From Methylacidiphilum kamchatkense Kam1 (GTDB lineage: Bacteria; Verrucomicrobiota; Verrucomicrobiia; Methylacidiphilales; Methylacidiphilaceae): a stretch of DNA of 64,000 nucleotides. Shown here piece after piece: positions 1 to 64,000 of this stretch. The position numbers and the translations under genes are program-made. The stretch covers positions 1,364,001 through 1,428,000 of the forward strand of contig NZ_CP037899.1 in the NCBI RefSeq assembly GCF_007475525.1, in the 5' to 3' direction. The number at the start of each line of letters is the position of its first letter. The first letter of the stretch is position 1. Under the pieces are notes generated by a model, which saw nothing but the letters and a program-made list of their open reading frames with translations, did no database searches and was not told the origin of the DNA.

Positions 1-69
1 ACGAAATCCGAACGTGCTGCTTTAGAAAGAGCTCGTATAGCTTTGTTGAAAAAAGACCAAAAAAAGTAA
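1..69 (+). CDS. C-terminal end of a gene that begins before the window (possibly F1 ATP synthase epsilon subunit)
   Basis: An open frame enters from the left edge and stops at TAA (67-69). The 22 visible residues are alanine, arginine and lysine rich and would form a helix (ending ALLKKDQKK). Such a helical, charged tail resembles the C-terminal helix of the epsilon subunit of F1 ATP synthase, but so little is visible that the identity is a guess. That a coding frame ends here is more secure than its name. Confidence 0.35.
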   Translation, partial: TKSERAALERARIALLKKDQKK

Positions 70-113
70 GTGGTAGCCACAGAAACTAGGATAGAAAAAG
101 CCCCAACGGATCC

Positions 114-1217
114 CTAGAGAACGTCATTAAATTTTGGCGTACTGACAAGCTTTTCACCCATTTCGCTCCGGAGCCGAATAGTTTTGTAGTTAAGGTTGTG
201 ATAAGTCTCTATTTTTCTTATGGTTCTATTCTTAGCTCTCATTAAAAGGGAAGTCGTAATGGCATACTTATCTGTAAACCGAACGCCTGGAATTCCTGGG
301 CAATCCGTAATAGCCGTAGCACAAAAAATAATGTTGCCTCCCTTAGCTAAATCATCAGTATAGAAAATCTGGTTGAGACGGTCTTCCCAACCCTGCTCGA
401 TTAAAAATTGCCTTTCTGTTTCATCTTTTGGCCATACCATAATCTGGATTTCTCCTCCCAGGCATTTGATTGCTGCTGCTGCTAGGACTGCTTCGGGCGC
501 TCCTCCAATTCCAATGTACACATCAATGCCTCCTGATGGCAACGAAGGCAACATTGCAGCCGTCACATCCCCATCGCTAATAAGCCGAAGGGCACAGCCC
601 ATAGACCGTATTTCTTTGATTAATCGTTCATGTCGAGGCCTATCCAACACACATACAACCAGATCAGTCAATCTTTTTCTCAGCCCTCTAGCAATGATAG
701 GAAGTAGTTCATCCACAGGGCTTGTGAGTTTCAGACAATCAACCCCTAAGGACCGAATATAATTTTTGACTTGTGGCCCATAAGCCAATTTCATGACATA
801 AAAACAGGGGATATCCAAGAGCGCGCACTCTACTCCTGGTTCAGGGGAAGCAGCAGCAATAACAGACAGAGAGCTTCCGCTACCCTTAGCAACATTGGTG
901 GTTCCATCAATTGGATCGACGGCTATATCATATAACGGAGCATTTTCAGTCCATCGGCCAAGTTTTTCTCCTTTAAATATTCCTGGAGCCTTGTCTTTGA
1001 TCCCTTCGCCAATGACAACTTCTCCGCGGATATCCATGAGATCAAACATACCTCGAATCGCATCAGAAGCGGCCGCATCCGCTTTTTCTTTTTCTCCACG
1101 GCCTAGCCACCGGTAAACAGTTAAAGCAGCTCCTTCTGTTGCTCGTACAAAATCGAATTGAATGATGCGTTCTATATCCGGATAATTTTCTACTTGGTAA
1201 CGTTCCATGGTTTTCAT
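114..1217 (-). CDS. glpX: Fructose-1,6-bisphosphatase class II (GlpX type)
   Basis: Predicted to dephosphorylate fructose 1,6-bisphosphate (and often sedoheptulose 1,7-bisphosphate) in gluconeogenesis or carbon fixation; cytosolic, metal dependent. The 367-residue protein carries the family landmarks: GEGIKDKAP near residue 70, the metal-binding DPIDGTTN near residue 101, and the C-terminal ATAITDCPGIPGVRF block. It is slightly longer than E. coli GlpX, mainly at the C-terminus. ATG codons at 1217 and 1208 are both possible starts; the first was kept. It stands alone on the minus strand, convergent with the partial gene at the left edge. Confidence 0.93.
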   Translation of the reverse strand: MKTMERYQVENYPDIERIIQFDFVRATEGAALTVYRWLGRGEKEKADAAASDAIRGMFDLMDIRGEVVIGEGIKDKAPGIFKGEKLGRWTENAPLYDIAVDPIDGTTNVAKGSGSSLSVIAAASPEPGVECALLDIPCFYVMKLAYGPQVKNYIRSLGVDCLKLTSPVDELLPIIARGLRKRLTDLVVCVLDRPRHERLIKEIRSMGCALRLISDGDVTAAMLPSLPSGGIDVYIGIGGAPEAVLAAAAIKCLGGEIQIMVWPKDETERQFLIEQGWEDRLNQIFYTDDLAKGGNIIFCATAITDCPGIPGVRFTDKYAITTSLLMRAKNRTIRKIETYHNLNYKTIRLRSEMGEKLVSTPKFNDVL

Positions 1218-1338
1218 AGCCTAAATAAAGGAGGCGTTCGGGTTTTTTTTAAAAAGATTCAAAACAATAAATGAAATTTATAAACAATAATAATACTAAA
1301 AAATATTAAATGGAGAAAGAAATAAAACAATATAACAA

Positions 1339-1412
<74 letters not shown>

Positions 1413-1502
1413 CTTTTTATTATTTTTCAAACAAGAACAAGAACAATGAGTAACAAATCCAATTTATAAACGAAATGTCAATTATAATTTAACGGTTCTT
1501 TT

Positions 1503-2120
1503 ATGATCAGAAATACCTCAGTTCAACGGATAGCGATCTTTGGTGGAAGCTTTGATCCTATCCATCATGGTCATTTGATTAGCGCTATGGATTGCCTTGA
1601 ACAAATGGCTCTGGAGAAGATCATCTTCATGCCTTGTGCTCGTTCCCCATTCAAAAAAACCAATCCTATCGCTTCCGCTCAAGATCGACTAGAAATGATC
1701 CGGCTTGCCATCAAACCTTTCAAAAAGTTTGAACTATCTTCCTTTGAATTGCAAAGCCCTGCTCCCTCTTATTCTATCCATACGGCAAAGGCATTCCAAA
1801 AGCTCTTTCAACAGATTGAGCTATTCTGGATTATTGGTTCGGATCAAGTCCAAGGACTTCCAAAATGGAAAGAGTTTGCTGAGCTCATCAAAATCGTTAA
1901 ATTTATTGTAGTTCCAAGGGCTGGTTTTCCATTCGAAAAAAAGAGTTATCTTAGGATCTTGCCAACAAGTAGATATATTGATATATCTTCTAGTGAAATT
2001 CGTGAAAGAGTGAAAAAAAATCTTCCTGTAATTCATCTTTTACCAAGTGCGGTTTTCCGTTATATTAAAAAACATTCGATCTATCTACCAAATAAAACCG
2101 ATAATGAACAAAAGGCCTGA
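1503..2120 (+). CDS. nadD: Nicotinate-nucleotide adenylyltransferase
   Basis: Transfers AMP from ATP to nicotinate mononucleotide in NAD synthesis. The N-terminus has the nucleotidyltransferase signature GGSFDPIHHGH (residues 14-24), whose H-x-G-H pair binds ATP. The C-terminus carries ISSSEIRERV, the second family motif, followed by the usual Y-I-K-K-H ending. Length (205 aa) is typical. It is the first gene of a co-directional run nadD-rsfS-K+ channel; nadD next to rsfS is a common bacterial arrangement, which supports both calls. Confidence 0.95.
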   Translation: MIRNTSVQRIAIFGGSFDPIHHGHLISAMDCLEQMALEKIIFMPCARSPFKKTNPIASAQDRLEMIRLAIKPFKKFELSSFELQSPAPSYSIHTAKAFQKLFQQIELFWIIGSDQVQGLPKWKEFAELIKIVKFIVVPRAGFPFEKKSYLRILPTSRYIDISSSEIRERVKKNLPVIHLLPSAVFRYIKKHSIYLPNKTDNEQKA

Positions 2121-2185
2121 TAGATTGTATTGTTTCTATTCTCAGCAATTTCATTTTTCTTTTTGTCATAAAAGAGCATTGTCTC

Positions 2186-2623
2186 ATGAGTCAAAGAAAA
2201 GCCATTAGGAAAAAAAAGGCAGTTCTGGATATTGTTTTAAACAAAATTGACCCCTTTCCACCTACCTCTTCTCATGCCACTTTAGAAAGGGACAATCTAA
2301 GGCTGGCTCAAAGATGTAAAACGATTATTCTAGAAAAAAAGGGGCTCGATCCTCTCATTTTAGATCTACGGCAGATCTCTTCTTTTGTCGACTTTTTTGT
2401 CGTCTGCACAGCAACTTCTGAACCTCACTTAAAAGCGCTGGCTTTTGAACTGGAGAAAAAAATCCGAGAAGAATTTCGTCTTGAACCCATCCATATCGAA
2501 GGCTCTCCCAAAAGCCACTGGATCATCATCGATTACGGCCCACTCCTTATCCATGTTTTTACTGAAAAAGAAAGAGCCTTTTATGAACTCGAAAAACTTT
2601 GGGGAGATGCCCCCGTGTTATAA
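2186..2623 (+). CDS. rsfS: Ribosome silencing factor RsfS (YbeB/Iojap family)
   Basis: Binds ribosomal protein uL14 and blocks joining of the two ribosomal subunits when nutrients are short. The Iojap domain covers about residues 38-140, with DLRQISSFVDFFVVCTATS and the SHWIIIDYGPLLIHVF block typical of the family. About 35 residues of basic sequence precede the domain and are unusual in length. It starts 65 bp after nadD stops and is probably cotranscribed with it. Confidence 0.93.
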   Translation: MSQRKAIRKKKAVLDIVLNKIDPFPPTSSHATLERDNLRLAQRCKTIILEKKGLDPLILDLRQISSFVDFFVVCTATSEPHLKALAFELEKKIREEFRLEPIHIEGSPKSHWIIIDYGPLLIHVFTEKERAFYELEKLWGDAPVL

Positions 2624-2644
2624 TTTGTTCCTATAAAATAATCT

Positions 2645-3667
2645 GTGCCCTACTCTGATCCCCAACACCGTTCCGCTAAAAAATTTCAGACCGCTTTTTC
2701 CATTCTCATTCTCTTGCTTTGCCTCGGTACTATTGGCTACATGGTGATTGAAAAAATATCTCTTCTTGATTCCATTTACATGACCGTTATTACCTTAAGT
2801 ACGGTGGGATACAAAGAAGTCGTCCCCCTTTCTGCAGAGGGAAAAATATTTACCATTTTTCTCATTATCTGCGGAGTGAGTTTGGCTGGCTACTCAGCTT
2901 CGAGTGCTTTAGCTTATTTTTCCTCCGGAGAATGGAAAGAAAATGCCGAAAGAAAACGGAGAACAAAGATGATTCAAAAATTAAAGAACCATTTTATCGT
3001 GTGTGGCTATGGAAGAACCGGCAGATATGTCGTCGAAGAGCTTAAATCGGAAGGACAAAGCTATGTGATTATCGATACCGATCCAGAAAAAATTGCTCAT
3101 TTAACCGCTTCTGGAGAGCTAGCAATCCTCGGGAGCGGCTCCGATGAGGAAATCTTATGCGAAGCAAAAATAAAGGAGGCCGCCGGACTAGCGGCGACTA
3201 CTTCTATTGACAAGGAAAATATTTTGATTGTATTGACAGCGAGATTTCTCAATCCTTCTTTGCAAATTGTTTCAAGAGCCTCTTCGAAGAACTTTGAAGA
3301 TAAATTGATAAAAGCAGGAGCAAACCGAGTACTACTTCCCCAAAAAGTCTCTGCTTGGAGAATTGTGTCGATGCTGGTACGTCCTGAAGTCGCTGACTTT
3401 TTTTGCGAAGTTGCCAATGTGGAAGGTACAGAGCTTGTCGTTGAACAAATCTTGGTTGATAAGCGCTCTTCCCTTGTCGGTCAAACTCTCGCTCAGTCTC
3501 AAATTCGAAACAATTTGAATGTCACCATTCTTGCATGCAAACTGCCCGATGGAACCTGGACCCACTCCGTAGGTGGGAAAACCGTGCTTTGTCCAGGAAT
3601 GACCCTTATTGCCTTGGGGAGCCGAGAAAACCTTCACAAACTTCTAAAAATAGCAAATCCACAATAA
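2645..3667 (+). CDS. Two-TM potassium channel with RCK (TrkA-N/TrkA-C) regulatory domains
   Basis: Inner-membrane K+ channel of the MthK/Kch class. Residues 15-34 and 68-92 are the two membrane helices, with a pore loop between them containing TVGYKE (53-58); the TVGY filter is intact, but the residues after it differ from the common TVGYGD. A Rossmann-type RCK domain begins at residue 116 (GYGRTG at 121-126) and a TrkA-C domain covers roughly residues 255-338. The start is GTG at 2645, 21 bp after rsfS; no earlier in-frame start is better placed. Ligand of the RCK domain is unknown. Confidence 0.88.
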   Translation: MPYSDPQHRSAKKFQTAFSILILLLCLGTIGYMVIEKISLLDSIYMTVITLSTVGYKEVVPLSAEGKIFTIFLIICGVSLAGYSASSALAYFSSGEWKENAERKRRTKMIQKLKNHFIVCGYGRTGRYVVEELKSEGQSYVIIDTDPEKIAHLTASGELAILGSGSDEEILCEAKIKEAAGLAATTSIDKENILIVLTARFLNPSLQIVSRASSKNFEDKLIKAGANRVLLPQKVSAWRIVSMLVRPEVADFFCEVANVEGTELVVEQILVDKRSSLVGQTLAQSQIRNNLNVTILACKLPDGTWTHSVGGKTVLCPGMTLIALGSRENLHKLLKIANPQ

Positions 3668-3679
3668 TTCCTGAACCAG

Positions 3680-4120
3680 TGACAGGAAGCATTGCCATTC
3701 CCCCAGTCTGAAGGCCAAAGACACCTAAGGCGCTCAGGCATGGTATTGAGCCATTCCTGAGTCTTTTCGGTGAGTTCCTACTGTTGACGAACTGACTGCA
3801 TCGCTCACTTCTTAGACAACCAGTCGATGCCATGTCGATACCAACCGCCCCACCATTAGGAATAGACTGCTCGACCTTGCACTCGGTCTGGATGAAGACC
3901 AACCACTTCCTGCAAGACTGGCTCACCGTGCCGAGTGTTGACCAGCTGTTCGCTAACGCTGCCATTCTCTGGCCTGGAAAGAAAGAAGCGGCTGCTTGCC
4001 TGCTTCATCTGCTTCTTATGCCCAACGATCTTATCGCTAGCTTTGAGGAGCATGGCTGCAACCTCTATACTGCAGGATTCTTTTCCAGAAAAAAACCCAT
4101 TCTTTTAAGAGATCAATAGA
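3680..4120 (-). pseudogene. Decayed IS200/IS605-type TnpB (OrfB) transposase remnant
   Basis: Minus-strand frames contain pieces that resemble the middle of TnpB proteins: a stretch reading GTVSQSCRKWLVFIQTE, then GGAVGIDM, which matches the usual K-W-x-V-S-I-Q-T-E and A-V-G-I-D-M/L block around the first RuvC aspartate. The reading breaks into another frame right after GIDM, and neither the N-terminus nor the zinc-finger C-terminus can be found. Codon use and composition (locally GC richer) differ from neighbours. Limits are approximate. Confidence 0.5.
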
Positions 4121-4150
4121 GGTTTGCCGTGGCATCTATGAGGTTTGCCG
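4120..4150. repeat. Short direct repeat beside the transposase remnant
   Basis: The 10-mer AGGTTTGCCG occurs at 4120-4129 and again at 4141-4150, just outside the decayed TnpB-like region. It may be a remnant of an insertion boundary or simple local duplication. The remaining stretch to 4348 is AT rich, with no gene visible. Confidence 0.4.
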
Positions 4151-4348
4151 CCAATCTGCGCAATTACAATACTTTGGAAATTCTTTTACAATTTCTTCAT
4201 TTGCATGATAATAAAAAATGTAAAAAAAATAATTTGCTAAATTTTCTTGTGCTTTTTTCTTTTGAACGGTATCCCCTTCAAAGACTTTTTTTAAACAAAA
4301 GAAGATAAAAGGGTAGCCTTAAAGAAGAGCTTTTTTACGAACAAGCCT

Positions 4349-5287
4349 ATGAAAGTTGCTGTAGTTACAGGGGCTGCAGGGTTTCTAGGAAGCCATTTAG
4401 TCGACAAGTTGCTAAGCCAGGATTATAGAGTCATCGGGATCGACAATCTGATTACTGGGAACCTTGCCAATTTAGAACACTTAAAGCACGAACCAAGATT
4501 CGACTTGATCATTCAAGATGTAACCGAATATATCAATATACCTGGAACAATCGATATCATTTTTCATTTCGCCTCCCCTGCCAGTCCGATCGATTATCTT
4601 GAATTGCCAATACAAACCTTAAAAGCTGGTTCCATAGGCACCTATCGTACTCTTGGAATGGCTAAAGTTAAAAACTGTTCTTTTTGTCTTGCTTCTACTT
4701 CTGAATGCTACGGGGATCCACTTGTCCATCCTCAATCCGAAGACTATTGGGGAAATGTCAATCCTATTGGACCTAGAGGAGTATATGACGAAGCCAAAAG
4801 GTTTGCTGAAGCCTTGACCATGGCCTATCATCGGGTCCACAAAATCCCAACCTATATTGTTAGAATTTTTAACACTTTTGGACCTCGTATGAGATTAAGA
4901 GATGGGAGAGTGGTGCCCGCTTTTATATCTCAAGCTTTGGAAGGAAAACCTTTAACGGTTTTCGGCAACGGCTCACAAACACGCAGTTTCTGTTATGTTT
5001 CCGATCTAATTGATGGGGTTTTGGCTCTTGCCCATTCAGACTATCATGAACCCATCAATTTGGGGAACCCAAAAGAAATGACTATCCTAGAATTTGCAAA
5101 GACCATTTGCAGACTAGCCGGAGTGCCCGAAAAGATAGTTTTCGAACCTCTTCCAGTAGATGATCCAAAACAACGCAGGCCAGATATTACAAGAGCGATC
5201 CGATATTTGGGTTGGAAACCTATGGTCGATGTCGAAGAAGGGTTAAAATTAACAATCCAATGGTTCAGAGAAAAGTTAAAAAAATAA
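4349..5287 (+). CDS. UDP-glucuronate decarboxylase / UDP-xylose synthase-like SDR
   Basis: Extended short-chain dehydrogenase expected to convert UDP-glucuronate to UDP-xylose, a surface-sugar precursor. The N-terminus has the NAD-binding TGAAGFLG (residues 7-14). The run [11 protein letters not shown], the TSECYGDP block and catalytic YDEAKR (Tyr-x-x-x-Lys), then FNTFGPRM and [16 protein letters not shown], are all hallmarks of the UXS branch. Length (312 aa) is standard for bacterial enzymes. It stands alone on this strand after a long noncoding stretch, followed 56 bp later by tsaD. A related 4,6-dehydratase is less likely because the SPASP motif is UXS-like. Confidence 0.88.
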
Positions 5288-5343
5288 GTGATCTTTTGTT
5301 CTTTTTCTAGACTTTTCATGAATTCAATAGAAAATTTTTTTCT

Positions 5344-6399
5344 ATGTTATGGCTTGGCATAGAGTCTTCTTGTGACGAGACTGCGCTTGCGCTGATCAGA
5401 ATGACTAATGGCAAAGTCCAGATTGTCGACGATCAGTGTATCAGTCAAGCCCTTCTCCACAAACCATTTGGTGGGATAGTACCAGAATTTGCCGTTAGGG
5501 AGCATTCCAAAAACCTTCCTATGCTTATGCAAGGGATGATCAAGCGTGGTAGTCTCAATCTAGAAGATGTTGAGGCCATCGCTGTAACCGAAGGACCAGG
5601 ACTAATGGCCTCCTTACTCGTGGGCAATGCTTTTGCTAGGGGCCTAGCCCAAGGTCTTGGCATACCGGTTTATGGGATGAACCATTTAGAAGGTCATCTT
5701 TTTTCTCCTTTTATAGGCAGAGAAGAAAAGCTGAGATTCCCTTTTCTTGGGTTAGTGGTCAGTGGAGGACATACTATTCTGACAAAAGTGGATGGGCCAA
5801 GAAAATACGAGATGATTGGTTCCACCATTGATGATGCCGCCGGTGAAGCTTTCGATAAGGTTGGTAGACTGCTAGGTTTGGACTATCCAGGAGGACCAGA
5901 AATAGAAAAATGGGCCAAACTAGGGAACGCTGACGCTTATGCCTTCCCTTTAAGTCTCATAGAAAAAAATAATTATAATTTTAGTTTCAGCGGCCTGAAA
6001 ACGGCGGTCCGATATTTTGTGGAGAAAAGAAAAGAAGAGCTATTAGAAAAAGAACAATTTTTCTTCGATGTTTGCGCCTCCTTCCAAGAAGCTATTGCTC
6101 GAGTGATTCAGGAAAAAACTATTAGTGCAGCCAAAGCCTTTGGTCTCTCCTGTATTGCCGCTTCAGGTGGTGTCCTTGCCAACCAGAGGATTAGGACTCT
6201 CCTCGAGCAAAAAGCGCTGGAGTCAGACATTGAAATCCTGATTGCAGATAAAAAGTTTTGTACAGATAATGCGGTTATGATTGCCTTTGTTGCCGCCTTA
6301 TTTTATCTTTTGGGTCTGCCAATTACAAAAAGTATGGAAGTAAATCCAAACCTATCGTTGATTAATTTCAAAAGGGAACTAAATGGAAACAGTTTCTGA
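5344..6399 (+). CDS. tsaD: tRNA N6-adenosine threonylcarbamoyltransferase TsaD
   Basis: Transfers threonylcarbamoyl to A37 of ANN-decoding tRNAs, working with TsaB and TsaE. The protein opens with LGIESSCDETA and carries the metal-binding H-x-x-x-H in NHLEGHLFSPF, the VVSGGHT loop, GEAFDKVGRLLGLDYPGGP, NFSFSGLKTAV and ASGGVLANQRIR. All are conserved, and 351 aa is the normal length. The ATG at 5344 immediately precedes the first conserved strand, so the start is secure. Confidence 0.97.
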   Translation: MLWLGIESSCDETALALIRMTNGKVQIVDDQCISQALLHKPFGGIVPEFAVREHSKNLPMLMQGMIKRGSLNLEDVEAIAVTEGPGLMASLLVGNAFARGLAQGLGIPVYGMNHLEGHLFSPFIGREEKLRFPFLGLVVSGGHTILTKVDGPRKYEMIGSTIDDAAGEAFDKVGRLLGLDYPGGPEIEKWAKLGNADAYAFPLSLIEKNNYNFSFSGLKTAVRYFVEKRKEELLEKEQFFFDVCASFQEAIARVIQEKTISAAKAFGLSCIAASGGVLANQRIRTLLEQKALESDIEILIADKKFCTDNAVMIAFVAALFYLLGLPITKSMEVNPNLSLINFKRELNGNSF

Positions 6400-6475
6400 A
6401 AGGACAAAATAATATTAAATTAGCAGTAAAACATAAAACTTTTTAAAGAAAAAACCAAAAGCATTCTATCATCCT

Positions 6476-7645
6476 ATGGCACAAGAACTTAGTTACGTTA
6501 TTATTAATCCTTATACGCTTTATAAATCAAGAACAGGGGTCATACTTTCTCGGCTACTTTCACAAAGTTCTTTAGAACTTGTTGGAGCAGCTATGTACTC
6601 GCCGAGCGCCGAGCTCGTGAGAGAATATTCTAAAATGATTGTGACCGAAAGTGATCCTCAAGATAGAGAAATACAGGAGCTCATTCGAGATTACATTCTT
6701 GAAAACTTCATGCCCAATCCTCAGACGGGCGCTCGTCAGAGGGTCATGGTCCTTTTATTTAGAGGAGAAAATGCTGTCGCAAGAACTAGGGAAGTTGTTG
6801 GCAACATCCGTCATCAAAGCAAAGGCGGAGAGACGATCCGGGATACCTTTGGTGATCTTATCTACAATAGAGATGGTACGGTAAAATATTTTGAGCCTGC
6901 CGTTCTTGCCGCACCCTCTGTGGAAGAGGCAAAAGCCAAGCTGCTCTTATGGAAGAAATACTATGACCGGGATTCAGGGATTCTTTCGCATCTTATCCCC
7001 ACTTACAATAAACCAGGACATCAACGAGCCGTTGTCATCTTAAAACCAGATAACTTCCGTTTTCCCAGTGGAAGACCCGGTTATGTAATCGATATGTTTT
7101 CTCGAACCGAACTAGCGATAACAGCCATTAAAGTTCATCATATGAGTGTCGCTGAAGCCGAAGAGTTTTATGCCCCTGTGAGGGAAGCCCTAAGAGAAAA
7201 ACTTAAAAAACCAGCAGGACTAAAAGCCAAAGAATTACTTGAATCAGCACTTGCCATTAGACTGGACCCTTCAAGGGAAGAAGCACTCGCTAATCTTATC
7301 GGACCGCTTTATGCCGAAGAACAATTCCACTCGATCGTTCAATTTATGACAGGCATCAATCCCAAAAATTGCCCTATCGAACAAAGAACAATGCCAGGGA
7401 AGGAAAAATGCATCGTTTTGATCTACGAAGGCATCGATGCGGTTAGAAAAGTCAGAGAAGTTCTTGGACCTACTGACCCAGCCAAGGCACCTCCAGGATC
7501 TATTCGAAGGGAATTTGGTCAAAGCATTATGGTCAACGCAGCGCATGCCTCTGATTCCCCAGAAAATGCCGAAAGAGAAATTAAGATTTTAAAAATGGAA
7601 CAAAATTCATTTGTTTCTCTTATAGAAGAAACCTACGGTAGCTAA
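6476..7645 (+). CDS. Tandem double-domain nucleoside-diphosphate kinase (N-terminal copy degenerate)
   Basis: Two NDK folds are joined in 389 residues; ordinary NDK is about 140. The C-terminal copy (about 183-375) keeps LKPDNF (189-194) and the phosphorylated histidine in NAAHASDS (His357), so it should still move phosphate between nucleoside tri- and diphosphates. The N-terminal copy (about 1-165) has INPYTL where the K-P-D motif should be and no histidine at the active-site position (region 135-150), so it looks inactive and structural. The second copy also has a long insertion (about residues 235-270). It begins 76 bp after tsaD. Cytosolic. Confidence 0.85.
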   Translation: MAQELSYVIINPYTLYKSRTGVILSRLLSQSSLELVGAAMYSPSAELVREYSKMIVTESDPQDREIQELIRDYILENFMPNPQTGARQRVMVLLFRGENAVARTREVVGNIRHQSKGGETIRDTFGDLIYNRDGTVKYFEPAVLAAPSVEEAKAKLLLWKKYYDRDSGILSHLIPTYNKPGHQRAVVILKPDNFRFPSGRPGYVIDMFSRTELAITAIKVHHMSVAEAEEFYAPVREALREKLKKPAGLKAKELLESALAIRLDPSREEALANLIGPLYAEEQFHSIVQFMTGINPKNCPIEQRTMPGKEKCIVLIYEGIDAVRKVREVLGPTDPAKAPPGSIRREFGQSIMVNAAHASDSPENAEREIKILKMEQNSFVSLIEETYGS

Positions 7646-7682
7646 ATCAAAAATTTTAACATGTAACGAAAAGGAAGCCATT

Positions 7683-8846
7683 ATGGAAGTTTCATCTCGA
7701 GTCCAGAAGATTAGTCCTTCTCTTACTCTGGCTTTGGACAGCAAGGCCAAAGCATTGGCTCAAAAAGGAGAAGATATAGTTAATTTTACTTCTGGAGAAC
7801 CTGACTTTGACACCCCAGAGCATATCAAAGCAGCCGCTATGGGTTCTCTAGACGCCAATTTTACCCGCTATACTCCCTCTGCGGGAATCCCTGAACTGAG
7901 AATGGCTATCTGCGAAAAGCTAAAAAAAGATAATGCTTTAGACTACAGTCCGGAACAAATAAACGTGAGCTGTGGGGCGAAGCATGCCTGCATAAATGTT
8001 ATTCTGGCAACGGTTGATCCAGGAGATGAAGTGATCATCCCTGCCCCTTATTGGGTCAGCTACCCTGAAATGGTTAAGATAGCAGGAGCTGAACCGGTCA
8101 TTGTCCCAACATCTTTTGAAAACGGTTATAAAATCACTCCTAAACAGTTTGAAGAGGCGATGACGCCAAAAACAAAAATGATCATTATCAATAGCCCTTC
8201 GAATCCGACTGGAAGTATTTATTCCAAAGAAGAGTTGGAGGGTATCGCACATGTTGCCCTGGAAGAAGACATACTGATTCTTTCTGATGAAATCTACGAA
8301 AAGCTCGTTTATGACGATCTGACACATTTCAGCATCGCTTCTCTTAGCAAAGAGGTCTACGAGCTGACCTTTACCGTTAATGGCTTTAGCAAAACCTACG
8401 CAATGACCGGATGGAGACTAGGATATTCTGCTTCTCCCTTATGGGCAGCTAAACAGATCGCCTCTCTCCAAAGTCATATGACTTCCAATCCAACCTCGTT
8501 CGCTCAAAAAGGGGCACTGGCTGCCTACAAGGGGCCACAAGATTGTGTGGAAAATATGGTCGAAGAATACAAAAAAAGACGGGCCTACATTATGAAGATC
8601 CTCTCAGACATAGAGAAAATTTCCTTTGTCCCTCCTCAAGGAACATTCTATGTCTATGTGAATATATCAAAAACAGGGATGAATTCTTCAGATTTTGCCC
8701 AAAAACTACTCGAAGAAGAAAAGGTCGCCGTGGTGCCTGGAGTAGCTTTTGGGGATGATCAATCCATTAGACTCTCTTACGCAACAAGCATGGAAAGAAT
8801 CAAAACCGGCCTGGACCGCTTTTGTCGGTTTATTGAAAAACTATAA
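7683..8846 (+). CDS. aspC: Aspartate aminotransferase (class I, PLP dependent)
   Basis: Fold-type I aminotransferase of the I-gamma subgroup, expected to interconvert aspartate and oxaloacetate with glutamate. Seen are the [15 protein letters not shown]-terminus, [19 protein letters not shown], the aspartate [11 protein letters not shown], and the PLP lysine in [15 protein letters not shown]; the C-terminal arginine lies in SIRLSYATS. Length 387 aa is typical. A good ribosome site (AAGGAAG) precedes the ATG at 7683. Specificity for aspartate over related acids (such as prephenate) cannot be fixed from sequence alone. Confidence 0.92.
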
Positions 8847-8908
8847 GTGCCTGCTACCAGATAGATCGCCTTGATGCAGTCTTGTTGTCGATCGACTGGT
8901 GCAATAAA

Positions 8909-9316
8909 ATGAAAAAAAATTTCGGCGATCATTCAGCTAATGAAAGAACATTTCTTGCTTGGATCCGTACCGGAATTGCTATTATGGCCTTTGGGTTTCT
9001 TATCGAGAAATTTACTCTTTTTTTGGACTATATCCGGGTAATGTTTGATAATAAAAACCATCATCAGGATTCCAGGTTTTTTGATCCCGTGGTGCAATGG
9101 ATGGGTTTTGCTTTTATGTCTATTGGAGTGTTCACCATTTTTGTTGCTTCTATCCGTTTTTATATAAACGCTAAACAGATAGACAGCAACAAACTGTTTG
9201 AGGTAGAAAAAGCATGGGTCAATACTTTATTGGGTTTATTAATTGGACTAGCGGGTTTGGTTCTTGCGTTTTTAATTGGGAAAAATGTCATTCTACAGTC
9301 TGAATTTAAATCATAG
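8909..9316 (+). CDS. DUF202 (YidH-family) small inner-membrane protein
   Basis: A 135-residue protein with the DUF202 opening [25 protein letters not shown], then a second hydrophobic segment in the middle ([20 protein letters not shown]) and a third at the C-terminus. The family is widespread and has no settled function. The frame extends upstream to a TTG at 8882, but the ATG at 8909 starts right before the conserved motif and is preferred. It follows the aminotransferase by about 60 bp and is convergent with the next gene. Confidence 0.82.
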
Positions 9317-9327
9317 AGTATTAACTC

Positions 9328-10500
9328 TTAAAACTTCCCTTGGACACTGAAAAGAAAATACCTTTCTGGAATCTGTAAGGCTTCGTACTTCAAGTTTGGA
9401 TCACCCAGTCGATATTTCATATCCAATCTAGCCGAAAAGTCCTTCGAAAGTTGAACTTGTGGCCCAATTGATAGAAAAAGCCTACTGCCCTGATCTGTAT
9501 CTAGCAAGCTTTGAGAGCCAGCTGTATAATTACAATCCTGAAAGTCTGTCCCTAAGTTGAGTGCCGCTTTCGAAGAAACTTTCTGTTTCCATTCTCCAAA
9601 GATATCCTTGAAATTTTCTGATCCATATCCTTGAGTGTACAGCAACTCAGAAGCAGAGGCTCCTATAGAAAAGAGACTATTTCGATCAACAAACCAATTT
9701 AAGCCGCTTTTCACACTGGGTATGGTCCAACCATAGTAGTAGTTGAAATTCTCAAAACCAGACATAGCAGTGTTTTTATCCATGGAACTTTCGGTCCAAA
9801 AGGTCAATGGAGTATTTTTTATTGGCTGCTCCATCCTAACTGCTAAAAGCGAGTCTGATTGATTATATAAATAAGACCAATTGGGAATCATCATCCCATA
9901 CTGATTGACATTGTTAGCTACAGATATAGAAAAAGTGGTAAGCGTTTTTGCTTGATACGAAAAATCCATTCCAGTCCCTTCTGTCATAAATTCATAGGTT
10001 TGCCAGTTATTAAAAGTAGAAGTTTGATTGATCCAACCCTTAGCTGAAAATTGATCAAGATTCCAGGACATGGAAGCTGTGTTTGTGGACATAAGATTAC
10101 CAATCATTGGAGAAAGAGAAGCAAAGGGAAAAATCGCTGCTTGTCCTCCACTCAGAGGCGCAACATTTTGAATAGCAGTCGAAGGACTCAACACTATAGA
10201 TAAAGATTCTGTTGGCTTACTCTCAAAAGTTATCCCATAACTGTCTTGATCTTCAACGAGCTCAAAATTTTTTCCTCCAGAAGAAATAAAATTCGAATTT
10301 CCAGAAGAGAGATTAGAAAATATCCTTGTTTTGGAATTCCGATAAAGGCTCTTATCAGAAAAGAGGATCGGGGACTGAAAGATTGCTCGTAAGTCTTTTT
10401 CTTTGAGTGGAATTTCATCATCATATAAGGATTGCCCTTTTAGGGGCTGCAAAAAAAGAAGGAAACAACAAAGAAAGAAGGGATTTCTCCAAAGAGTCAC
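9328..10500 (-). CDS. Secreted or outer-membrane beta-barrel-like protein, unknown function
   Basis: The family is not recognised. After a GTG start at 10500 the protein opens with a signal-like segment (WRNPFFLCCFLLFLQPLKG), followed by about 360 residues rich in Ser, Asn, Gln, aromatic and alternating polar/hydrophobic stretches, and it ends in ...YFLFSVQGKF. A terminal phenylalanine after alternating hydrophobics is the usual signal for outer-membrane barrel assembly. The open frame continues upstream into mdh on the other strand, but that part has no coding character, so the GTG start was chosen; no strong ribosome site marks it. Confidence 0.6.
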   Translation of the reverse strand: MTLWRNPFFLCCFLLFLQPLKGQSLYDDEIPLKEKDLRAIFQSPILFSDKSLYRNSKTRIFSNLSSGNSNFISSGGKNFELVEDQDSYGITFESKPTESLSIVLSPSTAIQNVAPLSGGQAAIFPFASLSPMIGNLMSTNTASMSWNLDQFSAKGWINQTSTFNNWQTYEFMTEGTGMDFSYQAKTLTTFSISVANNVNQYGMMIPNWSYLYNQSDSLLAVRMEQPIKNTPLTFWTESSMDKNTAMSGFENFNYYYGWTIPSVKSGLNWFVDRNSLFSIGASASELLYTQGYGSENFKDIFGEWKQKVSSKAALNLGTDFQDCNYTAGSQSLLDTDQGSRLFLSIGPQVQLSKDFSARLDMKYRLGDPNLKYEALQIPERYFLFSVQGKF

Positions 10501-10612
10501 ATCAAATATTTTGTTGTAATACAAAAAATATTCAAATGCATTTTCCCAACAGAATGAGATTAAACTTAAAAAAAATTTTGTCTTTCTTTGAAAAGCGTTC
10601 TTAAATGGTAAA

Positions 10613-11535
10613 ATGAAAATATCAGTCATCGGCGCCGGTTTTGTTGGGGCTACGACAGCCCAAAGAATCTGGGAAAAAAACCTAGGAGATGTTATTCTCC
10701 ATGATATTATCGAGGGGATGCCACAAGGCAAAGCCTTAGATATGATGGAGTCTGCTCCATTACTTGGAGTTGAATCAAAGATTGTCGGAACGAATCTGTT
10801 TGAAGATTGTGCCAATTCAGATATTTATGTCATTACTAGCGGATTAGCTCGACAGCCTGGCATGTCCAGAGAAGATTTACTCAACAGAAATGCGGAAATC
10901 GCCAGTGGGGTTGCCGAAAATATTGCACGGTTTTCCAAAAACCCAATAGTGATAGTAGTCTCTAATCCGGTCGATGTGTTGACCTATCTTATCGCCCTTA
11001 AAACGAAGCTTCCTAAAAACAGAGTGATGGGAATGGCTGGGGTTTTGGATTCTGCTCGATTTCGTTATTTCATCGCCTCAGAACTTGGGATAGCTCCTCA
11101 GGAAGTCCAAGCAATGGTGTTAGGTGGACATGGAGATGAAATGGTTCCTTTACCAAGGTTCGCAACGGTCTCTGGGGTGAGTATCGAACATTTCCTTTCT
11201 AAAGAGAAAATAGAACAGCTTATTAAAAGAACACGGGATGGAGGAGCCGAAATCGTCCAGCTTTTGAAAAAAGGAAGTGCTTATTACGCTCCTTCTGCAG
11301 CAATACTTGAAATGGTAGAAAGTATTGTCAAAGATCAAAAAGGTTGTTACCCTGCTCTGCCTGGTGTGAAGGTCAATACGGAATCACTGGTCAATATGTG
11401 GGCGTTCCAGTGGTCCTCGGAAAAAATGGAATAGAAAAAATAGTAGAGCTTCCTTTGAGAGAAGATGAACTTTTGGCATTACAACAAAGCGCTCGACATG
11501 TCGCTTCTAATATCAAAAAATTAAATCTTTCTTAG
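10613..11535 (+). CDS. mdh: Malate dehydrogenase, frame broken near the C-terminus
   Basis: NAD-dependent malate/oxaloacetate enzyme of the LDH-like type. The first frame (10613-11434) gives GAGFVGATTAQ for NAD binding, the malate-selecting ARQPGMSREDLL and the catalytic histidine in LGGHGDEM. It then goes wrong after IVKDQK. The expected continuation (LLPCSAWCEGQYGITG, then YVGVPVVLGKNGIEKI) is present in another frame up to 11535. Adding one A to the A5 run at 11337-11341 joins the two perfectly, giving a normal-length protein of about 307 aa. A homopolymer error in the assembly is more likely than loss of this central enzyme. Confidence 0.9.
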
Positions 11536-11613
11536 TAAAGAAAGTACTATATCCAACTTTTTTTATTGTTAATAACCCTTTTGGTTCTGCTTCTGTGCAT
11601 CCCATTTAGATAA

Positions 11614-11646
11614 AGAGAAGAGAAAGAGCAGCTCTTTCTCTTCTCT
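11614..11646 (+). terminator. Perfect inverted repeat downstream of mdh
   Basis: AGAGAAGAGAAAGAGC (11614-11629) and its exact reverse complement (11631-11646) are separated by one base, so the RNA would form a long hairpin with a tight loop. It lies about 80 bp after mdh. A clear U run is missing, so it may be a transcript-stabilising hairpin rather than a true intrinsic terminator. Confidence 0.45.
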
Positions 11647-12253
11647 CTACCTCCTCAACAACAATCCATCGAGAACAGAAGCAAGGAAAGATAAAGAATC
11701 ATGCGCCAACGAACGCATTTTTAGCCGAACCCATAGGTTGTTGTTTGCTTGAGCTTGTTCCTTGCAACGGGGAGGTGGCAAAGCTTAGTGAAGTCCTTCT
11801 AGGTTGGACGATCAAGGAATAGGGATTGGATCAAAAGAGTAAAAATTAAAAGAAAATTTTCTTTCTGAGAGGATGGAGCAAAAAGATAAAAAACCTACCT
11901 CTTTAAACATTCTAACACGAGCAAACTAAAAATTGGCTGCCGATTTCTTAAGACTGTGGCAAGAAAAGCGTCCAAGCTAAGGGAGCGAGTAACATGTACT
12001 GTTGCAGGCATTAGATAGAGAAGTCTAATCTTATTCTAATACTTCAGTATCGGTTTGTTGGAGAGGTTAGAAAAAGAAAAATGGTAAACGTGATTTTTCT
12101 TATTACATCTCAAGTCACATCTACCCCTCAAAGGATAGAGAATCGATCTAAGTTATTCGATGTTTGCTTGGGAAAAGGCTTTATAGGTTAGAATGAGACG
12201 ACCAGGCCATTTCCTCTTTAGTTTCTGCCTAAAGATACAGTGGCAGTTACCAA
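11647..12253. other. Noncoding stretch without a recognisable gene
   Basis: About 600 bp between the hairpin behind mdh and the toxin-like gene. All frames on both strands are broken by frequent stops. The stretch is somewhat more GC rich at 11690-11830 than typical spacers here, which could mean old decayed coding sequence, but nothing could be matched. Confidence 0.4.
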
Positions 12254-12607
12254 TTAAGGATTGGTGTCAGAAAAAGTTAAGTTGGATCGGAAAAGAAAGT
12301 CCGCTAGGGTATTTTTGAGTAAAATTCTCTGCACTACTATCCCATAGTCAGTCTTTTCAAAATATATCCGGTATTCCTTGCATCGGAACCGATAGAGGGT
12401 TCTGTTATCTCTTTCCGCTTTGCTTAAACAATCTGAATGAGGGTTTGATAAGACTTCTGGGATCATTTCTAGACAATCCAGAATTTGAAACTGTACAGTT
12501 TTGGAAAGCTGAGAGAGATCCTGCTGACTTTGATGACAAAAAACAATTTGAAAGGGCTTCTTTTCCTCTATCCGCTTTTCGAACAATTTTTCAATATCAG
12601 TATCCAT
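12254..12607 (-). CDS. RelE/ParE-fold toxin-like protein without a visible antitoxin
   Basis: The 117-residue protein reads like the RelE/ParE superfamily: a helical N-terminal half with SQQDLSQLSKTVQFQILDCLEMIPEVL, then the beta strands LYRFRCKEYRIYFEK and GIVVQRILLKN, which match the usual Y-R-x-R-x-x-x-Y-R-I pattern. Members cleave mRNA at the ribosome or poison gyrase. No small antitoxin gene sits directly upstream or downstream, so it may be an orphan, or not a toxin at all. Family placement is moderate; activity is unknown. Confidence 0.6.
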   Translation of the reverse strand: MDTDIEKLFEKRIEEKKPFQIVFCHQSQQDLSQLSKTVQFQILDCLEMIPEVLSNPHSDCLSKAERDNRTLYRFRCKEYRIYFEKTDYGIVVQRILLKNTLADFLFRSNLTFSDTNP

Positions 12608-12647
12608 AGGCGGTCTTTTGTTTGTTTAAAATTGCTAAAAATTCTTT

Positions 12648-13970
12648 TTAATCAGATGGATATAATAAATATTTTTTTCTTTTTTCTTTAAAGTTTTCTA
12701 AATAAGGGATCCAATTATCCATAATAGCTTGAACCCTCTTTCCAGACAGGAGCTCTTTTCTAATTTCATCCGTCCCACAATAGCGATCAAAAAATTCAAG
12801 TTGTTCAGCCGTCAAAGAGGCTAAGGGATCTTGGTTTAGCTCTGTCATCATTTCTTGTAATAGAGTAAGACCTATTTCCACAAGTTTGACTTTAGAAAAG
12901 TCTTGAATGTGTATCTGACAACCACCCAAAGTTTTTCCTTGAAATTTTCCGAAAAAAGGCCAATAGAAAACTGGCCTGAAATAACAAAAAGGGATTTTTC
13001 TTTTATTCATGTTCCTAGCAAAAGTAAAAGGATCTATTTTTTGAGCCCCTACTAATTTATAAGGCAAAGCGGTTCCAATTCCGTTATTAAGCAGAGGACT
13101 TAAGCCTAAAAAAGAACTGATGGCAAAATAAAAAGGGCTTTCTTCATCAGTCAAGTAGGGAGAAAGGGGCATCCAAGGAAGCCCGGTATCCTTCCAAAGC
13201 ATATGCCTTTGCCAGTTTTTCATGGGGACAAGGGTGAGTTTCGGTTTTTTAAAAATCCAATTTTCTCCATTAATCATTCCAGCAATTTCACAGGGAGTCA
13301 TACCATGGATGTAAGGAATATCCCATTCATTATAAAAAGAACGAAAAGAGTTGTTAAAAGGCATCCCTTCAACACGTTCGCCTCCAAGGGGATTTGGCCG
13401 ATCAAGGACATAAAATTCTTTCCCATTTTCTCCCGCTGCTTCCATAGCCAATCCCATTGTGCTTAAAAATGTAAAACTTCTTGTCCCAATATCCTGTAAA
13501 TCAAAAACAAGAACATCTATATTGGCAAGCATGTCATCTGTTGGTTTTACTGTTTCTCCTTGGAGTGGATATACGGGAAGGTTTGTATAAGGATCAATGT
13601 AAGAAGCAGTACTTTGTTTATCTGAACCCATGCAATAGAGACCGTATTCGGGAGTAAATATGGCAACAAGATTTACTTGTGGACAATGATAAAAAAGTTC
13701 TAGAGTAGAAATTCCATTTTTGTTGACAGCCGAAAGATTTGTGATTAATCCAATTTTTTTCCCTTCCAAGCCATGAAAATGATTTTCCACAAGTACATCG
13801 ATCCCCAAATCGATGACTGTAGCTTGCAAATCATCCAGATAAATGGAATGTATTATAATGACTAATGTACAAAAAGACAAAATCAGTCGATGGATCGATA
13901 CGATGAGAACCTTCTTTTTTAATATTTCTTTAATGAACCCATTTACAATCCGATAAAGACTTTTCTCCAT
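12648..13970 (-). CDS. NamZ-type exo-beta-N-acetylmuramidase (DUF1343)
   Basis: Expected to remove terminal N-acetylmuramic acid from peptidoglycan fragments during wall recycling. Residues 22-44 form a signal-anchor-like hydrophobic segment. The DUF1343 body follows, with GLITNLSAVNKNG, IFTPEYGLYC, a strongly conserved LVFDLQDIGTRSFTFLSTMG, then VLDRPNPLGG and GMTPCEIAGMIN. Length (440 aa) is normal for a family member with an export signal. Its ATG overlaps the start codon of the divergent protease gene, so promoters must lie inside coding sequence or the true start is a little downstream. Confidence 0.85.
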   Translation of the reverse strand: MEKSLYRIVNGFIKEILKKKVLIVSIHRLILSFCTLVIIIHSIYLDDLQATVIDLGIDVLVENHFHGLEGKKIGLITNLSAVNKNGISTLELFYHCPQVNLVAIFTPEYGLYCMGSDKQSTASYIDPYTNLPVYPLQGETVKPTDDMLANIDVLVFDLQDIGTRSFTFLSTMGLAMEAAGENGKEFYVLDRPNPLGGERVEGMPFNNSFRSFYNEWDIPYIHGMTPCEIAGMINGENWIFKKPKLTLVPMKNWQRHMLWKDTGLPWMPLSPYLTDEESPFYFAISSFLGLSPLLNNGIGTALPYKLVGAQKIDPFTFARNMNKRKIPFCYFRPVFYWPFFGKFQGKTLGGCQIHIQDFSKVKLVEIGLTLLQEMMTELNQDPLASLTAEQLEFFDRYCGTDEIRKELLSGKRVQAIMDNWIPYLENFKEKRKKYLLYPSD

Positions 13971-14610
13971 GAACCCCTCTATCGATAGACTTTATCTTTT
14001 TCTTCTTCTTATTCCACTTATTACCATCCATGAGTTTGCTCACGCAATGGTGGCTACCCTTATGGGGGATAGAACCCCTAAGGAAGAGGGCCGCTTAACA
14101 TTCAATCCACTCGTTCATATGGACTTATTTGGGACTTTAATTATACCAGCTATCAATATTTTCCTACTCCCTGGAGGCTTTGGTTTTTTCGCATGGGGTA
14201 GACCCGTCCCTACTAATCCATCTCTGTTAAAAAACCCTAGACTACAAAGTATTCTTATTGCTCTAGCTGGACCTTTGGCTAATATAATAACTGCTTTTTT
14301 TATCCTTCTTATCGCCAAAGTGGTTATTCCACAAGATCATAAATTAAGCGAGCTTTTTGCCACTTTTGTCCTTGCCTCTATCTTTCTTGCCGTTTTTCAT
14401 TTGCTGCCTGTGATGCCTTTCGATGGATGGACAATCGTAAAAAACATTTTCAGAATCCCTGATCAGTGGGAACACCAAATGGGCATTTTCTGGTTCATTG
14501 CGATTCTTATATTTTTAAATCTCCCTCCAGTATATCACTTCTTAGAATTCTCTGCTTACCATTTGTTTATGTTGCTTAACCTGCTCTCCGGTTCTCCATT
14601 ACATAGATGA
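13969..14610 (+). CDS. Site-2 protease family membrane metallopeptidase (M50)
   Basis: Multi-pass inner-membrane zinc peptidase. The first membrane segment contains the zinc motif HEFAH (residues 21-25), and a later one has MPFDGW, supplying the third ligand (the N/D-x-D-G type motif). Four to five hydrophobic segments fit the compact, PDZ-less YwhC/Rip3 subgroup; length 213 aa is usual. The ATG sits just before the first segment, so it is probably right. It is divergent from the NamZ gene and is followed 24 bp later by the Mrp gene. The substrate is unknown. Confidence 0.85.
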   Translation: MNPSIDRLYLFLLLIPLITIHEFAHAMVATLMGDRTPKEEGRLTFNPLVHMDLFGTLIIPAINIFLLPGGFGFFAWGRPVPTNPSLLKNPRLQSILIALAGPLANIITAFFILLIAKVVIPQDHKLSELFATFVLASIFLAVFHLLPVMPFDGWTIVKNIFRIPDQWEHQMGIFWFIAILIFLNLPPVYHFLEFSAYHLFMLLNLLSGSPLHR

Positions 14611-14634
14611 AAAAAAACTAATGGATAATGTCTT

Positions 14635-15669
14635 ATGCCAGAATTAAAAAAAGAAGAAATTTTAAACCAACTCAGAAAAGTTCGGTACCCTGGATTTAGT
14701 AGGGACATCGTTTCTTTTGGTCTAGTAAAAGAGATCGAAACGACAGACGAAAGCATTTATATAAAACTCGAGCTTTCAAGCCTTAATCCAGATATTCCCG
14801 AACAATTGGAAAGAGAAATTAAAACCACCCTCTCGTCCATGACCGCGATTAGCAACATCCAGGTTGTCATCAAAAGACCAGAAGCTCCCCTAACACAGAG
14901 AATGGCTCCAAAAGGATCTGAAATCAAGCACATCATTGCTGTAGCTAGCGGCAAAGGAGGGGTGGGTAAATCCACGGTTGCAGCAAACCTCGCTTGTGCT
15001 TTCCATAAAATCGGGTTCCATGTTGGACTTTGCGATTGTGATATTTATGGACCAAGTATTTCCATGATGTTTGGAACGGTTGAATCACCTCAAATCTCTG
15101 TTGACGAGCAGCTCATACCTATCGAACGTTATGGATTAAAATTAATGAGCATGGGCTTTCTTCTTGAATCAGATCAACCTGCCGTTTTGAGAGGTCCGTT
15201 AGTGACTCGCTATACTCAGGAATTTTTAAAAAACGTCGATTGGGGAAATCTTGATTTCTTAGTGCTCGACCTTCCTCCTGGTACAGGTGATATCCAACTG
15301 ACAATCGTTCAAACCGTTCGTCTTTCGGGGGCAGTAATCGTTACAACCCCTCAGGAAGTAGCTCTTGTCGATGCAAGAAAAGCCGTATCTATGTTCAAAA
15401 AAGTCAATGTCCCAATTTTAGGAATTTTAGAAAACATGAGTTATTTCCTTTGTCCTAGTGACAATAAAAAATACGATCTTTTTGGTTCCGGAGGTGGCAA
15501 AAGGGAAGCCGAGAAGCTAAAGGTTCCATTCTTAGGAGAAATTCCCATAGAAGCTGAATTGAGGATTTCTTCCGATCATGGCATGCCCATCGTCTTATCA
15601 GACCCAGATAGACAAACAAGCAAGGTTTTTTTAGAAGCAGCTAAAAAAATTGTTGACTTTTTAAAATAA
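14635..15669 (+). CDS. apbC: Mrp/ApbC iron-sulfur cluster carrier ATPase
   Basis: Cytosolic P-loop protein that carries Fe-S clusters to apoproteins. Residues 1-85 are a MIP18 (DUF59) domain. The ATPase follows with the deviant Walker A ASGKGGVGKSTVAANLA, GLCDCDIYGPS, and VLDLPPGTGDIQL. The usual C-x-x-C of the cluster site is reduced to a single cysteine in NMSYFLCPSDNKKYDLFG, a variant that I recall from other bacterial lineages too. Length 344 aa is normal. It follows the M50 protease gene closely. Confidence 0.9.
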   Translation: MPELKKEEILNQLRKVRYPGFSRDIVSFGLVKEIETTDESIYIKLELSSLNPDIPEQLEREIKTTLSSMTAISNIQVVIKRPEAPLTQRMAPKGSEIKHIIAVASGKGGVGKSTVAANLACAFHKIGFHVGLCDCDIYGPSISMMFGTVESPQISVDEQLIPIERYGLKLMSMGFLLESDQPAVLRGPLVTRYTQEFLKNVDWGNLDFLVLDLPPGTGDIQLTIVQTVRLSGAVIVTTPQEVALVDARKAVSMFKKVNVPILGILENMSYFLCPSDNKKYDLFGSGGGKREAEKLKVPFLGEIPIEAELRISSDHGMPIVLSDPDRQTSKVFLEAAKKIVDFLK

Positions 15670-15764
15670 AAATCTAATGTGGCATTCTTAAAAAATACTA
15701 TAATTTCAATCGCAACTTTTGAATTATATTAGCTGAAAAATTTGTGGATCTTTGGAGGAGAGGA

Positions 15765-15929
15765 ATGGAGGAAAATAAAGAGATGGAGTGTATATCTGTA
15801 TTATTGAAAAATTCGACTCTTTATCGAGAATTTCTTTTGGAAAGAGAAGAAATTCTAAAACATAAATGGATTGAAAGCGAAAAAAGGGATATGATATTGG
15901 CTTTGAAAAAGCGCTTCTTGATTGGGTAA
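15765..15929 (+). CDS. Small charged hypothetical protein
   Basis: A 54-residue ORF with a good ribosome site (GGAGGA at 15754-15759) five bases before the ATG at 15765. An upstream in-frame GTG at 15744 is less likely. The peptide is helical, and rich in Glu, Lys and Leu, with no membrane segment. No family is recognised. The ribosome site and composition make it likely to be real, but its function is unknown. Confidence 0.45.
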   Translation: MEENKEMECISVLLKNSTLYREFLLEREEILKHKWIESEKRDMILALKKRFLIG

Positions 15930-16167
15930 TTAATCATCGAAGCAAGTGGCTGGCAAGTAGGAGAAAAAGTATGGAATCCTAAGCCAGCTGCTTTTTCGTA
16001 TTTATAAGCCAACTCTTTCTTTATTCCCGTTCCATTCTAATTTTCTTTTCTTTGATTTCATTTTGCGTATTTTATAGGGAAACTTTTTTCTTCCCAAAAT
16101 TTTAACTATATAACAATTGGCATTTTGTCTTTGTAGCCCATTCAAAGATTCCTGAGACAGATACAAA

Positions 16168-17591
16168 ATGGCTATGGAAATTTATATCGTTCAATCTGGC
16201 AAAAAAGAGGGGCCTTTTTCTATGGATGAGATCCTTCAGTTGCTAGAAAAAGGAACAATAAATACCCAAACCCTTGCATGGCACAAAGACCTTAAAGATT
16301 GGGAACCACTCGGAAAACTAATTCAGGAGGCTGAACAGGAAAAGAAGGAGCAAGTAGCTGAGGGAAAAAAAGCAGCTGAAACCAACAACCCAGTGTCTCA
16401 AACAAGTGGGCTTGATAAAGAGACTCCAACCGATCCTTTTCTTCAACTACTGAAGACTTCGCAACAGATTGCATTCTGGATGGATGAAGAACTTGCTTTG
16501 TATGGGACGAAAGCTTCTCATTCTAGATCTCATCCATTAGAAGCAACCGTTTGGCTTGAATATAGGCTAGAGTTTCCCCATCCAAAATCTAAAGACATCC
16601 TTGCTCGTTCCTCCGTTCACTTTCAGTTTATCTATACCCCTTTTCGGCAGTTTGAACAGGAAGTGGACATCACGATGGCCGTTATGGAACGTAAAAAACA
16701 TTTCCGAGTGGTTGACCTCAGCCAAGAGCATGTCAAACAGATAGTCAAAACTATCCTGATGAAATATCCTGATGTGGCTTCTCCTTTTTCTCTTTGTCAC
16801 TTTCATAAAAAAAGGGCATTTCCTTGGCAACTGTGGTTAGAAAAAAACAAGCTAGTCAGGCTCAAATCAATCGACATGATGACTTGGGTCAGATTATTGT
16901 GGATTCTTGGGCTAATACTTATTCCCTACTATGGAGTTGGTTTACTTTTCCTGCTTTCAGGCTGGTTCCTCTATCAATCTTCCTTTCATAATGGATCCTA
17001 TGTACTCCGATCAGCCTGGCCCTCTTTGCCTCCATTTTCCCCAAAGTCTTTGCTGCTTTCCCCATTGGTTTTGAAAGCTAAGGCTTCTACTTTATCCCTG
17101 CTCAAAGAAAGGCTAGAAACTGATTTTTCTCAAAACCTCCCTCCTTCCATAGAAAAATTACCCGCAGTCTACGAGGGTTTTTTTCAAAATAAGAATCTTC
17201 TTTTTTCAGGCTTTCTGAAACTTACGGCTTTATAGAATTGAAAGCCGAAAAAGAAGATTTACAAATCCAAATAGGGGCCTATGAAAATCAGGGGAAATGG
17301 ACAGAAAAAATTTCAGGCTATGGGAAAGATCTCTTTACTGGATCTCTTTGTATCCTTGTAGAACCGAAAGCAGATACAACCACTGAATTGCAAAAATCCG
17401 CCACGGAATGTGAAACCCTAGCTTCTTTTCTTTATTCTTATGTCATAGAAACAATAGAAAAACATTTCCAAACTCCCATTTACTCTCTGGGTATTTCCTC
17501 GAGCCGGGGCTTTCAAAAACATGACATAGAAAAAGAAACTACCATGAAGGATATCTTCCTAAAAATAACAAAATGGATATTCCCATTTTAG
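16168..17591 (+). CDS. GYF_2-domain membrane protein, frame broken
   Basis: The first frame (16168-17235) starts with a GYF_2 (DUF4339) domain: YIVQSGKKEGPFSMDEI and the tryptophans at residues 38 and 45, a fold that usually binds proline-rich peptides. A linker and a beta-rich region follow, then two close hydrophobic segments near residues 235-265. The remainder is found in another frame (to 17591). One extra T in the T6 run at 17201-17206 fuses both into about 474 residues reading FFRLSETYGFIELKAEKEDL across the joint, which looks more protein-like than the tail SGFLKLTAL before the stop. Alternatively a separate 117-aa gene starts at TTG 17238. Function unknown. Confidence 0.6.
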
Positions 17592-17622
17592 TATCCCTTT
17601 AGAAGCAGATTGAGAAGGCTCC

Positions 17623-18186
17623 TCATCGCAGCAAGGCTGTTATAAACACAACGAGTCCTCCTGTAGCTAGGCATATTGCTAAATACCATACCATTTTTTT
17701 CTTCATCAAGGCAGAAACAGAAGACAAAGCAATGCCAACCTGAACAAGAATTCCTGATATTCTGAAAATATGATGTTTCCTATAATATCGTTCGCTGGCT
17801 TTTACTCTTTCCTCAACCATTTCATCTAGCCGTTTTGCCTTTTGCTCTATTTCAATCTTCTCTTTCTGATACCTCTTCAGTTCCTGTTCAAATTCAGGCC
17901 GAGGATTTAAAATATTGGCAATACGATACCCCGTCTCTCTCATGGATTTTGCTTGAAAAAAATTCCACATATCCGTCGCTTTGTCCTGATAAAGAACTGC
18001 CTCATTACGCAATATAATGGCTTCTGTCACACTATTTTCCGAATCCGCCGTGACAATCGTTCCCAATACAGCCATCAAAATGATCGAAAAAGAAACATGA
18101 AATAGCCACTTTTCCTTTCTTCGATCTTCTTCTAGCTTTTCATTAATAATTTCGTACGCCTTCTCTTCAATTGATTTTTCTGTCAT
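17623..18186 (-). CDS. DUF4337-like membrane protein
   Basis: A 187-residue protein with one membrane segment at about residues 28-46, a long helical, charged middle (likely coiled coil, residues 65-130) and two hydrophobic segments at the C-terminus. The block NEAVLYQDKATDMWNFFQAKS matches the DUF4337 pattern of N/Q-x-A-x-D-x-W-x-F-Y/F-Q-A-K-S. The family has no known role. It stands alone, convergent with the GYF gene. Confidence 0.65.
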   Translation of the reverse strand: MTEKSIEEKAYEIINEKLEEDRRKEKWLFHVSFSIILMAVLGTIVTADSENSVTEAIILRNEAVLYQDKATDMWNFFQAKSMRETGYRIANILNPRPEFEQELKRYQKEKIEIEQKAKRLDEMVEERVKASERYYRKHHIFRISGILVQVGIALSSVSALMKKKMVWYLAICLATGGLVVFITALLR

Positions 18187-18406
18187 ATATAGAACAATCG
18201 ATTTTTTTAATATATTTAAAAAAAAGTATTACTTATTCTTTATAGAAAAAAATGGTTGTGATTCTTTTTAAAATATAGATAAAAAGATTTTCAAAAACAT
18301 TTTTCAAGTATTTTTCCTTCGCACACATTTTGAGTAAAAATTATATATTCTTATTTGCTTTTAATGTACTTTTATTCATAATATTTACTAATTAATGGAG
18401 GAATCT

Positions 18407-18631
18407 ATGAATATAAATGATATTATTGCCTTTTTGGTTTCTTCTATTGGTACACTCGTCGGATTTATCGTACTTTTCCTCCTTTTTGGAGGATGGATTC
18501 TGGCTCTTGTTGGTGCGACGGTGTTTAGTAGTTTTCTTGGTGCCAGCCCCTCCGAAAAGAAAATAAAGGAGCAGAAAAAGGAACCTCTACCGCTCAAAGA
18601 AGGAATGGGTTCGAGCTTTTCTTTAAAATAA
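18407..18631 (+). CDS. Small single-span membrane protein, unknown function
   Basis: A 74-residue peptide with one strong membrane helix (IGTLVGFIVLFLLFGGWIL) and a lysine-rich tail. A GGAGGA ribosome site (18397-18402) is placed for the ATG at 18407; the in-frame ATG at 18395 overlaps that site and is rejected. AT-rich sequence (18187-18394) upstream probably holds its promoter. Family not recognised. Confidence 0.55.
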   Translation: MNINDIIAFLVSSIGTLVGFIVLFLLFGGWILALVGATVFSSFLGASPSEKKIKEQKKEPLPLKEGMGSSFSLK

Positions 18632-18677
18632 AAGAAGCCTTTAAAGAAAGCATAAATAGGGCGAACAGCGAAAAGGT

Positions 18678-19469
18678 TCATTGAGTTCCAATTTTAACCA
18701 GTAATCCTTTTTCTCTAGCACTTAAAAAAAAGCGCTGAAAAAGAAAAAAAGAAAAACCTAAATAACAACAGTTTAAAAAAGTTGCCCAAAAGAGGTGGCT
18801 ATAGGAGTAGGTCCCTTGTAGCCCACCTCTTAATCCCTCAAAAACGTGTGTTGCAGGGACAAGAAACGAAAGGGGCTGTATCCATTTAGGAAGAACGTAG
18901 AGCGGATAAAAGACAGCCGCAAACGGTTGAAAAAGAATCGGTATAGCCCATGCAAGAGACTCTGCAGCCTGTCCCCATCGCAGCAATAAAGCAATGGTCA
19001 AAACACCACAAGCAGAACCCATTAGAAAAAGGTTCCCAATCAGTGGGAGTAAATAGAAACCAATCTGCGTCAAATGGAAATGATAGAAAAGAGCCGCTAA
19101 AAATCCCAATAATCCAAGAATTAAAAGAGATTTGAAGATCCCCACTAGAAAAATCGCTGTAAAAAATTCCTGAATAGTTAGTGGTGTCACAAGAAGATTG
19201 ATTAAATTCTTTGACCAAACGTCTTCTAAAAAAGATACTGTGATCCCCAGCTGAGTCCTGTAGAGCACATCCCAAAGAATCATCGCACCGATTAAAAATT
19301 GAAATGGGCTGGAAATGCTTTTCTCTGCATTAGAAAGAAAAAGAGTCAGATATCCCCAAACAAGAAGGTCCATTACGGGCCAAAAAACAAACTCTAAAAC
19401 TCGAATCCAACTGCGTCTATAAACGTAGGTATAACGTAAAAATAGACCCAATATTCTTTCTAGACTCAT
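18678..19469 (-). CDS. ABC-2 type exporter permease
   Basis: A 263-residue inner-membrane protein with six hydrophobic segments and the ABC-2 C-terminal pattern FQPFAAVFYPLYVLPKWIQPLSFLVPATHVFEGLRG. It is the membrane half of an exporter of the NodJ/DrrB style; the ATPase gene ends 4 bp before its start, so the two form an operon. The exported substrate (polysaccharide, lipid or drug) cannot be told from sequence. Confidence 0.85.
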   Translation of the reverse strand: MSLERILGLFLRYTYVYRRSWIRVLEFVFWPVMDLLVWGYLTLFLSNAEKSISSPFQFLIGAMILWDVLYRTQLGITVSFLEDVWSKNLINLLVTPLTIQEFFTAIFLVGIFKSLLILGLLGFLAALFYHFHLTQIGFYLLPLIGNLFLMGSACGVLTIALLLRWGQAAESLAWAIPILFQPFAAVFYPLYVLPKWIQPLSFLVPATHVFEGLRGGLQGTYSYSHLFWATFLNCCYLGFSFFLFQRFFLSAREKGLLVKIGTQ

Positions 19470-19473
19470 GGAT

Positions 19474-20199
19474 TTATTTCCTAGCTAGCTCTATAAACAG
19501 TTCTTCCAGATTTCTCTGTTTAAACTCCTGCACTATTTCCAGAGGAATCCCCTGTGTGACGATCTTTCCAGATTTCATAAAAATAATCCGATCGCAAAGT
19601 CTTTCCACATCCCGCATATTATGCGAAGTATAAATGATTGTAACTCCAGATTTCTTTCTTAGTTCTAACAAAAGCTCACAGACCTTATCAGCTATGCTTG
19701 GATCCAATCCGGCTGTTGGTTCATCCAAAAACAACAGCTTTGGATCATTCAACAAAGCCTTACAGAGGCAAACTCTAGTCAACTCTCCTGCAGACAAAAA
19801 ACCGGTTACCTTATGTTGCAGATGTGTAATTTCCAACAGATCCAAAAGAAAGTCTATTTTTAGCTCTGGTTGTTTCACCCGATAAAGGCGAGCAAAAACA
19901 AGAAGATTTTCTCGGACAGTTAAATTAGAAGGCAGACTAATATACCCAGATGCAAAATTGGAAAAGGAAAGGATTTCATTTCTTGCCGATAATGGACAGA
20001 AGCCAAAGATGCGTATGGTACCTGAAGTGGGTGTCAGTAATCCCAAAAGCAGATAGATTAGTGTGGTTTTACCTGCACCGTTTGCCCCAAGAAATCCTAC
20101 AATTTCAGACTCCATAATCGAAAATGAAATCTGATCAATAGCCACGAGTTTCCCAAAATCTTTCCTCAAGTTTTTAACTTCTATGGCAATTTTGGACAT
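19474..20199 (-). CDS. ABC exporter ATP-binding protein
   Basis: Partner of the ABC-2 permease downstream. Walker A is GANGAGKTT, Walker B LLFLDEPTAGLD, and the H-loop sits in IIYTSHNMRDVE. The signature is LSAGE instead of LSGGQ, a change tolerated in several ABC-2 exporters. ATG at 20199 (MSKIAIEV) is preferred over a TTG at 20211. About 241 aa, cytosolic face of the inner membrane. Confidence 0.9.
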   Translation of the reverse strand: MSKIAIEVKNLRKDFGKLVAIDQISFSIMESEIVGFLGANGAGKTTLIYLLLGLLTPTSGTIRIFGFCPLSARNEILSFSNFASGYISLPSNLTVRENLLVFARLYRVKQPELKIDFLLDLLEITHLQHKVTGFLSAGELTRVCLCKALLNDPKLLFLDEPTAGLDPSIADKVCELLLELRKKSGVTIIYTSHNMRDVERLCDRIIFMKSGKIVTQGIPLEIVQEFKQRNLEELFIELARK

Positions 20200-20255
20200 A
20201 AAACCAAACAACCGTTCCCTTTTCCTAGCCTATGTCTTTCGGATAAATATAAAGT

Positions 20256-20693
20256 TCATGTCCTAATCCAAAAACTGACTGGGCCCTCATTTATTAAGTA
20301 TACCGTCATGTTTACTCCAAAACAGCCTTTTTTGACTAAGCCATGTTTACTTTCCGCTTTTTCCACAAGATAATCGAAAAGTTTTTTACCTTCTTCTGGA
20401 GGAGCTGCATGATGAAAGGTAGGTCTTTTGCCTTTTAAAAATTCTCCCGCAAGTGTAAATTCAGGAACTATTAATAGTTCTCCATTAATATCAAGAAGCG
20501 AGCGATTCATTTTTCCATTTTCATCTGGAAAAATTCTGCACTGTAGGATTTTCTCTATCATCTGATCGGCTTTTTTTTCGTCATCTCCCTTTTCCACAGC
20601 TAAAAACAATAAAATGCCTCTTCCAATAGAAGAAACCAATCGATCTTCTATCTTGATAGCCGCTTCCTTTACTCTCTGAATCAATCCAATCAT
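20256..20693 (-). CDS. dtd: D-aminoacyl-tRNA deacylase
   Basis: Hydrolyses D-amino acids (and glycine) wrongly attached to tRNA. The 145-residue protein has the IQRVKEAAIKI opening, VPEFTLAGEFLKGKRPTFHHAA in place of the usual SQFTL block (Ser-Gln replaced by Pro-Glu) and the Gly-cisPro motif NEGPVSFW at the C-terminus. All proofreading features are otherwise present. It lies upstream of the ABC exporter genes on the same strand with a 56-bp gap. Confidence 0.92.
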   Translation of the reverse strand: MIGLIQRVKEAAIKIEDRLVSSIGRGILLFLAVEKGDDEKKADQMIEKILQCRIFPDENGKMNRSLLDINGELLIVPEFTLAGEFLKGKRPTFHHAAPPEEGKKLFDYLVEKAESKHGLVKKGCFGVNMTVYLINEGPVSFWIRT

Positions 20694-20919
20694 TCTACAA
20701 AGACAATACGTTCTTCTTTATAGTCATTAAAAAAAATGAAAGCTAAAAAAATTAATCTCCTAAGTCTTGACACCCCTCCTTTTCCTTATTAAAGAAAAGC
20801 ATTTGGTAATGGAGTTTACCATCCAATATTTTGGAAAACCCTTCTTATTTAAGAAGTGATAACTCCTACGGCAACCATTTGCTAAAGAAAAAGATTCGCA
20901 ACATACGAAGGGTTTTCCA

Positions 20920-22077
20920 ATGGAGCACACTTGGTTCTTAGCTTCTTTTTGGATGGCTTTAGCAGTGCTCGCCGCATTGCTAGCTCTTCAGTTTAGGGTT
21001 TCTGCGGCCCTCATTGAAATAATAATTGGTATCTTAGGCCAATATTTAGCTACTATACTCTTCGGCAAAACTGGACTCAATCCTAAAGAAGGCTGGATTA
21101 CTTTTCTTGCTGGATTAGGAGCCATTATGCTCACCTTTATGGCTGGCTCTGAGCTCGATCCAACTTCTTTTCGAAAACAATGGAAGGAAGCTACATTTAT
21201 TGGTCTACTAACTTTTTTTGTCCCCTTCTTAAGTTGTTCATTTTTTGCGCACGCCATTTTTCAGTGGAACTGGAGAGCCTCTTTACTTGGTGGAATTGCT
21301 CTCTCTGCTACTTCAGTTGCCGTTATGTATACGGTTCTTCTGGAACTTGGACTGAACAAAACAAGCTACGGAAAGGGGCTCTTAGTAGCTTGCTTTATCA
21401 ACGATCTTAGCTCCGTGCTCCTATTAGGATTCCTTTTTGCTCCCTTCGGTTGGAAAACAGGAGTATTAACAGGAACAGTCCTCATTTGTGCCCTCATTTT
21501 ACCCAAAATCACTCCTGTTTTTCTAAAATACTACGCAAACAAACCCTCAGAGTTAGAAATAAAATACCTCCTATTTTTCCTTTTTACCCTTGGAGGTATT
21601 GCCGTATGGGCAGGTTCAGAAGCTGTCTTACCAGCCTATATCATCGGCATGACATTAGCAGGATCGATTGAACAACACCATGATTTCATTAAACGGCTGC
21701 GTACCGTAACGCTAGGCATGCTGACTCCCTTTTATTTTATTAGAGCTGGATCATTTGTCGATTTAACTGAATTAACAAAAAGTTTTTTGCCTGTTTTCCT
21801 TTTTTTTATTCTGCAACAGCTTTCAAAATTTATTAGCATTTTCCCTTTTTTAGTAAAAAGAAAGAAATTGCAAGAAGCAGCCTATACTACTTTACTTATG
21901 TCGACTGGTTTAACCTTTAATGTGATTTGCTGTCTCTATGGGCTATCTCACGAAATTATTTCTCAAAAACAGTATTCGATTTTAATTCCAGTCATTATTA
22001 CCACAGCTATTATCCCGACGCTGGTCGCGAATCGGTTCTTCATTCCCTGGCATCATCTGAAGGAAAAAAGAACATAA
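20920..22077 (+). CDS. Cation/proton antiporter (CPA2, NapA/Kef type)
   Basis: An integral membrane protein of 385 residues with about 11-13 hydrophobic segments. The block FINDLSSVLLLGFLF is the N-D transport motif of the Kef/NapA group, and GSELDPTSFRKQW is the conserved loop after helix 3. There is no RCK or other regulatory domain at the C-terminus. It should exchange Na+ or K+ for protons. A TTGACA hexamer at 20767-20772 lies in the 220-bp upstream gap and may belong to its promoter. Confidence 0.88.
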   Translation: MEHTWFLASFWMALAVLAALLALQFRVSAALIEIIIGILGQYLATILFGKTGLNPKEGWITFLAGLGAIMLTFMAGSELDPTSFRKQWKEATFIGLLTFFVPFLSCSFFAHAIFQWNWRASLLGGIALSATSVAVMYTVLLELGLNKTSYGKGLLVACFINDLSSVLLLGFLFAPFGWKTGVLTGTVLICALILPKITPVFLKYYANKPSELEIKYLLFFLFTLGGIAVWAGSEAVLPAYIIGMTLAGSIEQHHDFIKRLRTVTLGMLTPFYFIRAGSFVDLTELTKSFLPVFLFFILQQLSKFISIFPFLVKRKKLQEAAYTTLLMSTGLTFNVICCLYGLSHEIISQKQYSILIPVIITTAIIPTLVANRFFIPWHHLKEKRT

Positions 22078-22149
22078 AGAAACTGCATTGTTTTTTTTCG
22101 ACAAGATTTAAAAAAATATATAATGTAATTTTCTCTGGCTAAAAGCGTT

Positions 22150-22232
22150 GCCGGTGTGGCGGAATGGCAGACGCGCCAGACTCAAAATCTGGTCCGGGCA
22201 ACCGGGTGTGGGTTCGACTCCCTCCACCGGCA
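22150..22232 (+). tRNA. tRNA-Leu, anticodon CAA
   Basis: Acceptor arms GCCGGTG/CACCGGC pair perfectly; the anticodon stem CCAGA/TCTGG closes the loop CTCAAAA (anticodon CAA, reads UUG). A long variable arm (GTCCGGGCAACCGGGT) is present as expected for leucine. Discriminator is A, CCA not encoded. Length 83 nt. Confidence 0.96.
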
Positions 22233-22235
22233 CAA

Positions 22236-22263
22236 AAGTCAAAAAGATTTTTTCTTTTGACTT
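22236..22263 (+). terminator. Intrinsic terminator after tRNA-Leu
   Basis: AAGTCAAAA (22236-22244) pairs with TTTTGACTT (22255-22263) around a 10-base loop; pyrimidine-rich sequence (CTCTTTCTCT) follows. It lies 3 bp behind the tRNA. The stem is AT rich and so only moderately stable. Beyond it, up to 22571, no gene is visible. Confidence 0.5.
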
Positions 22264-22571
22264 CTCTTTCTCTACCTTATGAAAACCTTTGGATGGTTGA
22301 ACAAATGCCTTTGGGTTGCAAATGCGTAATTAAAAAAAAACATAAAGAAAAGCAACACAAGTAAAACAAAACTATATCCAATAAGAGTCTTCTCAAAAAT
22401 AAATGGAGAACTACTTAAAGATTGGACCAGGAACCACTTATAGGATTTCTTTCTTTGATGCTTGATAGCCTTTAGGAAGATAACTGAAATTAAAAGGTAG
22501 GCTCTTTATTCTGTAGAGGAGACGAAAAAGAACAGTTTGACAACTTTTGTTTCTCTCTCTTGAACCTCTTT

Positions 22572-23567
22572 TTAACTACCGATATTCTTTTCTTTTTCCC
22601 TATCCAAAATAAGAGAGTTGATATATTGGGCTCGTTCAAAGGTCTCAGGATCTGGACATCTCTTTTGGCTCAATAAACCTCTCCATTCTTCTAAAGAAGA
22701 ATAGCCATGCTTATCCATCCAATTAACAAGCCCTTTTTCCATGACGTTTAGATATTCAGGCCCATTTTTTAAAAGCGCAGAACAAAGCATGACGATGGTC
22801 GCACCCACTAAAATCAACTGGATAGCATCTTTTGGTTCCATAACACCTCCAGTCGCTGCCAAATCCACTTTTAAGCGATCGAATAAGATTCCAATCCACC
22901 TCAAAGAAAGAAAAGTATCACGGCTTGTTCCTAATAGCATTTGGCTTTTAATTTCAATCTTTTCTGTATTTATTCCAGGCTGCATAAATCGATTAAATAA
23001 AACAAGTCCGTTCGCTCCTGCAGCTAGGAACCTCTTTGCCATATTTCCTACATTTGTATAAAAGGGACTAATTTTTACAGCTAGGGGAATCTGGATCTCT
23101 TGTCTAACAAGACGCACAATATCAAGTGTAAACATCTCGATGGAATCAGCCGATTGATCCATATCTGTAGGCATCCAGAAAATATTGAGCTCTAAGGCAT
23201 CTGCTCCTGCCTCTTCTATTTTTTTGGCGAATCGACACCACCATCCTGGAGATTTTCCATTGAGGCTTGCAATAATTGGAATCTGTACTTTGTTTTTTGC
23301 TTCTCTTATCAAATGAAGATACGATTCTGGGCTAAAATAATCTTCAAGTGCAGAAAACTTTGCATACTTACCACTCAAATCTGTATAGTGTTTTTCAGCA
23401 ATTGCTTCCTTGATAATCTGCTCTTCGAACAAGGATGGCAAAACAATGGCCGCAGCTCCAGCTTGTTCTAACTGCTGAATACCTGAAAGAGAAGAGGAAA
23501 GAGGAGAAGCCCCAGCCACTAAGGGAGACCGTAAAGTAAGCCCTAGATACTGTACCTGCAGAGTCAT
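22572..23567 (-). CDS. Dihydroorotate dehydrogenase-like flavoprotein
   Basis: A (beta/alpha)8 FMN protein of 331 residues related to PyrD. Visible blocks are LRSPLVAGASPLS, IIASLNG, GADALELNIF, AVKISPFYTN and the FMN-binding LAATGGVMEPKDAIQLILVGATIVMLCSALL. The N-x-S-C-P-N motif that holds the catalytic cysteine or serine in true DHODs is replaced by NIFWMP, so it probably does not make orotate. Similar proteins are often annotated as DHOD-like with no known substrate. Monocistronic. Confidence 0.8.
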   Translation of the reverse strand: MTLQVQYLGLTLRSPLVAGASPLSSSLSGIQQLEQAGAAAIVLPSLFEEQIIKEAIAEKHYTDLSGKYAKFSALEDYFSPESYLHLIREAKNKVQIPIIASLNGKSPGWWCRFAKKIEEAGADALELNIFWMPTDMDQSADSIEMFTLDIVRLVRQEIQIPLAVKISPFYTNVGNMAKRFLAAGANGLVLFNRFMQPGINTEKIEIKSQMLLGTSRDTFLSLRWIGILFDRLKVDLAATGGVMEPKDAIQLILVGATIVMLCSALLKNGPEYLNVMEKGLVNWMDKHGYSSLEEWRGLLSQKRCPDPETFERAQYINSLILDREKEKNIGS

Positions 23568-23756
23568 CTTTTCTTAACCTAAGTGTTTCTTTTGGGTTTA
23601 GCAACTCTAGATTTTGTCTGTTTCTCTTCGGACAGTTACTGGTTTTCAATGAATCTAGAAATCAGTGAACCATCCCTTAAAATCTTCCAAATTCTCATTC
23701 AAAGCATGGGCTCTGCTGCGTCAGCTAACGCCTCAGAAGAGCAAGTCCCTGCTGCC

Positions 23757-24521
23757 TCATTTCCAATAAATGAGAGAATGAAGGGCTTCTAGCTTTATCC
23801 CTTTTTTCCCTTTTAAGGCAATTTCCTTGTTTTTTTCGGCTTCTGTAAAATGAGGTTTTAGGTTAAGCGCCTTATTAAAATCATTTATAGCTTCATCAAA
23901 CCTTCCTAAATCGGTCAAAACAATTCCCCGGTCATTATAAAATTCTGGATTGTTCGGTTCCAACTGAATAGCTCGACTCAAATCCGAGAGAGCTTCCTCT
24001 CTTTCTCCTTTTCTAAAATGGACCCAACCTCGGTTGTCGAAAGCCAACGCATAATTTGGTTTCAGTCGAAGTGCTTCATCGAAGTCCTTGATGGCGAGAA
24101 GATAATTTCCTTTTTTATAAAAAGCCCAACCCCTGTTGTTATAGACATAGGCATTGGATCTATTTCTTCTTATGGATTCAGAATAATCCTTGATAGCCTT
24201 TTCATACTGACCCAATTTGGCTTCTACAATGCCTCGCCGATTAAAATAATCGGGCTGAGGATGGAGTTCTATAGCCCTATTATAATCGGAAATAGCTCTA
24301 TAATAATGCCCCAGAGCTAACCAGACATCGGCCCTATTATTATAAGCTATGGCTAAAGTCTCCCTAGAAAGCTCCCCCGAATCGATTGCCTGCGTATAAT
24401 GCTCCACTGCTTCTTCATAAGATTTATGATATTGCGCATTGAGGCCAGCTTGAAATTCTTGTAATCCAGTCGGAAGCGCTGCAAGCAAAAAGCCAAGTAG
24501 AAAAGCCAAGCATCCTGTCAT
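23757..24521 (-). CDS. Exported tetratricopeptide-repeat protein
   Basis: After a signal peptide (LAFLLGFLLAALPTGLQ, residues 4-20), about six TPR units of 34 residues fill the rest, each with the A-x-x-D-x-x-x-A-I-x-L-x-P pattern (YNRAIELHPQPDYFNRRG, FDEALRLKPNYALAFDNRG and so on). Probably a periplasmic or membrane-bound scaffold; partner unknown. 254 aa. It is transcribed in the same direction as the TonB receptor upstream but is separated from it by a terminator-like hairpin. Confidence 0.85.
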   Translation of the reverse strand: MTGCLAFLLGFLLAALPTGLQEFQAGLNAQYHKSYEEAVEHYTQAIDSGELSRETLAIAYNNRADVWLALGHYYRAISDYNRAIELHPQPDYFNRRGIVEAKLGQYEKAIKDYSESIRRNRSNAYVYNNRGWAFYKKGNYLLAIKDFDEALRLKPNYALAFDNRGWVHFRKGEREEALSDLSRAIQLEPNNPEFYNDRGIVLTDLGRFDEAINDFNKALNLKPHFTEAEKNKEIALKGKKGIKLEALHSLIYWK

Positions 24522-24618
24522 ATCATCTACGAAGCAATCACTAAGCCCAGATTATCAACCTATTATTCTTCCTACAACAAAGAAATTATACTGAATACTT
24601 GTAAGATTCTCGAATAAT

Positions 24619-24698
24619 AAAAAAATCACCTGGCGATTTCTGTAAAACCCAATGCAGAAGATGAAGAAGGAGGATTATTATTTAAAATCGCCAGGTGA
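24619..24698 (-). terminator. Terminator-like inverted repeat behind the TonB receptor gene
   Basis: TCACCTGGCGATTT (24626-24639) and its exact reverse complement (24685-24698) flank a 45-base loop. Read on the minus strand, the stem is followed by seven or more Ts (24619-24625), as in an intrinsic terminator for the receptor gene that ends at 24732. The loop is unusually long. Confidence 0.6.
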
Positions 24699-24731
24699 AA
24701 TTTGTTCTATTTCAGTTCTTTTATCCTAGTT

Positions 24732-27431
24732 TTAGAATTTATAGGCAACTGTTCCTTCAATCCAGAATGGCCAACCAGCAATAATGCTGCTCATATTAAA
24801 AGCACGCGAACCTGCCGATCCAAGTCCAAAAGGCAACCAGTACTTTTCATCTGTAAAATTATACAGATAAAGCCTTGCCTCCCACTTAGGCTGGGTATAA
24901 AAGATCTGAGCATTTAATATAAACTGCGTTGGAATTTTTGTATTATACCAGTAATTAAGGTATTGATCACTCATCACAATGGCTCCAAGAGTTACTCCAA
25001 GGCCTACGTCAGAGGTATAAGTTACAGTACCGCTAAAATACTGGTCAGGAAAACCAATAAAAGGATAATTGGAGGAAGGCATTGAACCAGAGATAGGAAA
25101 GGGTCCATTGACGAATGGTCCTCCGGCTATAGGCACTCCAGTATAATAAGGCAGGATGGGTGTCAACTGTCTCATCCCAGGCCCATGAAGTCCTGGAGGA
25201 AAACCCGACCATTCCTCAACCGCTCTCATATAAATATAGCCCAACCTTGCCCAAAAATGGCGATCAGGCTGATAGGAAGCATTTATCTCAAAACCTTCTA
25301 CATTCGTAGGGGTAGCAGGCAAAGGAGCCCCATTAGGCAAAAACCCTAAATTATTGAGGATCTGATTTTGTGTAAAAGCAGCAGTGGTGATGTACATCTT
25401 GTCTTTTAGAATGTTAAACTTCACTCCTCCTTCTATCAGCTGATTTACCTCGCTGAAGGAATTTGGAGCAAACGTTGGAGCATATCCTCCAATGACCGCA
25501 GCATTGGTGGTCTGCAGCCAGTTAAAATCAAAATAGGCGGTCATCCATGGAAAGGGTTTATAGACCGGGCTTATGTTTACAAGAGGAGCAAAAGCTGCTG
25601 TGCTAAAGTGTGCAAACGGAGCTCCAACTGGTCCTGGAGGCGTGGAAGCGTCGACAAAGTAAAAATTTGCTCTCGCTCCAAATAGCAGACTAAACTTGCT
25701 TGTCCAGTCAATATTATGCTGATAAAAGGGATTGACCGTCCAATAGTTACAATCCGTACTTCCAGAAGCGCCATTTAAAGGCTCATAAAACCATCCAGGA
25801 GGAGCTCCAGGAATCTGCCATTCTCCACCCGCAGGTCCTTTTGGATTATTAACAGCTTTTGCAAAGGGTGCTAAAAAGACGGCGTTCCAACTATAGGGAT
25901 TGGTTGTCATCATGCTCCAAACATTGCCTGCATTCCAAAAAGCGTCGCCAAAATAGTCAAGGTTCCTTTGATAATGCCATTCAATGCCTGCATCAATGTT
26001 ATGCCGCATTAACATTTCGCCAATAGCTCCCTCCCAAAAGGATTTTTTAACCTCTTCATCACCTTCGCTTTTGGAGGTTTCTTTATACTCTTTCATTTCT
26101 TTTGACCCCTTCTCAGGAGCAGCAGCTTCTAAGGGAGTTTCAAAATTCACTCTAATTTCTGTTCTGTTATCCACTTCATAATCCCCTGATAGATAAGCAT
26201 CCACATACAACGAAGGTTCGATCCAGGAGCTACGCGTATACCAAGCAAAGGTATTGTTCACAATCTCAATATTATCTGACACTTTTATCCGTTGGATAAG
26301 CTGAAGCATTCCAGTCATCGCATTGCCCCCACCTGCAGGATTCACAATGTCAGCTCTTCTGTTTACAGGCACAAAAAAAGGACTGACTAAAGTTCCAGCC
26401 AATGCTCCAGGAGGAAGCATTCCAGCGGTATACAGTCCGTTATCGATGAGGGCATTGGTTGGCCTGTTGATTTGATCAGCTAACTGAGGCATAAAGGAAT
26501 AGGTCCCAAAATCAGAATAAAAATCGATTGTATAATTCTCGTAAGGTTTGGCTCCAATGGCCGCATAGAAATTCTGCTGATTGTTGTAAATGTTATTATA
26601 ATAACTACCCTGTTCCTGCCCCATATAGCTAAAACGCCAGGCCACTTTATCATTGACTGGGCCTCCAACATCAGCTCCCCAAAGATATTGGCTGTACATC
26701 CCTGTGGTATCCCAAACATATCCTCTAAACTTGTCAAAATAGGGCTGTTTGGTTATATAGTTCACACTTCCAGGCGTAGGCTGTGTTGCTCCAAAAACCG
26801 CATTGGCAGGACCTTCAGTAATGTCCATTGATTCAACCATATTCCAGCTAAAAGGAACTCCAGCCATGGAATCGTTTTGAAGAGTCATTTCAATGCCGTT
26901 TATATATGGAAGTGCTTGCCTTCCACGAATAGTGATCGCATTGCCCATCCCCCAGTTGAGTTGTGTATAAGCTGTCGGAAGAATCTGAGAAACGCTCAAG
27001 GGATCAAGATAGCCCTGGTAAACCGTTCCTGCTGCTTTAAGCATAGTTGGATTAACAGGTGTTACTTGCCGGGGTGTATCCATTACGCTCATGGGTATCC
27101 CATAAGTAGAGGACACAGGACCTTGTTCGGTTGGAAGAACCGCTGCATTCGGAGCACCAAAGGTTTCCACTGCACTTGGGGGAGCCTCTGTTTGTACAGT
27201 CACCTCTGGCATTGTGATCCTGCCACTAGCCGATTCCCTTTGATTATAAACTGGAATGTAATTTTGTTTGGATTTTTGCTTTCCAGATTGATTTTCTCCG
27301 TTGTATTGGGAATCAGATGATGGATTATTAGTAGTAACATCCTCATCATCAAGACCAAAAAGATTGAGATTTATAAACAATAAGGTCGTAAAGAAAAGTA
27401 TTATCCAAATTTCTTTCCTCTTTCTTATCAT
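24732..27431 (-). CDS. TonB-dependent outer-membrane receptor
   Basis: An 899-residue outer-membrane transporter. After a signal peptide (IWIILFFTTLLFINLNLFG) and a low-complexity spacer comes MPEVTVQTE, possibly the TonB box, then a plug domain (about 130-240) with NAITIRGRQALPYINGIEM and ITEGPANAVFGATQPTPGSVNYITK. The rest is the beta barrel, ending ...EGTVAYKF with the terminal aromatic. A start at ATG 27431 is preferred because AGGAGG stands just before it; the frame runs up to 27458. A set of phased repeats upstream (27520-27571) resembles PhoB boxes, suggesting control by phosphate; substrate unknown. Confidence 0.92.
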   Translation of the reverse strand: MIRKRKEIWIILFFTTLLFINLNLFGLDDEDVTTNNPSSDSQYNGENQSGKQKSKQNYIPVYNQRESASGRITMPEVTVQTEAPPSAVETFGAPNAAVLPTEQGPVSSTYGIPMSVMDTPRQVTPVNPTMLKAAGTVYQGYLDPLSVSQILPTAYTQLNWGMGNAITIRGRQALPYINGIEMTLQNDSMAGVPFSWNMVESMDITEGPANAVFGATQPTPGSVNYITKQPYFDKFRGYVWDTTGMYSQYLWGADVGGPVNDKVAWRFSYMGQEQGSYYNNIYNNQQNFYAAIGAKPYENYTIDFYSDFGTYSFMPQLADQINRPTNALIDNGLYTAGMLPPGALAGTLVSPFFVPVNRRADIVNPAGGGNAMTGMLQLIQRIKVSDNIEIVNNTFAWYTRSSWIEPSLYVDAYLSGDYEVDNRTEIRVNFETPLEAAAPEKGSKEMKEYKETSKSEGDEEVKKSFWEGAIGEMLMRHNIDAGIEWHYQRNLDYFGDAFWNAGNVWSMMTTNPYSWNAVFLAPFAKAVNNPKGPAGGEWQIPGAPPGWFYEPLNGASGSTDCNYWTVNPFYQHNIDWTSKFSLLFGARANFYFVDASTPPGPVGAPFAHFSTAAFAPLVNISPVYKPFPWMTAYFDFNWLQTTNAAVIGGYAPTFAPNSFSEVNQLIEGGVKFNILKDKMYITTAAFTQNQILNNLGFLPNGAPLPATPTNVEGFEINASYQPDRHFWARLGYIYMRAVEEWSGFPPGLHGPGMRQLTPILPYYTGVPIAGGPFVNGPFPISGSMPSSNYPFIGFPDQYFSGTVTYTSDVGLGVTLGAIVMSDQYLNYWYNTKIPTQFILNAQIFYTQPKWEARLYLYNFTDEKYWLPFGLGSAGSRAFNMSSIIAGWPFWIEGTVAYKF

Positions 27432-27519
27432 TTTTCCTCCTAAATTCCTCCTAGACATTATAACGATATGAAAACCGTTAGAACACGACCTCTTGTTTAC
27501 TCTAAAAAAAAGACAAAAG

Positions 27520-27571
27520 GTAGTGACAGTTATGTAAATTATTTATGACAACTTTATGACTTTTTTATGAC
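27520..27571 (-). promoter_or_regulatory. Putative PhoB-type operator, 11-bp phased direct repeats
   Basis: TTTATGAC occurs at 27542, 27553 and 27564, exactly 11 bp apart; a weaker copy (GTAGTGAC) sits in the same phase at 27520. On the minus strand this reads TTGTCATAAA, AAGTCATAAA, TTGTCATAAA, very close to the known Pho box (direct repeats of TGTCA plus an AT-rich spacer, 11-bp period). It lies about 90 bp before the ATG of the TonB receptor gene and points at it. Confidence 0.65.
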
Positions 27572-27574
27572 AAT

Positions 27575-28379
27575 CTTATTTTTGTTATCTTTTTGATGTC
27601 CATACAGATAAGCAGTAACTTTTAGTTTACATTCTGAATATTGATAAAAAACGAACGACTTTAGCTAAAGATTAGAGGACAGAGATAAGGGGATGCTTTT
27701 TAAAAATACCTGTGAAGAGGCTTCTATTGTAAAGTCTAAAAGTGGGAAAGGTGTCCACAAAGGTAGCTTCAAGTAGAAGCAATTTTAGATTCAGGATTTT
27801 ACCCTTCAGACGAATTTTCCTGCAGAAATTTCCCTAAACCTTGCCACATGGTCAATCAACTGTATTTGTTGGCCACAAGGGTCGCAAAGATGCTTCTTAT
27901 TCAGCCAATTCCAAGATAACAGCAGAAAATTTTATTTCTAATAATTAGCTCTCTTATCAATAAACATTGTACGGCCACACTACTCTAAAACCTTTCTCTA
28001 AACCCAAACAAAACAATTCCAATAGCTTCTTCTATGTTTCTTCAAGAGCTTTCCACTCAACTTGCTCAAGAAAATGAAACTCCCATCCAAATCCTCAGAT
28101 TGATTCCAGCATTCAGATTACGCAGGCAAACCTTTTACTCTACAAGCCAGACAAGGCTCCCAGCGGACTGATCACCGACAGATGCCTGAGCTTCCAACCA
28201 CAGAAGAGAAAAATAGGGATTGCTGCAGGCAAAGTAAGCAAACCCCAACGACGATTCGTCTGCTGACTTTTGCCCGTTTCTATTCCTTTTGTTACCAACC
28301 AAAAATACACTTTTCTAATCTTCTATTCGCCTTTGAAATCTATTGTTAAAGATAAGATAAGCAGTGGGGAAAAAGAAGC
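27575..28379. other. Long noncoding stretch between the TonB receptor and RND genes
   Basis: About 800 bp with no acceptable ORF. It contains locally coding-like patches (around 27830-27900 and 28050-28260) with stops in every frame. At 28200-28250 a plus-strand reading RKIGIAAGKVSKP is faintly like the C-terminus of small antitoxin-type proteins, but too little is left. I see decayed sequence, and nothing nameable. Confidence 0.35.
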
Positions 28380-31300
28380 TCATAAGGAAGCTACTTTTTG
28401 GACTTCAGGCCATTCTTCTAAATCCACCGGTGGTTTTCCACCAATCTTTGCTGCAAGACTATAAATGCAAGGAACCACAAACAGGGAAAAAGAAGTAGAA
28501 ACAACGATGCCTCCTATGACTACAATAACAAGAGGCACCCTGACTTCTGCTCCAGGACCAAGTCCAAGAGCCGCAGGAATTGCTGAAGAAATCGTTGCTA
28601 GCGAAGTCATAAGAATTGGCCTTAGCCGAATGAAAGCAGCTTCAAGAATCGCTGCAGAAGTATCTAAACCATCTTCGAACCTCTTTTTATTAATAAATTC
28701 GACCAGTAGAATCGAATTTTTCATAGCTAAACCCATAAGGAGAATAAGCCCTATGCCACTGTAAAGATTCAAGGAAAGCTTTGAAATATAAAGGGAAAAG
28801 ATGGCTCCAGTGATCGAAAAAGGAATGGCACAGAGAATGATCAAAGGGAAAAGAAAACTATTGAACTGGATGCCTAGAACCATATAAGCAAGGATGAGCC
28901 CAAAGCCTAATGCATAGGGGAAAGCTCCAAAGGTTTCTTTGGCTGTTTGAGAAGCACCAGCTGGTTGGACAGAATAGGTAGGAGGCAGGAGTTTTCGGCA
29001 AATTTCCATCGCATAGTCGAGAGCTTTGGCCTGGCTATACTCCGGTTTCACATTGGCAAAAAGAGTAATCACCCGACGTCTATTTTCTCTTGTCATGTTC
29101 ATGAGTTTGGGGACGACGCGCAGGCTAGCGACATCCTTAAGATGAATAGGCTCTCCTCCATAATTGGTCCAAAGCGGTATATCTTCAATATCTTTTGGCT
29201 CTCTCCACTGTTCTGGGATGAATCGGATTCGGATATCATACCTACGAATGTCTTCTTCATTGGTATACATACCCTGCCTGGCACCACCAATGGAATAGCG
29301 GACAGAATCAACCAGCTGCTGCATCGAAATATTGGCTAACGCACATTTGTCCCTATCCGGTATGATCTGCACTTCTGGCATTCCCTCCCGGTAATCAGTA
29401 TCCAGATCCGTATACATTCCACTTTTATCAAGCTCGTTTAGAATTTTTTGAGATACCTCTTTCAAAACTGAATATTCAGAGCCCAATAGGCTCAACTCGA
29501 TATTAGTCCCTCTCTTAGAGCTAAAAGCACTCTGACTAATGTCGATAATTTTTATATGCAGATCTTGATAAGCAGCTTTTTTGAATTCCTTCCTCCAGAT
29601 TTTAAGGATCTCTTGAAGCCGCAGCTTCCTTTCTTTTCTTGGAGTAAGCGTAATAAAAAGAGCTCCAAAGTTAACCTGACCTCCACTATACCCGCCTATA
29701 CTGCTGAAGACATGAGCCACATAAGGCTGTTGTTTAAGATACTCTTCAAGAAAGCGGACTCTTTCTCCTGTATGTTCTAGAGAAGAACCAACAGGGGTTT
29801 CAATCCGGATTAAAGCTATACCCATGTCTTCAGAAGGAGAGAGTTCCTTATGGAGGGCGGGAAAGAGCCGCAGGGACAAGAAGAATATCAAAAAAGAAAC
29901 GCTTACCACTAACCATCTTTTTTGAAGGGCAAGCTTTAAGAGATTTCTGTAGATTCGAGCAAATTCCCAAAAAACTTTATCCAGCCAAACTTCGAAATAA
30001 TTCTTTTTTTCTTCTTTTCCTACATTTAAAAATTCAGCCACACGCATGGGCGCAAGCGTCAAGGCCTCTAACAGTGAAATGAGAACTGCTACACTTAAAG
30101 CCACACCAAACTGAGACAAAAATTTTCCGACCACCCCACCTACAAAAAGAATTGGACAAAAAACCGCAACGATCGAAAGAGTAGCAGCGAGGGCAGCAAA
30201 CGACACCTCATTGGCTCCATCCAGAGCTGCCGTCTGCGGGTCTTTCCCTAAATTTTTATGCCTTGTGATGTTCTCCAACACCATAATGGAATCATCGACA
30301 ACAATCCCCACGGCCAGAGACAAAGCCAAAAGCGTAAAGAAATTAAGCGTGTAGCCCAGGAATTTGAAAAATATAAAACTCCCTAGAATTGAAATGGGAA
30401 TGGAAAAGAGGACATTTAATGTTGTCCGAAAAGAACCCAGAAAAAGCAAACAGACAGAAGCCGTAAAAAATATAGTTAGTAAAAGAGTAAATTCTGTTTC
30501 ATGAACGGCTTCCTGGGTATATACCGAAGAATCAAAACGCGGTCCGATTGCCATCCCTTCAGGCAGATCTTTTTTAAGCTCTTTGACAAGGTCTTTGACT
30601 TCCTTAGCCACAGCAATTTCATTAAACCCCCTAAGCTTCTGAATACCCAAGCCGATGGCAGGTTGGCCATCACTACGAGAAAGCCGGGTTAGATCCATAA
30701 TCCCATCTTCAACGGAAGCCACCGTTGATAAAGGAATATAAACGGAAGAAGCTCCCCGCGTATTGGAAAGCAGATTTGATGCTGCACTTGTCATTGCTGG
30801 GTTGGTTAAAAACTGATTGCTTCCAGCACCTGTGACCCCCATTCCCCTCCCTGACTGCCTCCAATCCCGGTGATAGGAATGCCACTAGCTCCTGCAGCTC
30901 TATGGTTCAATGCTAAAGACTGCATTTCGTATTCTGATCTAGCTTCTCCCATAATCCTCACATTGATTTCGTTGGTTTTACTTTCCAAATACCCTGCTCC
31001 AAGCTCCATATTTTCTGCCTGAAGCATGTCACGAATGTCGGTGGGAGAAAGCTGCAATTGATTAAGTTTGTTTCTATCCAACCATATCCTCAAATTCCTG
31101 TCCGCCCAGCCCCCAAGTTGGATATCGCCTATGCCATGAACAAGCATAAACCGATCCCGTATGTATTTATCAACATAGCGAACGAGGTCTTTAAGAGGTC
31201 TATCCCATGTGACAGCGAGCCAGAGGATCGGACTATCATCCTGATTGATTTTAAAAATTTGGGGCGGATTAACATCTGTGGGAAGACGAACGCTTCGGAC

Positions 31301-31633
31301 CTTAGAATTAACTTCCTGCAAGGCTGCATCGATATTTTTATCGATATAAAATTCTAATTTGATATTGGCTATCCCTGGAAGCATAGTCGATTCGATGTCT
31401 TTGATTCCTTGGACAGATACAAGGACATTTTCCAAAGGATCTACAATCTCTGACTCCATAACTTCTGGTGCTGCTCCAGGCCACTGGGTGACTACGGTAA
31501 TCACGGGATAAGTGACATCTGGAAATCTACTTATTCCAAGAGAAAAAAGAGAGAGTAGCCCAAAAAAGACCAATGCTGCCATAAGCATCCAAGCTGCTAC
31601 AGGTCGGCGAATCGCAAATTCTGGAAAGCTCAT
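28380..31633 (-). CDS. RND efflux pump inner-membrane subunit (HAE1 type), frame broken
   Basis: AcrB/MdtB-like proton-driven exporter in two frames. The N-terminal piece (31633-30806) starts MSFPEFAIRRPVAAWM and includes the first porter subdomains; the rest (30842-28380) carries helix 4 with VVDDSIMVLENI (the proton-relay Asp pair), the second porter domain and the last six helices. The break falls in a Gly-rich stretch. One extra G in either of two G runs (plus-strand C4 at 30844-30847 or C5 at 30836-30840) restores one protein of about 1085 aa. It follows a second pump gene by 36 bp; no membrane-fusion partner gene is nearby. Likely a base-calling error, otherwise a pseudogene. Confidence 0.85.
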
Positions 31634-31669
31634 GATTCCTCTTTGCTTACAAAATCACAATCAATAGGC

Positions 31670-34600
31670 TTAATCCTTTTTCTCTACTAAACTTTCTTCT
31701 TCTTCTTTTCCCACAGCAGCAGTCTGAGGCTGGATCATTAAGGGCCTAGACTTTTCAAAACGAGAAAGTAAAAGATAAGCGGCAGGGACAACAAACAAGG
31801 TGAACACCGTTGAGACAGCAATACCGCCAAGTAAGGTAATCGCCATGGGGATACGGCTTTCAGCACCAGGGCCTAAGGCAAGAGCCGGAGGGATGGCGGC
31901 AGCAATCGTCGCCATCGAAGTCATAAGGATAGGCCTAAGTCGAATTGGGGCCGCTTCTAATATGGCCTCTTTAATAGAGAGCCCTTTATACCTAAGCTGA
32001 TTTGTAAACTCAACCAAAAGAATCGAATTTTTCTTGGCAATACCCATTAACAAAACAAGGCCAATCATACTGTAAAGGTTAATGGATTGGTGAGTAAACC
32101 ATAGCGCCAACAGCGCTCCACTCAAACTAAATGGCAAGGCAAGGAGCACAGAAAAAGGATGGACAAAACTGTTAAACTGAGAGGCTAAAACCATGTAAGC
32201 GATCACAACGCCAACCCAAATAGCGAAGACGAGACTTTGGAATGTTTCCTCGAAGGAGGCAGCTCCACCACTTAGAAAAAGTCTATAGCCTTTGGGAAGA
32301 TTTTTGCTGCATATCTTTTTAGCCACTGCCAATGCTTGAGCCTGGGATTTTCCTGGAGCAACATTAGAAAAGATAGTAATTGCTCTTTCTCGCATTTTTC
32401 TTGTCAGTGTTTGATAGGTTTGGACAGTCTGAAGCTTAGCTACGGAAGTTATGGGCATGAACTCATTGGTATTAGTTCGGATCCCCAACCGAGCGATATC
32501 TTCTGGTCCTACTCTTTCATCGCCTCGTAACCTTATCCGGATGTCATACCGTCTTTCTCCATTAGTGAATTGTCCTTGGGCGATGCCTCCAATGGCGATC
32601 GCTACTGTATTAGCAATGTTCTGAATGGGAATCGAACAAGCGTTTGCGGCAAACCTATCGGGATAGACTCTGACTTCGGGCATTCCATCTCTAAAGTCTG
32701 TGTCCAGATCCACAAAATAGCCGCTTTTTTTCATTTCTTCGATGTCTGCCTGTACTATTTTTTCCAGCACTTTGTAGTCTTCCCCACGAATAGTCAATTC
32801 GACAGGGAATCCCCTCCCAGTGGTAAATCCTCGAATAGAAAGATCTTGTGGGGTAGCCCGAAGATCCTTAATCTTATTTAATTCTTCCCTTATGGTGTCC
32901 ATCAAAACCCTTTGAGAAAGTATCCTTTCTTTTTTATCTTTTAAGGTGACATAAATAGTTCCAACATTGACTTCGCTGTCTACAAGATTCCCATCAGTCG
33001 CTCCTGTCCTTTGAATCATTCCTCCTACTTCGCCAAAGACTTTATCGACTTCCTTATGAGAAAGAATGAGTTTTTCACATTCTTTGAGCTTTTCTTCGGT
33101 ATAATAAATCGAAGAACCCACAGGAGTTTGAATCCGAATAATGAAAGAAGATTCGTCTTGAGTGGGGATCAGTTCCTGGGGTAGAAAACTGAAAAGTTTC
33201 AACGAATAAAGAAAAACACCTAAAGCCCCCAAGATCACAAGCCAGGGATAAAAAATACAAAACTTCAAAAGATGCTTATACCCTTTGGCAAGACTTTTGA
33301 AGGAGTAATCAACGATATAGGCTAAGCCTCTTCTTTGGTAAGAGTCATCCATAATTTGAGAACAGCGCATCGGTGTTAGGGTAATGGCTTCCAACAGAGA
33401 GAGAGCTACTGCAGCCGAAATCGTAAGACCAAATTGATAAAAATACTTGCCTATGACCCCCTTCATAAAAGCCACAGGGAGAAAAATGGCGATAATAGCC
33501 ACAGTGGCAGCCATAGCAGCAAAAGTGATTTCTCTAGCCCCATCTCTGGCTGCCATCACCCTTGTCTTTTTCATATCTCGATGCCTATAGATATTTTCAA
33601 GAACCATGATCGCATCATCCACAATAATCCCAATGGCCAAGGAAAGACCAAGGAGAGTAAAAAAATTCAAAGTAAAACCTAAAAAGTAGATGACAATAAA
33701 GGTTCCAAGAACAGAAGTGGGGATAGAAAGCAACACATTAAGGGTAGCAGTCCAGCTTCCGAGGAACAGATAACAGACCAAACTGGTGATAACAGCTGAA
33801 AGCCCAAGGGTAAATAAGGTTTCCTTAATCGAATCTTCTATATGTTTTGTTCTATCATAGACTACGCTCAGATGGATTCCTTTTGGAAGAAAGGGTTGAA
33901 TTTCCAATAACTTTTTTTTGACCAATCGAGCCACTTCCACGGAATTTGCTCCGGGTTGCTTTTTTATGCCGACACCAATAATAGTCTGTCCATTACTAGC
34001 CGCAATGCGTCGAATATCGTCCAATCCGTCTTCAACCTTTGCCACATCCTTTATTCGTATATTCGATCTATAAATGAGTTCTGTGCCCCTTTTTTTAATT
34101 TGAATATTGCCTACTTCTTCCGGACTCAGTCCTTCCCCCATAGCTCTCACATTGAATTGCTTATGCGGGTTTTCAAGATCTCCTGCAGCCACTTCCACAT
34201 GTTCCTGCATGATCGCCGTTTGAAGATCTTGAACGGTCAATTGGTACTGCGCCAACTTTTTACTATCTGCCCAAATTCTTAAATTTCTGACATTATAACC
34301 CGCTAACACAATCTGACCAACACCTGGAACAATTTGTAACTCGTCATGCAGCACAAGATCCACAAAAGTGACAAGATCATGAAGTGTCTTGTGCTCTCCA
34401 AAGACCCCAATCAATAAAATAGGCTGCTCTTCAGGGTTGTCTTTGACAAGGATTGGTTGCGGAACAGGAGTGGGGACCTGTTGCATGCCCACCTGCTGGG
34501 TTGGATCCATTGGTAATTTGACCGAGCTTATCTTCGATTGTACTTCGGTCAAGGCTGAATCGATGTTTCTACCGAGTTCGAACTCTAAAATGATGGATGC

Positions 34601-34864
34601 CTGCCCTAATTGAATATAGGAACTGATCCCTTTTAGCCCTTGTGCCGAAATCACTGCTTGTTCAATGGGATCGACAAGTTCTGTTTCAAGAATTTCTGGA
34701 GAGGCCCCATTCCATTGCAGGTTTATAGTAATAATCGGGAAATCGATCTCAGGAAGCTGACTAATTCCTAATCTAGAAAGAGCAACAATACCAAAAAAAA
34801 TCAACCCTACCATCAGCATCCACGCAAATACAGGCCTGCGAATGGAAAGATCAGAAAGGGTCAT
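31670..34864 (-). CDS. RND efflux pump inner-membrane subunit (HAE1 type), intact
   Basis: A 1064-residue proton-driven exporter with 12 membrane segments and two large periplasmic loops. The start MTLSDLSIRRPVFAWMLMVGLIFFG is the classic first helix; helix 4 carries GIIVDDAIMVLENIYRH with the two relay aspartates. A proline and glutamine-rich insert (about residues 120-145, PTQQVGMQQVPTPVPQP) in the first porter domain is unusual. It shares the same order of domains with its downstream neighbour, so the pair probably arose by duplication and may act as a heteromeric pump like MdtBC. Start ATG at 34864. Confidence 0.93.
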   Translation of the reverse strand: MTLSDLSIRRPVFAWMLMVGLIFFGIVALSRLGISQLPEIDFPIITINLQWNGASPEILETELVDPIEQAVISAQGLKGISSYIQLGQASIILEFELGRNIDSALTEVQSKISSVKLPMDPTQQVGMQQVPTPVPQPILVKDNPEEQPILLIGVFGEHKTLHDLVTFVDLVLHDELQIVPGVGQIVLAGYNVRNLRIWADSKKLAQYQLTVQDLQTAIMQEHVEVAAGDLENPHKQFNVRAMGEGLSPEEVGNIQIKKRGTELIYRSNIRIKDVAKVEDGLDDIRRIAASNGQTIIGVGIKKQPGANSVEVARLVKKKLLEIQPFLPKGIHLSVVYDRTKHIEDSIKETLFTLGLSAVITSLVCYLFLGSWTATLNVLLSIPTSVLGTFIVIYFLGFTLNFFTLLGLSLAIGIIVDDAIMVLENIYRHRDMKKTRVMAARDGAREITFAAMAATVAIIAIFLPVAFMKGVIGKYFYQFGLTISAAVALSLLEAITLTPMRCSQIMDDSYQRRGLAYIVDYSFKSLAKGYKHLLKFCIFYPWLVILGALGVFLYSLKLFSFLPQELIPTQDESSFIIRIQTPVGSSIYYTEEKLKECEKLILSHKEVDKVFGEVGGMIQRTGATDGNLVDSEVNVGTIYVTLKDKKERILSQRVLMDTIREELNKIKDLRATPQDLSIRGFTTGRGFPVELTIRGEDYKVLEKIVQADIEEMKKSGYFVDLDTDFRDGMPEVRVYPDRFAANACSIPIQNIANTVAIAIGGIAQGQFTNGERRYDIRIRLRGDERVGPEDIARLGIRTNTNEFMPITSVAKLQTVQTYQTLTRKMRERAITIFSNVAPGKSQAQALAVAKKICSKNLPKGYRLFLSGGAASFEETFQSLVFAIWVGVVIAYMVLASQFNSFVHPFSVLLALPFSLSGALLALWFTHQSINLYSMIGLVLLMGIAKKNSILLVEFTNQLRYKGLSIKEAILEAAPIRLRPILMTSMATIAAAIPPALALGPGAESRIPMAITLLGGIAVSTVFTLFVVPAAYLLLSRFEKSRPLMIQPQTAAVGKEEEESLVEKKD

Positions 34865-34969
34865 AAAATGATCAATTTATCGTTTTATCTTCAAGACCTC
34901 AGAGTCCATCCATAAACAATTTGTTTATTTGAAAATATAGCGTGTTTTGTCGTTAGTGAGAAAAAATAG

Positions 34970-35478
34970 CTATCGAGGTGGTTGGGAACCTGTGGCCAAA
35001 GCAGAAACAAAAGGAGGTACCGTTATACCCGTAGTAGGAACAAATTCATTTTTTGTTTTTGAATAGCTTATTCCAGAGGTTGGCCCAAATCGTCCTTGCC
35101 CAATATATGTCGAACCCAAATAGTTGGTAGAAATCATTATTGTTGCCGAACCAGGCCGATTGCCTTGTAGAAATTGGCCAGAGGTAAATTTCGTATAACT
35201 AGGGAAAACCGATTCTCTGAGATGACGGATGCCATGGAGGCCTGCAGGGTAACTTTTATAGGAAGGGAAAAGAGGATTGACCGCTTTTGTTGTGGATGCG
35301 GAACGATAAAGTTTTATCTTTTCAGTTGTTGGATGGGGTTGCTTCAGTCCTCGTGTATGTCCAAACCCTCCCCCTCTACCTCCCCCCCTCGAGCCATACC
35401 GGAAGTAGCCACAGAAAAAAACAAAAGACCACAAACGAGCCATAAAGAAAGTTTCCCTCTATAATGCTCAATGACCAT
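34970..35478 (-). CDS. Exported Gly-rich hypothetical protein, frame broken at a G7 run
   Basis: From ATG 35478 (ribosome-like AAGGAAG just before it) the frame gives a clean signal peptide, LWLVCGLLFFSVATSGMA, and then stops soon after the G7 run (plus-strand C7 at 35382-35388). One more G leads into the downstream frame: RGGGGRGGGFGHTRG and about 130 residues rich in Ser, Thr, Pro and Tyr. The intact product would be about 169 aa and secreted. No family recognised. It lies between the sigma factor and the first RND pump. A G run at the signal-peptide junction could also permit phase variation. Confidence 0.6.
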
Positions 35479-35543
35479 GCTTCCTTCTGCTTAAACTATT
35501 ATATAGGCAAAACAAATTTTCTTAAAAAAAGTTTTTGTTTTCC

Positions 35544-36122
35544 TCAGTCTATTCTCTTACCACTTGCCTCCCATTTTTGAAAAGCAAGCCTTAAGGTCTC
35601 TCTTGCCCTAAAAAGTAGGGATTTTGTGGCGGGAATACTCACCCCAAGAATCCTTGCTATTTCATCATACGAAAGGTCCTCATAGCTTTTCAATATGACT
35701 GCTAATCGTTGTCTTGGAGGTAAGTCATCAATGATCTTTTCGATCCATTCCATCTGCTCTTGCTTAACGAGCTGGTCCAAAGGAGACATTGCCGACTGAT
35801 AGGTAGCTATATCTTTATCTTCGCCGTTTTCCGTCACAAGAGGAGAAGATTGGATCTCCTTTTTCCGAAATTGATTGAGAACCAGTCTTCGTAAGATCGT
35901 ATATAACCAGGTCCTTAGTTTTGCCCTTGGTTCATAGCGGCCTGCGGCTCTATAGGCTTGAAGAAAAACTTTCTGAGTTATTTCTTCGGCTAGAAACTTA
36001 TCTTTTAACATTTTCAGTGCGGCTCCATAAATCGCTTGATAATGTCTTTGTACAAGAAGACCATAGGCCTCATCATCCCCCTTTGCCGTCAGTGCCATTA
36101 ATTCAGAATCGCTATATTCCAT
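35544..36122 (-). CDS. ECF-type RNA polymerase sigma factor
   Basis: Sigma-70 family, group 4, 192 residues. Region 2 covers about residues 20-90 (LVQRHYQAIYGAALKML, then AEEITQKVFLQAYRAAGRYEPRAKLRTWLYTI) and region 4 about 125-180 (DDLPPRQRLAVILKSYEDLSYDEIARILGVSIPATKSLLFRARE). There is no adjacent anti-sigma gene. It stands between the tolC-like and Gly-rich protein genes, same strand, so it may control the efflux block. Confidence 0.92.
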   Translation of the reverse strand: MEYSDSELMALTAKGDDEAYGLLVQRHYQAIYGAALKMLKDKFLAEEITQKVFLQAYRAAGRYEPRAKLRTWLYTILRRLVLNQFRKKEIQSSPLVTENGEDKDIATYQSAMSPLDQLVKQEQMEWIEKIIDDLPPRQRLAVILKSYEDLSYDEIARILGVSIPATKSLLFRARETLRLAFQKWEASGKRID

Positions 36123-36234
36123 ATTTTTTCTCCATTACAGGTCATTACTTGGCCTCCTCTAGACAATTGTCTTATCATCTTAAAAAGGCTCAGCGCTTCG
36201 GACAAGTAAAAAATTTTGAATCAGCCCAAAGCCC

Positions 36235-37779
36235 TTACCTTGATAACATTTGGGAAGGATCAATTGGCTGGAGTTCCGCAGGTTGCGTTTTGATAATTTT
36301 TTGAACCGGCATCGCAGATCCTTCTGGATTTCTAGGTACTGTGCCTGCAGCCACAAAGAGGTTAACCAATTGCATCCTTGCTCCCATTTCGGCCTGAAAT
36401 AGGTTGAGTCTGGCTGTTTGATAGGTATTTAAAGCAACAAGAACATCCAGCAAAGCGGCTACTCCTCTTTGAAAATCATCTCTTTGGGCAGCGTAATAAA
36501 GGGCTCCCACCTCTGTTTCCTCCCTCAATTGTACCACTTGACTGATCGCAGCATTAAAGAGAGCAAAGGAAATACGCACATTTTCATCCGCTTGCCTTTT
36601 CAAATCTTCCAATTGAAGTTGCACTTGATGCACAAGGGCTTCTTGCTGCCTGATCGTTGAGGTATATAGACCACCATTGAAGATGGGCATCGAAGTGATC
36701 ACGTTGACATTCCAGACGTTTGGGACAGGTGGGTCATGAGTCAAAAGATAAAACCCATTAACAGAGATGGTGGGACCAAGCATACCTCTGGCAACAGCCA
36801 ATCCAGCTTTCTGAGCGCGCAACAGTTGGACTTGAGCCAATACATCGGGCCTAGAACCAACCTGGGCAAGATACTCTTCTAGGTTCTTTGTCGAAGGCAG
36901 GCTTTGGGTGTCTTTTATGTTTATTTTTTCAGGTGGAATCCCCAAATAATAGGTAAGAAGAGCCAGAAACTGATTGTAGAAGCCTTTGTAATTTTCCCTT
37001 TGAGCTACGGTTGCCGCTAAATTCGTTTGTGTTTGGAACACATCGGCTGGCCTCGATCTTCCAATTTTTTGCCTATACTCTAATTCATTGACAAGTGCCT
37101 GCAGAATATCGATCTGATCGTTCAATATGGCGATACTCCCTTCGTACATCAACGCGCTATAAAAAGCTGAAGCCAGATTCGCGTAGAGAAGTTGATAATC
37201 CCTTTCCATATGATAAGCGGAGTAAGCGGCAGTCGCCCGAGCCGCATTCAGCCGGTTGACATTCTGAAAACTATTGAAAATAGTCCATGTACCACTGAGG
37301 GAATTTAAGGAAAAGTAAGTACTTGGTGCGACTCCAAAGGCTATGCCCCCTAAGGTTGGGGCAAAGCCAACGCTGTTTTGAAAACTTTGTTCATTTAAGA
37401 AAGAGACTTGAGGATAAAATTGAGCAAGCGTTTGAGATACAACGGCTTGCTGAGCAATCATGCCCTGATAGTCTATCTTTAGCTGATTCCACCTTGCGGC
37501 TGCAAGTTGGAAACATTGAAAGAGGTCTAGTGCTGTTTTATCGGATTGTTTGTGGGCAATTGGAGAAACAGCTTTCAGCAATTCCTCAAGAGGAGGGGTA
37601 TAGGAAGGAGCAATTCTACCAGGAACAGGTTGACTAATAGGAGGTAGTGCTCTTGGCGGTGGTTTGCCTTCTTCCACTGCAGGAACTTGCGCTTCCACAG
37701 TCGGTAGTCTTTCTTCAGCGAATGATTGGATAAGCGGACTGAGGAAGAACCAAAGGACAATTATTACTACCATGACCAT
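36235..37779 (-). CDS. TolC-family outer-membrane efflux protein
   Basis: Outer-membrane channel of tripartite efflux systems. A signal peptide (VVIIVLWFFLSPLIQSFA, residues 4-21) is followed by a proline-rich spacer and two OEP repeats of long helices and short strands, e.g. YANLASAFYSALMYEGSIAILNDQIDIL and LFNAAISQVVQLREETEVGALYYA. Length of 514 aa is normal. It heads the minus-strand efflux block that contains two RND pumps, but no periplasmic adaptor gene is in the window. Confidence 0.9.
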   Translation of the reverse strand: MVMVVIIVLWFFLSPLIQSFAEERLPTVEAQVPAVEEGKPPPRALPPISQPVPGRIAPSYTPPLEELLKAVSPIAHKQSDKTALDLFQCFQLAAARWNQLKIDYQGMIAQQAVVSQTLAQFYPQVSFLNEQSFQNSVGFAPTLGGIAFGVAPSTYFSLNSLSGTWTIFNSFQNVNRLNAARATAAYSAYHMERDYQLLYANLASAFYSALMYEGSIAILNDQIDILQALVNELEYRQKIGRSRPADVFQTQTNLAATVAQRENYKGFYNQFLALLTYYLGIPPEKINIKDTQSLPSTKNLEEYLAQVGSRPDVLAQVQLLRAQKAGLAVARGMLGPTISVNGFYLLTHDPPVPNVWNVNVITSMPIFNGGLYTSTIRQQEALVHQVQLQLEDLKRQADENVRISFALFNAAISQVVQLREETEVGALYYAAQRDDFQRGVAALLDVLVALNTYQTARLNLFQAEMGARMQLVNLFVAAGTVPRNPEGSAMPVQKIIKTQPAELQPIDPSQMLSR

Positions 37780-37941
37780 TGCCCTTTTTATAACAAAGAA
37801 AACTAAACTTTATCCAAAAATTTTGTTTTTTTTTCCCTTTTTTTATCTCCGTTTTTCTAAAAATTCAATTAAATAGAGAAGTACCGTTTTTTTTCTTTTT
37901 AAAACATAATTTTACTATCAAAACCCGACTGATGCGATTTA

Positions 37942-39018
37942 ATGCAGACGGAAGAAAAAATAAAGAGCCTTAGCGAACTTTCTGAAAGAATAGGACAAAT
38001 AGAAAGTTTAAGTGGGAGTATTCGCTGCCAACTAGTATCTACAAAAGAATCTACTACCCGAAACGGATCTTTTTTCCTAGATATTGAAATTGCAGACCAT
38101 TCAGGAAACAAAAAAATTAAAATATGGCAGGAATCAAAAGCCTATGCTTCTTTTTTAACACTGCCAAAGAACGCCTTTGTCGAATTTTCAGCGACTTTTC
38201 GCAATAGCTCCTATGGTTTGCAAGCGATCGTCCATACTCTGAGGGTTTTAAACCAAGAAGAAATACAAGAACTTCTTGAACCAAACCGCAATGCTGAAAT
38301 TCAAGCGGATTGGGAACTGCTTCAAAAAAAAATAGGCTCCATAGCAGATCCTCGCCTTAATCGCTTATGTTCCCAATTCCTAATCGACTATGGAGAAAGA
38401 TTCAAAAGGGCGGCGGCTGCTAGAGAATACCATCATAATTTCCGTGGTGGCTTGCTCAGACATGTATGCCAAATGATCCAAGCTGCCGAAGGGTTGATGG
38501 CAGCTTATCCTGTGTACAACTGGGACCTTATCAAAGCGGGGATCCTTTTCCATGATTGTGGAAAACTCTGGGAAAACGATTTCCAAGAACAGGGGTTTGT
38601 CATGAAAAGAAGCAAAACAGCCGAACTCATTGGCCACATCCCAATAGGGGTAGAAATTGTCAACTCCTTGTGGAGAAGCCTGCAACATAGCGAGGAATTT
38701 CACAAAGCCTTGATTCCCCCTTCAGATCTAGTCCGAGTCCATCTCCTTCACTTAATCGTTTCCCATCACGGTCTTAGAGAATATGGCTCTCCTGTGACCC
38801 CAAGGACGCCAGAGGCTTGGATTCTTCATATCCTCGATAATCTGGATGCAAAATTAGAGATGTTTCGTTGCGCCTATGAAGAGGGGAAAGAAGTTGTACC
38901 TGGCATCTTTGAAAGAAGGCCTCCTCTAGAAGGCTATCCTATTGCTCCCTTAAGCAAGTATACATCCACCCCAAAGCCTTCGACTGAGGAGACCGCTCCA
39001 GAAAACCTTATGGACTAA
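37942..39018 (+). CDS. 3'-5' exoribonuclease YhaM family (OB fold + HD domain)
   Basis: A metal-dependent nuclease. An N-terminal OB fold (about residues 20-110) precedes an HD domain with HHNFRGGLLRH, the ILFHDCGK metal pair, the IVSHHGLREYGSP motif and HILDNLDAKLEMF (the final Asp). All expected ligands are visible. The 358-aa length is a little above the usual 310-320 because of the C-terminal extension. It is convergent with purC, and the two coding ends overlap by 11 bp. Confidence 0.88.
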   Translation: MQTEEKIKSLSELSERIGQIESLSGSIRCQLVSTKESTTRNGSFFLDIEIADHSGNKKIKIWQESKAYASFLTLPKNAFVEFSATFRNSSYGLQAIVHTLRVLNQEEIQELLEPNRNAEIQADWELLQKKIGSIADPRLNRLCSQFLIDYGERFKRAAAAREYHHNFRGGLLRHVCQMIQAAEGLMAAYPVYNWDLIKAGILFHDCGKLWENDFQEQGFVMKRSKTAELIGHIPIGVEIVNSLWRSLQHSEEFHKALIPPSDLVRVHLLHLIVSHHGLREYGSPVTPRTPEAWILHILDNLDAKLEMFRCAYEEGKEVVPGIFERRPPLEGYPIAPLSKYTSTPKPSTEETAPENLMD

Positions 39019-39904
39019 TGGAGGCTTCTAGCTTTTTAAGTCGTTCTGGAAAAAGCCTGGAAAGGACTTCTTTATACCGCTTTTGTGTTTCTCTTATGAT
39101 TTCTTGACTGAGATGTGGTGGGGGTGGCTGCTTGTTCCATTTCAATTGTTCAAGATACTTGCGTATGATCTGCTTATCGTAATGGGCAGAATTTCCTTTG
39201 TGTTTTTCATAATCTTCGACCAACCAAAACCGAGAACTGTCTGGTGTAAGCATTTCATCAATTAAATAGAGTTTTTCGTCTCTTCTGCCGAACTCAAATT
39301 TTGTATCCACAAGAATCAAGCCTTTTTGATAGGCATATTTTTTCCCAAAAAGATAGAGATCTAGGGTCATATTTTTTAAAAGCTCGTAATCATCCCCGAG
39401 GATTTTCTTGGCTGATTCTATATCAAGCGCCTCATCATGCCCTTCTTTAGCCTTTGTTGTAGGACTGAATAAAGGCTCAGGTAATGGACTGCCAAAAGTC
39501 AAATGAGGGGGTAGTCGGTAGCCGCCTACTGTCCCTTTTTCAAGATATTCTTTCCAACCGCTACCCACTAGATAACCCCTGGCGATAAATTCCATCGGTA
39601 TTGGATCGCAAGGAAGCATTCGCATCAGCCTACCTTTCCATTCTGGCAGATTCACTTCATGGGGAAGTTCCTCAGTTAATAGCGCATTGGGAAAAAGCAA
39701 GGAGGTTTTTTCTAACCAACCCAAGGCTATTTGATTAATAATAATACCCTTTGTTGGAATGACTTCCGGTAGAATGCAATCAAAGGCAGATACTCTATCA
39801 GTGGTCACCATCCAAAGTTCTTCTTTCCAAGCATAAAGATCTCTTACTTTTCCGCTTCTTATTTTTCGAAGACCGAATCGTTCCAAATCTTGCTTCGCTT
39901 CCAT
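39008..39904 (-). CDS. purC: SAICAR synthetase
   Basis: Joins aspartate to CAIR in purine synthesis with ATP. The sequence starts at the ATP-binding IRSGKVRDLYAW, followed by TDRVSAFDCILPE, GYLVGSGWKEY, the VDTKFEFG block and IDEMLTPDSSRFW. The 298-aa length fits the longer, yeast-like class of PurC. The last 11 bp overlap the end of the YhaM gene on the other strand. Confidence 0.95.
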   Translation of the reverse strand: MEAKQDLERFGLRKIRSGKVRDLYAWKEELWMVTTDRVSAFDCILPEVIPTKGIIINQIALGWLEKTSLLFPNALLTEELPHEVNLPEWKGRLMRMLPCDPIPMEFIARGYLVGSGWKEYLEKGTVGGYRLPPHLTFGSPLPEPLFSPTTKAKEGHDEALDIESAKKILGDDYELLKNMTLDLYLFGKKYAYQKGLILVDTKFEFGRRDEKLYLIDEMLTPDSSRFWLVEDYEKHKGNSAHYDKQIIRKYLEQLKWNKQPPPPHLSQEIIRETQKRYKEVLSRLFPERLKKLEASISP

Positions 39905-40012
39905 CTTTTTATTTAAATCCTTTTATTCTTTAAGCTATAATACTTTTTAAAGAATGTAATTTTCTTTCTTTTCAGACAGCTTAAAATTAAACTTTTGCCC
40001 TGACATTTAGCT

Positions 40013-42544
40013 GTGACAACATCAGCTCCTTCTGAATCTCAACTATTTTCTCAAAGAATAAAAATTCATTCCAAATTTTTTTACGACAAAGGGAAAAAGT
40101 TTTACATCCAAGGAGTTAATTATGGCCCTTTCCGACCAAGGGATTCGACAAATTCATATTTTCCTCTTGCAGAAGAAGTCAGAACGGATTTTCTACTCAT
40201 GCAGAAAGCAGGGATAAATACGGTTAGGACCTATCATTTTCCTCCTTGCTGGTTGTTAGATCTAGCAGAAGAATACGGGCTAAAAATTTTAGTTTCTATT
40301 CCTTGGACAGAAAGATACCTCTACTTTTCCGATCCCCACTCATTCAATGCTTTTAAACAATGGATAAAACAGAAAGTAAAAGAGTATGTGGGCCATCGAG
40401 CCCTATTAGGTTATTTTGTCGACAACGAACTGCCCCCAGACTGCATTCGTTTTTACGGAAGAAAAAAAATTGAAAAACTCATTTCCGATTTGCTTCTCCT
40501 TATTAAAGATACTGATGGGGAAGCTCTTGTCAGCTATGCCAATTTCCCCCCAACGGAATACTTCCAACCATATCCCGTAGATTTTTATAGTTTCAATGTT
40601 TATTTGCACAACCCCAAAGACTTGGAAGCCTATTTGTACAAACTGCAAAATCTAGCAGGAGAAAAACCACTCCTTCTAAGTGAGTTTGGCATGGATTCCT
40701 TGAGGCACGGACAGGACGATCAAGCATGGCTACTTGGAGAACATATTCGGATTGTTTTCCAAACAGGACTAGCTGGAACGATCATATTCAGCTGGACAGA
40801 TGAATGGTTTACTGGAGGGATGGAAATAGAAGATTGGGCTTTTGGATTGGTAACCAAAAATAGAGAACCCAAAAAAAGTTATTGGATTATTAGCAAACTT
40901 TTCCAAGGACACCCCCTTCCCCTTTACCAAAGATTTCCTTTGGAACGCACTCCGAAAGTCTCTGTGATCGTTTGCAGTTACAATGGAGCCAATACTCTTT
41001 CTGATTGTCTTTCCTCATTGAGGGCCATTCAATATCCAGATTATGAAATTATAGTGGTCGACGATGGTTCAACGGATCATACCCAGGAGATACTCAAAAA
41101 ATTTCCTGAAGTTATTTCTATTCATCAAGCAAACAAAGGGTTAGGAGTCGCCAGAAACGAAGGTATTAAAAGAGCTTCTGGAGAAATTGTTGTTTTTACA
41201 GATTCAGACTGTATGGCCGATCCCGATTGGCTATACTTTCTCGTCAAGACCCTGCTTGATAAACAATACGTGGCCTGTGGAGGACCTAACTATTCTCCTA
41301 TCCCCAAAGGTCTTATCCAGGCAATTATATCCCTAGCACCTGGCTCCCCCAGTCATGTACTGCTGACTGATAGCTCTGCAGAACATATTCCTGGCTGTAA
41401 TATGGCCTTTTGGAAATGGATATTTGAGAAAGTAGGCTATTTTGATCCTACTTTTCGGAAAGCTGGAGACGATGTGGATATTTGTTGGAGAATATTATTT
41501 AATGGATACCAAATCGGATTTAATCCTTCGGCAATCGTTTGGCATTATAGAAGATTTACGATCAAAGAATATCTCAAACAGCAAATAGGTTATGGGGAAG
41601 CCGAAGCGCTCCTTCGTTTTAAACATCCCCATTCCTTTGGAGCGTTGGGCAGTGCAATCTGGAAGGGGCAAATATATGAACAAAATTTTAATCTTTTCTC
41701 TTTGAGAAAATCTTCCATCTATCAAGGTGTTTTTGGAACCGGATTGTTTCAATTTTTATACCCTGGAAAAGAAAATTATTGGGCTACTCTCACAAGAAGT
41801 TTCGAGTATGTGATGGCTGCTTCTTTTCTTTCTCTGCTCCTTTTTACTATTGAAAGAACTAGACTATGGTTCTTTCTTCCTTTCCTTCCTCCTCTTTCGT
41901 CAGCCTTAAGCTATATTGCCCAACTGAAAGCTGATCCCAAAAAATTGAGATTTACTTCTAAACTTCTCCTTTTTTTCCTCGTCGTTATCCAACCCATTGT
42001 TAGGGGCCTTACAAGACATAAGCACTGGTTTTTTTCTCGGAAGCTGCCATTAGCTTTTCCAGGGAACAGTACCAATCTGATCCCTGCAATATTCACAATA
42101 CAAACGCCTCTTATCCTCTCTTATTGGTCCAAAACAGGCCAAGATAGAATTAGCCTTTTAAAAAAGATTGTTGAAAAACTCGATGAAAAAGCTTGCCGTT
42201 ATGCCTTAGACTCTGGTTGGGACAGTTGGGATATTTTTCTCTATGCAGACACCTTCTGGGACTGCCCCCTGCTTAGTCTTACTGAAATCTATCCTCAAAA
42301 TGAGAGGATTATAAAAATAAAATTGGATGCTAAACCAACAACCCTCCACAAATTAATCTTAATTATTATGCTTCTAGCTACATGTTTTCTATGGATTGGA
42401 GTAGGACAGACTTCGCTCTTGGCTACACTACCTCTGCTAGCCCTTCTTTCTTTTTACTTGAGAATCAAACAAAGAAGGATGTTCATTAAACTAATGGCTT
42501 TCATCGATCAAGCTGCCAAAGAAGCCCTTTTGACAAAAATCTAA
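40013..42544 (+). CDS. Glycoside hydrolase (clan GH-A) fused to a family 2 glycosyltransferase, membrane bound
   Basis: Residues 15-300 are a TIM-barrel glycosidase related to GH2/GH5: HSKFFYDKGKKFYIQGVNYG opening, acid/base Glu139 in FVDNE and nucleophile Glu224 in LLSEFG. Residues 315-560 are a GT2 domain, with SVIVCSYNGA, VVDDGSTDHT, the metal-binding TDSDC (396-400) and the GDDVDICWR region. Hydrophobic segments follow (about 595-665 and 785-815), so the protein is anchored in the inner membrane. A start at GTG 40013 gives 843 aa. Its stop overlaps the ATG of the ABC exporter (TAATG), so the two are translationally coupled. Probably makes and trims a surface polysaccharide; substrate unknown. 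Confidence 0.85.
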   Translation: MTTSAPSESQLFSQRIKIHSKFFYDKGKKFYIQGVNYGPFRPRDSTNSYFPLAEEVRTDFLLMQKAGINTVRTYHFPPCWLLDLAEEYGLKILVSIPWTERYLYFSDPHSFNAFKQWIKQKVKEYVGHRALLGYFVDNELPPDCIRFYGRKKIEKLISDLLLLIKDTDGEALVSYANFPPTEYFQPYPVDFYSFNVYLHNPKDLEAYLYKLQNLAGEKPLLLSEFGMDSLRHGQDDQAWLLGEHIRIVFQTGLAGTIIFSWTDEWFTGGMEIEDWAFGLVTKNREPKKSYWIISKLFQGHPLPLYQRFPLERTPKVSVIVCSYNGANTLSDCLSSLRAIQYPDYEIIVVDDGSTDHTQEILKKFPEVISIHQANKGLGVARNEGIKRASGEIVVFTDSDCMADPDWLYFLVKTLLDKQYVACGGPNYSPIPKGLIQAIISLAPGSPSHVLLTDSSAEHIPGCNMAFWKWIFEKVGYFDPTFRKAGDDVDICWRILFNGYQIGFNPSAIVWHYRRFTIKEYLKQQIGYGEAEALLRFKHPHSFGALGSAIWKGQIYEQNFNLFSLRKSSIYQGVFGTGLFQFLYPGKENYWATLTRSFEYVMAASFLSLLLFTIERTRLWFFLPFLPPLSSALSYIAQLKADPKKLRFTSKLLLFFLVVIQPIVRGLTRHKHWFFSRKLPLAFPGNSTNLIPAIFTIQTPLILSYWSKTGQDRISLLKKIVEKLDEKACRYALDSGWDSWDIFLYADTFWDCPLLSLTEIYPQNERIIKIKLDAKPTTLHKLILIIMLLATCFLWIGVGQTSLLATLPLLALLSFYLRIKQRRMFIKLMAFIDQAAKEALLTKI

Positions 42545-44391
42545 TGAAGAATGCAACCCACCCAACAACGCATCGACTCAAGAAGCTTTCTTTTATACCT
42601 GCTCTTTTTGATTCCTTTGCCATTTATAAGCGTACGTTGCCTTATTATCAACCTTTCTTTCCCAAACTCCTTCTCTGCGCATTTTTGATTATTCTTTCTG
42701 TGGGGCTAAATATCCTAAGACCTTGGCCAGTGAAATGGCTCATTGACGATGTGCTGCTAAAAACCATCAATCACCTCCCCCATGGTTATAGTCAGAATCT
42801 TATGACCACAGCTTTTATTGGCTGTGCAACCTTATTTCTGATCTATTTGATCCATAGCCAATTAACCCTTCTAATCAATTCTTTACTCTATCGCATAGGG
42901 CTATCAGCACTTCTGAAATTAAGAACTGATACTTTCTCCTTCCTTCAATATCTTCCATTACGTTTCCATGAATCAACCAAAAGTGGAGACATAGTTTATC
43001 GAATTGCCTATGATAGCCAATCAATACTGACCATGTTGATTAGGGGATTTAGCACTATCTTTAGTTCTTCCCTCCTGCTCATTGGCACCTTAGTGGTGAT
43101 GCTGAAGCTTAATCTATATCTAGCCACAACCGCCCTGGGAATTGCTCCTTTGTTATGGGCAATTATCTCAGCCAATACCGCTAACATCAGGAAAAAAAGT
43201 ACCCGAGTCCAAGAACAGGAAAGCAATCTTTTGGCAGAGACCTCAGAAAGAATTTCTTCAATGCGGTTGATTCAAGCTTTCTCTAAAGAAGAAGAATCGA
43301 TAGCATCTTTTGAAAAAGCAGCTTGGAACAGTCTGAACGCCAACTTTGAATACCTGCAGACTAGTAATCTCTCTTCCCTTCTTATAACAATGACCACAGC
43401 CTTCGGAACAGCCCTGATACTTTTCATAGGGACGAATGAAGTCTGGAAAGGAAGATTATCTATTGGGCAATTATGGATTTTTCTAAGTTATCTGGCTTCC
43501 TTATATCAACCGATGGAACAGCTCAGTTACACGTCTTGGGCTTTGGAAAGTGCCACAAGTAGTATGAAAAGAATTTTCGAGCTCTTTGAGATTCCTAATG
43601 AAGTTTCAGAGCCTTCTAATGGAATCGTTTTGAAGGCTCCACAAGGTAAAATAGAATTTAGAAACGTCTCTTTCGGGTATCACCCAGGAAAGCCTGTTCT
43701 CAAAAATATAAGTTTCACTATCAATCCCGGAGAACGCGTTGCTATTGTAGGTCCCACAGGATCCGGAAAAACAACCATTCTTTCCTTACTCTGTAGGTTT
43801 TATGATCCAATCGAAGGTGCTATCACTATCGACGGCATCGACCTACGAAGCATCACCAAAAAATCATTACGCCAACATATTTCTCTCGTCTTACAAGATA
43901 CTATTCTATTCAATACGACCGTCGAAAAAAATATCAAATTCGGGAAAGAGGGAGCCAGTCACGATGAAATCATCGAAGCAGCAAAAGAAGCTTCCGTCGA
44001 TTCGTTTATTAGCCAACTGCCTAAAGGATATGATACGATTGTAGGAGAAAAAGGGGCACTTCTCAGCGGGGGACAAAGACAACGAATAGGTTTAGCCAGA
44101 GCTTTCTTAAGAAATTCTCCAATCCTTCTTTTGGACGAACCAACCAGCTCCTTAGATTTAAAAACGGAACTAGAACTGATGTCTTCCTTACTGCACCTGA
44201 TGAAGAATAAGACTACCCTTTTCGTTACCCATAGGCTCCACATCATCCATTCTTGGGAACGTATTCTTGTGATAGTAGATGGGAAAATCTGCGAAGAAGG
44301 AAGCGGTAAAGAACTATTAGACAAAAAAGGGGTCTTCTATCACCTATGGAAAGCAGGCAATTTTTTCTCACCTTCTACTGAACCTCTTTGA
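42544..44391 (+). CDS. ABC exporter half-transporter (fused membrane and ATPase domains)
   Basis: A 615-residue MsbA-like protein. The first ~340 residues have six membrane segments; the ATPase has Walker A GPTGSGKTT, signature LSGGQRQR, Walker B ILLLDEPTSSLD and H-loop FVTHRLH. As a homodimer it should export a lipid-linked sugar or other amphiphile. Its start overlaps the stop of the glycosidase-glycosyltransferase gene by one base, linking the two. Its last 17 bp overlap the end of the convergent regulator gene. Confidence 0.9.
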   Translation: MKNATHPTTHRLKKLSFIPALFDSFAIYKRTLPYYQPFFPKLLLCAFLIILSVGLNILRPWPVKWLIDDVLLKTINHLPHGYSQNLMTTAFIGCATLFLIYLIHSQLTLLINSLLYRIGLSALLKLRTDTFSFLQYLPLRFHESTKSGDIVYRIAYDSQSILTMLIRGFSTIFSSSLLLIGTLVVMLKLNLYLATTALGIAPLLWAIISANTANIRKKSTRVQEQESNLLAETSERISSMRLIQAFSKEEESIASFEKAAWNSLNANFEYLQTSNLSSLLITMTTAFGTALILFIGTNEVWKGRLSIGQLWIFLSYLASLYQPMEQLSYTSWALESATSSMKRIFELFEIPNEVSEPSNGIVLKAPQGKIEFRNVSFGYHPGKPVLKNISFTINPGERVAIVGPTGSGKTTILSLLCRFYDPIEGAITIDGIDLRSITKKSLRQHISLVLQDTILFNTTVEKNIKFGKEGASHDEIIEAAKEASVDSFISQLPKGYDTIVGEKGALLSGGQRQRIGLARAFLRNSPILLLDEPTSSLDLKTELELMSSLLHLMKNKTTLFVTHRLHIIHSWERILVIVDGKICEEGSGKELLDKKGVFYHLWKAGNFFSPSTEPL

Positions 44392-45523
44392 CTATTTCCC
44401 CTAAAGCCTCAAAACTATAACCAGGTAATAAGGCTAAATCATTTTTAAGATCCCCAGATTTGAGAAAATCCAGAAATTTTTCTACCGCAGGCTGCAAAAT
44501 TAAATCATGAGGGATAGCTAACCAAAACTCCATCTCATAAAGCGGAACAAAATCCAAGGAAGTGATCTCCGCACAAGCCCTCGAACTTAATCCAACATCG
44601 GCAAATCCATACCCAACAGCCTTGGCAACATCCAAAGCAGTAGGTAGCTCGATGCGATATCCGTTAATTTGATCTGGTTGGATCTCTGCCTTGTTTAGCA
44701 AGCTATCAAGCAATATTCGGGTTCCAGAGCCATCTTCTCTATTGACAAACCGGACATTTTTTCGGAGGAGATCTTCTATTTGTCGTATTCTCAATGGATT
44801 GCCAGGTTTCACCACGAACCCTTCTTCCCATTTACTAAAAGCGAAAATCAAGCCTCCTGTTTTGGCCAATGCTTCGGTACCACTTGCGATATTGTTTTTT
44901 GGATGCTCTTTCGGAAAATGGAAACCACCAACATGAGCAAATCCCAACTGTAGAGAACTTAGGGCTTTAAGACTTGGTTGTCTGAACCACCATAGCTTAA
45001 AGTCAGAATACCTAGCAAGACGATTAGAGAGCATTCCAAGAGCAGGATCACACCCAACCAAAAAAATTTGTTTTTCTATTTCTGAATAGGGGCAAAGAAG
45101 CCTGAGTTGTCGACAATTCCCTTCAGAACGTACTCGAAAAGCATTCGCTTCAACATACCCAAGATTTAAGTCTAGACTGGTAGAAGGCCATGCAATCTTC
45201 TTTCCTCTCACCTCTCCCACAACCAATCTTTCTGGGCTTTTTTCAGTGTGTGTATTTTGCTGATCCATCCCAACAATACAATCGACATCTACAAAATCCG
45301 GGCTATAAGGAAAAAGAAACTCGACACTTTTTCCTAAAACCCGAGCCAACCTAAGAGCAACGGCCGTATTAGGTACATAGCGCCCACTTTCCATCGCATG
45401 AATGGTTTGGCGACTTACCCCAATTTTGGAAGCAAGTTCCTTTTGGGATAGGCCTTTGCCAATCCTTGTCAACCGAAGAGGATTATTTATGAGAGAATCT
45501 TTTAAAGCCATCTTTCTATGCAT
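44375..45523 (-). CDS. XRE helix-turn-helix regulator with periplasmic-binding-protein-like sensor
   Basis: Residues 15-72 form an XRE DNA-binding domain (GLSQKELASKIGVSRQTIHAMESGRYVPN). The rest is a PBP_like domain similar to those of molybdate- or tungstate-type binding proteins: RFVNREDGSGTRILLDSLL and AVGYGFADVGLSSRA. One expects a ligand-controlled repressor or activator in the cytosol. 382 aa; ATG codons at 45523 and 45511 are both possible. It starts 16 bp after ftsZ ends and could be read through from the division cluster. Ligand and targets unknown. Confidence 0.85.
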   Translation of the reverse strand: MHRKMALKDSLINNPLRLTRIGKGLSQKELASKIGVSRQTIHAMESGRYVPNTAVALRLARVLGKSVEFLFPYSPDFVDVDCIVGMDQQNTHTEKSPERLVVGEVRGKKIAWPSTSLDLNLGYVEANAFRVRSEGNCRQLRLLCPYSEIEKQIFLVGCDPALGMLSNRLARYSDFKLWWFRQPSLKALSSLQLGFAHVGGFHFPKEHPKNNIASGTEALAKTGGLIFAFSKWEEGFVVKPGNPLRIRQIEDLLRKNVRFVNREDGSGTRILLDSLLNKAEIQPDQINGYRIELPTALDVAKAVGYGFADVGLSSRACAEITSLDFVPLYEMEFWLAIPHDLILQPAVEKFLDFLKSGDLKNDLALLPGYSFEALGEIVKEVQ

Positions 45524-45539
45524 GCCCAGCAGTCAGTTT

Positions 45540-46652
45540 TCAAATTTTAATAGAGATCCCTTTTCTTAAAAAAGCAGGCAGATCCAAATTAACGCCTTTA
45601 TGGATCGTTTTATAGCCTTTGGTAAAAATACCAGTAGAAATACTCTCTTTTTGAAGGCCATCGGCAGGTTGTGTAGAGCTTTTATCATCCGCAAGGTCGG
45701 CATCGATCCTTTCGAGTTGTTTGTCTACCTCTCTTTCAATAAACTTTTCTCCAGCCGCATTACCAATAAGAACAAACCCCTCCTCTCCAGCACCCATATC
45801 TTCTCGAATAATACTCATATAGAAACGGTCGAACAAGCTTTCTTCGGCCTGAAAAAGGCTTCGTAGGTCTTCCTCAGCTTTCGGAGGAGAAAGAAAAAAA
45901 CAAACCCAGGCCACCTTCCTATTCTGTTCTGAAGCGGCATCCTTAGCTGGCTGCAAATAAGGTTGTATCGTATCTGGTAGTTTCTCTACCCCTCGTAAGG
46001 AAAAACTATAAAAGTCTTCGACAAAGAGAAGGGAAGGGAAATTGATGCTATCAAAAGGAGCTTCTTCTGTAGCCGCTTGGGTTAAGTGGTACCAACAGGA
46101 AATGATAGAGCTTACTTTTTTATTGAGATTTCTATACACCCGAAGGGGATCATCTGCTGGACCAAAAACTCCCTTTGCTTTTTCGTTAGAGAAAAAAATG
46201 AACTGATGAGGAAACTCTAAAAGTTCTTGCACGGTTTTTCTTGCTGTGTCTCGACGCAAAAAGGCCTCAGAATGAAACGGAAGAAAAGCTATAGCACTGA
46301 GAGTCTTGACTCTTTCGCTGGCTTTTCTAGAAAAGAATCGGAGCCCTGCGCTGCCCATTGCTCCTCCAAGCCCAGATAAAACTAATAAATGCTCACAGTC
46401 CTCCAACATCTGTTCAATTCTCGGTTCTTCTTCCTCGAAAATCTTCGATGCCAATTCCAAATCCCCACATGATCCTAACCCCTTTGTCGCCTCTTTGCCA
46501 AGTAGTATTCTTCTTTCTGCAAGGCTTGCTTCTACACTGGAAAAATCAGCATCCAAGGCATAAAAGTGGCCACGAGGCTCTTCCGCCAAGATCCATTCGT
46601 CCAGTAAATTAATCCCCGCTCCTCCTATCCCAACAACGACATTTTTCGTCAA
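45540..46652 (-). CDS. ftsZ: Highly divergent FtsZ (tubulin-like) protein, GTPase motifs degenerate
   Basis: Identified by position (right after ftsA) and by the C-terminal peptide DLPAFLRK (357-364), near-identical to the conserved FtsZ tail that binds FtsA. The N-terminus KNVVVGIGGAGINLL fits the first nucleotide loop. The tubulin signature GGGTGTG is changed to GGAMGSA (96-102), and the T7 loop that should read N-x-D-x-x-D is INFPSL (203-208) with no aspartate, so polymer-stimulated GTP hydrolysis looks lost or altered. Divergent FtsZ is known in Verrucomicrobia, but here the changes hit catalytic positions. 370 aa, cytosolic; only FtsZ candidate in the window. Confidence 0.85.
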   Translation of the reverse strand: MTKNVVVGIGGAGINLLDEWILAEEPRGHFYALDADFSSVEASLAERRILLGKEATKGLGSCGDLELASKIFEEEEPRIEQMLEDCEHLLVLSGLGGAMGSAGLRFFSRKASERVKTLSAIAFLPFHSEAFLRRDTARKTVQELLEFPHQFIFFSNEKAKGVFGPADDPLRVYRNLNKKVSSIISCWYHLTQAATEEAPFDSINFPSLLFVEDFYSFSLRGVEKLPDTIQPYLQPAKDAASEQNRKVAWVCFFLSPPKAEEDLRSLFQAEESLFDRFYMSIIREDMGAGEEGFVLIGNAAGEKFIEREVDKQLERIDADLADDKSSTQPADGLQKESISTGIFTKGYKTIHKGVNLDLPAFLRKGISIKI

Positions 46653-46689
46653 AAGAACCCTTCCTTTTGTTGTGTAAATGAAAGTGTTA

Positions 46690-47928
46690 TTAATTTAAAA
46701 ATTTGATATTTCCTAAAAATCGCAAGAGTGAAGAACGCATTTTTCCAAGCGGTCCTTCCTTTAGACTCTCCATTTCGAATATCCGTCCATATCTGAGTAA
46801 GCCTAAAACGGTATACAGATCCGGTCTATTGAGATAGGATTGATCCCCTTCAAAAGGCAGCGGTTCGGCTAATTTCACAGGATAGCCAAAGATTTTTTGA
46901 GCTAGCTCTTCTACTCCATCGATCTTGCTTCCGCCGCCAGTCAAGTAGATGGTCCCTGTAAAATGAGGCCAAAATGATTGCATTTCGAGATCCTCTTTGA
47001 TAATCTCAAAAATTTCTTCTTGCCGGGCTCTCATAATTTTTACAATGGCATTATAAGGCACCAATCTTTCTTCGGGAAGGGGATGATTGCTTGTTGTCAG
47101 TCTCTTTTTTATGGATTCCGAGCCTAACTTAAAAGAACCAAAATGTTTCTTTATTTCTTCTGCTTGAGGAAATGGAATTCTTAAGGCTAGAGCTAAATCA
47201 TTGGTTAAATGATCTTGCCCTACCCCGATCACTCCAGAGTGAACGATAATGCCTCCGTGATACACGATATAGTCGGTTAGCCCTGCTCCTAGGTCAATAA
47301 CAATTGCTCCATGCATTTTCTGACTCCGTGTGAGCACCGCTTGAGCTGTTGCAAAGATACTCAGACAGTAATTGCGAATATCAATAGAAAGCTCTTTTAC
47401 GCACCGGACAGTCGTTTGAAGCCTCGTAGCAATGCCTGAAATGAGATGATACTCCGCTGTCAACTTCTTTGAAAAAAGACCAATAGGATTTTCCGTCAGT
47501 GTGCCATCGTCTAAAGAATAGGTTTTCAATAGGTCATGTAGAAGGATTTGTCCCGTCGGCAAGGCCTGCTGTCTGACCAGAGACCTAAGTTCCATTAAGT
47601 GCTTTTGGTCGATGCGATCTCCTTCTTCTCCAAGGCTGATAACCACTTTAGAATTGAAAGATCGGATATGGGCTCCACTAATGGCCAGATAGACTTCTTC
47701 GATCGCTACATTGGTTTTTGCTTCAGCTTCTACTATAGCATCATGTACCGATTTTTGAGCTAGCTCAAAATCGACGATTTCCCCCTTTCTAACATTGAGC
47801 GAAGGGCTCTCCGCAATCCCCAATAAGTAGAGCTCGCCCTCTTCCCTTAGTTCAGCCACCGAACAAGCTATTTTGCTTGTCCCTATTTCAAGCCCAACAA
47901 GAATTGGCCATTCTTTCTTCCAAAACAT
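46690..47928 (-). CDS. ftsA: Cell division protein FtsA
   Basis: Actin-like ATPase that anchors FtsZ to the membrane. Visible are the phosphate-1 loop VGLEIGTSKIACSV, the SHS2/1C region (EVYLAISGAHIRSFNSKV), phosphate-2 IVIDLGAGLTDY, and adenosine-binding IYLTGGGSKIDGVEELAQ. The C-terminal amphipathic helix is represented by MRSSLLRFLGNIKFLN. Length 412 aa is typical. Located 37 bp upstream of ftsZ. Confidence 0.93.
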   Translation of the reverse strand: MFWKKEWPILVGLEIGTSKIACSVAELREEGELYLLGIAESPSLNVRKGEIVDFELAQKSVHDAIVEAEAKTNVAIEEVYLAISGAHIRSFNSKVVISLGEEGDRIDQKHLMELRSLVRQQALPTGQILLHDLLKTYSLDDGTLTENPIGLFSKKLTAEYHLISGIATRLQTTVRCVKELSIDIRNYCLSIFATAQAVLTRSQKMHGAIVIDLGAGLTDYIVYHGGIIVHSGVIGVGQDHLTNDLALALRIPFPQAEEIKKHFGSFKLGSESIKKRLTTSNHPLPEERLVPYNAIVKIMRARQEEIFEIIKEDLEMQSFWPHFTGTIYLTGGGSKIDGVEELAQKIFGYPVKLAEPLPFEGDQSYLNRPDLYTVLGLLRYGRIFEMESLKEGPLGKMRSSLLRFLGNIKFLN

Positions 47929-47958
47929 TATCGTTTCCCAAAATTCAAACTTTATTCA

Positions 47959-48828
47959 TTACTGAAAGATTACTGGTACATTTTGCTCTGGAGTTAGATC
48001 GACCATGGAGATTTTACGGCCATGGCTCTGAGAAAAAGAATAAATTTTTTGCAGCCTTTGTACCTGTTCATTCAAATGATCGATCCGGAAGGTAAGCCGG
48101 ACTCCATCTCTTGTAAGGAGACCAATAGAAAGTGGCCTTGACACATCGATAGTTTGAGGATCAAAGGCGAAGTGTAAAGAAGAATTTTCTAATATATGAA
48201 GCAAATTAAGGGCAGCAGAAACCTCCGGTTCTTCTATTCTTTTTTTCCCTTCAATCAATTTCAAAGGAACCCCCACCATTTCTGGCAAAGAAAGAAGATC
48301 CTCCCTGTTTTCTGTTACAAATGGATAGCCTTTTTCATCAAGACAATACTTCCTATTCTCTTTGGATTTCACTGCCAATCTCACAACAGGTTTTCTTTCC
48401 CAAATCCTTATTAGGATGCGATCGGGAAGTTCCCTCCGGACAAGGGCTTTATCTACTTCTTGAATGGAAGAAACTTTCGAATAGATATCCTTCAACGACA
48501 GGTTAAAGATATTATCTCCAACATGCACATTTGAAGCACGGAGAACCTCGTCTTTTGTGAGGCGTCCGCTCCCGATAAGCTCAACGTTGATGTGTTTAAG
48601 CTGATAGCCGTAACGCGCTAATAGATTGTTTTTAAAATAATTCCAGCTTTTAAATCCTCCGAAAGTCACAATCACAAACATTCCGATATATAACAACGAT
48701 TTTAATAAAAGAGAAAATTTGATCCCTTTTTTAGGCACTCTTTCTTTGCCTTCGACGTGCAAAAGCTCCATTGGAGCTTTCTTGAGTCGATTCTTTTTTC
48801 TCTTTCTTGGCCTGTTCTTTACCTTCAT
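47959..48828 (-). CDS. ftsQ: Cell division protein FtsQ
   Basis: Single-span inner-membrane protein of the FtsQLB complex. A basic N-terminus precedes a membrane helix (SLLLKSLLYIGMFVIVTFGGF, residues 44-64 or so), a POTRA domain (INVELIGSGRLTKDEVLRASNVHVGDNIFNLSLKDI), and the FtsQ domain (LPDRILIRIWERKPVVRLAVK). Length 289 aa is normal. Sits between ddl and ftsA, as in most dcw clusters. Confidence 0.9.
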   Translation of the reverse strand: MKVKNRPRKRKKNRLKKAPMELLHVEGKERVPKKGIKFSLLLKSLLYIGMFVIVTFGGFKSWNYFKNNLLARYGYQLKHINVELIGSGRLTKDEVLRASNVHVGDNIFNLSLKDIYSKVSSIQEVDKALVRRELPDRILIRIWERKPVVRLAVKSKENRKYCLDEKGYPFVTENREDLLSLPEMVGVPLKLIEGKKRIEEPEVSAALNLLHILENSSLHFAFDPQTIDVSRPLSIGLLTRDGVRLTFRIDHLNEQVQRLQKIYSFSQSHGRKISMVDLTPEQNVPVIFQ

Positions 48829-48865
48829 ATCATGCTCCTTGGAAAGATTTGGACTCTACCGCTTT

Positions 48866-49795
48866 TTAGATCCTGACACCAAAAGACTCTCTGGCGCGCC
48901 ATTTGAAGAAAGAAAGTTCTACAATCTTTTCACAAAGTTCTGCAAAATTCAGCCCAGCTGCTTTTGCAGCCATTGGGAACAGACTGGTTTCAGTCATTCC
49001 AGGGATTGTATTTATTTCTAAAACCCAAGGAACCCCGTTTTCTGACAAAATGATATCGACTCTTCCGTAAATTGAGCAGCCTAGGACATGAAAAGCATCC
49101 AGAGCTGTTTTCTGGACCGCCTCCACTTGACTCTTAGTCAACAAAGCTGGACAAATGTATTCTGAAGCTCCCTTCGTATACTTATTTTGGTAGTCATAAA
49201 ACCCCTTTTTGGGTTTAATTTCCACAATAGGAAGTGCTTTGTTATCTAAAATTGCCACTGTCAATTCTCTTCCCTTGATAAGCGTTTCCGCTATCACGAC
49301 GTGATCAAATTGTTTTGATTTTCTAACCGCTTCTTCAAAATCCTCCATAGTATAGACAAACTCTACCCCAATGCTTGAACCCTGCCTTGATGGTTTGATG
49401 ACGTAGGGAGGACCAAAAGGGAGTTTTTTTTCTTCACCCACAACAAAAAAAGGAGGCGTAGGAATACCTCCTTGGACAAATAGTTTCTTACTCCAAACCT
49501 TATCAAAAGCCTTTTCACTAGAAGCCGCATCACTACCTGTAAAAGGAATGCCTCGACGCATTAAGAGTCTTTGTATTTGTCCGTCTTCTCCAAATGTCCC
49601 ATGAATACACAAAAAGCAGATTTCCGTTGATTCAGGCAGTTCGAACTTTTCATTGATTACGTCGACTGCTGTCAGCTCATAGCCCAGAGCACAAAGCGCA
49701 CTTTCAACTGCCGAAGCTGTCTTCAGAGAAATCTGTCTTTCTGCGGAGGGACCTCCTTTCAAAACAGTTATATGTTTAGGCAATCCTGGCTTCAT
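48866..49795 (-). CDS. ddl: D-alanine--D-alanine ligase
   Basis: ATP-grasp enzyme that makes the D-Ala-D-Ala end of the wall peptide. Clear motifs: VLKGGPSAERQISLKTA, FLCIHGTFGEDGQIQ, YVIKPSRQGSSIGVEFV and the metal-binding VPWVLEINTIPGMTETSLFPMAA. Length 309 aa is typical. Its ATG overlaps the stop of the murC/murB fusion by 4 bp (ATGA), so the two are translationally coupled. Confidence 0.95.
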   Translation of the reverse strand: MKPGLPKHITVLKGGPSAERQISLKTASAVESALCALGYELTAVDVINEKFELPESTEICFLCIHGTFGEDGQIQRLLMRRGIPFTGSDAASSEKAFDKVWSKKLFVQGGIPTPPFFVVGEEKKLPFGPPYVIKPSRQGSSIGVEFVYTMEDFEEAVRKSKQFDHVVIAETLIKGRELTVAILDNKALPIVEIKPKKGFYDYQNKYTKGASEYICPALLTKSQVEAVQKTALDAFHVLGCSIYGRVDIILSENGVPWVLEINTIPGMTETSLFPMAAKAAGLNFAELCEKIVELSFFKWRARESFGVRI

Positions 49796-52077
49796 TGTTC
49801 TTCTCCCAAAATGACGACTTCTGTTTCTAGCACGATGCCTCTTTTTTCAAAAGCCTCCCTTTGAATCAAGCTAATTAGCTCTAATATGTCTTTTGCCGTT
49901 GCCCCTCCCTCATTGATAATGAAATTCCCATGTTCTTCCGAAACCCTTGCTCTACCTACTGCCTTGTTTTTTAAACCTAGTTCGTCAATTAATTTTCCAG
50001 CTGGAATGCTTTTTGGATTTTTAAAAATACAGCCTGCACTAGAACCCGCAGGTTGGCTTTCTACCCGTTTCATTGAAAATTCTTTTAATTCCTTTGCGAT
50101 AGTCTCGCTATCCATTGGCTTAGCCATAAGTTGAGCTGAAAGAGCAATGTGATTCTCAAAAAAAGGGACTTTTCGATAAAAAACTTCCAGTTCTTGCCGA
50201 TCAATCTCTCCAATATTCCCTTCCATATCCATAAAGCGGACTCTTTTGACCACATCCATAGTCGATCCCCCCATAGCTCCGGCATTCATTCTTAAGGCGC
50301 CTCCCAAACTACCAGGTATGCCTTCCATAAAGGAAAGGCCTCCAAGTCCATGCTTTTTAGCTTCATAGACTATAGTCCGCAATTTGGCCCCACATCCGGC
50401 AAATATCGAATGACCTTCAAAACGTATATCACAGAAATTTGGGTGAGCTAAATGGATGCAGAGGCCTTTGATGCCACCATCACGAACAAGAAGGTTCGTT
50501 CCCTTGCCGATCCACACCACAGGCAAAGCCTGTTCTTTGGCAAATCGCAAAAGCAAGGCAAGATCAGCCTCGGTTGCTGGCTCTGCCCAAATTTCAGCAG
50601 GCCCTCCAACCCTCAAGGTCGTATGCCTACTTAACGGTTCATTCATCAAAAGCTTTGCATCAGCCGACAATTTACTTTTAAGGTAATCAATCATACGCAG
50701 ATACTCTGTTAATTTTTCCGCTGTTTTATAAATATCCCCTGCCCCCATGGTTACGATGGTGTCCCCAGGTTGCAAGATGGAGATTGTTTTATGGATCAGT
50801 CTCGTTTCATCAGGCTCAAAGAAAACTGCTGGATGCCCTTGTTCTTTAATGGCTTTAGCTAACGCAGCTCCATCTATCCCATTAGAAGTCTCTCCAGCTG
50901 AGAAGATCTCCGTTACCACAACGACATCGGCTTGAGAAAAAGATTGTGAAAAAAGATTTTGCATCTTTTTCACTCGGCTATATCTATGAGGTTGGAATAG
51001 CGCAACCGTTCTTCTGCCACGTCCTTTTGCCGAACTCAACGTCGTTTTGATCTCTGTCGGATGATGGGCATAATCATCGATGAGTTCAAAATAGTTGCCT
51101 TTAAATTTTAATTCAAACCTTCTTCGAATCCCTGAAAAGTTCCCAAGGGCACGAGCGGCTCTCAAAGGCGAAACTCCAAGGGTCGTTGTCAGCGATAAAG
51201 CAGCAAGGGCATTTTGCACGTTTTGAATACCCGGAATCGATAAAGAAAGTTCACAGAGCCATTCCTCCCCTTTATAGAAATGATATCCTGATGTACTTGT
51301 TGCAGCCTTCATCCAAAATGCCGCTGCTCTTTCTCTTAAACTATAATTGATGGCTCCTTGTTTTTTCCACTCTGCGATGAGTTGACAATGAGGGTCATCC
51401 TGATTATAGACAACTGTATCGGTGGTTTTGGCAACCATTTCTCTAAAAGTCAACACGATAGAATGAATATCTGCATAATAATTGAGATGCTCTTCCTCGA
51501 TATTTAAAACTACCAGAGCATGCGGAGAAAAATACAAAAAGCTGCCATCGCTTTCATCCCCTTCAATGACCATATATTCTCCAGGACTCCACCGCGCACT
51601 CTCTCTAAGAGAAATCGTTTCAGCTCCCAAATAAAAGGAAGGATTTAGCCCACATTCCTGGAGGATCCAGGCAATCATGGCAGAGGTCGTACTTTTTCCA
51701 TGCATCCCACTAACGAGAATGACTTTTTTTTCAGCGGCCAAAAGAGAAAGCAAAAAGGCTCTTTTGACAAGTGGTATGCCAAATTTTCGGCAAGCCTCCA
51801 ATTCAGGGTTGACTAAAGGTATTGCCGATGAATAACACACTAGATCAGCAGCTAATACCTGAGATTGGTCATGAGTTGGATAAAACTCCAATCCATGGGC
51901 TATTAGTTTTTGTGCTTTTTCAGTCGGTTCGTGGTCCGAACCACTGACTTTGTAGCCTCTTGCAAGTAACAGTAGAGCCAGCGGGGCCATCCCACTGCCA
52001 CAAACTCCTAATAAATGAATCTTCGAGCGGTCATTCTTGAGGATGTTTTGAACTAATTCTCTTTCTTTAGCAGACAT
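49792..52077 (-). CDS. murC-murB: MurC-MurB fusion (UDP-MurNAc:L-Ala ligase and UDP-GlcNAc-enolpyruvate reductase)
   Basis: A bifunctional 761-residue protein. The MurC part (about 1-450) has the nucleotide loop LLGVCGSGMAPLAL, the ATP loop VSGMHGKSTTSAM and the central EGDESDGSFLYF block. The MurB part (about 460-761) has the FAD-binding LRVGGPAEIWAEP, KGTNLLVRDGG, RMNAGAMGG, GSSAGCIFKNP (catalytic serine loop) and SEEHGNFIINEGGATA. Fusing the two puts consecutive steps of UDP-MurNAc-L-Ala synthesis in one chain. It overlaps murG by 25 bp upstream and ddl by 4 bp downstream. Confidence 0.95.
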   Translation of the reverse strand: MSAKERELVQNILKNDRSKIHLLGVCGSGMAPLALLLLARGYKVSGSDHEPTEKAQKLIAHGLEFYPTHDQSQVLAADLVCYSSAIPLVNPELEACRKFGIPLVKRAFLLSLLAAEKKVILVSGMHGKSTTSAMIAWILQECGLNPSFYLGAETISLRESARWSPGEYMVIEGDESDGSFLYFSPHALVVLNIEEEHLNYYADIHSIVLTFREMVAKTTDTVVYNQDDPHCQLIAEWKKQGAINYSLRERAAAFWMKAATSTSGYHFYKGEEWLCELSLSIPGIQNVQNALAALSLTTTLGVSPLRAARALGNFSGIRRRFELKFKGNYFELIDDYAHHPTEIKTTLSSAKGRGRRTVALFQPHRYSRVKKMQNLFSQSFSQADVVVVTEIFSAGETSNGIDGAALAKAIKEQGHPAVFFEPDETRLIHKTISILQPGDTIVTMGAGDIYKTAEKLTEYLRMIDYLKSKLSADAKLLMNEPLSRHTTLRVGGPAEIWAEPATEADLALLLRFAKEQALPVVWIGKGTNLLVRDGGIKGLCIHLAHPNFCDIRFEGHSIFAGCGAKLRTIVYEAKKHGLGGLSFMEGIPGSLGGALRMNAGAMGGSTMDVVKRVRFMDMEGNIGEIDRQELEVFYRKVPFFENHIALSAQLMAKPMDSETIAKELKEFSMKRVESQPAGSSAGCIFKNPKSIPAGKLIDELGLKNKAVGRARVSEEHGNFIINEGGATAKDILELISLIQREAFEKRGIVLETEVVILGEEQ

Positions 52078-53162
52078 CGTTCGATTATCTCCACTATTTT
52101 ATCAGTTGCATCAGCCTTGAAGAGAGCATGAGCAGCTGCCCCCATCTCCTTGGCAAGTTGGCCGTTGTTAAGGATTAAGTCTATGGACTCTTTTAAAGAC
52201 TGCGGCGTCGTTTTCGATTCTTCAAATACAAAAGCCGCTTTTTCTTTTGCCAAAACTCTCGCATTTTTGGTTTGATGATCATGCGCCGCATAGGGATAAG
52301 GAATAAGGATGCTTGGTAGACCAAAGGCGCAGATCTCTGTTAAAGTCATTGCTCCAGCTCTACTAATCACCAAATCGGCTAAACTATAATAAAGATTCAT
52401 CCTATGCGAAAAGGGCTCCACCACAACTCGATACCCGTAGGAGCTGTAAGCTTTCAAACAGTCTTCATAGTCGTTTGGCCCAGTCAAATGTATAAATTGA
52501 ATAGTTTCTTTTTGCTCAATCCATAGCGGTAATAATTGAAGCATCAGTCGATTAATGCCACTAGCCCCTTGACTGCCTCCAAAAACAAATAAGGTTTTGC
52601 GGCTTGGTTCAAGCCCCGTTCTTTGGCAAGCTTCATTCCTGGGAAGCCGGCTGAGTTCCTTGCGAATCGGTATGCCTGTGAATATTTTTTTATCTGGAGA
52701 CAGGGAAACCTCGCACTCTTCCATCCCTAAGAGCAAGAAATCCGCACGGTTTGAGAAAAGCCGCGTCACAAGGCCTGGAACAGCATTGGCCTCATGGATA
52801 AGCATTGGCAACTTTCGATTCGCTCCCATAAAAAGGGGCAACGCACTGATAAAACCACCAAAAGCCAAAATCAAATCAGGTTTAAAAGACAAAAAGATCG
52901 ACCGACACTTTTTATATCCATCAAAAAGTTTTATAGAAAAAGAGATAATTTTACTTGAAAACAACCCTGGCCATCCTGCCACAGGGAGTGAGTCCCAAGC
53001 AATATTTTTTTTGTTTTTTATCGCTTCCCTATCGACTGGTTTGTCTGAGAGGATAAGTAGAGGATGATGACCCTTTTCGATTAGCTTTTCGGCAACGGCA
53101 ATGCCTGGAAATAGATGACCTCCTGTTCCTCCACAAGGAATGAGAATATGGAACGGTTTCAT
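52053..53162 (-). CDS. murG: Lipid II synthase MurG
   Basis: Adds GlcNAc to lipid I on the inner face of the membrane. Signature motifs: CGGTGGHLFPGIAVAE, GGSQGASGINRLM, SRAGAMTLTEICAFGLPSILIPYPYAAHDHQTKNA. The open frame extends to 53273, but the ATG at 53162 sits next to the first conserved strand and just after ftsW, so it is the real start (369 aa). Overlaps murC/murB by 25 bp. Confidence 0.95.
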   Translation of the reverse strand: MKPFHILIPCGGTGGHLFPGIAVAEKLIEKGHHPLLILSDKPVDREAIKNKKNIAWDSLPVAGWPGLFSSKIISFSIKLFDGYKKCRSIFLSFKPDLILAFGGFISALPLFMGANRKLPMLIHEANAVPGLVTRLFSNRADFLLLGMEECEVSLSPDKKIFTGIPIRKELSRLPRNEACQRTGLEPSRKTLFVFGGSQGASGINRLMLQLLPLWIEQKETIQFIHLTGPNDYEDCLKAYSSYGYRVVVEPFSHRMNLYYSLADLVISRAGAMTLTEICAFGLPSILIPYPYAAHDHQTKNARVLAKEKAAFVFEESKTTPQSLKESIDLILNNGQLAKEMGAAAHALFKADATDKIVEIIERCLLKKEN

Positions 53163-53167
53163 AATCC

Positions 53168-54347
53168 TTAGAGACTGATAGAGCGCTGCGCCCCTTTCTC
53201 TTCTATTTTGATGCGAAATTCTGGAGGCCTTTGTCGATGAATGTTCAATAGCACACCTACGGACATAAGGCAAAAAACAAGATTCGATCCTCCATAACTA
53301 ATGAAGGGCAAAGGAAAGCCTTTATTCGGAAGCAAGCCAGTTACGACGCCTAAATTTGCTAGTGTCTGCATGCCTATCAAGGAGGTAAGGCTTGTACCAA
53401 TCATCAACCCCTCTTTATCCGGAGCAAAAAGAGAAATCCATCCAGCGGTTAAAATAAAACTTAGATAAAGCCCAACGATAAGCAGGGTTGCCCAAAGACC
53501 CAGTTCTTCACCAATAATAGGAAAAATAAAATCGGTAGTCGACTCTGGCAAATAAAACATCTTCTGACGACTATTTCCTAATCCAAGTCCACTGATCCCC
53601 CAGAACCTAAAGCGATCAAGGACTGCCAAACCTGATAAGACTTCCCTTCTTTATCTTGATCCATCGCCAAAAAAGCCAAAAGTCTAGATCTTCTTTCTGG
53701 CATTAACAAAGCAATGACAAGCACGATAAGGATACCCGAGCCTAAGATAGGAAGGATCCATTTCAAGGAAATACCCCCAAGTATAAAAAAAGGACAAAAA
53801 CCATAAAGTAGAGAAGACTCGATCCAAGGTCTCCAGAAACTATTAAAAGACTAACAAAAAGTCCCACCGTCACAAAAGCCGTAAAAAAGGGAGACATAAA
53901 AAAAGGGCCTGTCTTTTTGGCATTCGACAGGATGTGAGCAAAAAAAAGGGAGATAAAAATTTTTGAAAATTCTGAAGGCTCTACATTGAATCCACCTATG
54001 GAAATCCATCGAGAAGAACCATGAACCTTATGGCCAATTCCAGGAACAAAACAGAGAATGAGAAGAAAAAAGCCAAGGATCAAAAGCCAAATGGACAGTT
54101 GTAGGAGTTTGTGATAATCGATCAGACTAAAAACCAAGCAGCTAAAGAGCCCAATAGCAATCCAAAGGAATTGGCGCAACATTAAACTAGAAATCTGACT
54201 TTCTTTTTCCAATACAAATTTCCCGGAAGCACTAAAGAGGGCTACAATGCCAATAGAGAGTAAAGTTAAAGCAATGGCGACTAGCAAATACCCAGAAAAT
54301 TGATTGATTTTCTTTGTCTTTTGGTGAAACAGATCTAATTCTTGCAT
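53168..54347 (-). CDS. ftsW: Peptidoglycan polymerase FtsW, broken by two frameshifts
   Basis: SEDS-family glycosyltransferase of the divisome, here in three frames. Frame 1 (54347-53763) covers the first six or so helices with GHKVHGSSRWISIGGFNVEPSEFSK; frame 2 (53766-53578) has RLLAFLAMD, then SYQVWQSLIALGSGG; frame 3 (53629-53168) has GLGLGNSRQKMFYLPESTTDFIFPIIGEELG and GFPLPFISYGGSNL. One extra G in each of two G5 runs (plus-strand C5 at 53774-53778 and 53597-53601) gives a continuous, normal FtsW of about 393 aa. As the gene is essential, both breaks are probably assembly errors. Confidence 0.93.
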
Positions 54348-54362
54348 CGGAAAAACTAAAGT

Positions 54363-55082
54363 CTATTGTGGTGGTGGTGGTGCGTTTTGCAGAGAGCTGG
54401 AACCAGAGGATGGGGAAGAACTATCTTTTTCTTTTTCTTTTGGATTAGGAATGACCAATTCCTGTCCTATCTTTAACTTCGTAGGATCCTTGATCGCATT
54501 GGCATCCACGATGTCTTTTACAGAAAGATGAAACTTCCGCGCTATTTTCCAAAGGCTGTCTCCCTGTCGAACGGCATAGATCCTTTTGCCATCAGCTTCT
54601 TTAAGAAGCATAGATTCTTCAGCCATTTCCTCTTCTGCCATGGGAATCCTTATTTTTTGACCCGGGACAAGGGTATCGCCTAGAGAGGGATTATACTTTT
54701 TAAGTTCATATACACTGACTTTATAATGCCTAGCAATACTTAAAAGACTCTCTCCTTCCTTGACTATATGAACGGATATTTCCCTTGTAGGCGGCCTGAC
54801 TTGTGGCTGCTGTGGGACTTGCAAATTTTGAGGTGCTGACTCCGGATTTTCCGATTGCATTTTTTGCTGGGAGGGAGGCTGAAAATTCAAATTCTGGGAT
54901 CCTCCTGGATGTTGACTTAATACTCTTCCTTTGGAATGAAGCAAATAATAGACAGCCACCGAACCGATTACTAAAAGATGTATTCCCAGAACCAAAATCA
55001 AAACAGCAATGACCTTTAGGCCAAAAGAAGGCTTCGAAGCTTTGCTTTTTTTTCTTCCATATTTTCTAAAATTCCAACTCAT
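54363..55082 (-). CDS. Membrane-anchored protein with two LysM domains
   Basis: A 239-residue protein with one N-terminal membrane segment (residues 24-46), a Pro/Gln-rich linker, and two LysM peptidoglycan-binding domains at about 105-148 (HIVKEGESLLSIARHYKVSVYELKKYNP) and 168-212 (YAVRQGDSLWKIARKFHLSVKDIVDAN). The tail is Ser/Pro rich. No catalytic domain is present, so it probably tethers or localises wall enzymes. It occupies the place between mraY and ftsW where murD usually sits. Confidence 0.85.
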   Translation of the reverse strand: MSWNFRKYGRKKSKASKPSFGLKVIAVLILVLGIHLLVIGSVAVYYLLHSKGRVLSQHPGGSQNLNFQPPSQQKMQSENPESAPQNLQVPQQPQVRPPTREISVHIVKEGESLLSIARHYKVSVYELKKYNPSLGDTLVPGQKIRIPMAEEEMAEESMLLKEADGKRIYAVRQGDSLWKIARKFHLSVKDIVDANAIKDPTKLKIGQELVIPNPKEKEKDSSSPSSGSSSLQNAPPPPQ

Positions 55083-55107
55083 TATATATCGACTTTCATC
55101 TAAAATC

Positions 55108-56208
55108 TTATCTAATTTTTAGACTTGATAAGGCAAGCAGTCCAAAAAGTAAACTGAGGATCCAAAACCTTACGGTCACAGCAGTTTCACTCCATCCTTT
55201 TAGTTCAAAATGATGGTGGAGAGGAGCCATCGCAAAAATCCTTTTACCCGTAAGTTTATAGGAAGCCACTTGTAAAATAACAGAAAGAGCTTCGATCACA
55301 AATATTCCCCCCGCTATGACAAGGAGGAGTTCTTGACCGATGATGATCGACACTACCCCTAGAGCACTACCTATAGCCAATGAGCCTGTATCCCCCATAA
55401 ACACTGCTGCCGGATAGCAATTATACCATAGAAAACCCATACAAGCACCAATGAGCGCTGAACAAAAAATAGTCAATTCTCCGACTCCTTTGACATAAGG
55501 AATGAGAAGATAGCTGCTCATATCCGCTCTTCCAGATACATAAGAAAAGACGGCGTAGACAAACGCAACGCCAATAGAACAGCCCGCTGCTAGTCCATCT
55601 AGTCCATCTGTCAGATTAACCGCATTGGAGCTTCCCATAACGACCAGGATAAAAAAAGGAATGGCAAGCCATCCAATATCAATAGCGTTCAACTCCTTTA
55701 AAAAGGGAATGGTCAACCTTTGGGCATGCTTACATGTTTCCGGATCAGAAAAGAGAACCACTCCAACGATCGCTCCGACTAACCCTTGGGCAATCAGTTT
55801 GACTTTACCAGGAATACCATAATGTTTTTTTTGAACCACTTTCCTAAAATCATCCAAAAAACCAACTGCTCCCATAAAAAGCATACTCAGAAGGGTAAGC
55901 CAAAAAAACTTGTTTTGCGGTATAACCCAAAGCAGGCAGCTAAAGGTTACGGCAAACAATATGAGCAGCCCTCCCATCGTGGGCGTGCCCGACTTGGTCT
56001 CATGAAGAGCTGCAAGATCCCGGACCACTTCTTTACCTCGAATGGGCTGACCAGCCTTCAATCTTTTTAAAAGCCGAATCATTGGCTTGCCCAATAACCA
56101 AGAAAAAACCAAGGCAGTAATGGCCGCCCCCATAGCCCGAAAAGTGATGTACTTAAAGACGTTCAATATCCCAAGATGAGCAGAATAAAGATGAAGATAA
56201 TAAAGCAT
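55108..56208 (-). CDS. mraY: Phospho-MurNAc-pentapeptide transferase MraY
   Basis: Makes lipid I from UDP-MurNAc-pentapeptide and undecaprenyl phosphate in the inner membrane. About ten hydrophobic segments; motifs HETKSGTPTMGG, the metal-binding NAVNLTDGLDGLAAG, NCYPAAVFMGDTGSLAIG and APLHHHFELKGWSE. The frame runs to 56253, overlapping murF, but the ATG at 56208 matches the start of E. coli MraY (366 aa) and is preferred. Confidence 0.95.
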   Translation of the reverse strand: MLYYLHLYSAHLGILNVFKYITFRAMGAAITALVFSWLLGKPMIRLLKRLKAGQPIRGKEVVRDLAALHETKSGTPTMGGLLILFAVTFSCLLWVIPQNKFFWLTLLSMLFMGAVGFLDDFRKVVQKKHYGIPGKVKLIAQGLVGAIVGVVLFSDPETCKHAQRLTIPFLKELNAIDIGWLAIPFFILVVMGSSNAVNLTDGLDGLAAGCSIGVAFVYAVFSYVSGRADMSSYLLIPYVKGVGELTIFCSALIGACMGFLWYNCYPAAVFMGDTGSLAIGSALGVVSIIIGQELLLVIAGGIFVIEALSVILQVASYKLTGKRIFAMAPLHHHFELKGWSETAVTVRFWILSLLFGLLALSSLKIR

Positions 56209-56218
56209 GATTTTAAAG

Positions 56219-57598
56219 CTAAACAGAAAGAAGTTTTTCGACGATCCTGTCAAGTTTTAAAAATCTCGATCCTTTAATAAGCAGGGTGAGCTTACGGTTC
56301 AAAAGCTTTTGCAACTGAGAATAAGCTGCTTGCGGATCCTCTGTTCCCAAAACAGCATTGAGCGGAAAACCAACATCCTTAACTCCTTCCACCATATCTT
56401 CCCAATGGGGACCAATAAAAATAATAAAAGAAAGGGGCAAGCTCCCAGCAAACCTTCCAAGTTTATAATGGAGAGCTTTAGCATGCTCTCCTAACTCTCC
56501 CATGGAACCTAGCACAGCAATTTTCTCCGATTCAAAAGGAAATTCAATAAGCGTCCTTAAGGCGCTCATGGCCGACTGAAGATTAGCATTGTAACTATCA
56601 TCAATGAGATACCCCATTCTGATGGGATGCACCGTAAGTCTACCAAGAGGAAAAACCGTTTTTTCAAGCCCAAAAGCAATTTCTTCCGAGGAAAGGGAGA
56701 CCAAAAAACCAACAGCCGCAGCAAAGAGCGCATTTTTCGCCATCTCTCTGGAAACGGTCGCAAGAGAGACTTCAAAGCTTTCTCCATGACGAGAAATTCC
56801 ACAGCGAATACCCTTTAGAGTTAACCAAATCTGATCCAACCAACACAGTGAATTTTCTTGGTTCCCTACCCAAATAACTTGTCCTGCACTACGAACGCTC
56901 AACCGTTTGGACCATTCATCATCCTCCATTAGAATCGAAAATCCTTTAGGAGAAACAAAAGTCAACAGATCCGTTTTTTCCCATCCAATCGCTTCCACAG
57001 AACCGAAATTACCCACATGCGCACTGCCAATGTTGGTGATAATGGCTATATCAGGGGCAACAATTCGACTCAGGGAAGCAATTTCTCCACGATGATTGGT
57101 TCCCAGTTCAAAGACCCCATATTCAGTTGTATGATCCATTTGCAATACAGAAAGAGGAAGTCCTATCTGATTATTTAGATTTCCAGAAGTAGAAACAGTT
57201 TTGTATTTTACGCGCAAGACACTCGAAATCATCTCCTTCGTGCTAGTCTTTCCATTACTACCCGTAATGGCAACGATCTTAGCTGGTAGTTTTTTTCTGT
57301 AAAAGAAGGCCAATTGCTGTAATGCCTCGAGCGTATTGTTTACCCGAATAACAGGAATCGAAAGAGGCATAGACAAAGGAAGCTCACGATCCACTATAGC
57401 AGCAACAGCCCCTTTCTGAGCCGCCGAGGCTACGTAATCCAACCCATCATATTTTTCTCCCTTCAAAGCCACAAAACAGTCCCCTTCTTTGACTGTCCTA
57501 GAATCAGTGCTGATCGAACCGACCATGGCCGATCCTTTTCCCCCAATGATCCTCCCTTGAGTCCATTCCGCAATTTGTTCAACTGAAAGCTGCTCCAT
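56219..57598 (-). CDS. murF: UDP-MurNAc-tripeptide--D-Ala-D-Ala ligase MurF
   Basis: Adds D-Ala-D-Ala to the UDP-MurNAc-tripeptide. The MurF-type N-terminal domain (FVALKGEKYDGLDYVASAAQKGA) leads into the ATP loop AITGSNGKTSTKEM, the FELGTNHRGEIASLSRI block and DDSYNANLQSAMSAL. Length 459 aa is normal. It is separated from murE by 265 bp in which no gene is seen, the largest gap of the cluster. Confidence 0.94.
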   Translation of the reverse strand: MEQLSVEQIAEWTQGRIIGGKGSAMVGSISTDSRTVKEGDCFVALKGEKYDGLDYVASAAQKGAVAAIVDRELPLSMPLSIPVIRVNNTLEALQQLAFFYRKKLPAKIVAITGSNGKTSTKEMISSVLRVKYKTVSTSGNLNNQIGLPLSVLQMDHTTEYGVFELGTNHRGEIASLSRIVAPDIAIITNIGSAHVGNFGSVEAIGWEKTDLLTFVSPKGFSILMEDDEWSKRLSVRSAGQVIWVGNQENSLCWLDQIWLTLKGIRCGISRHGESFEVSLATVSREMAKNALFAAAVGFLVSLSSEEIAFGLEKTVFPLGRLTVHPIRMGYLIDDSYNANLQSAMSALRTLIEFPFESEKIAVLGSMGELGEHAKALHYKLGRFAGSLPLSFIIFIGPHWEDMVEGVKDVGFPLNAVLGTEDPQAAYSQLQKLLNRKLTLLIKGSRFLKLDRIVEKLLSV

Positions 57599-57863
57599 TC
57601 TTATTTCGGCCCTTCAACCCCAACCAATTAGGATGATAGTTGCAGTAAAAATAGCCGCCTCGTTGCTCTTTAACCTTTTCTATAACTACTCGGATGCCCA
57701 TTCAAGATTTTAATGTATCTTCGCCTTTCTATGGCTGCCACCTAGCCATTTCCAAGGCCTGAAGGTCTATGCCTCTGGCTATTGGTATTATAATGCCGCT
57801 CTCAAGCTAGGTAGAAAGAAGGGGCTACTTCTATTCTATTCAAACAGCAGGAATGAAAAGTGA

Positions 57864-59354
57864 TTAATCCCTTAACAACAAGCATTCTCTAACCACAAGC
57901 CTATCATCAAAAGGATAAAATACCCCATCAATCTCTTGATAGGTTTCATGGCCTTTCCCTGCCACACATACAATATCCCCTGGATTAGCTATCTGAATTG
58001 CTTTTCGGATCGCTTCCTTTCTATCCACTATCCAATAGATCCTTTTAGAAGAACTATCAACCCCTCTTTTCATGTCCTCAAAGATTCTTTCAGGTGATTC
58101 ACTTCTTGGATTATCAGATGTAAAAATTACCAAATCGGCATAATCTGAAGCCACTTTAGCCATCTTTGGTCTTTTGGTTCTATCCCTATCCCCACCGCAC
58201 CCAACCACAAGAATAATCCGCCCAGAGGACTGAATTTCCCGAAGCGTCAAAACTACCTTCAATAAAGCATCTTCACTGTGAGCATAATCGACGATGGCCA
58301 AAAGCCCATCTTTAGCATAAAATCTTTCCATTCTACCAGGTACTCCAGGAAAAGATGCTAAGGCGCGTATGGCAGCTTCCAACGGTATCCCTAGCAAAAG
58401 TGTGCCTCCAAGGGAAAGCAAGAGGTTTTCCACGTTGAATCGACCTAAAAGTGGACTGTTTAGTTGATACAACTGCCCCGCCCACTCTGCCAAAATCACT
58501 GTCTGCAACCGGTCATATTTGATCGATCTTGCTTTAAGTTTGGCTGCTGGTTTGCCTTGGGCACTAACAGTAACCATATTCACTCTACCCTTTAACTTTT
58601 CAGCAAGAGCACTCCACTGGGGATCATCGATATTCAAAACCACTCCGCCTTCCCCCTCTTTCCTTGTCCGAATATAAGAAATAAACTTTTCTTTACTCTG
58701 CCGGTAAGCCTCCATCGTCTGATGGTAATCCAGATGATCTTGAGTAAGATTAGTAAAAATACCGATCCGAAATTCCGTGCCTTCGATTCTTCCCTGCTCA
58801 AGGGCATGACTGGAAACTTCCATGACAGCAGCCTGGCAATTAGCTTTCAGCATTTGAAAGAGAAGCTGCTGCAAATCGCTTCCTTCTGGTGAAGTTCGGC
58901 TTGCAGGGATTCGATCAACTGTCGTGTCATAGTAGATCGTACCAATAAGCCCAGTTTTCCAACCTTGGGTTGCTAACAAATGTCTCATTAAAAAAGAAGT
59001 GGTCGTTTTCCCATTAGTCCCCGTAATGCCAATAACAGACAAATGACTGGAAGGATCCCCATAAAAAACACTCGCTACTTTTCCTAGTACTCTTCTAGGA
59101 TCCTTCACCTGAACAAAAGTCGTTTCTTTTGATGTTTGCCAAGCAGGCATTTCAGAACAAATGACCCCCCTGGCGCCTCTTTCTATGGCCTCTACAATAT
59201 ATCGATGTCCATCGGTCTTCTGCCCTTTCCAAGCAAAAAAAAGAGATCCTTCTACGACTTTTCTCGAATCATACACTATAGTGTTTATTTCCCAATCGAT
59301 CGATCCCTTAATGGCAAGAGGCTCTAAATCAGACAAAACATCAGAAAGCTTCAT
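57864..59354 (-). CDS. murE: UDP-MurNAc-tripeptide synthetase MurE (meso-diaminopimelate type)
   Basis: Adds the third amino acid of the wall peptide. Seen are FFAWKGQKTDGHRYI, ATP loop GITGTNGKTTTSFLM, EVSSHALEQGR, the YAHSEDALLKVV stretch, and the substrate motif SDNPRSESPERI; DNPR is the meso-diaminopimelate form, while lysine-adding enzymes differ there. Length 496 aa. Part of the dcw run between ftsI and murF. Confidence 0.95.
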   Translation of the reverse strand: MKLSDVLSDLEPLAIKGSIDWEINTIVYDSRKVVEGSLFFAWKGQKTDGHRYIVEAIERGARGVICSEMPAWQTSKETTFVQVKDPRRVLGKVASVFYGDPSSHLSVIGITGTNGKTTTSFLMRHLLATQGWKTGLIGTIYYDTTVDRIPASRTSPEGSDLQQLLFQMLKANCQAAVMEVSSHALEQGRIEGTEFRIGIFTNLTQDHLDYHQTMEAYRQSKEKFISYIRTRKEGEGGVVLNIDDPQWSALAEKLKGRVNMVTVSAQGKPAAKLKARSIKYDRLQTVILAEWAGQLYQLNSPLLGRFNVENLLLSLGGTLLLGIPLEAAIRALASFPGVPGRMERFYAKDGLLAIVDYAHSEDALLKVVLTLREIQSSGRIILVVGCGGDRDRTKRPKMAKVASDYADLVIFTSDNPRSESPERIFEDMKRGVDSSSKRIYWIVDRKEAIRKAIQIANPGDIVCVAGKGHETYQEIDGVFYPFDDRLVVRECLLLRD

Positions 59355-59430
59355 GAGCTAAATTAGGTTGCGATAAATCGCAATAAAGTATCTTTCCACT
59401 AAAAAGCAACAACGCTAAAGAAGACTCTAT

Positions 59431-59607
59431 TTATTTTTCTTGAGAAAATACCCTTGCAATCCCCCGAAGATGGTAAAAGACCGCCTTCGTTCTTCTTTTC
59501 AAAAGAAGAACAATAATACAGATAAGATGGAGGGCTAATCTTTGGATTTTTGTCATAAAAGCAGAAAAACTACAAAAGAGCTTCTCAGCCTTCACTGTTC
59601 GTTCCAT
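59431..59607 (-). CDS. Possible small hydrophobic protein between ftsI and murE
   Basis: An ATG at 59607, 12 bp after the ftsI stop, opens a 58-residue frame with a hydrophobic core (LALHLICIIVLLL) and basic ends. No ribosome site of note and no known family. It may only be an incidental frame in the 264-bp spacer. Confidence 0.2.
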   Translation of the reverse strand: MERTVKAEKLFCSFSAFMTKIQRLALHLICIIVLLLKRRTKAVFYHLRGIARVFSQEK

Positions 59608-59618
59608 AAAGAATCGAT

Positions 59619-61433
59619 CTACTTTTCCGTTTCGATACGAATCGCCTGGGCAGGGACGCACTTGGGAGTCAAATTAAGGGCTTGTGCAATTTCAGAGCCA
59701 ATATAACTAAAAGCAGGAGCGGCAACCGAGGCTGCATAATATTGCGTACCATGCGGTTCATCGACCATAATCATCAGTACAAATTCAGGATCTTCGGCAG
59801 GAAGAAACCCAATAAAAGAAGAAATGTATTTTCCCTTTACGTAGTTACCATGCACTACTTTCTGAGCAGTCCCCGTTTTGCCCGCGACCGTAAAGCCCAT
59901 AATCGCTGCCTTAGCCCCTGTTCCTTTTGGAGAAACCACAGATACAAGGGCAGAAGTCACCAATTTGGCCGTTCTTTCCGAGATCACCCTTCTAATGATA
60001 ACAGGAGAAAAACTTCGGATAATTTTTCCCTGTGGATTCCTAATGTCTTTGATGATCATTGGCTTGACTAAATAGCCATGATTAGCGATAGCAGCCATTG
60101 CCCGAATCATCTGAATGGGGGTCACAGCTATTTCCTGCCCCATGGGGATGCGTGTTATCGAAAGTTTTGACCACAGCCTTGGAGGATAAAGAATGCCTGC
60201 CGATTCTCCCTGTCCAGGCAACATTCCGGTTGGCTCTCCAAAGCCAAAGGCCCTCGCATAATGGTAGAGTCGGTTTTCTCCTAATTCCAAGCCCATTTTG
60301 GCAAAACCGATGTTACTTGATTTCATGACTACTTCCCGAACGCTCAGCATTCCATAGGGATGACTGTCATGCAGGGTCTTTCCCCCATAAAAAAATGCAC
60401 CATTTTCACAGTTGATCGTACTGTTGTCTAAACTAAATATTTTTTCTTCGAGGACTCCTGAAAGCGTGACGATTTTAAAAATCGATCCTGGTTCTACAGG
60501 ATCAGTAAGATTTTTATTTTTCAGAAAAGCAATGTTCCATTTTTCTCTTCTGTTTGGATCAAAAGAAGGCCTTTGAGCCATCGCTAAGATTTCTCCCGTT
60601 TTAGGATTCATGACTATGGCCATAATCCCATTAGGCCAAAACTCCTTTTCAACCCTATCAATGCCTTCTTCGACAATGTGTTGGATCACGCTGTCAAGCG
60701 TCAAACTAACGTTGCATCCATCCACAGGTTTTACTTCCAATCCCCTGTAGGCAGCAATTTCTTTCCCAAAAACGTCTTTTTCTATCCACTTTTCTCCCGG
60801 CGTTCCTTCCAACCATTCATTCATTGCTTTTTCCACTCCCGCCGCTCCCTTTCCATTCTCATCCAAATACCCAATCAGTGGGGCCGCTTCCCTTCCACAG
60901 GGATAAATGCGGCTGTAGTCCTCTTCAAAAGTCAAAAAATGTTCCGCAGGCAGTCTTTTTTTCTTCCATTGTTTCAATTTTTCTTTTTCGAAAGCCTCAA
61001 GTGCTTGCACTTTTTCTTCTGAAAGCCCCTTAGCTAAAAGATAGGACCGGTCCATCCGCCGGAAGTTCTGCAGGAGGCTATTTTTTTCTAGACCAAGGAG
61101 CTCTTCGAGTTCTTGTATGGTAAGGGCTGGTTCCTGAACATTCATCCCATCTAATCGCACTTTATAAGTCAAAAAACTCTGAGCCAAGGGCACATTTTTA
61201 CAGTCGACTATGTAGCCCCTTTTTGGGGGAAGCACCTTGCGAACCGTATGAACCGTGGTCGCAAGTTCCAAATATTTTTCGTGTTCAAAAAGCTGAATTT
61301 GCAACAAGCGCAGGGAAATCACTGTAAACCCAAGGCTTAAAAAAGCAAAAACAATCAATGCCCTGGATCTCGTCCTGTCTGTCGAAAGATTATTTTTCTT
61401 GGACTCTACAGGCTGAAACAAAAGACTATTCAT
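59619..61433 (-). CDS. ftsI: Penicillin-binding protein FtsI (division transpeptidase)
   Basis: Class B PBP that cross-links septal wall. One N-terminal membrane segment (ALIVFAFLSLGFTVISLRLLQIQLF), a dimerisation domain, then the transpeptidase with the acyl serine in PGSIFK (S-x-x-K), KSSN, and KTGTAQ. A TTG at 61451 could start the frame, but ATG 61433 is more likely; it overlaps the ftsL stop by 8 bp. About 604 aa. No PASTA domain is present. Confidence 0.93.
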   Translation of the reverse strand: MNSLLFQPVESKKNNLSTDRTRSRALIVFAFLSLGFTVISLRLLQIQLFEHEKYLELATTVHTVRKVLPPKRGYIVDCKNVPLAQSFLTYKVRLDGMNVQEPALTIQELEELLGLEKNSLLQNFRRMDRSYLLAKGLSEEKVQALEAFEKEKLKQWKKKRLPAEHFLTFEEDYSRIYPCGREAAPLIGYLDENGKGAAGVEKAMNEWLEGTPGEKWIEKDVFGKEIAAYRGLEVKPVDGCNVSLTLDSVIQHIVEEGIDRVEKEFWPNGIMAIVMNPKTGEILAMAQRPSFDPNRREKWNIAFLKNKNLTDPVEPGSIFKIVTLSGVLEEKIFSLDNSTINCENGAFFYGGKTLHDSHPYGMLSVREVVMKSSNIGFAKMGLELGENRLYHYARAFGFGEPTGMLPGQGESAGILYPPRLWSKLSITRIPMGQEIAVTPIQMIRAMAAIANHGYLVKPMIIKDIRNPQGKIIRSFSPVIIRRVISERTAKLVTSALVSVVSPKGTGAKAAIMGFTVAGKTGTAQKVVHGNYVKGKYISSFIGFLPAEDPEFVLMIMVDEPHGTQYYAASVAAPAFSYIGSEIAQALNLTPKCVPAQAIRIETEK

Positions 61434-61764
61434 TGCCTGCGAAAAAGTCAATTGGTGCGGACTCTTCCATCATGATTACTTCAAGCTCAGACATTTTGAC
61501 TAATCCAATTTTCCACTCCTTCAACCTATTCTCCAATTCTTGGGGAGAGCTGCCTTTAGCAAGCATCGCTTCCAGTCGGCTGTTTTTCCTTTTCATATCC
61601 GCAAGCTCCTCCTCTTGAATCTTCAGTTCATCGGAGATACGAAGCACTCTATTTTTCAAATAAAGGAATTCGATCCCCCCAAACATAGTAATAAAGACAG
61701 CCATTATCCAAACGAACATCATGGACAATTTGATCGAATGTTGATCTTTCAGTCGATTTTTCAT
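61426..61764 (-). CDS. ftsL: FtsL-like division protein
   Basis: A 112-residue single-span protein with a membrane helix at about residues 16-35 (FVWIMAVFITMFGGIEFLYL), followed by a coiled coil (ISDELKIQEEELADMKRKNSRLEAML). Sequence of FtsL is poorly conserved, so the call rests on topology, size and place between rsmH and ftsI. Confidence 0.8.
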   Translation of the reverse strand: MKNRLKDQHSIKLSMMFVWIMAVFITMFGGIEFLYLKNRVLRISDELKIQEEELADMKRKNSRLEAMLAKGSSPQELENRLKEWKIGLVKMSELEVIMMEESAPIDFFAGNE

Positions 61765-61793
61765 ACATCCTCCCTTTTCATTTTTTTAGAATT

Positions 61794-62753
61794 TCATTTG
61801 ATGAGTCGTTGCCTTTCCTCTTCCGATCGGATTTTCCAGCCAATCCGTAGCCTCGCACTTCTTGCCCTTGGATTGCTTCTGCTCTCTTCTCTAGAAACCA
61901 AACGCCGCTCTATTCTGCAAAAAAAAACCTCCCGCTCTGTCTCCCCTTCCGTCTCGTGTCGCCCTTTGGGAAGACAATGATTCTGAAAAAATCTTTTCAC
62001 AATCCTATCCTCCCCTGAATGAAAGCTAATCACAGCTAATCTTCCTCCTTCCTTTAAAAGCCTTGCTCCTTCTTCAAGTCCTTTTTGAAGATGCTCGAGC
62101 TCTTCATTGACAGCCATTCTTAAAGCAAGAAATGGTCGAGTGGCCACATGCCCTTTTGCCTTCGATAAGCGTGCTTTTAAAATAATTTCTAAAAAATCTT
62201 TGACTCGCAGAATAGGCCGAATCGATCGAAATCGTTCCACCTCTTCGGCAAGCCTTTGGCTTTCATTTGGCTTGCAGCTTACCGAAAAAAGCCTTATCAA
62301 TTGCTCTTTGCTGAAGTTGTTCAACAAAAAGGCGGCTGTTTTTTCTTTCGAACTATCCATTCTCATGTCCAAAGGAGCTTCAGGAAATTGAAAACTGAAC
62401 CCTCTTTGTGGATCCTTCAATTGTCCTAACGAAACCCCAAGATCCAACAACACTCCATCGACCCGATCCCAACCGATTTGAGCGCAAGCTACCGCCATTT
62501 CCGAAAAATTCTTTCGGAAAAAGTAAAAATGATGCCCTTTTTCTCTCAGCAACCCCGCTCTTTGCTGAGCTTGCTCATCCATATCCATTGCCAAGACCTT
62601 ACATCCTTTTTCCAGAAGCGCGGTCGTGTGCCCCCCATACCCAAAAGTACCATCGATCCATTTTTCATTTTCTTGCGGCTGGCAAAGCTCCAAAAACTCC
62701 TTGAGCATGACAGGAACATGGAGCAGTTGGCCTTCCTCTCTTTTCTTTTCCAT
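61794..62753 (-). CDS. rsmH: 16S rRNA (cytosine-1402-N4)-methyltransferase RsmH
   Basis: SAM-dependent methyltransferase of the small ribosomal subunit, formerly MraW. Motifs: HVPVMLKEFLELCQ, the SAM site WIDGTFGYGGHTTALLEKG, LLDLGVSLGQLKDPQRGFSFQFPEAPLDMRMD, ATRPFLALRMAVNEELEHL and VISFHSGEDRIVKRFF. The 319-aa length is normal. Second gene of the dcw cluster. Confidence 0.96.
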   Translation of the reverse strand: MEKKREEGQLLHVPVMLKEFLELCQPQENEKWIDGTFGYGGHTTALLEKGCKVLAMDMDEQAQQRAGLLREKGHHFYFFRKNFSEMAVACAQIGWDRVDGVLLDLGVSLGQLKDPQRGFSFQFPEAPLDMRMDSSKEKTAAFLLNNFSKEQLIRLFSVSCKPNESQRLAEEVERFRSIRPILRVKDFLEIILKARLSKAKGHVATRPFLALRMAVNEELEHLQKGLEEGARLLKEGGRLAVISFHSGEDRIVKRFFQNHCLPKGRHETEGETEREVFFCRIERRLVSREESRSNPRARSARLRIGWKIRSEEERQRLIK

Positions 62754-62828
62754 GCCACCTTTTTCTTTTCCTAAATTTTAAGTTCTGCTAATCATCCTCC
62801 TTCTTTTGTCCTCATTTTTCCTCTCCTC

Positions 62829-63269
62829 TCATAGTCCCATGCCCTCAATTGCTTCCTCAAAAGAAGTGCTTTTTCCAGCCGTTTCTTCTTGCCATTTCTT
62901 TTGATCCCAAATTTCAAAATGATCTAAACGGCCCACCAATACTGCCTCTTTCCCAATCTGTGAATGTTTTCTTAGTCTTTCTTTGATTGATATCCTTCCC
63001 TGCTGATCCCAGCTCACTGCTTGAGAAATCTGAGCCAGGAGCTCTAGCTGTTGCCTGATCGGGTCTTGTAATCTTAAAGTTTCAATCTTTTGATGAATTT
63101 CTTCCATCCAGGACTCTGGATAGACTTTCAAGTGGTGAAATTTGGAAGGGAAAACAAAGAGCCGGCTATCATACCCTTCCTGCCTCCATTCGGAAGGAAC
63201 AGTTATTCTTCCTTTTTCGTCAAAGGCATGCTCAAAAATGTCAGTATAGGTAGCTCTTTTTTTCCCCAT
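62829..63269 (-). CDS. mraZ: Transcriptional regulator MraZ
   Basis: First gene of the dcw cluster; MraZ binds its own promoter and tunes the cluster. Two SpoVT/AbrB-like domains are seen: AFDEKGRITVPSEWR (residues about 15-29) and AVSWDQQGRISIKERLRKHSQIGKEAVLVGRLDHFEIW (about 88-126). 146 aa, standard length. Four phased boxes just upstream probably form its operator. Confidence 0.94.
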   Translation of the reverse strand: MGKKRATYTDIFEHAFDEKGRITVPSEWRQEGYDSRLFVFPSKFHHLKVYPESWMEEIHQKIETLRLQDPIRQQLELLAQISQAVSWDQQGRISIKERLRKHSQIGKEAVLVGRLDHFEIWDQKKWQEETAGKSTSFEEAIEGMGL

Positions 63270-63281
63270 AATTGGATTTTA

Positions 63282-63316
63282 TTCCATTTTTCTCTACTTT
63301 CTTCCATTTTTCACCA
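63282..63316 (-). promoter_or_regulatory. Putative MraZ operator, four boxes with 10-bp period
   Basis: Read on the minus strand, TGGTG, TGGAA, TAGAG and TGGAA start exactly 10 bp apart (plus-strand 63312, 63302, 63292, 63282), each followed by an A-rich pentamer. MraZ proteins bind TGGGA-type repeats with a 10-bp period in front of mraZ, so placement and spacing fit. It ends 12 bp before the ATG. Confidence 0.65.
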
Positions 63317-63322
63317 CTATTA

Positions 63323-63351
63323 TTCATACTCAAATTTTTCTGCCCTGTCAT
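63323..63351 (-). promoter_or_regulatory. Candidate sigma-70 promoter of the division cluster
   Basis: On the minus strand, ATGACA (63351-63346) and TATGAA (63328-63323) are separated by exactly 17 bp. Transcription would start near 63316, at the edge of the MraZ boxes, which fits repression or feedback by MraZ. Assigned by pattern only. Confidence 0.4.
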
Positions 63352-63536
63352 TAAAAACTTTTGATTTTGAATAAAACTTTTTGCTTGAAATTTTGTTAAA
63401 TTTTTCTCTTGCTTTTAATCAAAGCTATCTCATCCATCCTTATCTAGAATTTTTTTTAAGTTACAAAAGGAACCCTATTGGTTGTTTTCCAAAAAAGTCT
63501 TTTCATCGAAAGGATTGCTACGTAATCATAAGGACT

Positions 63537-64000
63537 ATGGAAATCCCTCCGCTCCCTTCTTTTCATCCGGTTCAATTTTTCGATCTTTCTCAAACACGCC
63601 ATCAAAAATTGTTCCATACGATAGAAAAGATTTGGCAAGTCCTCCCCCGAATCGAAACGTATTTAGAAGAAATTCTATGTCCAGGTCTTCATGGAGAAAT
63701 TGCCCAGAGCTGTTACATCGGACCAAAAGTCTACGTGGGCAAGGGAACTATTATCTATCCTGGAGCAATGATCGAAGGTCCTGCCTGGATTGGAGAAAAT
63801 TGTCAAATACGAACAGGCTGCTTCATCAGAAAAAACGTTATCATCGAAGAGGGTTGCATTCTGGGTAATTCTTGCGAATTCAAAAATTCTTTTCTCTTTA
63901 AAAATTGCCAAGTGCCGCATTTCAATTATGTCGGAGATTCGATATTAGGAACAAAGGTCCATCTTGGAGCTGGAGTGATTTTATCTAATTTGAAACTCGA
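63537..64000 (+). CDS. Left-handed beta-helix nucleotidyltransferase/acyltransferase-like protein (partial, runs off the window)
   Basis: An ATG at 63537 opens a frame that continues past the right edge, with 154 residues visible. An N-terminal helical part (FHPVQFFDLSQTRHQKLFHTIE) leads into hexapeptide repeats, e.g. CYIGPKVYVGKGTIIYPGAMI and GPAWIGENCQIRTGCFI, forming a left-handed beta helix, and then HFNYVGDSILGTKVHLGAGV, a stretch shared with GlmU-type proteins. Likely role in nucleotide-sugar metabolism (GlcNAc-1-phosphate transferases or acetyltransferases), but no catalytic residues can be placed. It is divergent from mraZ. Confidence 0.75.
   Translation, partial: MEIPPLPSFHPVQFFDLSQTRHQKLFHTIEKIWQVLPRIETYLEEILCPGLHGEIAQSCYIGPKVYVGKGTIIYPGAMIEGPAWIGENCQIRTGCFIRKNVIIEEGCILGNSCEFKNSFLFKNCQVPHFNYVGDSILGTKVHLGAGVILSNLKL

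Follow-up and report, generated by a model that had tools for sequence, protein, structure and literature searches.

The window analysed here, 64,000 nucleotides of the closed, single-contig genome of the thermoacidophilic methanotroph Methylacidiphilum kamchatkense Kam1 (2,202,032 bp), carries on its minus strand a dcw cluster of which ftsZ is the final gene. Upstream of it come, in turn, ftsA, ftsQ, ddl and a murC-murB fusion (the last two named from sequence and gene order). As originally predicted, ftsZ follows ftsA, the two being 37 bp apart, and its TTG start is directly preceded by aaggaaggg. The features needed below are, in window coordinates:

47959..48828, minus strand: ftsQ, with POTRA and FtsQ/DivIB C-terminal domains
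46690..47928, minus strand: ftsA, which exceeds its equivalog cut-off (298 bits)
45540..46652, minus strand: ftsZ, 370 aa, TTG start, the sole FtsZ of the genome
46347..46367, minus strand: T4 loop GGAMGSA (residues 96-102), GGGTGTG in canonical FtsZ, from alignment
46074..46148, minus strand: helix H7 (residues 169-193), with the kept guanine contacts Y173 and N177, from model and alignment
46032..46073, minus strand: rewritten T7 loop ...PFDSINFPS (residues 194-207), with no H8 after it, from profile alignments and model
45753..46031, minus strand: C-terminal activation domain (residues 208-300), its fold kept in the model, without a Pfam FtsZ C-terminal match
45618..45752, minus strand: C-terminal linker (residues 301-345), where model confidence is mostly low
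45561..45590, minus strand: FtsA-binding peptide NLDLPAFLRK (residues 355-364), conserved on comparison with relatives

Starting 16 bp after ftsZ, on the same strand, is a gene for a 382-aa protein (44375-45523, minus) whose sequence suggests a helix-turn-helix domain joined to a periplasmic-binding-like one. In the same cluster, ftsW (53168-54347, minus) is broken by two frameshifts into three reading frames and is intact in relatives; these are probably PacBio assembly indel errors, and the assembly's own paper suspects an indel in hyhL. Such probable errors could invite the view that ftsZ is itself a sequencing artefact or a pseudogene, but this is barely credible, as its frame is open and its T7 and T4 letters recur in two independently sequenced species, bar one T7 residue in one of them. 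These matching motifs, together with dN/dS values well below 1, rule out a frameshift artefact in ftsZ.

Family membership is not evident from every profile. The Kam1 protein scores 80.1 bits against PF00091 (Tubulin/FtsZ GTPase domain; cut-off 33) and only 75.7 bits against NCBIfam TIGR00065, for which the equivalog cut-off is 295.2. However, that cut-off is passed in only 25 of the 289 genomes of the phylum and is thus undiagnostic in Verrucomicrobiota. Two other hallmarks of FtsZ, a place behind ftsQ and ftsA in the dcw cluster and an LD.P.FLR peptide, are both present, the latter as N355-LDLPAFLRK, which bears out the claim that the FtsA-binding tail has been kept. An AlphaFold2 model, built from 29 sequences (pLDDT 77.7), displays the FtsZ architecture of two domains with helix H7 between them; over residues 1-299 it superposes on M. 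tuberculosis FtsZ (VIA Z 27.9, rmsd 2.9, 285 aligned), and Foldseek matches it to B. subtilis FtsZ (E 2.5e-18), although identity to solved FtsZ structures is just 15-19% across the whole fold. Since the model aligns over residues 1-299, the C-terminal domain missed by Pfam is present. A search of the complete Kam1 genome, one of the checks proposed at the outset, found no second canonical ftsZ; the other PF00091 match is sub-threshold and belongs to FtsZ-like 1 (FtsZl1), a separate protein matching PF13809, to which Kam1 FtsZ has no match in Pfam. Together, sequence and model are best explained if the protein is the orthologous, single-copy FtsZ of Methylacidiphilum. It shares with canonical FtsZ (E. 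coli, B. subtilis, S. aureus) the fold, the ftsQ-ftsA-ftsZ order, the guanine and ribose contacts and the FtsA-binding peptide, and differs from it in its T4 loop, in catalytic columns without aspartates and in the absence of H8.

The departure in T4 is as predicted: residues 96-102 read GGAMGSA, where canonical FtsZ has GGGTGTG, and do not match the signature [SAG]GGTG[SAT]G. The Thr to Met change is common to all five Methylacidiphilum genomes and, with a Gly to Cys change in T3 (G71), concerns the phosphate side of the pocket. The rest of the pocket is kept, namely D36 (T2), E129 and R133 (T5/H5), N156 (T6), and Y173 and N177 (H7), N156 and N177 being the guanine contacts and Y173 the stacking residue. 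Guanine, ribose and arginine-finger contacts are thus all preserved by alignment and model, so weak nucleotide binding, which the original prediction had envisaged, is not implied, real as the T3 and T4 changes are.

More drastic changes affect T7. The residues of this loop are said to be conserved between species and necessary for assembly and hydrolysis, and in S. aureus both aspartates hold the catalytic water (PMC8936486). Four profile-profile (hhalign) alignments, of moderate confidence, place N204 and S207 in the columns of E. coli D209 and D212, with F205 matching the conserved F210, and by this alignment Kam1 lacks the D209 and D212 pair of a catalytically competent GTPase. Column assignment in T7 depends on the alignment, however, since a rival 135-row MAFFT alignment equates D201 with D209 and N204 with D212. 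The D212 column of Kam1 is non-acidic under both, whereas the D209 equivalent could be D201. The prediction that both aspartates are missing, and the comparison with verrucomicrobial FtsZ meant to check it, therefore hold for D212 on either alignment and for D209 by the profile alignments, while a conserved Asp at D209 is possible by MAFFT. In the model, helix H7 (169-193) is followed by a low-confidence loop and then by a strand (208-218), with H8 absent, and the spacing to the order-wide ENCW motif fits a deletion at H8; the proposed superposition thus returned an FtsZ fold lacking this helix. The T7 letters of Kam1 are identical in the genome taken as that of M. fumariolicum SolV (G042), and a third Methylacidiphilum genome, G054, differs at one neighbouring residue.

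These data leave room for an ordinary, fast-evolving FtsZ that hydrolyses GTP with rearranged acidic residues, either D201 or, where strand S7 begins, E212/D213, any of which might stand in for the lost aspartates. In its favour, D201, besides falling at D209 in the MAFFT alignment, is invariant in five Methylacidiphilum genomes, the D212 column is Ser in Kam1, SolV and G054 but Glu in G072 and Asp in the genome taken as M. infernorum V4 (G318), and beyond Methylacidiphilaceae nearly all FtsZs of the phylum retain at least one acidic T7 residue. Nevertheless, the profile-profile placement of F205, N204 and S207, the missing H8 and a D212 position that is non-acidic on both readings make such an enzyme unlikely.

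The gene has clearly been evolving rapidly. Kam1 and V4 share 52% identity in FtsZ and 81% in FtsA, and between Kam1 and the other genera of Methylacidiphilaceae the values are 28-32% and 56-59%, respectively. Against SolV and G054, dN/dS is 0.30 and 0.22 for ftsZ (0.20 and 0.14 for the FtsZ N-domain) and 0.05 for ftsA; to judge by these sequences, ftsZ evolves far quicker than ftsA, yet under purifying selection. Accelerated ftsZ evolution is already known, a 2008 paper having stated it for M. infernorum without presenting the data (PMC2474590). The V4 orthologue differs from Kam1 in having Asp aligned at D212, and no residue-level account of its catalysis was found in open-licence papers. 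In the tree, the FtsZs of the family form one clade (support 98/97) that adjoins order members under midpoint rooting; its stems are long and long-branch effects are possible. Loss of D209 may have occurred in the ancestor of the order and loss of D212 later, within Methylacidiphilum, while the pocket would have decayed further in Methylacidimicrobium, whose FtsZ no longer has the guanine contacts of T6 and H7 but still yields an FtsZ fold on modelling (Z 28.1).

How unusual Kam1 is has to be judged against its phylum. By a mechanical tally from the 135-row MAFFT alignment, in which some divergent rows are uncertain, both aspartates are found in 16 of the 54 sampled families outside the order, D209 only in 24 and D212 only in 11, so that exactly one is kept in 35/54; the remainder have Glu (1/54) or neither aspartate (2/54). 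The best-sampled family unambiguously reads LIN-LDFATLRQ where the canonical sequence is LDFADV. Within the order, just one of the eight other families has both aspartates, and 31 of 32 sequences have lost D209. Most genomes of the phylum have one FtsZ, so the proteins tallied are generally sole FtsZs. Verrucomicrobial FtsZs with LDFAT or GLADL in T7 resemble Kam1 in already missing one catalytic aspartate; unlike Kam1, they have an acidic residue left and retain both the T4 motif and H8. No earlier residue-level report of T7 loss in Verrucomicrobiota was found in the open-licence literature. From these alignments Kam1 appears as the extreme of an aspartate loss that occurs in most of the phylum. 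It had been suggested that divergent FtsZ is known in this phylum and that loss of both aspartates would be notable; because loss of one aspartate is usual and that of D209 order-wide, the local novelty narrows to the loss of the remaining D212 and the deletion of H8, which, as far as sequence and model indicate, are what is new in Methylacidiphilum.

Other departures surfaced among the relatives. The FtsZ encoded next to ftsA in G083 (L111:1414-2325), roughly 304 aa long, keeps an NLDVPTFQR tail and appears, from its sequence, to lack the entire C-terminal activation domain. One relative within the order, G308, has two FtsZ genes (L042 and L077). Families f32 and f34 (L118-L120, L122-L128) have a distinct group of uncharacterised tubulin-like proteins whose loop reads GGGTGNG, and four f32 genomes in which it occurs have no TIGR00065 match at E <= 0.001.

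What kind of division protein could this be? The preferred reading, to which we assign a probability of about one half, is that the Kam1 FtsZ is in use for division as an FtsA-tethered, guanine-nucleotide-binding scaffold with very slow or no hydrolysis. The fold, pocket contacts, FtsA peptide, dcw position, purifying selection and status as sole FtsZ, together with the rewritten T7 and lost H8, support it. In this model, the protein would bind GTP, assemble into filaments via its remodelled T7 face and, without treadmilling, recruit FtsA and septal wall synthases, with wall synthesis driving constriction. Precedents come from laboratory mutants. E. coli D212G, in which, as in Kam1, a catalytic T7 aspartate is gone, has <1% GTPase activity and forms static rings (PMC7320174), and although it fails to complement alone, single suppressor mutations let it support division (PMC5405962). 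In S. aureus, a GTPase mutation leaves the constriction rate unchanged (PMC10994846). From D212G, and from the S. aureus mutants D210N and D213N, which also have a catalytic T7 aspartate removed, Kam1 differs in having changes at both sites; these arose by natural evolution, in its only FtsZ, and the T7/H8 region is remodelled besides. For Verrucomicrobium spinosum, ftsZ is an essential gene (PMC12283558). Against a scaffold count the possible stand-in acidic residues, the low confidence of the model in the T7 region and the T3 and T4 changes on the phosphate side of the nucleotide pocket. Moreover, polymerisation of Kam1 FtsZ cannot be assumed, because S. aureus D210N and D213N abolish both assembly and hydrolysis (PMC8936486).

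The failure of these S. aureus mutants to assemble also lends some weight to a different scenario, in which FtsZ has lost useful polymerisation and survives as a vestige or an adaptor, constriction being performed by FtsA filaments, MreB (found in every relative searched), wall synthases or FtsZl1. The loss of guanine contacts in Methylacidimicrobium and the strong conservation of FtsA alongside a divergent FtsZ would fit, and Planctomycetota and Chlamydiota without FtsZ exist (PMC5147048). FtsZl1 is a 1012-aa protein encoded outside the window (L078:848-3886; G000:C1:1491347-1494385, minus) that scores 204 bits against PF13809 and has an intact CGLAGGTGSG loop; the proposed role of its family is membrane remodelling (PMC2875224). 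Like FtsZ it belongs to the tubulin superfamily, in the same genome, but it is far longer, has a predicted coiled-coil organisation, lacks the FtsA peptide and lies outside the dcw cluster. It is found in most Methylacidiphilaceae, the rest of the order being without a match above cut-off, a distribution compatible with a role in place of FtsZ. It is, however, absent from G072 and G008, in which T7 has decayed as well, and this rules it out as an obligatory replacement engine. With purifying selection acting on ftsZ, and with its FtsA peptide and fold kept, a vestigial or adaptor FtsZ is improbable, more so than hydrolysis by rearranged acidic residues.

A wider proposal, drawn from the alignments and models and best regarded as tentative, is that the aspartate pair is broken across most Verrucomicrobiota and gone in Methylacidiphilaceae, where division may depend on an FtsZ scaffold that hydrolyses GTP slowly or not at all. 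In that case, GTP-driven treadmilling would not be a universal need of FtsZ-based division. A sole FtsZ without T7 aspartates, in a phylum where their loss is widespread, offers natural material on the need for FtsZ hydrolysis and treadmilling, and the cultured strains V4 and Kam1, with Asp and Ser in the D212 column, provide a ready natural comparison. Such proteins may also reveal intermediate stages towards the FtsZ-less division of related phyla.
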